Assembly (NCBI GenBank): GCA_029907515.1
Contig: JARYLT010000015.1
Coordinates: 1 to 41,195 of the forward strand
Reading direction: 5' to 3'
Length of the DNA: 41,195 nt
Origin: Spirochaetota bacterium
GTDB lineage: Bacteria > Spirochaetota > UBA4802 > UB4802
Shown: piece after piece, positions 1 through 41,195 of the stretch
Layout: the number at the start of each line of letters is the position of its first letter
How positions within the stretch are numbered: the stretch's first letter is position 1
Translations under genes and position numbers: made by a program
The notes under the pieces: generated by a model
Databases searched by the model: none
The model's input: only the letters and a program-made list of their open reading frames with translations
What the model was told of the DNA's origin: nothing

Positions 1-301
1 CTGCATCTTTATGGTATTTTTTGTATAACACAGGTTCAAAATGCTCACGTGTTAACCCTGCAAATTGTTCCAGCAAATGAATTACCTCTTGCGTTGCTTC
101 TTCTATTTGATTGGACACAAAGTACAGTTCCATCCTGTTGCAGGTTGCAATATAAACCATTTCCTGTATGGAATGCTTTTTTGCATTATTTACAAATGAT
201 TCCAGAACCTGCGTATCAAAGGCAAAGCACTCACGTGTTTCAACGGGAGCTGTTTTATGACTCATCCCAACCATGCCAATCTGTGGTACATGTTCTTTCA
301 T
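1..301 (-). CDS. hemA: Glutamyl-tRNA reductase, N-terminal part (cut by window edge)
   Basis: Translating the minus strand from the ATG at 299-301 gives 100 residues with no stop before the window edge. Two family signatures are visible: GMSHKTAPVETRE near residues 12-24, and IATCNRMELY at 51-60. Cys54 of the second is the expected catalytic thiol that forms the thioester with the glutamyl group. Glutamyl-tRNA reductase makes glutamate-1-semialdehyde from Glu-tRNA with NADPH, the first committed step of the C5 tetrapyrrole pathway in the cytoplasm. The start lies only 6 bp after the stop of the HemX-like membrane gene, so the two are probably co-transcribed and translationally close. The NADPH-binding and dimerisation domains would lie to the left of the window. 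Identification is firm for this fragment. Confidence 0.93.
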   Translation of the reverse strand, partial: MKEHVPQIGMVGMSHKTAPVETRECFAFDTQVLESFVNNAKKHSIQEMVYIATCNRMELYFVSNQIEEATQEVIHLLEQFAGLTREHFEPVLYKKYHKDA

Positions 302-307
302 TATTAA

Positions 308-1129
308 TTACCTGAAACTGTGGAATCCTGATGTAATCACAACATTGCTGGCTATAAACAGTATCATAAGCAGTAAAAAAGATACTATAGTCATAATACT
401 GAGATAGTAGTTACTGGTTATATGCGACCTGCTTATAAGCCATAAAATAAAAATAATACCCCATGCCACATACATTAAAATTTCTTTAGGACTTCCAGAT
501 GATATATTCCCATAAAACTGAAATAACATGATGATGCCAATGATGATACCAGCAGTAAAGAAGAAAAGTGAGCGTGACAGTGAGAAGCTGGTAAGTTTAC
601 TCAATACGGTTAGGCTTGGGAAACGGTTAATAAATTTCATGGATGACTTTTTTTGCAGTTGCCATGAAACAATAATATAGAGCACCGAAGAAGCAAAAGC
701 TACAAAGAACAGTACCTCACCCAGCAGTGCCAGTACAATATGGATGACCATGATACTGTTATCAGGACCAATGGTCATATGTCGCGGGGAGTTTATGAAA
801 AACAATGAAATAACATTTATAATGGCCGTGAGTGGAATGAGTATGGCACTCAATGACCGGTAGTCATTATTCCATTGTGATACTGCCATATAAAGAGTAA
901 GCAATGTTAAAAAAAGAATTATAAGGTAAAAGAAAGTAAAAATATGTATTTTATATATACCAGCAATGTACACAGGCATACAATAACCAATTAGCAGGAG
1001 CACAAGCAGAATAATGCTCATTAATAATTTTGTGGCTGTCACATAGCGTGGCAGGTCCTTATGTATGGAAAGGATGCTATATGCCGATGCCACAATAAAC
1101 AGTAATGTTATTATATATATTAAAATCAT
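308..1129 (-). CDS. HemX/CcsA-like cytochrome c assembly family membrane protein
   Basis: The 273-residue product has about eight hydrophobic segments and a long stretch near residues 127-155 with the pattern H-x-x-L-A-L-L-G-x-x-x-F-x-x-A-F, typical of CcsA/HemX/ResC-type haem-handling membrane proteins. A GAGGA ribosome site sits just before the ATG at 1129. The next gene downstream is hemA, the same pairing as hemX with hemA in Firmicutes, where HemX influences HemA levels. Haem binding or HemA control is therefore inferred from family and position. The alternative is a genuine cytochrome c synthetase subunit; the WWD-type tryptophan-rich loop that would support that was not seen. Confidence 0.75.
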   Translation of the reverse strand: MILIYIITLLFIVASAYSILSIHKDLPRYVTATKLLMSIILLVLLLIGYCMPVYIAGIYKIHIFTFFYLIILFLTLLTLYMAVSQWNNDYRSLSAILIPLTAIINVISLFFINSPRHMTIGPDNSIMVIHIVLALLGEVLFFVAFASSVLYIIVSWQLQKKSSMKFINRFPSLTVLSKLTSFSLSRSLFFFTAGIIIGIIMLFQFYGNISSGSPKEILMYVAWGIIFILWLISRSHITSNYYLSIMTIVSFLLLMILFIASNVVITSGFHSFR

Positions 1130-1190
1130 AAATCCTCGGATTGTTTATTAATATATATCTATTTTAATACAATTCATAATTATTGTTCAT

Positions 1191-1205
1191 TTGACACAGT
1201 GTCAA
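1191..1205. promoter_or_regulatory. Perfect 15-bp palindrome, possible operator
   Basis: TTGACAC-A-GTGTCAA is a perfect inverted repeat of two 7-base arms around one base. It lies in the 275-bp divergent gap between the HemX-like gene and the transporter gene, about 60 bp upstream of the hemX/hemA start. The symmetry fits a dimeric repressor site. No regulator that would bind it was recognised in the window. Confidence 0.4.
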
Positions 1206-1274
1206 GTACTATTGGTTGATTCTTGTAAATCAGCATAGTTTAAAAAAATATAGGCGATAGTTCATGGCAAAAAT

Positions 1275-1303
1275 TTGATTAATGAAAAAAGTATTGCAAT
1301 AAT
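1275..1303 (+). promoter_or_regulatory. Possible sigma-70 type promoter for the transporter gene
   Basis: TTGATT at 1275-1280 and AATAAT at 1298-1303 are separated by 17 bases, about 100 bp upstream of the transporter start. Both boxes deviate from consensus and the background is AT-rich, so this is only a candidate. Confidence 0.25.
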
Positions 1304-1404
1304 TCTTGTATATTCAACTATTTTGTAACGTGTATACCCGCAATTTTTATAGGAAAAACGTAAGCTGTGCAAAAATTCTATTTTCTTTAAAGAGGTGAAT
1401 GAGA

Positions 1405-2775
1405 ATGGCTAACCGTGAACATTGGGGATCAAAAATGGGTTTTGTGCTGGCAGCAGCAGGTTCGGCAATAGGGCTGGGTAATGTGTGGAAATTTCCATAT
1501 GTTACCGGCTCTAACGGTGGTGCAGCATTTGTATTTATATACCTTATCTCAGTAGTTATACTGGGGCTGCCCATTATGATAGCAGAACTGGTTATTGGTC
1601 GCCATACAGAAAAAGACCCTGTGGGTGCATTTAAACAGATAGCTGGTGGCACTACCTGGGAGTTTGTTGGCTATTTAGGCGTGCTATCTGGTTTTTTCAT
1701 CCTTTCCTTCTATAGTGTGGTAGGTGGGTGGACTATCGGTTATATTGTTAAAAGTATTACCGGTTCAATAGCAGGTTTACACGATACGGCTCAGGCTTCT
1801 GAAATATTTAAACAGTATGTTGCCAATCCCTATCTATCAATATTATATCATGTTTTATTTATGGCATCATGCATGTACATAGTTATAAAGGGTATAAAAA
1901 ATGGCATTGAAAAATGGAGTAAAATATTGATGCCACTTTTGTTTGTTATTTTAATAGCACTGATTGTGCGTGGCATAACAATGGAAGGAAGTCTTGAAGG
2001 TATAATATTCTTTTTAAATCCTGATTTTTCAAAAATAACGTTAAATTCAATTCTTTCAGCTTTGGGGCAATCATTCTTTAGCTTAAGCCTTGGTATGGGG
2101 GCAATGATAACCTATGGGAGCTATCTCTCACGGGAAGATAAAATCCTGCATTCAGCACTGTGGATTGTTTTACTGGATACGCTGGTTGCAATTTTAGCTG
2201 GCTTTGCTATTTTTCCGTCAGTATTTGCGATGTCGCTATCGCCCCAGGAAGGCCCGGGGCTCATTTTCCATGTCATACCAGCGGTTTTTGCACGTATGCC
2301 GTTGGGGCAGTTTTTTGAGGTTTTGTTTTTTGTGTTGTTGTTTATAGCAGCGCTGACGTCGGGTATTTCGCTATTGGAAGTGGTTGTGGCATACATAACC
2401 GATGAAAAGGGGTGGAGTAGAAGAAAAGCAGTACTTGTTATGGGAAGCATCATTACATTGTTAGGTATTCCATCAGCGCTTTCATTTGGGGTAATGGGGA
2501 ATGTGACAATATTGGGAAATACATTTTTTGATTTCATGGATAAGCTTACCTCAAATTACATGTTGCCTATAGGTGGTTTCTTTATTGCAATCTGTTTAGG
2601 GTGGAAGTATGGCCTTGAAAATACCATTCATGAGCTTGACCCGGATACACGGTTTATATCATTGAAAGAGTTGTGGGCATTCATGATCAAGTTTGTGTCG
2701 CCTTTTATATTATTTGTAGTATTTTTCATGCTCATAAAGGATGATATTGTTGCATTGTTACAAAAGGTATTTTAG
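1405..2775 (+). CDS. Sodium-dependent transporter, neurotransmitter:sodium symporter (SNF/NSS) family
   Basis: The N-terminus (REHWGSKMGFVLAAAGSAIG then LGNVWKFPY) is the hallmark first membrane segment of LeuT/TnaT/MhsT-type symporters, including the unwound GNVWKFPY region that binds sodium and substrate. About 456 residues and some 11 hydrophobic segments fit the shorter bacterial members, which lack TM12. It should import an amino acid or related amine with sodium across the inner membrane; the substrate cannot be read from sequence. An ATG at 1399 is also possible, but the AGAGGTG site at 1391-1397 is better spaced for the ATG at 1405. It stands alone as a transcription unit, ending before a strong terminator about 180 bp downstream. 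Confidence 0.93.
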   Translation: MANREHWGSKMGFVLAAAGSAIGLGNVWKFPYVTGSNGGAAFVFIYLISVVILGLPIMIAELVIGRHTEKDPVGAFKQIAGGTTWEFVGYLGVLSGFFILSFYSVVGGWTIGYIVKSITGSIAGLHDTAQASEIFKQYVANPYLSILYHVLFMASCMYIVIKGIKNGIEKWSKILMPLLFVILIALIVRGITMEGSLEGIIFFLNPDFSKITLNSILSALGQSFFSLSLGMGAMITYGSYLSREDKILHSALWIVLLDTLVAILAGFAIFPSVFAMSLSPQEGPGLIFHVIPAVFARMPLGQFFEVLFFVLLFIAALTSGISLLEVVVAYITDEKGWSRRKAVLVMGSIITLLGIPSALSFGVMGNVTILGNTFFDFMDKLTSNYMLPIGGFFIAICLGWKYGLENTIHELDPDTRFISLKELWAFMIKFVSPFILFVVFFMLIKDDIVALLQKVF

Positions 2776-2955
2776 TTTTCATGTAAACATGATGTATAAG
2801 GCATATACCCGTTACTGAAAACGGCGTGATATGCAATGGTATATTAATTAATAAAAAGAAAATTTTTATTTGACTATTTTTGAAGGTTTTATTACTATTA
2901 TTGGTGAAGCTACTCATTGAGTAGTTACCTTCCAACATAATCCGCTAATGATATT

Positions 2956-2984
2956 GACGGTTCCGCAAGGGATCGTCTTTTTTT
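2956..2984 (+). terminator. Strong intrinsic terminator with GCAA tetraloop
   Basis: A 9-bp stem (GACGGTTCC with GGGATCGTC, two G.T pairs) closes a GCAA tetraloop at 2965-2968 and is followed directly by seven T residues at 2978-2984. It ends the transporter unit, or separates it from the operon starting at 3058. The A-rich reverse side could allow some bidirectional function. Confidence 0.85.
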
Positions 2985-3057
2985 ATTAATTTGTTATACG
3001 AATTTAATATTGACAAAATTCTCAAACTGGATTTATTTATAGGTGAGGGTTGATTCA

Positions 3058-4044
3058 ATGGGTATACAGAATATAATAATATTTACAAAAGATGAAGAAG
3101 AGCTTGTTGAAACATTAAAACAGGCTATTAAAGATAAGTATACGTCAGAATATACTCTGATAGAAAAACATAAGGAAGCATTACGGAGTTTAGCCACATC
3201 AATTTCGTTATACCCCTCGCTATTAGATTCACAGAGGTTGAGTAATCAAAAGCGTACAATGGAGAGTTTGCTGGATACCTTATGTTCCAGGTCAATTCCT
3301 GATATGATTTTGCATATCCCTACAAAGGCAATTTTAGGACGGGCATTTACCATAGCAAAGATTAATTTTTTCATAATGTTGTGGTATATTGTAAGGGATA
3401 GAGATGAATATGCATCATTTCTTGATATGTTGCTCTCATGTATTGCATCAAATGTATTTATGCTCACTGCCGAAGAGGTGTATACATCAATTATAGAAGA
3501 TGACACGCTTGCATTGAATATACGTCATAATGCTGCGTATTTGCTGGCACGTACCTGGGAACACCGCCTTGATTATGGAGTTGCTGAGTTTGCTCCAATA
3601 CTGCTTAATTTGTGGAAAGCCCGCGAACGCTTAATCCCTAACTTTGGCACCATGATGGGTTTTTCTGAGTTATGCATGCTATCGGAACATACATCGCCAT
3701 TATGGCTTGATTTTTTACAGCGCGACACAATTACCGAAGATGAGGTATATGCGGTTGAGGAGTTTATATTTGATTTAAGTTTTGAAGAGATAGTTTTTGT
3801 AAGGGATTATTTAGAAAAGCATAATAAAATCACGGTAAGCAGGGATGAGTTGCCGTCAATTTTGAAGAAAACTCATATCCCTGAATATCAGGGTCAGGAC
3901 CCGCGAGAATTATACCGGTCATTCAGGGACCGAAAGATTAACTCGCGCTTCAGGGCTCGTTCAGGGCTGCAGGGCCCCAAAAAAACGCTTGAAGAATATC
4001 TGATGTGTTTTTTATTATCTTCTCGCAGTATGGTTGAATATTAG
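3058..4044 (+). CDS. Hypothetical, predicted mainly helical protein
   Basis: A 328-residue protein that I do not recognise. No signal peptide or membrane segment is visible. It is rich in predicted helices, with an acidic first half, a hydrophobic stretch around residues 95-130, and a basic segment near the C-terminus (positions about 285-315, with several Arg/Lys pairs). The ATG at 3058 is preferred because AGGTGAGGG at 3041-3049 lies at good distance; a GTG at 3043 would sit inside that site. It is the first gene of a plus-strand run: the next gene starts 8 bp after its stop, and a PHP phosphatase and the laccase-fold protein follow. Coding character is supported by the operon spacing and strong ribosome sites. 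Function unknown. Confidence 0.7.
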   Translation: MGIQNIIIFTKDEEELVETLKQAIKDKYTSEYTLIEKHKEALRSLATSISLYPSLLDSQRLSNQKRTMESLLDTLCSRSIPDMILHIPTKAILGRAFTIAKINFFIMLWYIVRDRDEYASFLDMLLSCIASNVFMLTAEEVYTSIIEDDTLALNIRHNAAYLLARTWEHRLDYGVAEFAPILLNLWKARERLIPNFGTMMGFSELCMLSEHTSPLWLDFLQRDTITEDEVYAVEEFIFDLSFEEIVFVRDYLEKHNKITVSRDELPSILKKTHIPEYQGQDPRELYRSFRDRKINSRFRARSGLQGPKKTLEEYLMCFLLSSRSMVEY

Positions 4045-4052
4045 GAGATGCC

Positions 4053-4706
4053 ATGTTTGATATTTTTGAATCACATGAATACAGGCCGCCAGTATTTGAA
4101 AATATGCAGATGGAGATCAGCGATATTGATAACGATATATCCTCTGATATTGATAATCTGCTGGCAAACAGGTTTGATTCATTGTATATGAAAGATGTGT
4201 ATAAAAAACAACATGTGGCTGTTGAAATTATCTATCCCCGCATCCAATACAATCATCATAAAGTATTATTAAAATCACCTGATTACTTCAGGTTTTTACT
4301 ATCACTGTATCCGTTTGTGAGTGATCTTGAAAATGTTGCCAAAATAGTTATCCGTCCACGTCATGTTGTTCTGGGTGATGTAGAGCTGATGGGATTGTAT
4401 CTGCACAGGAAAAAAATTCTTGTTATCTATCTGCACCAGCCACATTTTTACTCATTAAAAACAGCACGCTTTGCCCGGTTTGCTGAGTTCACCCCGCTGG
4501 CACATTTGTTGCAATCAAAAGTTATCAGTGCACAAAATTCTGAAAACGATCCATATCTTATCCCTCCACTGTGGTACATGCTTTCACTTATTGAAGCATC
4601 TCATTCCGACAAAGTTGACAAGTTTTTATTGCGGTGTGATACCACTTCCAAACTCCAGGCAGCACTGGATGAGATATCTTTCTTTTATGGACGTCATGGA
4701 TATTAA
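4053..4706 (+). CDS. Hypothetical cytoplasmic protein
   Basis: A 217-residue protein with no family I can name. The first 45 residues are acidic (a run of D/N/S around residues 24-37). The rest alternates beta-rich and helical stretches, including IRPRHVVLGDVELMGLYLHRKKILVIYLHQPHF-like hydrophobic strands near residues 100-135. There is no signal peptide. TTAGGAGATG places a good ribosome site 5-8 bases before the ATG. It sits 8 bp after the 328-residue hypothetical and 5 bp before the PHP phosphatase, so the three are very probably one operon. Whether the first two form a functional pair is unknown. Confidence 0.7.
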   Translation: MFDIFESHEYRPPVFENMQMEISDIDNDISSDIDNLLANRFDSLYMKDVYKKQHVAVEIIYPRIQYNHHKVLLKSPDYFRFLLSLYPFVSDLENVAKIVIRPRHVVLGDVELMGLYLHRKKILVIYLHQPHFYSLKTARFARFAEFTPLAHLLQSKVISAQNSENDPYLIPPLWYMLSLIEASHSDKVDKFLLRCDTTSKLQAALDEISFFYGRHGY

Positions 4707-4711
4707 TTTAC

Positions 4712-5494
4712 ATGATAGATTACCATGTACATACCTCCCTGTGCGACCATGCAACAGGAACTCCGCAGGAATATATTGAAAAAGCAATAGAAGCAGAATT
4801 ATTTGAGATAGGTTTTTCTGACCATGCACCTTTGCCATTGCACTTAAGGCAAAACATTACTATGGAGCCAGAGGAAACTGAAGCATATGTTGCCATGTTG
4901 CAGGAATTAACTGATAAATATCCAGTGGCTGTAAAGATAGGTTTTGAGGTGGATTATCCGCTGCACCCAACGTTTGACACTCGATATTTAAATGACAGGC
5001 GTTTAGATTATATTATTGGTTCATGCCATTTTATTGGCGATTGGCCATTTGACCATCCGGCATTTGTTGATGAATATACTAAACGGGATATCAATCAGGT
5101 ATATCGCGATTATTACCATATAGTGTATGATATGGTGGCAGCAGGTATGTTTGATATTATTGGGCATTTTGACCTGGTGAAAAAGTTTGGTTACAGGGCA
5201 ACTGCTGATTTAAACACAGAAATTGAACCAATATTACAATTAGCTGCACAGCAATCAACAGCAATTGAGATAAATACGTCAGGATGGCGAAAGCCTGTCA
5301 AAGAGGCATACCCATCATTTGAAATCATACAAAAAATGTTTCAGTATAATGTTCCAATTACACTTGGTTCAGATGCCCATGCTCCGGAAGAAGTGGCATA
5401 TAATTTTTATGAAGCATTGAGCCTTATAAAACAGGCGGGGTACAGAAAAATAGTTGGTTACAGAAAAAGAAAACAATATACAATCACATTATAA
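4712..5494 (+). CDS. PHP-domain phosphatase, histidinol-phosphatase (HisK/HisJ) type
   Basis: The 260-residue chain carries the PHP metal-site motifs in order: DYHVHTSLCDHA at 3-14, FSDHAP around 35-40, GFEVDY near 77-82, GSCHF near 104-108, GHFDL near 150-154, and the closing GSDAHAP near 225-231. This pattern and length match the HisK/HisJ class that dephosphorylates histidinol phosphate using a multinuclear metal site. No other his genes lie nearby, so its real substrate could be another small phosphomonoester. It starts 5 bp after the previous gene, and its end is followed by the laccase-fold gene 13 bp later. Family assignment is firm; the histidine-pathway role is inference. Confidence 0.85.
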   Translation: MIDYHVHTSLCDHATGTPQEYIEKAIEAELFEIGFSDHAPLPLHLRQNITMEPEETEAYVAMLQELTDKYPVAVKIGFEVDYPLHPTFDTRYLNDRRLDYIIGSCHFIGDWPFDHPAFVDEYTKRDINQVYRDYYHIVYDMVAAGMFDIIGHFDLVKKFGYRATADLNTEIEPILQLAAQQSTAIEINTSGWRKPVKEAYPSFEIIQKMFQYNVPITLGSDAHAPEEVAYNFYEALSLIKQAGYRKIVGYRKRKQYTITL

Positions 5495-5507
5495 TAAAGA
5501 ATCATAT

Positions 5508-6230
5508 ATGATACGTCTGGATAAAGACCCTCAACACATTTTCAGAATCTATGGTTTATGTGGATTGCAGGCTGGCATTATTGCAAAACATGCCAATTCA
5601 GTGAATTATTCTGATGGTGGGATAGAAGTACGATTTAAAGAAAAGATGCTTATATACAAATCAACAGGAATATTACCAGAACATATCGTGATGCTTGATC
5701 AGGTTCATGGAAAAGAAATTATAGAAATACTAAGGCCACCTCTTAAAAATGAACCTTTTGTAGCACAGGCTGATGGGCTTATTACAACTCTTCATGGTGT
5801 ATGCCTTGTCATACGGACAGCCGATTGTGTGCCAGTTATCCTGTACGATGACCAGAATGGTGTTGTATCAGCATTGCACTCGGGATGGCGAGGTTGTGCA
5901 CACAATATAACCGCAGAAGGTATTAAACGGTTACTCCATAAAGGCGCAAAGCCTTCATCGATGTATGTTCTGGTTTTACCTTCAATTAGTCCACAGGCAT
6001 ACGAAATTGGTCAGGATGTTGCGTCTCAATTTGACGGATATGTACTACAAAAAGAAGGAAAGCTATATTTAAATATGTGGCAACATATTAAGGATACAGC
6101 ACTGCACAATGATATTCCAGAACAAAATATATTTATTTCAAATATGTGCACATTACAGCACAACACTGAATTCTTTTCGTACCGAAAAGGGGATAATGGC
6201 AGAAATCTAAATTTTGTCTATTTAGCCTGA
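5508..6230 (+). CDS. pgeF: Laccase-fold purine nucleoside phosphorylase / peptidoglycan editing factor (YfiH/PgeF family)
   Basis: Starting at the ATG at 5508 gives 240 residues, the usual family length. An in-frame TTG at 5454 would lengthen it but overlap the previous gene and lacks family similarity. Metal ligands expected for this family are visible: His67 in LDQVHGKE, Cys107 in RTADCVPV, and His124 in ALHSGWRG. YfiH-type proteins are reported to remove misincorporated L-Ser muropeptides, to act as purine nucleoside phosphorylases, or to show multicopper-oxidase activity; the sequence cannot decide between these. The ribosome site is weak (only an A/G-rich AAAGA), suggesting translation coupled to the upstream phosphatase gene. 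Confidence 0.88.
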   Translation: MIRLDKDPQHIFRIYGLCGLQAGIIAKHANSVNYSDGGIEVRFKEKMLIYKSTGILPEHIVMLDQVHGKEIIEILRPPLKNEPFVAQADGLITTLHGVCLVIRTADCVPVILYDDQNGVVSALHSGWRGCAHNITAEGIKRLLHKGAKPSSMYVLVLPSISPQAYEIGQDVASQFDGYVLQKEGKLYLNMWQHIKDTALHNDIPEQNIFISNMCTLQHNTEFFSYRKGDNGRNLNFVYLA

Positions 6231-6268
6231 GTATATAAATTTTTTTAAATACATACATAGAAAAATTT

Positions 6269-6298
6269 TTGCATTTTTTCTAACTTAAATGATACTAT
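6269..6298 (+). promoter_or_regulatory. Possible promoter for the HD-domain gene
   Basis: TTGCAT at 6269-6274 and TACTAT at 6293-6298 are 18 bases apart, in the 93-bp gap before the HD-domain gene. The predicted start of transcription would fall shortly before its GGAGG site. Moderate match in AT-rich DNA. Confidence 0.4.
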
Positions 6299-6323
6299 AG
6301 ATATTCATACTCTGGAGGAAAGT

Positions 6324-7238
6324 ATGCAGCAACTTCAACTTGCAAAACTGCTCAATACGCATGATCATGAGAAAACTCTTAAAGAAATTAAAACAATGTA
6401 TACAAAATATTATTCAGGTTTTGAAACAATTGAATCATGTTTTTTCTTAATAAGGGACTTATTTGAAGGTAAGTTTCCTGGATATCAAAAGTGTAATACA
6501 CAGTATCACGATTTTCAACACACCGTTGATGCAACAGTTGCTGCAATACGAATACTTGATGGCTATAATAGTAAACGAAAAGTCATGCTCCAAAATATAG
6601 CCTATTCATTAATGTTAGCATCACTGTTACACGATGTTGGCTATATTCAGGAGGACTGGGATACCGAAGGAACAGGGGCAAAATATACAGCAGCACATGT
6701 TCAACGAAGTGTAGATTTTGTAAAAATAAATCATAAAAAATTAGGCATAGATGATGAATACATTCCCCTTATTGCATTATGCATACAGTCAACAGGTCTT
6801 TCGGCAAAGTTTGAGGAAATGGAATTTATTTCGCGAGAGCATAAAATAGCAGGAGCCATGATGGGAACGGCTGATCTATTGGGGCAGATGTCCGACAGAG
6901 AATATCTTGAGAAACTATTATTTTTATACTATGAGTTCAAAGAAGCTGGTATTCCAGGATATACAACCGAGTTTGATATAATCCGAAAAACCATTGATTT
7001 TTATGTCATGACTGTCAAACGCATGAAAAGCATATTGCTCAATGTCCAGCACTACTGCCTGTATCATTTTGATAACCATTATGGCATTCACAGCAATCTC
7101 TATATGGTGGCAATAAACCGCAATATCAGGTATATAAAAAAAATAATTGCCGATGAATCAACCAACTTTCGCCATAAATTAAAACGTGGCGACCAGTACC
7201 AGCTACATATGCTATCACAAAAGACATTACACCATTAA
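6324..7238 (+). CDS. HD-domain phosphohydrolase, cyclic-nucleotide phosphodiesterase-like
   Basis: The 304-residue protein has YHDFQHTVDAT at 61-71, LLHDVGY at 101-107 and GTADLLGQM at 181-189. This supplies the H...HD...D ligand set of the HD superfamily (His62/His66, His103-Asp104, Asp184). The order and the Y-H-x-x-x-H-x-x-D-A spacing resemble class I 3',5'-cyclic nucleotide phosphodiesterases more than GGDEF-linked HD-GYP proteins. It is soluble, with no sensor domain visible. A strong TGGAGGAAAG site precedes the ATG. It probably hydrolyses a phosphodiester or nucleotide in the cytoplasm; the substrate is inference. A candidate promoter in front separates it from the upstream operon. Confidence 0.82.
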   Translation: MQQLQLAKLLNTHDHEKTLKEIKTMYTKYYSGFETIESCFFLIRDLFEGKFPGYQKCNTQYHDFQHTVDATVAAIRILDGYNSKRKVMLQNIAYSLMLASLLHDVGYIQEDWDTEGTGAKYTAAHVQRSVDFVKINHKKLGIDDEYIPLIALCIQSTGLSAKFEEMEFISREHKIAGAMMGTADLLGQMSDREYLEKLLFLYYEFKEAGIPGYTTEFDIIRKTIDFYVMTVKRMKSILLNVQHYCLYHFDNHYGIHSNLYMVAINRNIRYIKKIIADESTNFRHKLKRGDQYQLHMLSQKTLHH

Positions 7239-7266
7239 AAGAATTGCGTCTATTTTGGAATATTTT

Positions 7267-7526
7267 GGGCGTGCCCCCGCCGTACTACTCCAATTGACAC
7301 TTTTTTAACAAAGGGACGCATAGCAATGCGCCTCTACAATATCCAAATATTACACACCAATCAACACGGCGGGGTTGGACTACTGCGGGCTCAGGCTTTC
7401 GCCTTCGGCCACGGGCGTGATTGGGTATCACATATACATCATGATGGTTATCTTCATACTCCGCTTCATCGTGATGCTTTTAGGCACATCACGATGTGCC
7501 CTACAATTACCCGTATCGCCCGTGGC
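7267..7526. repeat. Compound palindromic repeat element, gene-free
   Basis: The 513-bp gap 7239-7751 has no convincing gene and is locally GC-rich. It contains nested inverted repeats: CCCCGCCGT (7275-7283) with ACGGCGGGG (7366-7374); GCCACGGGCG (about 7408-7417) with CGCCCGTGGC (about 7516-7526); and a hairpin CATCGTGATG/CATCACGATG (7467-7496). Two smaller palindromes with different stems share the tail CTACAAT (7313-7340 and 7483-7507). The layout looks like a dispersed multi-hairpin intergenic repeat. Short open frames here are chance. Confidence 0.65.
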
Positions 7527-7751
7527 TGCTGTGCGGCACCCTTCGTATTCCTCATGCATTACTATTGCAGAAAAATGTTTGACAATAATAGTTTATCAGG
7601 CGATACTTTAACTTATTTACCTGATGTCACAAAACGTACAATTGTTACTTGCAATCGCGAAATTATTTTTATAGGAGCTTGCAAAAACATACTAAAACCC
7701 AGGTATGGGTAGACCATTATGTAGTCTTGAGTAACTGGAGCATAACTATAT

Positions 7752-8279
7752 ATGAAACGAATACTATCATTATTCACGGTATTAAGCCTTGTTATTGTAA
7801 TAGCTCAGGTATGGGCATACATCGCCATGGATATACAGAAATGGGAGATAGATAAGAAGGATGTTATTACGTCTTATATCCAAAAATTGTCTTATAAAAC
7901 ATATACGCTCAACCAGTTGCAGGGTTATAAAAATAAATTGCTTAATTACATCCTGGCCATCGATGAAAATTTCAAAGACAAGATTGTTATAATCAGGGTA
8001 ACAAGTGACATTACCAGAGATTTTATGTTTATCAACAATAAATTATATGTTATTACCGATTATATGCAAAAATCCTCAGAGGACTATATGTCAGGAGCTA
8101 TCGCCCAACTTGAAAAAAAATATGGTGTGCCACAGAAACAGAGTGAGGGCGCAACCACAACCTATACCTTTACCCGAGATGAAACAAAAGTAATAGCCAT
8201 TGGCGAAAAAAAAGGCAATAAGTATTCTTTGACAATATATTATTATTATAAAAATTTATTTCGCAGCCTGATGCAATAA
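7752..8279 (+). CDS. Hypothetical exported protein
   Basis: A 175-residue protein beginning with a Lys-Arg and a hydrophobic run of about 18 residues (residues 5-23), fitting a signal peptide or a single N-terminal anchor. The remainder is soluble, Lys- and Tyr-rich, with short beta-strand-like stretches near residues 70-100 and at the C-terminus. No family recognised. A TGGAG sequence lies 11 bases before the ATG at 7752, a somewhat long spacing. It stands alone between the palindromic repeat and the rpsT promoter. The consistent signal-like start and AT-rich codon use like its neighbours support it being a real gene. Confidence 0.65.
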   Translation: MKRILSLFTVLSLVIVIAQVWAYIAMDIQKWEIDKKDVITSYIQKLSYKTYTLNQLQGYKNKLLNYILAIDENFKDKIVIIRVTSDITRDFMFINNKLYVITDYMQKSSEDYMSGAIAQLEKKYGVPQKQSEGATTTYTFTRDETKVIAIGEKKGNKYSLTIYYYYKNLFRSLMQ

Positions 8280-8341
8280 AATCAGCACGTTTAGCAGGGC
8301 GTATTTTGTGTTCTTTTTTTACGAAAAATTTTATTAAATTC

Positions 8342-8370
8342 TTGACACATTGTGATAGAATTTGTTTATA
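8342..8370 (+). promoter_or_regulatory. Consensus-like promoter for rpsT
   Basis: TTGACA at 8342-8347, a 17-base spacer, and TTTATA at 8365-8370. This predicts a transcript start near 8377 and a leader of about 57 bases before the TTG start of rpsT. It is one of the best promoter matches in the window. Confidence 0.7.
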
Positions 8371-8433
8371 TCCAATTCATTAAATTCAATAAGAAAATTA
8401 TAACAATTATTATAGAGTGACGAGGGTGTAACA

Positions 8434-8697
8434 TTGGCTAATATTAAATCAGCTGAAAAAAGGAACAGACAAAGCGAGAAACGAAGACAGCGAAATTCGC
8501 AGGTAAAATCATCTATCAGAACTGCTGAAAAGAAAGTGCGTAAGCAGTTAGAAAGCCAGTCCAAAGAAAATGTAGCTACACTGTTTAAGGAGTTTGTCAA
8601 AAAAATTGATACTGCAGCACGAAAAGGAATTATACACTGGAAGACAGCTGCACGTAAAAAGTCCCGTTTGGCAAAGAAGGTTAATGCTGCATTATAA
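8434..8697 (+). CDS. rpsT: 30S ribosomal protein S20
   Basis: The 87-residue product, starting ANIKSAEKRNRQSEKRR and ending in a K/R-rich helix with AARKKSRLAKKVNAAL, is typical S20 in length and sequence. S20 binds 16S rRNA during early assembly of the small subunit. The start codon is TTG at 8434, preceded by GAGGGTG; no ATG start is available for the conserved N-terminus. A UUG start is also known for E. coli rpsT, where it takes part in autogenous control, so similar regulation is possible here but not shown. The HU/IHF-family gene follows after about 21 bp. Confidence 0.95.
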   Translation: MANIKSAEKRNRQSEKRRQRNSQVKSSIRTAEKKVRKQLESQSKENVATLFKEFVKKIDTAARKGIIHWKTAARKKSRLAKKVNAAL

Positions 8698-8718
8698 TTG
8701 TGCAGGCAGGGGTATTTT

Positions 8719-8988
8719 TTGACCAAATATGAAATAATTACCCGGTTGCATCTCAAATATGGTATCTCACGAGATGTGGTGCAACAGATTGTTGATGGCT
8801 TTTTGGATGAAATTGTGCTATCGGTTCAAAAGGGGGAGAAGGTGACCATAAAAGGTTTTGGAGTCTTTTCAAGGGTTAAGCAGGCAGAACGTAAAGTGTA
8901 TTCGCCAATAGCCCAGCGGGAAGTGACCATACCGTTACGCTATGTTATAGATTTTAAATCAAGCAAGCTCACCGATATTGAGCATTAA
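8719..8988 (+). CDS. HU/IHF-family DNA-bending protein
   Basis: Starting at the TTG at 8719 gives 89 residues beginning TKYEIITRLHLKYGIS, the usual dimerisation helices, followed by KVTIKGFGVFSRVKQ and the beta-arm RKVYSPIAQREVTIP. The arm keeps the intercalating Pro in the place of the usual N-P. The product should be a dimeric nucleoid protein that bends DNA. A TTG further up at 8698 is in frame but directly abuts the rpsT stop; AGGGG at 8706-8712 favours 8719. HU and IHF subunits cannot be separated from sequence alone. Both this gene and rpsT use TTG starts, which would keep translation modest. Confidence 0.88.
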   Translation: MTKYEIITRLHLKYGISRDVVQQIVDGFLDEIVLSVQKGEKVTIKGFGVFSRVKQAERKVYSPIAQREVTIPLRYVIDFKSSKLTDIEH

Positions 8989-8992
8989 CAAA

Positions 8993-9065
8993 GGGCGCTT
9001 AGCTCAGCTGGGAGAGCATCTGCCTTACAAGCAGAGGGTCAGAGGTTCAAATCCTCTAGCGCCCA
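8993..9065 (+). tRNA. tRNA-Val (anticodon TAC)
   Basis: A 73-base cloverleaf: acceptor arms GGGCGCT (8993-8999) and AGCGCCC (9058-9064), discriminator A at 9065, D-arm AGCTCAGCTGGGAGAGC, anticodon stem TCTGC/GCAGA around the loop CTTACAA with anticodon TAC at 9026-9028, and a T-arm containing GGTTCAAATCC. The 3' CCA is not encoded. It lies 4 bp after the HU/IHF stop and may be co-transcribed with it. Confidence 0.97.
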
Positions 9066-9074
9066 AAGGTAAAA

Positions 9075-9104
9075 GGGTATACTGTAGTATACCCTTATTT
9101 TATA
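9075..9104 (+). terminator. Terminator-like hairpin after the tRNA
   Basis: GGGTATAC and GTATACCC (9075-9082, 9087-9094) form a perfect 8-bp stem with a TGTA loop, followed by TTATTTTAT. It lies between tRNA-Val and the start of ktrB, so it either ends the rpsT-HU-tRNA transcript or lowers read-through into the potassium genes. Confidence 0.7.
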
Positions 9105-9109
9105 AGCAT

Positions 9110-10453
9110 ATGAAAAAGCTACTGGAATATCTTTCGCCAATTGATAAGGTTCTTCTTAGCTTTGTTTTATTAATTCTTGCCGGTGCATGTATTCTGTACC
9201 TTCCTGTTTGCACTACTGGTAGTATTTCATTTGTTGATGCATTATTTACATCCACTTCGGCAGTGTGTGTTACTGGGCTGATTGTCCTTGAAACAGCAAA
9301 GGATTTTACCTTTGTTGGGCAGGTGGTCATTCTTTTGCTTATCCAGCTTGGTGGTCTTGGAATAATGACATTTTCAGTTGCACTGCTTTCGCTCATGGGA
9401 GGAAGTGTTTCTATTAAATGGCGCTTCACGTTGCAGAATATGTACAGTGATGTGTCGAAACTACCCATTCGTAATATCCTGGGAAGAATCATTATTTATA
9501 CGTTTACAATAGAAATAACGATTGCACTTATCATGTTTACGCAGTTTATTAAACGTTTTACATTTGCCCAGGCAGTATGGCATTCCATATTTCATTCTGT
9601 TTCTGCTTTTTGTAATGCGGGATTTTCAACCTTCAGCAATAGCCTGATGGATTATAATGGCAACACTGTTATTGTTATAAGTATAGCAATAGCTATTATT
9701 ACTGGCGGAATTGGTTTTTTAGCAATGAGTGAATTATTCAATGTTAAAAGTTTTCGATTAAAACAGATGTGGAAAAAGCTAACCTTGCATACACGGATAG
9801 TGTTAACAACAACTACAATTTTAATTTTTGGAGGGATGCTTCTTTTTTATATACTGGAATATAATGGCATATTACACAATATGAGTGTTAAAGAAAAGCT
9901 TTTGGCTTCGTTTTTTCAGTCAGTTACTGCACGTACTGCTGGTTTTAATACCGTGGATATTGGAGCTTTGCGTGAAGGTACATGCTTGATATTAATATTC
10001 CTTATGTTTATTGGTGGGTCACCTGGCTCTATTGCTGGTGGTGTTAAAACAAGTACATTTGCAATATTATGGTTCTTTCTGGTTTCTCGTTTAAAGGGAT
10101 TGCGCCAGATTGCAGTATGGGAACGCGCACTGGCTTACGATAACGTGGAAAGAGCTGTTACGTTAGTGGTGGTTTCAGGATTGTTTATATTCTTCGCAAC
10201 ATTTATACTTGTTGTGGTGCCAACACTGCCCACGGGGGAATTTTTACAGTCTTTTTTTGAAGTAACGTCGGCATTTGGTACTGTGGGGCTTTCAATGGGG
10301 ATAACACCAAAGACAGTTCCGCTTGAAAGGATAATTTTGTGCGTTGTCATGTATACAGGAAGGTTAGGGCCGTTGACATTAATTTCAGCATTGACTATGC
10401 ATAAGAAAACTATTAATATTAAATACGCCGAAGATCATATAATGATTGGGTAA
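9110..10453 (+). CDS. ktrB: Potassium uptake channel subunit, TrkH/KtrB family
   Basis: From the ATG at 9110 the product has 447 residues, the KtrB size. The frame is open upstream through the tRNA gene, so earlier starts are excluded. The first pore loop TSTSAVCVTGL is near residues 47-57. Later pore-loop regions include FHSVSAFCNAGFST (about 163-176), SVTARTAGFNT (about 271-281) and FEVTSAFGTVGLS (about 383-395), each with the filter glycine. It should form the membrane ion path for sodium- or proton-linked K+ uptake. The RCK subunit gene ktrA follows 9 bp later. No Shine-Dalgarno is visible, and a hairpin lies just upstream. Confidence 0.93.
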   Translation: MKKLLEYLSPIDKVLLSFVLLILAGACILYLPVCTTGSISFVDALFTSTSAVCVTGLIVLETAKDFTFVGQVVILLLIQLGGLGIMTFSVALLSLMGGSVSIKWRFTLQNMYSDVSKLPIRNILGRIIIYTFTIEITIALIMFTQFIKRFTFAQAVWHSIFHSVSAFCNAGFSTFSNSLMDYNGNTVIVISIAIAIITGGIGFLAMSELFNVKSFRLKQMWKKLTLHTRIVLTTTTILIFGGMLLFYILEYNGILHNMSVKEKLLASFFQSVTARTAGFNTVDIGALREGTCLILIFLMFIGGSPGSIAGGVKTSTFAILWFFLVSRLKGLRQIAVWERALAYDNVERAVTLVVVSGLFIFFATFILVVVPTLPTGEFLQSFFEVTSAFGTVGLSMGITPKTVPLERIILCVVMYTGRLGPLTLISALTMHKKTINIKYAEDHIMIG

Positions 10454-10462
10454 AGGTTGTAT

Positions 10463-11149
10463 ATGAAAAAATATTTTGTTATTGGGTTGGGTAATTTTGG
10501 GTTTAATATTGCCCGGGCGCTAGAGGAAAATGGCTGTGAGGTTCTTGGCATGGATATTGACAGGGAACTTGTTCAAAGAGCAAAGGATTTTATAAGCCAT
10601 GCCATAATAGGGGATGCCTCGGACAGAGAAGTCCTTGAATCGCTTGCAATAAGCGATTTTGACGGTGCCATTATCAGTATTGGGCAGGACATGGCAGCAA
10701 GCATTCTTATTGCATTGTATTTAAAGGAGATAGGCATGCAAAAGATTGTTGTGAGAGCTATCTCCGAAGATCATGGGAAGATTTTAACATTGATTGGTGT
10801 AGATACTGTTGTATTTCCTGAACGTGATATGGCAATACGTCTTGCCAGCAAATTGGCACTGAAAAATGCAATGGATTATCTTCCACTTACCGAAGAATAT
10901 GGAATCCTTGAAGTTGTGCCCCCCCAAAGTTTCATTAACAAATCACTTAAAGAACTGAAACTTAGTACACGTTTTGGATGCCAGGTTATAGGTCTGAAGT
11001 ATTATGCTAACGGGAATTATAATGATGTTACGGAAAAAAATGCTCAGATTAAAATTGCACCAACGGCTGATGATGTTGTAACTGAGCATTCTGTTATGGT
11101 GGTAATTGGCAAGTTAAGCGATATTGAACGCCTGCAGAATGCTGACTGA
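10463..11149 (+). CDS. ktrA: Potassium uptake regulatory RCK subunit, TrkA/KtrA family
   Basis: From the ATG at 10463, with AAAGG 6 bases before it, the 228-residue product has one N-terminal Rossmann RCK domain (GLGNFG at residues 8-13, acidic D near 32-34) and one RCK_C domain from about residue 140. This is the single-RCK arrangement of KtrA rather than the doubled TrkA. It gates KtrB from the cytoplasm in response to bound ATP/ADP or NAD(H). RCK_C domains of KtrA proteins bind c-di-AMP in some bacteria; a matching phosphodiesterase candidate is encoded at 36363-38615. Its stop directly abuts the stop of the opposing metallo-hydrolase gene with no spacer. Confidence 0.92.
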   Translation: MKKYFVIGLGNFGFNIARALEENGCEVLGMDIDRELVQRAKDFISHAIIGDASDREVLESLAISDFDGAIISIGQDMAASILIALYLKEIGMQKIVVRAISEDHGKILTLIGVDTVVFPERDMAIRLASKLALKNAMDYLPLTEEYGILEVVPPQSFINKSLKELKLSTRFGCQVIGLKYYANGNYNDVTEKNAQIKIAPTADDVVTEHSVMVVIGKLSDIERLQNAD

Positions 11150-12106
11150 TTATATTTCTATTTCCATGCCTTCACGTGCAATATCAATGGCTAATTTCCC
11201 ACGACGTGAAGGATTCATGCCCAAATAAAGCTTTGCATTGGATAAAACAGCATCTAATTTATTGTCATTGTAGTCGGGTTCGTGATGAAATAATATTAAT
11301 CGTTTAATGTTGAACATTGCAGCAATATCAATTGCAATTGAAGCCGAAGAATGCCCCCAATCCACCTTATTAATTGATTCTTCAAAGGTATACTGTGTGT
11401 CAAAAACGCATACATCAGCATTTTCAAAAAAATCTTTATATGAATCAATTTTATCAATTTCATCAATATTAAATTCGCAATCACTGGTAAATACAAAAGA
11501 CTTACCATTTTCCTCAAATCTGAACCCAAACGAGCCACCAGGATGTCGCATGCGTTTGTTTTTAATTTTGACATCATTAATGTAAATTTCACCTTCTTTT
11601 TCAATTATAAAGAATTCTTTCTGAGCAAGCATATATTCAAGATTAATAGGGAAGTGTGTAAAAACCTGCTGATATTCAATGCGTTCTTTGATATCATTGT
11701 ATGGAGAATAGATATTAAAACGATTCCCTTTAATATAAAACGGGGCAAAAAAAGGTATTCCCTGTATGTGGTCCCAGTGTGTGTGTGAGAGCAGAATAGT
11801 AGCAAATCCTTTTCCATTACCAAAATGGCCCTTTAAAAGTTCATTACCAAGATGTTTTAAACCGGTGCCGCAATCAATAATGATTAAATCATCTGAAGCT
11901 GTTCGTACTTCCAGTGTAGTTGTATTACCGCCATATGTTCCAACAATTGATGTTGGCAGTGAATCTAAAAAAGTTTCAATTGATTCATCATTAGCAATAT
12001 CTTTTGGGCTTGCTAATTGAAGTGCCTGTTTTATTTTATCTCGTATTGTCATTGAGCTGAGTGTGGTTGGTATTGAACCTCGTACTCCCCAGAATTTAAC
12101 CTTCAT
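11150..12106 (-). CDS. Metallo-beta-lactamase-fold hydrolase
   Basis: The 318-residue protein begins MKVKFWGVRGSIPT and has GTYGGNTTTLEV, IIDCGTGLKHLG near 76-87, and the metal motif SHTHWDHIQG with His108, His110, Asp112 and His113. Further ligand-like residues occur in FTSDCEF, DTQYTFEE and LFHHEPDY. The layout is that of the PhnP/RNase Z-like or class II cyclic-phosphodiesterase-like branch, which cleave phosphodiesters. A 318-residue length includes an extra helical insert after residue 15. The substrate is unknown. AAGAGG precedes the ATG. It is convergent with ktrA, and a candidate promoter lies just upstream at 12143-12170. Confidence 0.82.
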   Translation of the reverse strand: MKVKFWGVRGSIPTTLSSMTIRDKIKQALQLASPKDIANDESIETFLDSLPTSIVGTYGGNTTTLEVRTASDDLIIIDCGTGLKHLGNELLKGHFGNGKGFATILLSHTHWDHIQGIPFFAPFYIKGNRFNIYSPYNDIKERIEYQQVFTHFPINLEYMLAQKEFFIIEKEGEIYINDVKIKNKRMRHPGGSFGFRFEENGKSFVFTSDCEFNIDEIDKIDSYKDFFENADVCVFDTQYTFEESINKVDWGHSSASIAIDIAAMFNIKRLILFHHEPDYNDNKLDAVLSNAKLYLGMNPSRRGKLAIDIAREGMEIEI

Positions 12107-12142
12107 ACAGGTGCCTCTTCAATTTTATCTTATGTTTAGTAT

Positions 12143-12170
12143 ATAATATCGTGGTTTTCATTGGAATCAA
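12143..12170 (-). promoter_or_regulatory. Candidate promoter for the metallo-hydrolase gene
   Basis: On the minus strand TTGATT (12170-12165) and TATTAT (12148-12143) are 16 bases apart, about 35 bp before the start codon at 12106. Spacing is one base short of ideal. Confidence 0.4.
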
Positions 12171-12185
12171 GAATAATTTTAGAAT

Positions 12186-12204
12186 ATGGCTCTGACCCCA
12201 TTTT
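12186..12204. repeat. GGCTCTGACCCC-type dispersed motif
   Basis: ATGGCTCTGACCCCATTTT resembles the short TGGGGTCAGAGCC sequences often scattered near REP-associated (Y1/IS200-like) transposases. Only one copy is visible here and no such transposase is in the window, so its nature is inferred from memory of the motif. Confidence 0.3.
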
Positions 12205-12350
12205 CATGATTTTACATTCCTATTTTTTTGTCGCCCCTCTTTGATGTAGGTGTGATTTATTATTTTTTATTCTCACACAGATATCACTGAATGCGTGTAA
12301 ATGATTATTATGCTCTAACCCAATTGTGGTTATCCATCTTTTTTCTCGAA

Positions 12351-12590
12351 TTGGCGCTATCTTTTTTTATTACTTATACTTTTTTTATGCACTTTTTTTG
12401 TCCAGACGGCAACAATTCCATCTTATTCATTTCACAAGGGGAAAAGGGACTTCATCTCGACTTGCTCGATGACCAGCCAGCCCCTTTTCCCCTTGTGTTA
12501 TCCCCTTTACCTCAGCTTGGCGCCTATCTTTTTTGTCTAATACTTTCATTCTGCACTTTCTTTTGTCCAGACGGCAACAAAAGAAAGTGC
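12351..12590. repeat. Imperfect direct repeats and long perfect hairpins
   Basis: A unit of about 65 bases, TTGGCGC...CCAGACGGCAACAA, occurs at 12351-12415 and again at 12517-12580 with scattered changes. Between them CACAAGGGGAAAAGGG (12433-12448) and its exact complement (12482-12497) form a 16-bp stem. The second copy contains GCACTTTCTTTTGT (12553-12566) and its exact complement (12577-12590) around a 10-base loop. In the first copy the right arm of that hairpin is lost. No gene is supported here. Confidence 0.75.
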
Positions 12591-12667
12591 CAAAGAAAAA
12601 TGCCTTTGCCTTCTGTATGTATTCAATCATTGCCAGCGTGCTGCGGACGCCATCCTGGCTATGTCCT

Positions 12668-12962
12668 CGCACGCAACCCTATGACGCCGTACCTCCTGTA
12701 CGACTGTCGTTGGCGTACTTACGTTTGAATTAAACTCTTGCTTGTTATCAGCCTCAAATACAATTACTTTCAGTTTTTCAATTAACCTTGTATACCAAAA
12801 AGTATCAATGCTTAAATAATCTTCCGCCGTGTTTTGCAGTGCTCGGCAAAAATACGGCGCCTGTACTGATCCTATCTAAATAAAGGATGATGAGCACTTC
12901 GGCAGGCTCAGTGAACGCCTGTCGAACCACGCACGCAACCCTATGACGCCGTACCTCCTGTA
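12668..12962. repeat. 33-bp exact direct repeat with intervening hairpins
   Basis: An identical 33-base sequence, starting CGCACGCAACCC and ending ACCTCCTGTA, lies at 12668-12700 and 12930-12962. Between the copies are two hairpins. One is GCCGT-g-TTTTGC with GCAAAA-at-ACGGC (12826-12858). The other is TTCGGCAGG with CCTGTCGAA (12898-12926), around the loop CTCAGTGAACG, a motif seen scattered in many bacterial genomes. The rest of 12107-13261 shows no supportable gene. Confidence 0.75.
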
Positions 12963-13261
12963 GGGCTACTGTTGCTATATTGTTGCTTGAGAAACAATTC
13001 TTTTGCATTTTCACTCCATCAAAAACTGTTGTATAATCTGCTTCTGTTGCTCCATCTTAATACCATCGCTTGATAAACCCTTTTATGTCTTATACATCTG
13101 CTCCTGCTAATACCAAATGGTCATACAGTGGTACATATACACATTCTTTTTTTGTGTGTCCATCAATAAATCTATCCAATCCAGTTTACTATTGTCTATT
13201 AAATTTTTGGATCTTTATGGAACGCTGTTTATAATAATTTTTTCTTCTAATTTGATCTTTT

Positions 13262-13936
13262 TCAATTATCGTCTATTCTATTTATATCTATTTCACTTAT
13301 CCCTGTATCCTTATATTTTGTGCCAGGATATACTTCCTTAATTATCAATTTCCCTATACACACAAAACTATCTATATCATCTGCAATTCCTAATTGCTTC
13401 GGTTTAAATTGTATTAGAAATTTTTGTGGTTTTATACCATCTTTCAAATTGAGTGTAAATGTAGTATTTAATATTGGTTCTTGTTCTGATATTATCCAGG
13501 GATCTATTTGTCGTATTGAAACTATCGCTTCATATACTTCTAACTCTGCTTTTTTAATTCTGTTATTCATTTCCCATATCTTCTTGTTTTTTGCCACACC
13601 ATTTACTATGGTTATTTCTACTTTTACATCTTTATCCTTAAAATCCTTATATGTTGGATATGGACCTCTAAATAATAAATAAAACATTATATATTCATTT
13701 GTCCCATCACCATCCACACCTTCTACCCATGCGGTTTCTATTTTACCATCAAATGCTTTTTTTGCACTATAAAAATCTTTTGGCAATCCTTTCTCTTTTA
13801 GTTCTGAACTGGCAACTGGTTCTTTAGTTAATATGATATAATCAAATATTTTCCTTAAATTACTCCCCTGCGCGCTTACTAGTATTATTGATCCCAATAA
13901 AATTATCATGATGTTAAACGATTTTAGTAATTTCAT
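13262..13936 (-). CDS. Exported protein with NADase-type glycan-binding-like domain
   Basis: A 224-residue protein with a Lys-rich start and a hydrophobic segment (residues 8-22) ending near Ala22-Gln23, fitting a signal peptide. Residues 59-83 read A-x-D-G-x-x-x-T-A-W-V-E-G-V-x-G-D-G-x-N-E-Y-I, a pattern I associate with the discoidin/NADase-type glycan-binding domains common in Leptospira and relatives. The rest is beta-rich, consistent with that fold. No enzyme domain is attached. AGGATG sits 8 bases before the ATG. It would act outside the inner membrane, perhaps binding carbohydrate. Domain naming rests on motif memory, not a search. Confidence 0.6.
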   Translation of the reverse strand: MKLLKSFNIMIILLGSIILVSAQGSNLRKIFDYIILTKEPVASSELKEKGLPKDFYSAKKAFDGKIETAWVEGVDGDGTNEYIMFYLLFRGPYPTYKDFKDKDVKVEITIVNGVAKNKKIWEMNNRIKKAELEVYEAIVSIRQIDPWIISEQEPILNTTFTLNLKDGIKPQKFLIQFKPKQLGIADDIDSFVCIGKLIIKEVYPGTKYKDTGISEIDINRIDDN

Positions 13937-14079
13937 AAATTATCATCCTACTGTTATTCATAGTATTATTTTATGTATGCAAACCATTTTTTGCCTATAG
14001 CATATTCTCCATAGTTGTAATGTACATATTGCAAATTCAGAAATGAAGTGCAACACACAATAAAAAACAAATCCTGAGC

Positions 14080-14780
14080 ATGGGTATACTGAGCTCACAG
14101 CACAAAAGAACAGCACAAAAGAAAGCTGAAGAAAGGAGGAAAAAGGCAAAGAAGACGAAGTGTCAACAACTTGAAGCCCTACACAAAGAAATAGAAACAC
14201 TTCTTAAGTAAAAAAATTCACCTGAAATCATCGCACATATTTTAAAAGAAAAGTATCCCAATACTCCGAGGATGCATATATCGCATAAGGCTATATATCA
14301 AGAAATGTATAGGAAATATCATGTGGAAGGGAGGAAAGATTTAGTAGTGGAACTGTTCTTTAAGAGGAAAAAGCGTCACAAGCTGGTAAATATAAACAGA
14401 AATAGGATAATTGACTATGGAAAGAAGAATATCCGAGAGTGTCCCGAGGCTGCCAATGCTTGGAGTGAAATAGGTCATATGGAGGGAGATTTAATAGAAA
14501 GTGCACACAAGGATTCATATTTACTGACACTGGTTGACCGATGTAGTAATTACACCATGGGTTTGTTACTTCCATCAAAGGATAAAGAAACGGTGAAACG
14601 AGGAATCAATGAAAATATCAACAGAATGTATCGATATGTTCCTCCGAAAAAAGATTTGCCAACTTGACGGATGAAAAAATAGATGCTCTACGTGAACGCA
14701 TCAATAGGCGTTCATGGATGTCTAAACGTCATATAAAGTCTTTCATGAGCATCTCAGAATTTCACTTTAAATTTTAAGCT
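14080..14780 (+). pseudogene. IS30-family transposase remnant
   Basis: Reading from the ATG at 14080, a basic N-terminal stretch runs into an in-frame TAA at 14209. After it, the same frame continues HISHKAIYQEMYRK (IS30-like helix region) and then WSEIGHMEGDLIESAHKDSYLLTLVDR, matching the IS30 GHWEGD catalytic motif with the first DDE aspartate. The frame ends early at 14665-14667. A separate piece near 14670-14780 reads INRRSWMSKRHIKSF...ISEFHFKF, resembling the IS30 C-terminus with the middle missing. An in-frame stop plus internal loss make it inactive. Terminal inverted repeats were not found by eye. Confidence 0.8.
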
Positions 14781-14872
14781 GCATAGAAAAAATTCTTTTA
14801 AAATTAAAATCACTGAAACTCGTCTAATTTTATTACCCAATTATATGCAGTTTTAATGCCCTCTTTTAAAGA

Positions 14873-15319
14873 CTAATTTTCAACTTTTTTTTTGAATTTA
14901 ATAATACCAAATGCAGATAATATTAGGCATAAACCTGCAATAAGTGTTAAATATACACCGATACTTGCTACTTCAAAAACATTAAACTCATTCATCAATA
15001 AATAAATGAGAAAAAGAAAAGGCAGAAAGCCAGTACAAATTGATATTATTTTTGTATTATAATCTTTCATCCCCAAGACAATAATAATAATACTCAATAA
15101 AGGTATTAAGTATAATAAGTATGATAAGTAAATACCTTTAAGACTTTGTTCTTCTCCTTTTGCAAAAATTTCACCTAAAGCTGATATTCCTTTTAAGGCA
15201 TCAGGAACATTGTATCCTGAAATAGAAATTAATCCACCTATACTTGCCCAAGGAAGGAAAAAGCTTACAATTAATATAGCGGCAAAAAGCATTTCAGTTT
15301 TTTCAAGAAATTTATTCAT
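14873..15319 (-). CDS. Hypothetical four-segment inner-membrane protein
   Basis: A 148-residue protein with about four hydrophobic segments (residues 9-27, 63-84, 90-108, 115-138). The first ends in SFFLPWASIGG, a FLPW motif common in small uncharacterised membrane proteins whose first loop faces outward. The C-terminus is Lys-rich (KFKKKVEN), likely cytoplasmic. A strong AGGAGGAG site precedes the ATG at 15319. It sits alone between two transposase remnants, so it may be cargo carried with them or an old resident. No function can be assigned. Confidence 0.7.
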   Translation of the reverse strand: MNKFLEKTEMLFAAILIVSFFLPWASIGGLISISGYNVPDALKGISALGEIFAKGEEQSLKGIYLSYLLYLIPLLSIIIIVLGMKDYNTKIISICTGFLPFLFLIYLLMNEFNVFEVASIGVYLTLIAGLCLILSAFGIIKFKKKVEN

Positions 15320-15506
15320 GAAATTTCTCCTCCTATAAAAATTGTTTTTGCAAATCAGAGGGCATTAAAAAATGCATTATCTTTTTACCATAATGTTAAT
15401 AGTATCGTAAAAAACGGTACATGTACAATTGCTAAATTAGAACATGTAACAACTCAGAAATCAAGTATTTTTTTTTTACAGTTAATGCAATTTTTAAAAA
15501 AATCTG

Positions 15507-16360
15507 ATGAAGCACTTTGAAAATGGTATTACATCAGTCGTAGATCTTGATAGACGAAAGACAATAAACATGATTAATGAACATGATGAGAGGAAATATA
15601 ATTTCAGCATCGTAAAACATTTCATCCGTTATACGTCGTGGAAGAAAGAAGATCTTTTACAGCGAAATTATTCCTATTTCAAGGGATTGCAAAGCCATCA
15701 TTTGTTGGATTTCTTATATTTGATGATTCAATTTTTGAGAAGAAGGGGAATCCTAGGAAGATGGAAGGGCATGGATGCCATTATTCACATACAAAGGGAA
15801 AAGTTCTTCATGGATATTGTTTGGTAAGCAGTCACTATCGTTATGGGAATATATCATTTCCCTGTGATTGTACGATGTATTATTCCGAGAAAGAAGCAAA
15901 GAAGTTACAGAAGCCATTTCAGACAAAGATTGCAATCGTTTGCGATAGCATGAGACACTTTGAGCCCTTTGGGAATGAGAAAGTATATGTATAGGTTGAT
16001 AGCTGGTACTCTTCTCAGGAAGTTATTGCGACAGCAAAGTCAAAGGGATTTGAGTTTATAGGTGGTTTGAAAAGCAACTAGGATATTGAAACAGGATATC
16101 TCAACTGCAAATATCGTCCTTGGGCAGGATACCATCAGATGAAAAACTTGAAGGCCATTACAAAGTATTGTGCATTAGTTTTAAAAGCATTTTGTTATAT
16201 TGAAGCTTTGCGAATCCACAATAACAAATCAAGTATTGGACAGTAGATAAATTACATTAAGGTGCATCGCAAGATGGAGTTTGTCAATAAAATTGCTAAT
16301 CTTGTAAAAAAAGGTGTATCTATGGATAAGATCTATGAAGGATTGAGAATAGTGGCATAA
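15507..16360 (+). pseudogene. IS4-superfamily-like DDE transposase remnant
   Basis: The reading begins at 15507, changes frame at about 15640-15690, then runs LIFDDSIFEKKGNPRKM...YSHTKGKVLHGYCLV, which resembles the first catalytic-Asp region of IS4-type DDE transposases (D-D-S-x-x-x-K-x-G then Y-S-H-x-x-G). In-frame stops follow at about 15992, 16079 and 16244, and the C-terminal part (QMKNLKAITKYCALVLKAF, ending at the TAA at 16358-16360) remains readable. At least one frameshift and three stops show it is dead. The exact IS family (IS4, IS701 or related) cannot be fixed by eye. Confidence 0.72.
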
Positions 16361-16521
16361 TTTTGCCTAACTCAAGTAAGTTAATAGAACATATTGATAG
16401 TAATCTATTAAATTTTTTAATTCATACCAAAAAAGTAAAATAGAATACCCTAGTAAATTTATATTTATTACTCTCACACATTGTACTGTAAACAAAACAT
16501 TTATTGAAAAAGATAATCGTA

Positions 16522-16887
16522 TTATTTTTTTACTTCTGTCACATAAACCATGGGCAATGAAATGATACTTCCTTCGTAAAGGATCTTTTTCATACCAAGG
16601 TATTGGCCTTTAATTAAAATTGTATTGCCTTCAAATATTGTTCCCGATTCCATCGACATCTGATAAATCTCTGAGTACCAAAGATACTTATCGGTTTTCA
16701 TAATTAAAACAATTGGAAAACTGACATTGATGATCTTTTGAATACAACCACGGCAGTTCACAAAACTACCTATAGTACCAATAGGGTTAGAATATATTAT
16801 TGCAAAAGGACAATCTCCCTGAGATGAAAGTGTTGTTGTAATAATCATAATACATGAAAGAAATATTGCAGCAGCTATGCGCTTCAT
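16522..16887 (-). CDS. Hypothetical small exported protein
   Basis: A 121-residue protein with a clear signal-like start: MKRIAAAIFLSCIMIITTTLSSQG, cleavage likely near residue 22-24. The mature part has three Cys (one in DCPF and a CRGC pair near residues 45-48) and is beta-rich, ending in a Lys-Lys. The CRGC pair resembles a CxxC but no thioredoxin fold is evident. A strong AGGAGG site lies before the ATG at 16887. It sits between two transposase remnants within the accessory island. Function unknown. Confidence 0.65.
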   Translation of the reverse strand: MKRIAAAIFLSCIMIITTTLSSQGDCPFAIIYSNPIGTIGSFVNCRGCIQKIINVSFPIVLIMKTDKYLWYSEIYQMSMESGTIFEGNTILIKGQYLGMKKILYEGSIISLPMVYVTEVKK

Positions 16888-17046
16888 ATTAAGGAAAACC
16901 TCCTAAAAAACATTTTTAAATTGAACCAATTTAAGATATATATCTTTATCAAAGTTATTGCACAAAGCAAGCACTTTGTATCTACTACACTCTTTTCATT
17001 ATCTTTTTTCCCAAAAACAACTAATAATTAAAATATTATATTAAGT

Positions 17047-17950
17047 GTGCGTCCCAAAACCTATAAATTTCTTAAACATATACACGCACTTGCAAGCATG
17101 ACGAACGCTAGATAGTTTTCTGCCTTTACTTCATACCTGATTTTAAATCATCGAAACTTATTATGCCAGGCACCAGTCCGTTCTACTACCCACCTTCGAG
17201 TTTTTCTTCTTCCACGTTGTTTGGTAATTTTGTTTTCCTTCTTTCTGTTTTTTCTTTCGGGAATATGGACAATAAAGTATTTGCCTAAGAATTCTCTCGC
17301 CTCCTTCGAATCGTATCCTTTATCAAGGCAAATATGCTGTTCAACTTCTTTATGGGATGGCCCTTTGATAATACAGGATTTAAGACATTCTTTATACATT
17401 GTTATATCATGGACATCCGCACCGCTTAAGCTTAATCCAAGCGGAATACTGTTTCCATCAACGTAAATATGGCGTTTTGTACCATTTTTAGCCCTATCAG
17501 TGGGATTTTTACCTATTTTCTCTCCTTTCACTGGTGCCGCTACAGTCTGACTGTCAATCGCTTGCCATATCCAAATTATCCCTTTTTTTCATCATATTCA
17601 TGAACGATAATTTGCCAGAATTTTTGATTACACCAGCTTTTTCCCATTCTTGAAAATAGCGGTAGCACATTGAACCGCTCCCATATTCTTTTGGGACCAT
17701 CTTCCACTGACAGCCTGTTCGCAACATATAGAGAATACCATTCATTATTTTCCGAAGCTCAGCTCTTGGTCTTCCTCCTTTGGGCGATTTACTATAGTGG
17801 GGCAAGAATTTTTCGATTTTCTCCCATGCAATATCAGGTAATTCCTTTAATCCAGTCTTTTTCTTTGCTATTTCGTTCCATCCCTTTACTATGGTTACAT
17901 AGTAAAGATCTGCATTATGTCTCATTTCTTTAGTAGGTTTTGGGACGCAC
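17047..17950 (-). mobile_element. IS5-family insertion sequence (IS427-like), inactivated
   Basis: Perfect 17-bp terminal inverted repeats, GTGCGTCCCAAAACCTA at 17047-17063 and its exact complement at 17934-17950, bound a 904-bp element that carries one transposase in two frames on the minus strand. Outside the repeats TAAG occurs on both sides (17042-17045 and 17953-17956), a possible target duplication if the true ends lie one to two bases further out. Length, inverted repeats and transposase all fit a small IS5-type element. Confidence 0.85.
17061..17925 (-). pseudogene. IS5-family transposase, frameshifted and with a late stop
   Basis: The first frame, from the ATG at 17925, reads MRHNADLYYVT...LPHYSKSPKGGRPRAELRKI...GCQWKMVPKEYG, the usual IS5 N-terminal domain. 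At a run of seven A residues (plus-strand T run at about 17583-17589) the frame must shift to continue as IWIWQAIDSQTVAAPVKG, with the DSQT catalytic-Asp motif, then DKGYDS and RRWVVERT, the second and third DDE parts. Removing one A from the run would restore one frame. A further TGA at 17148-17150 interrupts the end, after which FKIRYEVKAENYLAFVML continues to the stop at 17061. IS5 relatives can use slippage at A-runs, but the late stop argues for decay. Confidence 0.8.
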
Positions 17951-18040
17951 TCTAAGTCTTTATTATCTGGTAGAAGTACAATGCTTCTTTCAAGCATCTT
18001 TTGCACACTCTATGGGACATTACCTGATGAGAAATTATCA

Positions 18041-18814
18041 TCAAGGAATCATATAAATTCTCATTTCAAAGTAACCAGATGAATAATAATTAACCATATG
18101 TGGTTCAACTTTAATAATAAGCGTATCAGAAGTAGTTAAAGATATAGAACTTGAAAAGTAATTGCCATCGACATTTACTAATTGTGATGAATTTAAATTA
18201 TTTTTATATGCAGAAACAACAATATCGGCATAATTATTATTGAAATTATATTCATAATCTATCCATTCAATCCGATAATTCTTATTTTCTGTAGGGTTAA
18301 ACTTAAACCATTTAATTTCATAAGAACTAATATGAAAAGTTCGATATGATAAAGTCAGCGAAGGGAGAGAATCTATAGTATAACAAGGTAAATCTATATT
18401 GTAAAGGACTGAAGATCCTATTTTTATTGTTTTTTCTATAGGTATATAATTTGGTGATTCTAAAATACAATTTAGAATGATAATATCACATTCAAAATCA
18501 TCATTATCTGAAATATCAAGCCTTATCATGTAAAAACCATTTTCATCTGTATTAACTGAGGTAGAATCTATTTCATAGCCAGCTTCATTAGAAGAAGTTG
18601 CTAAAATTGTAGCACCTTGGATAGTTATTCTAGTAATAGCATCATATACGTAACCCTCAATTATTGCTTTCCCACCTTTAGAATCTAGACCTTTAGCGGG
18701 ATCAAGGGGATTTGAATCAAATTCAGAATCTTCATATGAGCAAGAAATAATAAATAAAAAAATCATTATTAAAATATACATTTTTTTCATAATATGAATA
18801 TTTTTCTTTTCCAT
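18041..18814 (-). CDS. Lipoprotein with carboxypeptidase-regulatory-like and possible PPC-like domains
   Basis: The product has a lipobox at FIISC-S, about 25 residues after the ATG at 18814 or 17 after the one at 18790; neither has a strong ribosome site, and an open frame back to 18880 is judged spurious. After the acylated Cys comes an acidic linker (DSEFDSNPLDPAKG), then GGKAIIEGYVYDAITRITIQG with a later DENGFYMIRL, the pattern of a carboxypeptidase D-type regulatory/Ig-like domain. The C-terminal part (YEIKWFKFNPTENKNYRIEW ... DTLIIKVEP) resembles a bacterial PPC domain. It is the last gene of the minus-strand cluster starting at 22111, 86 bp after the preceding stop. Probably a surface or periplasmic binding protein; no catalytic motif seen. 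Confidence 0.72.
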   Translation of the reverse strand: MEKKNIHIMKKMYILIMIFLFIISCSYEDSEFDSNPLDPAKGLDSKGGKAIIEGYVYDAITRITIQGATILATSSNEAGYEIDSTSVNTDENGFYMIRLDISDNDDFECDIIILNCILESPNYIPIEKTIKIGSSVLYNIDLPCYTIDSLPSLTLSYRTFHISSYEIKWFKFNPTENKNYRIEWIDYEYNFNNNYADIVVSAYKNNLNSSQLVNVDGNYFSSSISLTTSDTLIIKVEPHMVNYYSSGYFEMRIYMIP

Positions 18815-18900
18815 ATAATCAACCCAGAATATTTTATTATTGTATTTAAGTAAAACTCCTATAACATAATACACATTCACATACTATATCAAATAATTAA

Positions 18901-20187
18901 TCACAAAAACGGTAAACAACAACTTTGTGAAGTACTTCTATACGTTACACCTAAATAGACCTGATGTCCATCCACGTTTATTTTATTTGTTCCTACAGGC
19001 GTATATCCAATATTATATTCCATAAAAAGACCAATGCTTTTAAAAAAAGCAATTTCCAAACCACAACCACCATAAACACCGCAAGAATAAAAGGTAACAT
19101 TAATTTCATCATTATCAAATCGCTTATCTTTAGCGGACTCATCATATATTTGGAACCTAACACCAAATGGGAAATATATATCAAATACAGTCATCAAAAA
19201 ATACATTCGATGGCGAATCCGCAAACCAATATCAAGGCCAAAAAGCAATGCAGTACTTTTATAAATTACATCATCGCCAATTTTACCAGTAGGATTTACT
19301 GAAGAATCACTCATAGTGAATTTCTTGAAAAATCCACGCAAGTATCCATCATAATAATCTTTATCACTCAGTTTCATATCCTCATCGCTAATGATCCAAT
19401 CATATAAGAAAGCATGTTGCACAGTAAAATATTTATTCATTTCATCATCCATAGTGCTATGGAATAATGACCATCCTATTCTAATCCCTGAATATCTACT
19501 AGTTAATTCTTTTTTTCGCTGTTCAGCTGCTTTTTCGGTACGCAAAAGAAAATCTTCTTCAATTTTTTCATATTCTTTTTCCTTCTTTAACATTTTTTCT
19601 TGATATTTTACTTCTTCTTCTTTCTTATACACTTTATCCATAAATTCTTTGACCTGGCCATCTTTTCCAGTCAGCAAGTAATACGCAAGGGCATTTACAC
19701 CTTCTTCAAAAAAATTGTCATACTGATATTTAATTGTTTTAATTTTGGTTACTTTTGGAATGCCATCAGCCCTGTCCATCAGACGCGCTGTAATATATAT
19801 ATATTCATTAGTTCTCCAAATACGTCCATAAATTATTATTTCGGCATTAGTTTTTTCCATAATTTTTCTTATACAAGCATCAGATGAACATTCCCCTAAT
19901 GTCATTTTCAATGATTCATGATCAAAAAAAACACCAATGTCATCATCCGTTATAATTGAATAATTGGCATCTTTTTGAAATGTTTCTTCCATTATTTCTT
20001 TTATACGTTTTTGTAAATAATTGCTCTTGCTCATATTTTCTATTTCAAATTCACGAACATAAATTTTTTTCGTAGAAGTTTTTTTTGATTTTTTCCCCCA
20101 CAAAAATGCATTTGCTGGATTACTAAATGAAAAGGAAAAAAATACCAGACTTATTGCTAATACAATATTTAAGCTTTGAATTTTCAT
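18901..20187 (-). CDS. Exported two-domain protein: CsgG/TolB-like N-terminus plus possible outer-membrane barrel (paralogue B)
   Basis: From the ATG at 20187 (AAAGGAAAG just upstream; a GTG at 20199 is less likely) the 428-residue product has a signal peptide ending near Ala27 (NPANA). Residues about 40-165 read as an alpha/beta domain with IITDDDIGVFF, a CSSDAC pair (Cys100, Cys105) and AEIIIYGRI, the pattern of CsgG/LpoB/TolB-N-like periplasmic domains. A charged, coiled-coil-prone segment spans about 170-235. The C-terminal ~190 residues alternate short hydrophobic strands with Gly/aromatic residues and end NVDGHQVYLGVTYR, suggesting a small outer-membrane-type barrel. It is a paralogue of the gene at 20225-21583. 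Function unknown. Confidence 0.7.
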   Translation of the reverse strand: MKIQSLNIVLAISLVFFSFSFSNPANAFLWGKKSKKTSTKKIYVREFEIENMSKSNYLQKRIKEIMEETFQKDANYSIITDDDIGVFFDHESLKMTLGECSSDACIRKIMEKTNAEIIIYGRIWRTNEYIYITARLMDRADGIPKVTKIKTIKYQYDNFFEEGVNALAYYLLTGKDGQVKEFMDKVYKKEEEVKYQEKMLKKEKEYEKIEEDFLLRTEKAAEQRKKELTSRYSGIRIGWSLFHSTMDDEMNKYFTVQHAFLYDWIISDEDMKLSDKDYYDGYLRGFFKKFTMSDSSVNPTGKIGDDVIYKSTALLFGLDIGLRIRHRMYFLMTVFDIYFPFGVRFQIYDESAKDKRFDNDEINVTFYSCGVYGGCGLEIAFFKSIGLFMEYNIGYTPVGTNKINVDGHQVYLGVTYRSTSQSCCLPFL

Positions 20188-20224
20188 CTTTCCTTTCACT
20201 CCAACCTGTAACTATAATAATTAC

Positions 20225-21583
20225 TTAAAAGAAACCAAAAATAGAACCACTTATATGATTTGTCCGGAACATTACTCCTACAAGTAACTGTATGCCATCA
20301 ATATTGACATCATTTTTACCTATCAAAGTATATCCACCCGAAATTTCACCAAAAAAACCCATATATCTGTTTAAAGTTACTTCCATCCCAACACCACAGG
20401 TATAGCCAAAAGAATTTAATAACTTACTGTATTTCTCACCGCCAGAAATGTATTTTTCTTCAACACGAACAAAACGACCTCCAAACATCGTATAAAAAGA
20501 CCACGCCTCCCATAAAAAATATGTAGAACCAACAAATCGAATACCTACATCACCGCCAACATGTGTCATTGTTAAATTATCTTCTGGAACAGGTGAATAT
20601 TTTCCTGCATAGTCATCATAATTACCTGGTGGAAGTAATTGCATTTCATTTTTAATTTTTGTATATGCATTTTCGTCTGCTATAAAATTTCTATAAAATA
20701 GACGAGAATATAAATCAATACCGTCACCAACCTCATCTTTATAACGATAAATGAAGATGTCAATAATGTAAGTAGTTAATTTAGTATAATATTTGTTATA
20801 GTTTTCATTTTGAAGATATGTAGTTTTATATTTGGATACGGGAAATCCACCATAACCTATTCGGAGAAAAGGAGAATGATTAAGACATGCCAATTTACTG
20901 TAGTATGCATCATTAATAGCCTGAAGTGTTCTTTCCCATTTTTTTTCAAACTTTTGCAATTCAAATTCTTTTTCTTCCATCCATTCTTCAAAATCTTTAA
21001 TGTAAGATTCTTTTCTAGTAACAAGATATTTTGCAAGTGCATGTGATGCTTCTTCTACATATCGTTCCCTTGGGATTTTAAGTGTTTTTCGGATACTGCC
21101 ACCATCTCTATACAATAATACTGCTTTAATTATAATTGTATCATTATATTCATTATACTTTTCCACAGTACCATAAATTATACAATCAGTATCAATTGCA
21201 CGCATTAGCTCCTTTGCACATACATCTTCGTTAGAGCAATTTCCAAATAACATTTTTTTCTCAACCTCTTTTCCAAGGCTTTTAACATCATCATCTGATA
21301 TTATGCTATAACCTTGAAATGTAACAATTGTTTCAGCTATATAATCTCTGATATCTTTACCTATATCATTAACACTCTCAACTATTTCTTCATTCTCTTC
21401 ACTATCACTTTTACTATTATTTTTTATATTAGAATTAAAATCTTTAGTTATAGTAAATGGTTTAATAAATATACTCTTTACTTCTGAATTCGAATATACA
21501 ACTGAATTTATGTTAAAAAAAAGTAACAACATAGAGAATAATAATATTATTATATTTTTATAGGACTTCATAATCATACCCAT
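20225..21583 (-). CDS. Exported two-domain protein: CsgG/TolB-like N-terminus plus possible outer-membrane barrel (paralogue A)
   Basis: A 452-residue paralogue of the next gene downstream. After a signal-like segment (residues 11-31) comes an Asp/Glu/Asn/Ser-rich linker (about 48-72). The domain YSIISDDDV ... GNCSNEDVC (Cys116, Cys122) ... CIIYGTV follows, then EASHALAKYLVTRKESY, a Glu/Lys coiled-coil-prone stretch at about 195-225, and a C-terminal region with barrel-like alternation ending NIDGIQLLVGVMFRT. The shared order with paralogue B (signal, DDD motif, Cys pair, I-Y-G, coiled coil, N-x-D-G ending) is clear even though overall identity is modest. The ATG at 21583 abuts the stop of the thioredoxin-like gene, so translation is probably coupled; ATGs at 21577 and 21571 are also possible. 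Confidence 0.7.
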   Translation of the reverse strand: MGMIMKSYKNIIILLFSMLLLFFNINSVVYSNSEVKSIFIKPFTITKDFNSNIKNNSKSDSEENEEIVESVNDIGKDIRDYIAETIVTFQGYSIISDDDVKSLGKEVEKKMLFGNCSNEDVCAKELMRAIDTDCIIYGTVEKYNEYNDTIIIKAVLLYRDGGSIRKTLKIPRERYVEEASHALAKYLVTRKESYIKDFEEWMEEKEFELQKFEKKWERTLQAINDAYYSKLACLNHSPFLRIGYGGFPVSKYKTTYLQNENYNKYYTKLTTYIIDIFIYRYKDEVGDGIDLYSRLFYRNFIADENAYTKIKNEMQLLPPGNYDDYAGKYSPVPEDNLTMTHVGGDVGIRFVGSTYFLWEAWSFYTMFGGRFVRVEEKYISGGEKYSKLLNSFGYTCGVGMEVTLNRYMGFFGEISGGYTLIGKNDVNIDGIQLLVGVMFRTNHISGSIFGFF

Positions 21584-22111
21584 TTATCTATATTTTTTTA
21601 CAATTTTTTCAATTTCATTAAAAGTACTATCATTAAAATTATCAAATATATATGAAATATTACCATTTTTATCAATTATTATTATTGTTGGATATTTTAT
21701 TATTTTATATTTGTTTATTACTTCAAGATATCTATCAACCAAAGGAACGAAATCAACTCCAATTTCGTTTATAAAATCTTTTATATCAGAGACAATATTT
21801 ACATCCTTTTTAAAAGAAGTTCCCACAAGATACACATCAAATACAGAATTGTATTTTGAATATAATTCATATAATTCTTTTATTTCTTTTTTACAATTTA
21901 CACATTCAGTAAAGAAAAAAGATAATATTATAGGCTTTTTTATATCCTGAAATGGTTTAACAAGTTCACCATTAGTGTTCCTTAGATTAAATATAGGTGC
22001 TGCTTGTCCTTTTTTAACTTGCGAATAAGACATAGAAAATGAAAGTATAGATATTGCCACAAAAACGGAATACATGTAAATTATTCTTTTAAAAATATTA
22101 AAGTTAAACAT
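21584..22111 (-). CDS. TlpA/AhpC-TSA-like exported thioredoxin-fold protein
   Basis: A 175-residue protein with an N-terminal hydrophobic anchor or signal (residues 10-30). A redoxin domain follows: GQAAPIFNLRNTNGELV (35-51), then FFTECVNCKKE with the CxxC pair Cys70/Cys73, and KYPTIIIIDKNG with the cis-Pro loop. This is the layout of TlpA/ResA-type membrane-tethered oxidoreductases that reduce or rearrange disulfides outside the inner membrane. It is the first gene of the cluster whose next two members both carry a paired Cys motif, so they are possible substrates (inference). AGGGAG lies before the ATG, at rather long spacing. Confidence 0.85.
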   Translation of the reverse strand: MFNFNIFKRIIYMYSVFVAISILSFSMSYSQVKKGQAAPIFNLRNTNGELVKPFQDIKKPIILSFFFTECVNCKKEIKELYELYSKYNSVFDVYLVGTSFKKDVNIVSDIKDFINEIGVDFVPLVDRYLEVINKYKIIKYPTIIIIDKNGNISYIFDNFNDSTFNEIEKIVKKYR

Positions 22112-22606
22112 ACAATAATGTGCTCCCTATTACTTATAAAAATTACAACAGAATAACTTTTCTAAAATATTTTACAATAATGTGTATCTTAAATAGTATA
22201 ATAATTATTTATTTACTTTGTCAATACTTTTTCCCTAATGTTATACAAGCAGGTTATGAATCAAATAGCCATATGAAAGAGTGTACCTTTAAGTTCTGTA
22301 AACATCTTATTACACTCTGTACAGTGGTACATTTTTATATTCTTATCCGTCCCCCACATCATACTGGGGGAATCTTGTGTTCCCTTGATCTTTCTTACCA
22401 TACAAAATACACTGGGAATTCTTACAAGCTTCTATACTTATATCAATGGTAGTATTTATAGCGGTCTTACCTATACCATTTATAGTTTTCTCCAGTGGTA
22501 TTATGATATCTGGAGGACATTAAATGTATATGTAAAATTAAGTTAATTTTTGATTGATAAAGGGCCCATAAAATTTCAGAAAGAGTGATAATAATTCATT
22601 GTCTAT
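22112..22606. other. Gene-free gap with two hairpins
   Basis: This 495-bp gap separates two minus-strand units. It holds a perfect 7-bp hairpin TCCCCCA/TGGGGGA (22350-22371, 8-base loop) and a CTCCAG/CTGGAG hairpin (22490-22515). The promoter of the thioredoxin-led cluster must lie near 22115-22250. The only longer open frame (plus strand) lacks a ribosome site and any family resemblance. Confidence 0.5.
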
Positions 22607-23080
22607 TTATTTAATACTAACTGAATACTGTGCTGTATTTGTCTTTTTATCATTAACCATTATTACTTCAGTTACCGCATTTGACTTAGTTTCAAAGTAA
22701 TAGTAGTTTGGTTTTGGCTGCAATATGTTGTTTACTTTTTTATATTCACCTTCTCGTTCATCAAGCACCCACTTTTCTATAACCACAAGGTGTGTGTTTG
22801 GTGATAGCTTTGCCTCAAAATATTTTTTTTGTGATTCCAGTCCTATAGTTGTTCTTCCTGCATCTATTTTATCAATAAATACTTTGTAATAGCACCGTTT
22901 ATCATCGTCAGGGTTGGCAATACTAATATCATGTGCAATAAAACGGAAATTTACATTGACTTCAACCGGAGCAATAATCGGTTCAACGGGTGATTCATAT
23001 TTAGGAACTGATGTGCAGGATAGTAAACAACTTACTGCTGCCGCCAATACTACAATTACATACTGTTTAACTGTTTTCAT
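22607..23080 (-). CDS. Hypothetical lipoprotein
   Basis: A 157-residue protein with a textbook lipoprotein signal: KTVKQ, a hydrophobic run, then LLSC-T with the acylated Cys at about residue 22. A Pro-rich linker (ESPVEPIIAPVEV) follows, then a beta-rich domain of about 110 residues with no family recognised. Its ATG overlaps the stop of the PPC lipoprotein gene by four bases (ATGA), so it is translationally coupled to that gene, and the two products probably work together at the same membrane face. No Asp follows the Cys at position +2, so outer-membrane sorting would be expected under the E. coli rule. Confidence 0.75.
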   Translation of the reverse strand: MKTVKQYVIVVLAAAVSCLLSCTSVPKYESPVEPIIAPVEVNVNFRFIAHDISIANPDDDKRCYYKVFIDKIDAGRTTIGLESQKKYFEAKLSPNTHLVVIEKWVLDEREGEYKKVNNILQPKPNYYYFETKSNAVTEVIMVNDKKTNTAQYSVSIK

Positions 23081-24642
23081 GGTTTATCCCTGATTTCAAT
23101 ATGATATATACCATCATAGGTATCATTTAATGGCTTCACAATACAGTATCCTTTACCATCGATTATTTCATGTACGGTTGCAGACTTTCCCGCTTTAACT
23201 TTAGCTGTTTGTAAAATGTATCCCAATGAATCCGTAACCGAAAATGAAACAGGTATTTTTTCATGTGCAGTAACAACAAAATACTTTTTTTGTCTTCCTT
23301 TATACTGCAGTATAAAATAATCGGTATCTGCTTTCTTTGATACATAGCCGGCTATTGAATTACCCTGTACTGTAGTAGCCTGTTCTTTTGTATCATTGGG
23401 TTCAATGTCAATCATATCAGATATATTAACAGGAACTATCGCTACTGCATAATGATTATCAAGATCAAGCTGGCCACGTTTTGCCCAAACCTTTACATAA
23501 AATGGTGTACCAATAAAAAGATTAGGGTGCAATTCTTTCTGGCCGGTGCCTTCATTATTCACTGAGTACAGTTCTTCACCTTTTGTATTGTAAATTGCAA
23601 ACAGTATATCCAGAGACATGGGTGGTGTTACTTCAACACGATACCATTTATTTTCTGAACTATCGCCACTATAGCTATAGAAATCCACATCACTATCTGG
23701 ATATATTCTACCCAGTATGGTATCAGTCACAATTGGTGTTGCTGACTGCAGTATATTATTTGGTTCAATCTCGGTTGTATTATCGTAGCCACGTATGGTT
23801 ACCGTTACGCTATAGGGTGTTTCATTGTTTGCTGAATAATTTTTTGCAGCAACCATAATATAATAGTTTCCCGCAACTGATAAGCCAATTCCTTTTGCTA
23901 TCTGACTTACTCCCTGCCCCTGTGGATTTGAAGAAAACAACACTGTGCCCTGTGCGTCAACAATATCAAGCTGAGATTCAATGTCAGTAACTCCAGTTAC
24001 CTCAACATCGCATACTACCGGAACCTCCTCCACATAAAACGTAAACCAATCCTCTTCACGATTGGGATTTACCGCATTGGTATTTGCTTTGTTAAATGCA
24101 GGCGAGTAGTATCCGCGCACTGGAACACCTACTGGTATTGGGTTTGCTGATAATATAGTATCATTGGGCTCAGACTCAAAGCCCTCTGCATCTTCCTGAT
24201 TGATTAACAGTGTATATGCATTTTCAGTATTTTTAATTCGCTGATCTTTATCACCATGTGAAACGGAAACATAGTATCTCCCCAGCTCAACCTTAAATCC
24301 CCGTAATCGTTCGGGTGCTGATTTACGCATATCATCAACATACTTCAATGGCACAATACCATCATCACCAGCTTTCCACACAGTAAATGAAATATTCACA
24401 CCCTTGATGGCAGAAACGCTTATGTCAAAAAGTACCGGCTCATTAACATCTACCATATAAAAATCAACATCACTTTCAGTATTAATAAAACCATTAACCG
24501 GCTTGCCAACACTTATAAGGTTTGCTTGCGTATAAGTATCATTGGGTTCAATTTCAAGGAGTGTTTCTTTTTTGCACGAACTTAACAGCATAATGCAACA
24601 AAGCACCATGCTTAACGATAATTGTATTTTTGCCATACACAT
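23077..24642 (-). CDS. Lipoprotein made of four PPC-type repeats
   Basis: The frame is open back to 24780, but the lipoprotein signal (MAKIQLSLSMVLCCIMLLSSC) begins close to 24642/24636, and GGATTGGA lies just before the ATG at 24642. The mature Cys is followed by KKETLLEIEPNDT. Four copies of the E-x-E-P-N-(D/N) opening of bacterial pre-peptidase C-terminal (PPC) domains follow about every 130 residues: EIEPNDT, ESEPNDT, EIEPNNI and DIEPNDT. Each is followed by an A-x-x-I stretch, D-V-D-F/E-D-W-F-like strands and Y-Y-I-x-V. There is no protease domain, so it is a pure beta-sandwich surface or periplasmic protein, perhaps for binding or adhesion. It is coupled to the small lipoprotein downstream. 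Confidence 0.85.
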   Translation of the reverse strand: MCMAKIQLSLSMVLCCIMLLSSCKKETLLEIEPNDTYTQANLISVGKPVNGFINTESDVDFYMVDVNEPVLFDISVSAIKGVNISFTVWKAGDDGIVPLKYVDDMRKSAPERLRGFKVELGRYYVSVSHGDKDQRIKNTENAYTLLINQEDAEGFESEPNDTILSANPIPVGVPVRGYYSPAFNKANTNAVNPNREEDWFTFYVEEVPVVCDVEVTGVTDIESQLDIVDAQGTVLFSSNPQGQGVSQIAKGIGLSVAGNYYIMVAAKNYSANNETPYSVTVTIRGYDNTTEIEPNNILQSATPIVTDTILGRIYPDSDVDFYSYSGDSSENKWYRVEVTPPMSLDILFAIYNTKGEELYSVNNEGTGQKELHPNLFIGTPFYVKVWAKRGQLDLDNHYAVAIVPVNISDMIDIEPNDTKEQATTVQGNSIAGYVSKKADTDYFILQYKGRQKKYFVVTAHEKIPVSFSVTDSLGYILQTAKVKAGKSATVHEIIDGKGYCIVKPLNDTYDGIYHIEIRDKP

Positions 24643-24735
24643 TCCAATCCAATCCATGATTTTTGTATATAATATAGTAAACAGTCCAGCTGAATTGTTA
24701 CTATCTGTGCAATTAAAGTCAAGTATCATTTTTGG

Positions 24736-24764
24736 TTGACAGTAAATTTGTCTTGAGATTTGAT
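24736..24764 (+). promoter_or_regulatory. Candidate promoter for the small membrane gene and recG
   Basis: TTGACA at 24736-24741, 17 bases, then TTTGAT at 24759-24764. The -35 box is perfect and the -10 box weak. It lies about 65 bp before the ATG at 24829, in the divergent gap upstream of the PPC lipoprotein. Confidence 0.45.
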
Positions 24765-24828
24765 TTTTAAAAATTAGCACGTTACTTACATCATTTCAGC
24801 GATTCTATACATTCATAGGAGATATGTC

Positions 24829-25143
24829 ATGACCACAAAATCAAAACTGTATGTTGCAGGGATTGTATTAGCAATTCTTTTGCTTTCTGGTGTATATCTG
24901 TACTTTAAGTACTTTTTCACGTATGAACAGAAGAATATTGTGCAGCGGAAAATTGAAACAATAACCGGACAAAATCTTACCATTACCGTATTTGGGTATG
25001 ATGGCAGGATAATTAAGCGCTGGTACGGCGTTCAAAAGATCACCACACCTAAAGATGGCCGTAACTATTCTTATTTCTATACCCGTGAAGGGAAATATGT
25101 ACAGATACCTGCCAGTGTGTGGTACATTGCCGAAGAGGAGTAA
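24829..25143 (+). CDS. Hypothetical single-pass membrane protein
   Basis: A 104-residue protein with one N-terminal membrane segment (residues 8-30, ending in a Tyr/Phe-rich stretch) and a basic, aromatic-rich soluble tail of about 70 residues, including GYDGRIIKRWYGVQKITTP and a repeated Y-x-Y pattern. AGGAGA lies before the ATG. Its stop is 2 bp before the GTG start of recG, so the two are co-transcribed and probably coupled. No known partner of RecG has this form, and the link may be only positional. Confidence 0.72.
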   Translation: MTTKSKLYVAGIVLAILLLSGVYLYFKYFFTYEQKNIVQRKIETITGQNLTITVFGYDGRIIKRWYGVQKITTPKDGRNYSYFYTREGKYVQIPASVWYIAEEE

Positions 25144-25145
25144 TT

Positions 25146-27230
25146 GTGCTTGACCAGAGCATTCAATACATTAAAGGGATTGGCCCCAAACGTGCAGAGC
25201 TTTTAAAACAGGAACTGGGCATTGAGACCGTTGAGGACCTGCTTTACTTTTTACCAAGGAAATATATTGACCGTTCCAACACTAAATTAATCAAAGACTG
25301 TTTTGTTAATGACATTGTGACAGTTACCGGAATTGTTAAGCAGGTAAAAATTTCAGGCCACAGGCGTAAATTTCTTGAAGTTGTTATAGACGATGGCAGT
25401 GATACGTTATCAGGTGTTTTTTTTGGCGGTATTCAGTATTTCCTTAAACTCTTTGAAGTGGGCGACACGGTACTCTTTTCTGGCAAAGTGGATTATTACA
25501 CTACCAAGCAGATAGTTCATCCGGAGTATGATTTTATAGGCGATAGTTCCGATGCATTGCACACAGGCAGGATAGTACCACTATACCCCTCAACAGAAAC
25601 ACTCAAATCGCATGGATTTAATTCACGGGTTTTTAGAAAGATTATTTACAACGCACTTGAATTAGCAAAGCAGCATATCCAGGAACCTTTTGACAGTGAG
25701 ATGGTTGAAAGGCTAAAACTTATGCCACTGTCACAGGCTATTCAACACATTCATTTCCCTGCTACAATGGATGAAGCACATCATGCACGTTTGCGATTGG
25801 CCTTCAATGAACTTTTTTTCCTACAATATTATTTACATCTTTCACGGCACTATATCAGAGAAACACATAAACATGCAAAACCTCCTATAAACGATTCTCT
25901 GTATAGCGATTTTATCCAAACCCTGCCATTCAAACTTACTGATGACCAGATAAAAGCTATACAGGAAATTATTAATGATTTACAAGCAGATTTCCCCATG
26001 AACCGCTTGTTACAGGGCGATGTTGGTTCTGGCAAAACGATAGTGTCTATGATTGCAAGCCTTGCTGTTATAAGCCGTGGACAGCAGGTTGCCTTCATGG
26101 CACCAACGGAAATACTGGCACAACAGCATTATGCTACATTCAAAAAGTTTTTACCAGATTCTGTAACTGTACAGCTTCTTACCGGTTCAACACCTGCTGC
26201 CGTACGCAAAGAAATTCTTGCAGGCTTAAACAATGGATCTATCAATATCATCATTGGCACCCATGCTCTGATTCAGGAACACGTGCAATTTGCAAACCTG
26301 GGATTTATTATTATTGATGAACAACATCGCTTTGGTGTTAATCAGCGCGCAAGTCTCAGAACCAAAGGCTATATGCCAGATCTGCTAGTCATGACTGCAA
26401 CGCCCATTCCACGGTCACTATCGCTAACATTGTATGGTGATCTGGACATTTCAATAATAAAACAAAAGCCTGCAAACAGAATTCCTGTTACAACACTTGC
26501 CTTTCCATCATCAAAACTTGAAGCTGTGTATCGCTCACTGGAAAAATATATGAATGAAGGCAGACAGATATATTACGTACTGCCACTAATTGAAGATTCA
26601 GAAAAACTGGATTTAAAATCCGCAACAGCAACCTATACACAGCTTGTGAAGCGATTCCCAACAAAAACGATTGCCCTGTTACATGGGAAGCTGCCCAATG
26701 AAGAAAAAGAAAAAATTATGCAGCAATTTAATAATCACACCATTGACCTTCTGGTCAGCACAACTGTTATTGAGGTTGGAATTGATGTTGCAAATGCATC
26801 AATTATTGTTATAGAACATGTTGAACGGTTTGGGCTTTCACAGCTTCATCAGTTACGTGGTCGTGTTGGGCGTGGTGAATACAAATCGTTTTGCGTTTTA
26901 ATTTATCCTGATGATATACCTCAGGAAAGTATGCAACGCATACATATTTTAACAACAACCGATGATGGCTTTGTTATAGCAGAAGAAGATTTGAAAATGC
27001 GTGGAGCAGGTGAATTCATTGGCACCCGTCAGCACGGACAGGGTATAGCGTTTGAATTTGCAGATCCCATCAACGATTTTGAACTTATCAGTATAGCCCG
27101 GGAAGAAGCACAAAAGCAGGTAGAAAGATTAAAAGATATTCCTGCGCTTTTTGAAAATATTAAACGAACACAGGCAATGAATATACTGGAAGGATTAAGA
27201 AAAAAACATATACTGGCACTGCTATCGTAA
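25146..27230 (+). CDS. recG: ATP-dependent DNA helicase RecG
   Basis: Starting at the GTG at 25146, preceded by GAAGAGGAG, the product has 694 residues, almost identical in length to E. coli RecG. An earlier in-frame start at 25119 would overlap the previous gene. The N-terminal wedge region opens QYIKGIGPKRAELL and includes the OB-fold (VTVTGIVKQV). GDVGSGKT near residue 291-298 is Walker A, DEQHRFG near 390 the DEAH-type box, and TATPIPRSL, STTVIEVGIDV and QLRGRVGRG are helicase motifs III, V and VI. RecG remodels stalled forks and branched DNA. Convergent with the SEC-C gene after 5 bp. Confidence 0.97.
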   Translation: MLDQSIQYIKGIGPKRAELLKQELGIETVEDLLYFLPRKYIDRSNTKLIKDCFVNDIVTVTGIVKQVKISGHRRKFLEVVIDDGSDTLSGVFFGGIQYFLKLFEVGDTVLFSGKVDYYTTKQIVHPEYDFIGDSSDALHTGRIVPLYPSTETLKSHGFNSRVFRKIIYNALELAKQHIQEPFDSEMVERLKLMPLSQAIQHIHFPATMDEAHHARLRLAFNELFFLQYYLHLSRHYIRETHKHAKPPINDSLYSDFIQTLPFKLTDDQIKAIQEIINDLQADFPMNRLLQGDVGSGKTIVSMIASLAVISRGQQVAFMAPTEILAQQHYATFKKFLPDSVTVQLLTGSTPAAVRKEILAGLNNGSINIIIGTHALIQEHVQFANLGFIIIDEQHRFGVNQRASLRTKGYMPDLLVMTATPIPRSLSLTLYGDLDISIIKQKPANRIPVTTLAFPSSKLEAVYRSLEKYMNEGRQIYYVLPLIEDSEKLDLKSATATYTQLVKRFPTKTIALLHGKLPNEEKEKIMQQFNNHTIDLLVSTTVIEVGIDVANASIIVIEHVERFGLSQLHQLRGRVGRGEYKSFCVLIYPDDIPQESMQRIHILTTTDDGFVIAEEDLKMRGAGEFIGTRQHGQGIAFEFADPINDFELISIAREEAQKQVERLKDIPALFENIKRTQAMNILEGLRKKHILALLS

Positions 27231-27235
27231 TCAGC

Positions 27236-27937
27236 TTATTTACCGCAACAGTTTTTATATTTCTTGCCACTGCCACATGGGCAAGGATCATTACGACCAA
27301 TTTCAGTTCCGGTTTGTTGCTGAATTGCTTCAATGATATTCTTATTATTCATTTTTTGTAAATTAAAGATTTTAGCGTGTTCCTTTAATGCAATTTGAGT
27401 ATCCCACATTACCCGTACAAAGCCTGTTAATTTTTTCAGGAAAGTAGTATCACTGGCAAAATCCTCCTGTGACCACTTTTCTTCCATGCTAATAATTAAA
27501 GCTTTCAGGAGATTAACATTGCCAATAAATATTGAATATATTTTATTCACTTTTTCGTTTTTCAGCATTTCATCTAATTGGCCTGTGGATAAATATTTTA
27601 AAAACGTTTCAGCACGCATGATGGAAGCATTCACATACGCTGTATATGCTTCGCGGGTTTTCATGTCAAAATCCGGCTGCTCAAGTTCACTGTCATCAAA
27701 TCGTTGCAATCGTAACAGGTAAAACCACAATGACTCAATCTGATCTGCCACATCTTTATTTTCCAGCACTTCTTCACTAAAAAAATCTTTTATAAGTGAC
27801 CGCAACGTAAAACTGCCTGCTGAAGCCTGTACTCCTAAAATAGCAGCTTTAAGATTATATATGTCTACAGGTATATTATTCTTATCCAGAATCTTTTTAA
27901 GATTTTCATCACCTTTATATTGTTTAACTGTGAACAT
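27236..27937 (-). CDS. SEC-C zinc-motif protein of unknown function
   Basis: A 233-residue soluble protein. Its first ~210 residues are helical and unrecognised. It ends [21 protein letters not shown], the SEC-C zinc-binding motif (C-x-C-x8-C-C) found at the end of SecA and on many otherwise unrelated proteins. Zinc binding is well supported; a role in protein export is only one option, since SEC-C is often a generic interaction tail. It follows the 554-residue hypothetical by about 14 bp and lies in the same direction as ftsH, so probably belongs to that operon. Confidence 0.8.
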
Positions 27938-27951
27938 AGTAATCCTTCACC

Positions 27952-29613
27952 CTACTTGAATATTGTTCTATCAACAAAGCGGTTAAAAATTAATATTTGT
28001 TTCTGATTATAAACCTGTAAGGCCTTTTGTTTTATAAACGATTTGCGGTCCAGCTTTTTTAATGTTTCGGGATTCAATGTTCCAAGATATGCATCAATTT
28101 TTGCAACAAACTCGTCTATCTCAGAAAAATATTTTTTTGAAACCTGCCTGCGAATAAGATCAAGAGCATTTACACTGTCAAATGGCAAATCTCTGTTATT
28201 GACGTTATTATCACACCATTCTAAAACAATTGTCTTTAAAAATTCATATGGAATCAACTTCTTGATTTTCTTGCCATCCCTTGAACTGAAACAGTACCCT
28301 TCACCTGATATCTGGATATCAGCTAAAAGCAAACGAAATATGGTATGTGGCCCTAAATGATAATAAAACAACCATTGATCATTTTCAGGAATATCAAAAT
28401 ATTCAACACTTTCATGCAAGATAGATACATTTTTTTTACTGATAAACTCAATAAAATCTTCAACAATATCATACTTTTCTTTATCGATAGATAGTTTTAA
28501 TAAAGCCCTCCGTAATTCTGATTTCATCTGGTCATCAGTCAATTGTGTTTTGGTATAATAGACCATATACTCCAGATCTTCCTGTTCAATCTTCAATACA
28601 TTTTCATCAACCGGTAGAATATATGGTTCACGAGTATTCCATGGCTTTGTGCCTTTAACTGTAAATGGAACTGTACTTTGCTGGGTACTGTATTCAGATT
28701 GAGTTTTACTTTTACTTATTTCATATTGTTGTTGTTTATTATATTCATTGGAATCGGAAGATTCTTCCATACCAGCAGGAGAAGTTAACGGTGATGGTTT
28801 GTGGATATCATGCTTTAAAGCTTCTGATTGATCTTGTGCGAATTCAGAGGTGTCCAGTTCATTTAACAAACTTTGCACTGTATATGATTTAAATTCATTA
28901 AATTGCAATTTGGAACGTATATCAGCATCAGACAGATTATAATGATGAGAAAGTAACCCTAAATGATTGGCAATTAATTCCAGTAACACATCTGTAGCTT
29001 TACACAGGCTGTTTCCTTCAACAATAATATCATTAAGTACTGATGAAAGCTGTTTGCCACCCTCAGCAAAGTTAAACACTGCGGATTGTTTTTCAAGCTC
29101 TGTCCAATCTTTTTTAACAATACTATTAAATGAACGCAATAACAAATATATTTCTTTAAGTACTATAAAGTCAAGCCTGTTATCATCAGGATAATCATCG
29201 GGAAAATAAAGGGGAAAGTCTTTAGTTGCTTTTCGTCTTAAATTTGCTTCGTTTATTTCACCAATAAATTTATCCGTAAGAATTTCAATATCTTCAATAG
29301 TTTTAAAAATGGAGTAAGACGATTTCTTTATTACAGGAACTACCTGTTCAGGAACCTCCGTTATATCCAAACGTGACCGTAAAAGCTTTGCCAATTCAAT
29401 ATGCCTGTGTATTCCACTGGACAGCCCGCGCTTAAAAAATTTTACCACTTCTGATATGTTTTTTTTCTCAGGTAATGGTATATCATGTATCGTTTCATCT
29501 AGTTCACTATCAAGGACATGTTCTTTAAAATGCTTTGCATGTGCTTTCTGAGCTGTATAATCCTTATCACTATCAATATCCTGTAATAACCTGTCCAGTT
29601 CATCATCTATCAT
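27952..29613 (-). CDS. Large hypothetical cytoplasmic protein, ftsH operon
   Basis: From the ATG at 29613 (TTGGGG before it; an upstream start at 29628 would begin 1 bp after the ftsH stop) the protein has 553 residues. No signal peptide or membrane segment is visible. It is strongly acidic and helical in the first half, with a low-complexity linker rich in Ser, Gln and Asn at about residues 275-310 (including a KQQQYE stretch). The C-terminal half contains GEGYCFSSRDGKKIKKLIPYEF and a helical end. No family recognised. Its place 16 bp after ftsH and directly before the SEC-C gene suggests a three-gene unit. Confidence 0.7.
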   Translation of the reverse strand: MIDDELDRLLQDIDSDKDYTAQKAHAKHFKEHVLDSELDETIHDIPLPEKKNISEVVKFFKRGLSSGIHRHIELAKLLRSRLDITEVPEQVVPVIKKSSYSIFKTIEDIEILTDKFIGEINEANLRRKATKDFPLYFPDDYPDDNRLDFIVLKEIYLLLRSFNSIVKKDWTELEKQSAVFNFAEGGKQLSSVLNDIIVEGNSLCKATDVLLELIANHLGLLSHHYNLSDADIRSKLQFNEFKSYTVQSLLNELDTSEFAQDQSEALKHDIHKPSPLTSPAGMEESSDSNEYNKQQQYEISKSKTQSEYSTQQSTVPFTVKGTKPWNTREPYILPVDENVLKIEQEDLEYMVYYTKTQLTDDQMKSELRRALLKLSIDKEKYDIVEDFIEFISKKNVSILHESVEYFDIPENDQWLFYYHLGPHTIFRLLLADIQISGEGYCFSSRDGKKIKKLIPYEFLKTIVLEWCDNNVNNRDLPFDSVNALDLIRRQVSKKYFSEIDEFVAKIDAYLGTLNPETLKKLDRKSFIKQKALQVYNQKQILIFNRFVDRTIFK

Positions 29614-29629
29614 ACAAACCCCAAACACT

Positions 29630-31552
29630 TTATGTTGGAATCACTTCTTTATCATCCAGCAAAGGTTTTTGCGATGCTTTCTTTTTTATTTTTTCTATTT
29701 TAGGCTCTTCGTCAGGCTGTTGTGGATTTTCGCCATTATGAATAGGCGGTAATGGTTCACCTTTCATTAATAGTTCAATTTCCTGAGCATTCAGAGTTTC
29801 ACGTTCTATGAGATTTGTTGCAAGCAACTCAAATTTATCACTGTTTTCTTCTATCAGCTTTATTGCTCTGTCTCTGCAACTGGTGACGATATCATGAACT
29901 TCTTTATCAATAAGCTGTGCTGTTTCTTCGCTGTAATCTCTGTGCTGAGCTATCTCACGTGCCAGAAAAATCTGTTCTGTTTTTTTGCCAAATGCTAACG
30001 GGCCCAGTGTTTCACTCATACCCCATTCACACACCATGCGGCGAGCAATATCAGTAGCACGTTCAATATCATTGCTTGAACCTGTTGTAACCTGCCCAAA
30101 TTTTATCTTTTCAGCAACGTGGCCACCAAATAAAATGGTGATCTGATTGAGCCAGTATTCTCTATTATGCAAGTGGCGTTCTTCTTTGGGCAAATGCATG
30201 GTTAAGCCTAACGCCCTTCCACGAGGAATAACGGTCACTTTGTGCACAGGGTCGGCTCCGGTAAGTATACCCAGCAATGCATGCCCAGCTTCATGATAGG
30301 CAATAACCTTTTTTTCTTCGGCAGAAATGAGGACTGACTTTCTTTCAGGACCCATTAATACTTTGTCCTTGGCATCCTCCATCTCGAGCATGCTCACGCG
30401 CTTTTTATTGCGCCGTGCAGCAAGCAGTGCAGCCTCATTAACAAGATTTGCCAGATCTGCACCAGTAAATCCAGGTGTACCACGGGCAATAACTTTTAAG
30501 TCTACATCCTTTGCCAAAGGGATTTTGCGGGTATGAACAGCTAATATCTTTTCCCTTCCCTTGATATCAGGTATGTCAACGACAACCTGACGGTCAAAAC
30601 GGCCTGGCCTGAGCAACGCCGGGTCAAGTACATCAGGCCTGTTGGTAGCAGCAACAATAATAACACCTTCGTTAGTTTCAAATCCATCCATCTCAACAAG
30701 AAGCTGATTCAACGTCTGTTCACGTTCGTCATGGCCACCACCCAGTCCAGCACCACGAAGCCTTCCCACAGCATCTATCTCATCAATAAATATGATGCAG
30801 GGAGCATTACGCTTTCCCTGATCAAACAGGTCACGTACCCGCGATGCACCAACCCCAACAAACATTTCCACAAAATCAGAACCACTGATGGAAAAAAATG
30901 GCACACCAGCCTCACCAGCAACAGCCCGTGCAAGTAAGGTTTTGCCTGTACCAGGAGGCCCTACCAGAAGAACCCCTTTAGGTATCTTTGCACCTATGGT
31001 AATAAATTTCTTGGGGTCTTTTAAAAATTCAATGATTTCCTGAAGTTCAACTTTAGCTTCATCAACACCTGCCACATCGGCAAACGTTACTTTATTTTTT
31101 GTTTCAGGCTGTAATTTAGCCCGTACTTTGCCAAAACTCATTGCCTTGTTTCCGGTAGACTGTATCTGGCGTATCATAAAAAACCAGATAAACCCAAAGA
31201 AAAGAAGCCACGGCAGAAAATTGAGTACACCTTTCCAGAAAAGATTATCATCAACCTCTTCGCCTTTAATTTCAACCCGATTATTAATAAGTGTTTTTAT
31301 TAAATCAGGATCCTGATATGGAATAACCGTCTCAAAAAGATAGACTTTGTCGCCTTTGGTAAAGGTTCCTTCAATTTTTTTGCCATTAACTATCGTAACT
31401 GATTTAACTTTATTTTCATATACTTTCTTTATGAAATCACTATATTGAAGCTGCTCAACTTTCTGAGTATTCATATCATTCATTCTGAATATGGCGATAG
31501 CAAGTAGCGCTATAAGCAAAAGCAGAGCAACCTGTTTAGCAGCTTTATTCAT
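29630..31552 (-). CDS. ftsH: ATP-dependent zinc metalloprotease FtsH
   Basis: A 640-residue protein with two membrane segments (residues 5-22 and about 110-127) around a small periplasmic domain. An AAA+ domain follows: Walker A GPPGTGKT at 198-205, Walker B FIDE at 255-258, second region of homology with RPGRFDRQ near 315-322. The protease domain has the zinc site HEAGH at 420-424. The pore loop [11 protein letters not shown] is intact. The C-terminus after residue 600 is a Lys/Glu/Pro-rich tail. FtsH degrades unassembled membrane proteins and selected regulators at the inner membrane. It lies 171 bp after tilS, an order also seen in Firmicutes. Confidence 0.98.
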
Positions 31553-31723
31553 AGAATCACCCGTGATTATCTGTTTTGATCAAGAAGTTATACATATATT
31601 TTACTGTAGTCTTTACTTACAAGATACTACAAATACAGAAATACTCAAATAAATTTATTGTACCAAATCCAACTTTTATCAATTAGCCGGATAACAGACA
31701 TTTCAGTTTAATCAAGAGGCATT

Positions 31724-33127
31724 TCATACATTATTGCTATGCCAGTAACGAATAACAAGCATTTTTTGACCATTTTCCGGCAAAAAAGAAGGTGAAACCT
31801 CAGCTTTTATGGCACCTGTAACATCAAACAATACAGCAGCTATCTGATTATCGATAACAATCAGTGGCACAAGATTTTTTTGTTCCGGAGTAAGCCGGTA
31901 ATCAATATATAAGCGTTTCAGTGTCCGTTTACCCGTTTTACGGACAAATGCATCACCAGTTCGCTTATTCCTGATAACAATATGGTCACATCCGGTATAG
32001 CGAAGTATTAGAGTACCGCTTTCAGATGATTGCACATCACTTGATTCAGCAACAGCGCATTGAACGGTAATACCGGCCTGTGTAACAGTTACAGTTTTCC
32101 CCACCGGAAGATTATATTCATAGTTACTATCGCCCATACATAAAGGCTGTGAAGAAAAAATTAAAAACGATGTGGTAGTGCGATAGCGCCTGTATATGTA
32201 GATTCCTTTTCCTTCAAAAAGAGTAATATTCTTTTTCTTTGAAAAATGCGCACGATACAGTGCATCCAGAATATCAGAATCAACATATTTTTTGAGATAG
32301 TTACTGATAATATATGCACAGTAAAATTTAAATATATATTCACTGTGTGCAATGGCATTTTCCTGCACCTGTATTAATCCAGGTTGCTCTTGAATAAATC
32401 CTGGATACAGCGCATGCATCAGGTCATTGATGCTCCGGGTTGCATCCTGTGCCTGTTTCTGAAGATTAAGCAATGCTTCATCATAGTGTGGAAACCGCTT
32501 TTGAATAACCGGCAGTACACTGTGGCGTATATAATTTCTAAGATATGTAGTATCATCATTGGTACAGTCATGCCGGTAAGATAACTCATTATGTTTTAGA
32601 TATGCATACACCTCATCCTGTGACAGCACCAGCAAAGGACGTATTACGATTCCCTGTGCCAGTGCTATTGCTTCTAAACCCTGCAATCCTGTTCCCTGAA
32701 ACATACGCATAAGCAGTGTTTCAATCTGATCATTTTTTGTGTGCGCAGTTGCAATTTTACTATAGCCGTAATGTTGTGCTATCATGTGTAATCGTGTATA
32801 GCGGTATTCTCGTGCCTGCTGTTCAAAACTTTTTCCGGGTTCTTTATGTTTTGCAAAATCAAATCGTTCAATAAAAGCCGGGATCCCATACCGTGAAGCC
32901 TGATTCATGACAAACAAAAGATCGTCAAACGATTCCTTACCCCGCACTTTATGATCAAGATGATACATTGCAATGGTGCATCCAAGGTGCTCACGTAGCA
33001 TATACAGTACATGTAATAGTGCCATTGAATCCTTGCCGGCAGACACTGATACCAGTACTCTATCGCCAGGCACAATAAGGTTATTATCCTGTATAAATGT
33101 ATAAACTTTTTGTACAAGGTTATTCAT
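31724..33127 (-). CDS. tilS: tRNA(Ile)-lysidine synthase
   Basis: A 467-residue protein with an N-terminal PP-loop ATPase domain (SAGKDS at residues 29-34, where the common form is SGGxDS), YHLDHKVRGKES, ARTHTKNDQ-like ATAHTKNDQIET and RMFQGTGLQGLEAI. The substrate-binding middle region and a C-terminal TilS domain with TGKRTLKRLYIDYRL follow. TilS converts C34 of the CAU-anticodon tRNA-Ile to lysidine, needed to read AUA; AUA codons are frequent in this window. The Ala in the PP-loop (SAGKDS) is unusual but keeps the Lys/Asp/Ser. It precedes ftsH on the same strand. Confidence 0.95.
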   Translation of the reverse strand: MNNLVQKVYTFIQDNNLIVPGDRVLVSVSAGKDSMALLHVLYMLREHLGCTIAMYHLDHKVRGKESFDDLLFVMNQASRYGIPAFIERFDFAKHKEPGKSFEQQAREYRYTRLHMIAQHYGYSKIATAHTKNDQIETLLMRMFQGTGLQGLEAIALAQGIVIRPLLVLSQDEVYAYLKHNELSYRHDCTNDDTTYLRNYIRHSVLPVIQKRFPHYDEALLNLQKQAQDATRSINDLMHALYPGFIQEQPGLIQVQENAIAHSEYIFKFYCAYIISNYLKKYVDSDILDALYRAHFSKKKNITLFEGKGIYIYRRYRTTTSFLIFSSQPLCMGDSNYEYNLPVGKTVTVTQAGITVQCAVAESSDVQSSESGTLILRYTGCDHIVIRNKRTGDAFVRKTGKRTLKRLYIDYRLTPEQKNLVPLIVIDNQIAAVLFDVTGAIKAEVSPSFLPENGQKMLVIRYWHSNNV

Positions 33128-33214
33128 ATAACGGGAGTTATAATAATCATTTCATACATATCAATACTATATCCGTTATAAGCACTGTGGGGATTCTTGC
33201 AATATATTTTTATG

Positions 33215-33688
33215 TCAAGCACTCAGTGCTTTTTGCACTATTGTGGGGTGTGGTCCCCAGTAAAATTTACAAAAAAATATGTTTTCTTCATCCCCAATTT
33301 CAAAAGTATAACCACTATAGCGATAGTTATCGGTATAGTAATCTTCATCTTCTTCAGCTTTTGCTAAAAATTCCAAAAATTCATACAATACATTATCCAG
33401 ACAATATGCAATAACCTTTGCCAATGACATCTTCCATAGCTTCTTCACATCAAGAAAAAACTCATACTCATCATTATATAATACCAGATGCAATCTCTTC
33501 CACTCCCCTTCGTTACGTGTTCTGTATTGTATTTGTTTAAAGTACTGTATATCACCTTTTTCACACAAAGCAGCAAAACTTATTATTGAGGATATAAATG
33601 TCCTGAGCGACATGTTTTTCTTTTCTGCATAAAATTTCAATATTTCAAGATGTTTGTATGAAATGCACGTGGTGGTTTCAATATACAT
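33215..33688 (-). CDS. Hypothetical protein with two ribbon-helix-helix-like segments
   Basis: A 157-residue protein with two stretches that resemble a strand followed by two helices: IETTTCISYKHLEILKFYAE (3-22) with the following SLRTFISSIISFAAL, and WKRLHLVLYNDEYEFFLDVK (63-82) with SLAKVIAYCLDNVLYEFL. Each has the form expected of a CopG/MetJ-type ribbon-helix-helix half, so the chain could be a single-chain pseudodimer that binds DNA. This is structural pattern reading only. The C-terminus is acidic, then YWGPHPTIVQKALSA. It lies 87 bp before tilS on the same strand. AAGGGAAAGC lies before the ATG. Confidence 0.6.
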   Translation of the reverse strand: MYIETTTCISYKHLEILKFYAEKKNMSLRTFISSIISFAALCEKGDIQYFKQIQYRTRNEGEWKRLHLVLYNDEYEFFLDVKKLWKMSLAKVIAYCLDNVLYEFLEFLAKAEEDEDYYTDNYRYSGYTFEIGDEENIFFCKFYWGPHPTIVQKALSA

Positions 33689-33915
33689 ATGCTTTCCCTT
33701 CCAAAGTAGTTTTATATTTTTGATTTGATTTTATCGTAATAACTTATAATAATTTTTCAAGCATAAAATAATATTTTGAAAAATCAAATATAAACTAACA
33801 TTAGGTGTCAACTGAAATCTATACTAATTTTTTGCTAAAACATTTAGAATTTTTTATTGCCACAGTGATAATAACAAATAATTTTTGTACATCCTTTACA
33901 TCCATAATTATGCTA

Positions 33916-33944
33916 TTGACCTTGCAGGTATTATAGTTTAAAAT
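33916..33944 (+). promoter_or_regulatory. Promoter for the phosphohexomutase gene
   Basis: TTGACC at 33916-33921, a 17-base spacer, and TAAAAT at 33939-33944, about 38 bp before the ATG at 33983 and just ahead of its AAGGAG site. Spacing and both boxes are good. Confidence 0.65.
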
Positions 33945-33982
33945 AGCTCAAAGATAATCCGTTTTAGAAGGAGATAGTTACC

Positions 33983-35725
33983 ATGGACATCACCATTCAA
34001 AAACGAATAGAACAATGGCAAAATCCACCATTCGATACCAGCACTATACAGGAGATAAAACAACTTGTTGCACAAAATAATGAAAAAGAGCTGTACGAAC
34101 GCTTTTATACCACACTTGAGTTTGGTACAGGCGGACTTCGTGGAATCATTGGTGCTGGCACCAACCGAATGAACATTTACACCGTTGGCATGGCAACACA
34201 GGGGCTGGCAAACTACATTGTACACCAGGGAAATGCTGCAAAAGGTGTAGTTATAGCATATGATTCACGCAGGATGTCAGATGTATTCTCAAAAGAAGCA
34301 GCTTCTATATTAGCGGGCAATGGGATTAAAGTATATCTTTTCAAGGATATCATGCCCACACCAATCTGTTCATTTGCAATACGCCATTACAATGCTACAG
34401 CAGGTATTGTTATCACAGCCAGCCATAACCCACCAGAATATAACGGATATAAGGTATACTGGGAAGACGGCGGTCAGGTTGTCCCGCCCCAGGATAAAGA
34501 AATAATACGTGAAGTTTCAAAAATACAGGACATTACACAAATTAAGAAGATGAATTTTGATGAAGCGATAGCTCATGGCATTATATTGTTAGTTGGCGAT
34601 GAAATCATTGAAAGCTATGCCCAGAAACTTTCACAGGTACGATTCAAATCCGATGATCTATCGCCAATACACATTGTATACACGCCATTACATGGTACCG
34701 GTTACCGTATTGTTCCTCATATACTCAAAACATCTGGGTTCCCCAATGTTCATATAGTTGAACAACAGGCAATCCCTGATGGCAACTTCCCCACTGTCAA
34801 ATCACCCAATCCTGAAGAACCCGAAGCGCTTACACAGGCCATTGAACTTGCACAACAAATCAATGCCGATATAGTGTTAGCAACTGACCCCGATGCTGAC
34901 CGCATGGGTGTAGCATTCAAGGATGACAATGGGCAATATACACTCATTAACGGAAATCAGATAGGCAGCATGCTTCTGTATTATATACTGTTACGATTGC
35001 AGCAACTAAACAGGTTACCTAAAAATGGATTTGTTGTAAAAACAATAGTTACCACTGACCTGCAGCAGGAGATAGCTCGTCATTTCAATGTTACTATTGA
35101 AAATGTCCTCACAGGATTTAAATGGATTGCAAAAAAGATGAAGGATTATGAAGGGTCACATGTATTTATTTTTGGTGGCGAAGAAAGTTATGGATATTTA
35201 CCTCTTGATTTTGTGCGTGACAAGGATGCAGTAAGCTCCTGCTATTTCTTTGCCGAAATGGCACACTGGCTGTATTCACACAATAAAACACTGAAAGACT
35301 TTTTATATGAAATATACACTCAGTTTGGCTATTACAACGAAAAGCTTGTTTCGCTTACACTGAAGGGTGTGGAAGGCATTCAAAAGATACAATCCATCAT
35401 GAAGCACTTTAGAAGTAATCCACCCAAACAACTGGCCAGAACCACTATTACTGCAATTCTTGACGTCAAACAGGGAACCCTTACTGATGTAATGAGTGGT
35501 ACCACAAAAGCTGTGGATTTGCCTGCATCGGACGTGTTGCAGTTTACGTTAGAAAATGGCTCAAAGGTAACCATGCGTCCTTCGGGAACTGAACCCAAAA
35601 TCAAGTTTTATTTCAGCTCACGTAAAAAGGGAACAGACATCAAACAACTGGAAGAAGAAGTAACACGGTACAATGAAACGTTAGCAAAAGAATTATTGAG
35701 TACAATTGAATCGGTCATTACATAA
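33983..35725 (+). CDS. Phosphoglucomutase/phosphomannomutase family enzyme
   Basis: A 580-residue member of the alpha-D-phosphohexomutase superfamily in its long (PgcA/PGM2-like) form. The motifs are all present: FGTGGLRG at 48-55, the phosphoserine loop ITASHNPPEYNGYK with Ser147, the Mg site DPDADRMG near 302-309, the sugar loop GGEESYGYL near 402-410, and the phosphate-binding RPSGTEPKIKF near 532-542. It interconverts hexose 1- and 6-phosphates, feeding glycogen and surface polysaccharide synthesis. AAGGAGATAG is an excellent ribosome site. It is transcribed alone from its own promoter. Confidence 0.95.
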   Translation: MDITIQKRIEQWQNPPFDTSTIQEIKQLVAQNNEKELYERFYTTLEFGTGGLRGIIGAGTNRMNIYTVGMATQGLANYIVHQGNAAKGVVIAYDSRRMSDVFSKEAASILAGNGIKVYLFKDIMPTPICSFAIRHYNATAGIVITASHNPPEYNGYKVYWEDGGQVVPPQDKEIIREVSKIQDITQIKKMNFDEAIAHGIILLVGDEIIESYAQKLSQVRFKSDDLSPIHIVYTPLHGTGYRIVPHILKTSGFPNVHIVEQQAIPDGNFPTVKSPNPEEPEALTQAIELAQQINADIVLATDPDADRMGVAFKDDNGQYTLINGNQIGSMLLYYILLRLQQLNRLPKNGFVVKTIVTTDLQQEIARHFNVTIENVLTGFKWIAKKMKDYEGSHVFIFGGEESYGYLPLDFVRDKDAVSSCYFFAEMAHWLYSHNKTLKDFLYEIYTQFGYYNEKLVSLTLKGVEGIQKIQSIMKHFRSNPPKQLARTTITAILDVKQGTLTDVMSGTTKAVDLPASDVLQFTLENGSKVTMRPSGTEPKIKFYFSSRKKGTDIKQLEEEVTRYNETLAKELLSTIESVIT

Positions 35726-35729
35726 CTAC

Positions 35730-35750
35730 AAAGCATTTATACTATGCTTT
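35730..35750 (+). terminator. Possible terminator hairpin after the phosphohexomutase gene
   Basis: AAAGCAT (35730-35736) and ATGCTTT (35744-35750) form a perfect 7-bp stem with a 7-base loop, 5 bp after the stop. The T-run is short, so termination is uncertain. Confidence 0.4.
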
Positions 35751-35860
35751 AATCTACAAATTTTTGTTGCCATGTCCACAACCACCAGATCTATGAATTT
35801 ACAGTTTAGTGGCATTGAACGTCTTGTATGGGCAAAGCCACTGCACTTTATTAAAGTGTA

Positions 35861-35889
35861 GCAATCTCATCCTAAACAAAAGAGATTGC
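35861..35889. repeat. GCAATCTC/GAGATTGC hairpin, dispersed-repeat type
   Basis: GCAATCTC (35861-35868) and GAGATTGC (35882-35889) form a perfect 8-bp stem in the 210-bp convergent gap. The flanking GAGATTGCCTGTC...TTGCAATGA resembles the GAGATTGC...CGCAATGAC sequences repeated in many bacterial genomes. A nearby CACTTTA-T-TAAAGTG palindrome lies at about 35844-35858. Confidence 0.5.
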
Positions 35890-35935
35890 CTGTCTTTGCT
35901 TGCAATGATTATGGTGAGTAAGGCAGGAGTGTTCT

Positions 35936-36379
35936 TCAAATCTTTTGCATAATTTCTTCTTCTTTTTTCTGCATTTTTCTTTTTTTGTATAACGATTGTT
36001 CATGGTCATATCCCAACAGGTGCAGCACTCCATGTACCAGTAATCTCTTTAATTCTTCTTTCAGGGTCACTCCATATTCTATAGCCTGCCTTCGGGCAGT
36101 CTCCAGTGAAATGAAAATATCGCCTAAATGTTCTTTTGTGGTAACATGTGGCATGGGTGCTTCACGGTAGGCAAAAGATATGACATCGGTTGGACCTTTT
36201 TTTTTGCGATAGGTTTTATTAATATGAGCTATCGCCTCATCATTTGTTATAATGAGTGTAACAACTACATTATCAACTTCTTGCCCCTGTAAAACAGCAG
36301 CTATAATTTTTTTGCAAAACGCGGCTAAATCTTTAGGCATCGTGATGTGCTCACGTTCAACATTAACCTTGATTGCCAT
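35936..36379 (-). CDS. ybeY: Endoribonuclease YbeY (rRNA maturation factor)
   Basis: A 147-residue protein with the family zinc motif HGVLHLLGYDHE, ligands His116, His120 and His126, and the preceding TDVISFAY and GDIFIS elements. YbeY acts in 16S rRNA 3' end maturation and ribosome quality control, and can cleave single-stranded RNA. Its ATG lies inside the end of the 7TM-HD gene (17-bp overlap), so it is translationally coupled to it. It is the last gene of the operon aspS-phoH-pgpH-ybeY, the same neighbourhood as in many bacteria. Confidence 0.96.
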   Translation of the reverse strand: MAIKVNVEREHITMPKDLAAFCKKIIAAVLQGQEVDNVVVTLIITNDEAIAHINKTYRKKKGPTDVISFAYREAPMPHVTTKEHLGDIFISLETARRQAIEYGVTLKEELKRLLVHGVLHLLGYDHEQSLYKKRKMQKKEEEIMQKI

Positions 36380-38615
36380 TGGATGATTTTTTCTCCAATC
36401 GGTTTATTGCTTCCTTTGTGGGATATTCAATACGTGAATGGAATATGCCCTGTAACACCTGTACAAACGCATTCTGAATTTTGTTTAATTCATTTAAGTT
36501 AATATCTGCCCGTTCCAGGTCACCTTCATTCAGCCTATTATAGATTATTCGTTTTACCAGTGTTTCCAATTTTTCTAGTGTTGGCTCCTGTATTGAACGC
36601 GATGCAGCTTCAATTGCATCCGCCAGCATGACAATTGCGGTTTCACGTGTATGTGGTTTGGGGCCAGGATACTGAAAATCACTTTTCTGTATACTATTCC
36701 CGTTAGTGGTGCCTTCTTCAAGTGCCTGATGGTAAAAATATGTCATCACTGTTTGTCCGTGATGCTCACGGATAAAATCAATGACCATTTCAGGAAGATT
36801 ATTTTTTCGTGCCAGTTCAACGCCCTTTTCAACATGTGAGATAATTAATCTACAATATTCAAGGGCTGACATATCCTTAGCACGTGGGTCGGTAACCTTA
36901 TTCTCAATATAAAAATTTGCGTCCTGAATTTTTCCTATATCATGGTAGTACCCGCCAACACGTGCCAGCAATGCATTAGCACCAACCTCCTTGCATGCAG
37001 ATTCTGCAAGTGTTGCCACCATCAGTGAATGATTATAGGTTCCGGGTGCCTTGATAAGCATCTCTTTAAATATTGGCGCATTGAGGTCCGATAGCTCCAG
37101 CAACTTAAACTTTGTTGTAACACCAAAGAGGTTTTCATATACCGGGAACACACCAAAGACAATTATTGCATTAATGATACCTGCTATAAAAGCCAATCCA
37201 ACGTTATTTGCAATGATGCCAAATTGCATTTCCTGCATCAATCCAACAGCAATGACTATTACCGAATTAATAAGCCCTAAGGTAACACCACCACGTAAAA
37301 AATCAGAACGACGTTCAACATCACCAACAACGAATACACCTGATAATGCGGAACTGAATGCCAATAGTAATGTGGTAAAGTCGCCTTTCATGCTTACCGT
37401 TACAAAGAACACAATATACACACCAATCAACATGGCAATGTGCATGTTGTACATGATTGCAAGTACCATCGTGACCAGGGGAATAGGTAAAAGAAGTGGG
37501 AAGAACAAACCCTCAAATGCCCTTCCCTGCCACCTGGCTATAAAAAAGGCAATAACAATAAAAGCCAGAACAAGGGTAAACACTATCAGAGGCATCTTAT
37601 TATCAACAACCAGGTTGCTATAATAGGTGATGAGAAAATAGCCAAAGATGACTAAAAATCCCAACTGAATAAGAAGCAGCCCTATAATAAAACTTGATCC
37701 AGAGAAGTGCGCATTCTTATTAATAATATTAATTTTTTGCAACATATCCTCTGTTATGGTATCACCTTCACGGGCTATTGACTGGCCTTTCTTTATCACC
37801 CGGGTAACAGGTTTTACCGACTGGACAGCTTCAGCTATTCTTCTTTTTGTTTCTTCCTCATTATAAAAAAGATTTGGCTGCAACAGACTGATGATAACAG
37901 AATTTACTGCATATAACGCATCACTGGAAGGTTTGTTAAGAATATCTTTGCTTATGACTGGCACCAGCGATTGTATTTTTTTCATATCTACTAATGCATC
38001 AACATTCAACTGTTTTTCTTTTAGTTCTGAAGCACTTCCCACTACCCTCACAATAACATGATTTGACTGTAATCGTAATGGATTGGTATATGGCTTTTCC
38101 AGAATACCATTATTATATATTTGTAATAAAATTTTATTCAGGTCCCGGTGAAGAAGCTGTTCATCATATTGCAACAATCCCATTAACACCCTATCAGAAT
38201 ACTGCAGATAATCAGGCAACATTGTCCTCAGCAACAACACCTGCTTTGAAGGGCTACTATCGGGCATTTGTTCTTTAACTTTAATTACTGCCTCACATAG
38301 CATGTTGCTTATTTTAAGCTTATCCTCTACAATGGATTCATTGAGGTCAAAGATTGCTGGCATTGCTTCGGCAATACGGTTTTTTTCAATTTCGGTTTCT
38401 ATCGATACAGGGTATTCTATTGTCATGGGTGCACGAATATCTTCACGCGCTATATCCCCAGCCTGATAACTGTATGTAGCACCTATCCTGTTTAATGTAA
38501 GAAGGGCAGTAGCGGTAATAATAACTATCAATGTATAAATAAAAGAAGCTTTCAGGCTTTTCTTTTTGAAAGCAAACTGTATGCCCCTTTTAAAAACCAT
38601 AAATGAATTTAACAT
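36363..38615 (-). CDS. pgpH: 7TM-HD phosphodiesterase (PgpH-type, c-di-AMP hydrolase family)
   Basis: A 750-residue membrane protein: an N-terminal membrane segment (about 21-42), an extracytoplasmic 7TM-7TMR-HDED domain (residues 45-300), about seven membrane segments between roughly 305 and 500, and a cytoplasmic HD domain with GGYYHDIGK near 555-562, SALEYCRLIISHVEKG and REHHGQTVMTYFYHQA. This order defines the PgpH family, of which studied members hydrolyse c-di-AMP. The ATG at 38615 lacks a clear ribosome site; a Met five codons on is an alternative. It sits between phoH (18 bp away) and ybeY (overlapping). Confidence 0.93.
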   Translation of the reverse strand: MLNSFMVFKRGIQFAFKKKSLKASFIYTLIVIITATALLTLNRIGATYSYQAGDIAREDIRAPMTIEYPVSIETEIEKNRIAEAMPAIFDLNESIVEDKLKISNMLCEAVIKVKEQMPDSSPSKQVLLLRTMLPDYLQYSDRVLMGLLQYDEQLLHRDLNKILLQIYNNGILEKPYTNPLRLQSNHVIVRVVGSASELKEKQLNVDALVDMKKIQSLVPVISKDILNKPSSDALYAVNSVIISLLQPNLFYNEEETKRRIAEAVQSVKPVTRVIKKGQSIAREGDTITEDMLQKINIINKNAHFSGSSFIIGLLLIQLGFLVIFGYFLITYYSNLVVDNKMPLIVFTLVLAFIVIAFFIARWQGRAFEGLFFPLLLPIPLVTMVLAIMYNMHIAMLIGVYIVFFVTVSMKGDFTTLLLAFSSALSGVFVVGDVERRSDFLRGGVTLGLINSVIVIAVGLMQEMQFGIIANNVGLAFIAGIINAIIVFGVFPVYENLFGVTTKFKLLELSDLNAPIFKEMLIKAPGTYNHSLMVATLAESACKEVGANALLARVGGYYHDIGKIQDANFYIENKVTDPRAKDMSALEYCRLIISHVEKGVELARKNNLPEMVIDFIREHHGQTVMTYFYHQALEEGTTNGNSIQKSDFQYPGPKPHTRETAIVMLADAIEAASRSIQEPTLEKLETLVKRIIYNRLNEGDLERADINLNELNKIQNAFVQVLQGIFHSRIEYPTKEAINRLEKKSSNGNQG

Positions 38616-38633
38616 ATCGGTAACCGGATTGTA

Positions 38634-39593
38634 TTATTCAGCATGTTGTTCATATGCCGCAATAATTTTTTCAACTATTGGATGACGGCAGATGTCCTCT
38701 TTTGAAAATTGAATGAAGGTAATCTCTTCAATACCATGGAGAATTTTTTGTGCAGCAAGTAAACCAGATTGTCGTGGTTTTTCCAGATCTATCTGAGTAA
38801 TATCGCCAGATATAACCATCTTTGAACTGTTACCCAGACGTGTTAAAAACATCTTCATCTGGGATGAAGTGGTATTCTGTGCTTCATCAAGTATAATGAA
38901 TGCCTTATTGAGTGTACGTCCGCGCATATAGGCTAGCGGTGCAATCTCTATAATCCCTTTTTCCATATACTTGGAAATTCTTTCATAGGGAAGAATATCA
39001 AACAGGGCATCATACAGTGGCCTTAAGTATGGATTGATCTTCTGAATAAAATCACCGGGTAAGTATCCTAAACTTTCACCTGCTTCAACAGCAGGCCGTG
39101 TTAAAATAATGCGCTCCACCCTGCCCGTTAACAGGAACTTTACACCTACAGCTACCGCCAGATATGTTTTTCCTGTCCCGGCCGGCCCAATGGAGATAGT
39201 GATGGGGCTTTTATGGATTGCCGACATGTAATTTGCCTGATTGATTGTCTTGGGTACAATGGTTTTCCCCGTTTCAGGGATAACTATCTTTAGTCTGTTG
39301 ATTTCATCAGCATCTACTTTAATCCCCTGATTAATAGAAAGTGCCAGGTAGCGTATATCAAAATCATCAAACTCATAGAGGGAATCACGCATATATAAAT
39401 AATCACCCATCAGGTGCAAAAGCTGTAAAGCTTTAGCGGCATTATCTCCGGAAGCTTCAACTATCAGGGTATTGCCACGGGGGATGATCTTGACATCAAG
39501 AAGCTTTTCAATTGCTTTGATATTCTTATCTTTATACCCACATATGCGTTTGTAAATAGATATATCATCAATTTCAAATTTTGTATCTACCAT
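38634..39593 (-). CDS. phoH: PhoH-family ATPase (PhoH-like/PhoL)
   Basis: A 319-residue protein with an N-terminal KH-like part and a P-loop domain: GPAGTGKT at 136-143, RPAVEAGESLGYLPGD after it, and Walker B FIILDEAQN with TSSQMKMFLTR. PhoH/YbeZ proteins are RNA-associated ATPases that act with YbeY, encoded in the same operon here. Its ATG shares one base with the aspS stop (TAATG), so translation is coupled. Confidence 0.95.
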   Translation of the reverse strand: MVDTKFEIDDISIYKRICGYKDKNIKAIEKLLDVKIIPRGNTLIVEASGDNAAKALQLLHLMGDYLYMRDSLYEFDDFDIRYLALSINQGIKVDADEINRLKIVIPETGKTIVPKTINQANYMSAIHKSPITISIGPAGTGKTYLAVAVGVKFLLTGRVERIILTRPAVEAGESLGYLPGDFIQKINPYLRPLYDALFDILPYERISKYMEKGIIEIAPLAYMRGRTLNKAFIILDEAQNTTSSQMKMFLTRLGNSSKMVISGDITQIDLEKPRQSGLLAAQKILHGIEEITFIQFSKEDICRHPIVEKIIAAYEQHAE

Positions 39594-41195
39594 TATAATT
39601 CAACCACCTTGATAGATAGCTCTTTTAACTGCTGTGCACTCACAGGCGAAGGCGCTTCACTCATGAGGCACTGCCCTTTTTGCGTTTTGGGGAATGCAAT
39701 CACATCACGTATTGAATTGCGTTTGAGTAACAGCATCAGGATCCTGTCCAACCCCAGTGCTATCCCACCATGAGGCGGTGCACCATATTTTAATGCATCC
39801 AGCAAAAATGAAAACTTTATTTTTGCCTCTTCCTCGGAAATACCAAGGATGCCAAACATCTTTTTCTGTAATGGCATGCGGTTAATTCGGATAGAACCAC
39901 CGCCAATTTCAACACCATTCAGTACAACATCATATGCCTGCGCCTTGATGTCTTGAGTTGTTTGCGGAGTAACAGTATCAAGCATTGGCTCGCATTCAGG
40001 TTTTGGCGCTGTAAACGGATGATGCATTGCATAGTAGCGGCCTTCCTCAGCATCATATTCCAGAAGAGGAAAATCAACCACCCACAGGAAGTTGAGTTTA
40101 TTTTCGTCAATTAAATTAAGCTGCTGGGCAATCTTGATACGCAGATTGCCCAGTGCATCATTGACAATCTTTGGCTTATCACAGGAAAAAATAATGAGTG
40201 CATTGGAATTGAGTTTTAACCTGTCAACAAGCTTTTGCTTTTCACTATCGCTTAAAAATTTTGCTATCCCTGTTTCAAAAGCACTCCCCGTATAACGCAC
40301 ACTTGGCAGCCCCATTGCTTTAAACGTGCGCACATAATTAATGTATTCATCAATCATTGCCCGTGAAATTTTGCCTTCATCGTTAATAACTATCGCCTTA
40401 ATTATGCCACCATTTTCCAGTGCTGCCTTAAAAACATTAAACGTCGAATTGGTAAAGATATCACTTACATCATTCAGCTCAAGTCCAAAACGTGTGTCAG
40501 GGGCATCTTTGCCATAGCGCTGCATAACTTCATCATACGTGAATACAGGGAATGGAGTTGCAATTTCTTTATCCAGCACCTCTCTAACTATCTCTTTCAA
40601 AAGCCCTTCAATAATTTTCATAACCATTTGAGGATTGATAAAAGACATTTCTAAGTCCACCTGGGTAAACTCAGGCTGGCGGTCATTGCGCAGGTCCTCA
40701 TCACGGAAGCATTTTGCAATCTGAAAGTAACGGTCAAAACCAGATATCATCAAAATTTGTTTAAAAAGCTGTGGCGATTGCGGCAGTGCATAAAACATAC
40801 CACGATTAATACGGCTTGGAACAAGAAAATCACGCGCACCTTCAGGAGTGGACTTATTCAGTATAGGCGTTTCAACTTCAATAAACCGGTTATCACTAAG
40901 ATATCGCCGTATTGTCTGCATAACCTTATGGCGTACTATAATAGCTTCCTGCATATCAGCCCTGCGAAGATCTAAATACCGGTACTTCAACCGCACCTCT
41001 TCGTTCAGGTTAGTATAGGTATCAATGGGAAATGGTGTCACCTCAGACTCTGATAAAATGGAAATATCCTGCCCAATAACCTCTATCATGCCTGTTTTCA
41101 AATTGGGATTGACTGTTTCATCAGAACGCTTTGCAACCTGGCCGGTTACAAAAATACAGTATTCATTTTTCACTTTATCAGCATTTTCATACGCG
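39593..41195 (-). CDS. aspS: Aspartyl-tRNA synthetase, 5' end cut by window edge
   Basis: The frame is open to the right edge of the window, with AYENADKVKNEYCIFVTGQV at the extreme end, which fits the second half of the N-terminal anticodon-binding domain. So roughly the first 70 residues are missing. Class II core motifs are present: RYLDLRR, EVETPILNKSTPEGARDF, FDRYFQIAKCFRDEDLR and the closing GGIALGLDRILML. A bacterial-type GAD insertion lies between them. It charges tRNA-Asp in the cytoplasm. Whether it is the discriminating or non-discriminating form cannot be settled here. Confidence 0.96.
   Translation of the reverse strand, partial: AYENADKVKNEYCIFVTGQVAKRSDETVNPNLKTGMIEVIGQDISILSESEVTPFPIDTYTNLNEEVRLKYRYLDLRRADMQEAIIVRHKVMQTIRRYLSDNRFIEVETPILNKSTPEGARDFLVPSRINRGMFYALPQSPQLFKQILMISGFDRYFQIAKCFRDEDLRNDRQPEFTQVDLEMSFINPQMVMKIIEGLLKEIVREVLDKEIATPFPVFTYDEVMQRYGKDAPDTRFGLELNDVSDIFTNSTFNVFKAALENGGIIKAIVINDEGKISRAMIDEYINYVRTFKAMGLPSVRYTGSAFETGIAKFLSDSEKQKLVDRLKLNSNALIIFSCDKPKIVNDALGNLRIKIAQQLNLIDENKLNFLWVVDFPLLEYDAEEGRYYAMHHPFTAPKPECEPMLDTVTPQTTQDIKAQAYDVVLNGVEIGGGSIRINRMPLQKKMFGILGISEEEAKIKFSFLLDALKYGAPPHGGIALGLDRILMLLLKRNSIRDVIAFPKTQKGQCLMSEAPSPVSAQQLKELSIKVVEL

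Follow-up and report, generated by a model that had tools for sequence, protein, structure and literature searches.

In a 41,195-nt contig of a Spirochaetota bacterium (the window, which here means the whole stretch of DNA that was analysed), four adjacent minus-strand genes, referred to as TRX, P1, P2 and LP, may together specify an outer-membrane-anchored envoy of the LpoB/TolB type. From the sequences and the predicted folds, we propose that this envoy is doubled (P1 and P2), comes under thiol control by the thioredoxin-like TRX, has the lipoprotein LP as its partner and links the outer membrane with the periplasm, a reading to which we give a probability of about 45%. The cluster is built from known parts, and the set that they form, an N-domain, helix and barrel in two versions together with LP and TRX, appears to be undescribed.

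Gene layout and predicted architecture of P1 and P2

The order and strand of the four ORFs are those that a sequence-only reading of the window had given. TRX (21584..22111, minus strand) ends in a stop codon (21584) that immediately adjoins the ATG of P1 (21583), and P1 (20225..21583, minus strand) is followed by P2 (18901..20199, minus strand) and LP (18041..18814, minus strand). With ATG starts at 20187 for P2, where it is the likely one, and at 18814 for LP, the gaps are 37 nt between P1 and P2 and 86 nt between P2 and LP, in line with the tight packing described earlier; the mechanically listed GTG starts, including the GTG at 18880 that is also open for LP, give gaps of 25 and 20 nt instead. 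Every product carries an export signal, as had been proposed, in the form of a signal-like N-terminus in TRX, P1 and P2 and a lipobox in LP. A promoter-like site upstream of TRX (TTGACA-18-TATACT, 11/12 positions, 22195..22224, minus strand) would fit a single transcript for TRX-P1-P2-LP, this being a consensus match only, of a kind that is cheap in AT-rich DNA, where many weaker ones are expected by chance.

P1 and P2 are paralogues with 31% identity (E ~1e-27). Their AlphaFold models (mean pLDDT 79.5 for P1 and 78.8 for P2), which are not independent, as they come from overlapping eight-sequence alignments, and which at a pTM of ~0.5 leave the relative arrangement of the domains unfixed, have a common layout: an alpha/beta N-domain, one long helix and then eight strands. 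Hence, the two are alike in sequence and in model, as expected for the tandem paralogues of identical layout that had been described. The series of motifs noted before, namely a DDD motif, a Cys pair, I-Y-G and an N-x-D-G ending, was also found in both proteins, with the ending better written as N-x-[DE]-G. Both Cys, one Asp of the DDD motif, the Gly of I-Y-G and the N and G of the ending are invariant across 11 aligned relatives. The Cys pair lies within the N-domain in P1 (C116/C122, 21218..21238, minus strand) as in P2 (C104/C109, CSSDAC, 19873..19890, minus strand).

We then compared the predicted N-domains (residues ~34-189 of P1, after its signal, and ~43-177 of P2) with known folds. Foldseek searches of the PDB returned TolB (6e-08 for P2, 2.9e-06 for P1) and LpoB (2e-04 and 2.9e-04, respectively), together with GNA1162 for P2 and PelC for P1. 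Since the TolB alignments span both halves with a large rmsd, we regard LpoB and GNA1162 as the clearer matches. In a profile-profile comparison with hhalign, the N-domain aligned with CsgG relatives of the same class, most but not all of them above the Pfam cut-off for CsgG, at a probability of 98.4% (E 4.6e-15) and with the Cys pairs aligned. P1 and P2 themselves match no Pfam or NCBIfam family above cut-off and lie below the Pfam cut-offs for CsgG, LpoB, TolB_N and FlgO; a search of the PDB sequences with the family profile gave no credible relative, and searches of PHROGs and of a plasmid collection gave no match. The placement of the predicted N-domain in the CsgG/LpoB/TolB-N superfamily, which had been suggested before, is supported by its fold and by the profile link through CsgG-positive relatives, and not by a Pfam score. 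Its predicted fold is that of the superfamily of the TolB N-domain, CsgG, GNA1162 and FlgO, whereas the propeller of TolB and the pore of CsgG are absent from P1 and P2.

The helix that follows is single and charged in the models and has a length of 44-53 residues (P2 181-233, P1 192-235). A heptad test of these helices was not significant (p = 0.125 and 0.37), so the label of coiled coil given in the sequence-only reading should be dropped. The C-terminal ends (P1 236-442, P2 236-422) are eight-stranded in both models, most strands being of high confidence, and the alternation of hydrophobic strand faces (p = 0.003 for P2, 0.027 for P1) supports membrane barrels. The Foldseek matches of these domains in the PDB are OmpA, OmpX, Ail and NspA. 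The structure check of both paralogues therefore predicted the two features that had been anticipated, a CsgG-like fold at the N-terminus and a beta-barrel at the C-terminus, the latter supported as a putative OmpA/OmpX-like eight-stranded outer-membrane barrel.

Two known proteins come close to this architecture. LpoB is an outer-membrane-anchored activator of PBP1B with a TolB-N-like fold (PMC7267771), and, like LpoB (PDB 4q6l, 4q6z), P1 and P2 would hold a TolB-N-like domain on a long linker away from the outer membrane; in LpoB the anchor is a lipid and the linker is disordered, whereas P1 and P2 would use an eight-stranded barrel and a helix, and have the Cys pair. OmpA likewise combines an eight-stranded barrel with a periplasmic domain, and it too binds a lipoprotein (RcsF), but its periplasmic domain is C-terminal and peptidoglycan-binding, while that of P1 and P2 is N-terminal and predicted to be CsgG-like. 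On the sequence evidence, the fusion of a CsgG-like domain to a barrel is not unique to this cluster. Elsewhere in the class, single chains combine a CsgG-like N-domain with a barrel-like C-terminus (L103:1-1229, L098, L106 and L107); the first of these exceeds the Pfam cut-offs for both CsgG and OMP_b-brl and lacks the Cys pair, and all four are unmatched by the P1/P2 barrel profile and form no tandem pair with LP. The earlier statement that no such system has been described is thus kept in part: none was found in a limited literature search, but CsgG-barrel fusions as such exist elsewhere in the class. The window's own genome contains eight further Pfam-CsgG matches, an expansion of this domain family in the organism.

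The thioredoxin and its CsgG-like neighbours

TRX matches Pfam AhpC-TSA (7.5e-14) and ResA chains in the PDB (E 3e-12) and has CVNC as its CxxC (C70/C73, nt 21893-21904), which agrees with its description as an exported TlpA-like oxidoreductase; it falls below the NCBIfam ResA cut-off. It shares the fold family and the CxxC with the TlpA/ResA oxidoreductases, and its genomic partner is a CsgG-like gene. Among the 33 relatives found with the copy from genome G011, 10 lie within 3 kb of a CsgG-like N-domain gene on the same strand, against 0.06 expected from random placement, an expectation that ignores shared descent. These pairs span several families, with several architectures at the C-terminus, and there are two further pairs with weaker N-domains (L143, L144). 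A Cys pair was present in all the TRX-adjacent N-domains examined, as CxxxxC (CxxxxxC in P1); CsgG-like proteins whose genes lack TRX as a neighbour can have the pair too. In one locus (G022:C403), TRX is followed after 26 nt by an N-domain whose barrel-like end is of another kind and then by a lipoprotein, which is the arrangement of the window, TRX > CsgG-barrel > lipoprotein, with the barrel and the lipoprotein swapped. In the literature searched, we found no report of a TlpA-like thioredoxin beside Cys-pair CsgG-like domains.

Across the 46 class genomes, all of one order, TRX and full-length P relatives occur in five and five, an exact match that depends on the cut-off, as TRX relatives were found in 21 of the 46 at 1e-8 with another query. 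Because this match hinges on the E-value cut-off, the claim for TRX rests on gene adjacency.

The same Cys-pair N-domain was also seen in proteins of ~620-830 aa (L129, L130, L131, L132, L133, L134 and L136), each encoded next to a TlpA-like thioredoxin, whose C-termini, where read, resemble formylglycine-generating-enzyme or WD40 domains. In G011, ~450 nt without an evident gene lie between a P-like gene and TRX (L064 5631-6081).

Conservation of the locus and its lipoprotein partners

Full-length P1/P2 relatives were found in 5 of the 46 class genomes and in none of the genomes outside the class among 393 sampled evenly from Spirochaetota. P1, P2 and LP stand in the same order in four genomes from three families of one class: that of the window (G000), G013, G021 (JAGODF01, MAG Go_SlDig_bin_460) and G022 (CALMJO01), with P1 split over two contigs in G022 and the G021 contig beginning inside P1. 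Upstream of P1 in G013 and G022 there is no TRX, the gene in this position reading, from its sequence, like a cyclic-nucleotide-binding protein, and in G021 the contig breaks inside P1, so that the upstream region falls outside it. The neighbourhood conservation looked for earlier therefore extends to P1-P2-LP across three families and leaves TRX outside the kept block; the four genes are not conserved as one block, and their unity as one functional system is not established, TRX being linked separately from P1-P2-LP. Three full-length relatives (G022:C597, G013:C15 and G013:C53) have neither TRX nor a lipoprotein alongside, and there are shorter genes in which this barrel follows a different N-terminus. 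In the window's own genome (L094 5723-8095), and also at L090-L093 and L072-L074, an N-terminus of the type LKDGSIIEGDIVKETD is fused to the same barrel; such genes are widespread, often in tandem, and usually lie near a lipoprotein of FecR-like look.

Four sibling species keep RecG, a PPC-domain protein and a small lipoprotein-like gene of one flank and lack the TRX-P1-P2-LP cluster, which is therefore accessory. The G+C content of the four cluster genes (22-31%, against 36% for the window) would be compatible with gain by transfer, and loss of the cluster in the sibling species is a possible alternative. Just downstream of the cluster (17047..17950) lies an IS5-like element whose 15-bp inverted repeats (GTGCGTCCCAAAACC) are perfect. 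Its transposase is spread over two ORFs, and the break would be due to a programmed frameshift or to decay.

LP has a signal peptide with a lipobox (FLFIISC) whose Cys is invariant in four homologues, as its call as a lipoprotein had implied. The lipobox is followed by an acidic tether, NxLDPxKGxDxxG, with the conserved segment SNPLDPAKGLDSKG; all four homologues keep its N, L, D, P, G and D. The CarboxypepD_reg domain of LP is weak (sub-threshold in Pfam), and its C-terminal part is common only to G021. LP was found in four genomes only, always directly 3' of P2.

We also looked at lipoproteins beside the barrel genes in general. With P1-P2 taken as one unit, a lipoprotein starts ≤400 nt downstream of 11 of the 15 barrel units compared with 34 of 344 background ORFs (p ~8e-9), and of 13 of 28 when KDGSII-type barrels are included (p ~8e-7), figures obtained with a simple lipobox rule on crudely called ORFs, in which relatives are counted repeatedly and ~four independent families are represented. 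The partner lipoproteins form about four families, namely LP, a weakly Kelch-like family, the CAFGD group and LamG proteins. In the 12 residues that follow the Cys, these partners have a mean net charge of -2.9, compared with +0.1 in 34 other predicted lipoproteins (p ~4e-6). As the lipoprotein and tether tests were designed post hoc and count relatives repeatedly, we take them as leads. An array of LamG-domain lipoprotein genes beside two small barrel genes (L075 1-6981) looks like a duplication-driven expansion.

Proposed mechanism, alternatives and meaning

In the reading that we prefer, P1 and P2 would each insert an OmpA-like eight-stranded barrel into the outer membrane as an anchor. The helix would serve as a spacer of at most ~65-80 A and position the N-domain in the periplasm, where the LpoB/TolB-N-like domain would be the point of contact. 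The conserved Cys pair of this domain may form a disulfide, which the adjacent TRX would set or repair. P1 and P2 would probably act jointly, and LP would be their partner, possibly in direct contact with them and probably displayed at the surface by means of the acidic segment beside its lipid anchor. The likeliest role would be to sense or signal between the outer membrane and the periplasm, or else to form a tether to the cell wall or inner membrane. The repeated occurrence of TRX relatives beside CsgG-like domains suggests such a thiol-controlled outer membrane-periplasm link.

Alternatively, P1 and P2 could carry or hold LP at the surface, the N-domain capturing LP, the barrel escorting or partnering it and TRX keeping the thiol state of the client or of the N-domain. 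We consider this doubtful: the barrel-then-lipoprotein order recurs with four lipoprotein families, LamG-type modules included, but the lumen of an OmpA-type eight-stranded barrel is too narrow to admit a folded lipoprotein. The acidic segments after the Cys recall the negatively charged lipoprotein export signal of Bacteroidetes, whereas in Borrelia export to the surface is the default for lipoproteins and needs no signal of this kind (PMC5080379), and RcsF in E. coli is bound by the periplasmic part of OmpA, with no surface route through OmpA (PMC7553776). Display is attractive because no Slam is known in Spirochaetota and the surface-lipoprotein flippase is debated, including the disputed role of LptD (PMC7857515, PMC11784454). 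Slam also joins a periplasmic domain to a barrel and is encoded next to a lipoprotein, but it contains TPRs and is predicted to form a 14-stranded barrel (PMC7857515) where P1 and P2 have a CsgG-like domain and eight strands, which places them outside Slam.

An OmpA-like structural protein or adhesin with exposed loops, in which the N-domain serves only for anchoring to the cell wall and TRX and LP are unrelated passengers, would account for the resemblance of the barrel to OmpA, OmpX, Ail and NspA, for the separate linkage of TRX and of P1-P2-LP and for the solitary full-length relatives. It would not lead one to expect a P1-P2-LP order kept across three families or a TRX/CsgG-like adjacency far above chance, and we hold it to be unlikely. 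Secretion through a pore formed by the CsgG-like domain, as in curli export, is very improbable; the N-domain is a remote CsgG relative, but P1 and P2 have no Pfam CsgG score, a lipobox was looked for in both and found in neither, and the sole predicted barrel is a separate eight-stranded one, and on these grounds a curli-type channel was rejected.

The outer membrane-periplasm envoy that we prefer could be one form of something broader. It is conceivable, and we put it forward as speculation, that, throughout the class, CsgG/LpoB-like domains carry a CxxxxC switch under the control of a TlpA-like thioredoxin and sit on interchangeable ends, either outer-membrane barrels or large multidomain proteins. 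The barrel forms, with variable acidic-tether lipoproteins, would then make up a redox-controlled system for surface display or trans-envelope signalling, unrelated to Slam, Sus or Tol-Pal.

For the question of how spirochaetes link the outer membrane with the periplasm and bring lipoproteins to the surface, the cluster is a compact, testable set of parts. The pairing of a thioredoxin with Cys-pair CsgG-like domains recurs in many genera, and suggests that the domain used by LpoB, TolB and CsgG can come under thiol control.
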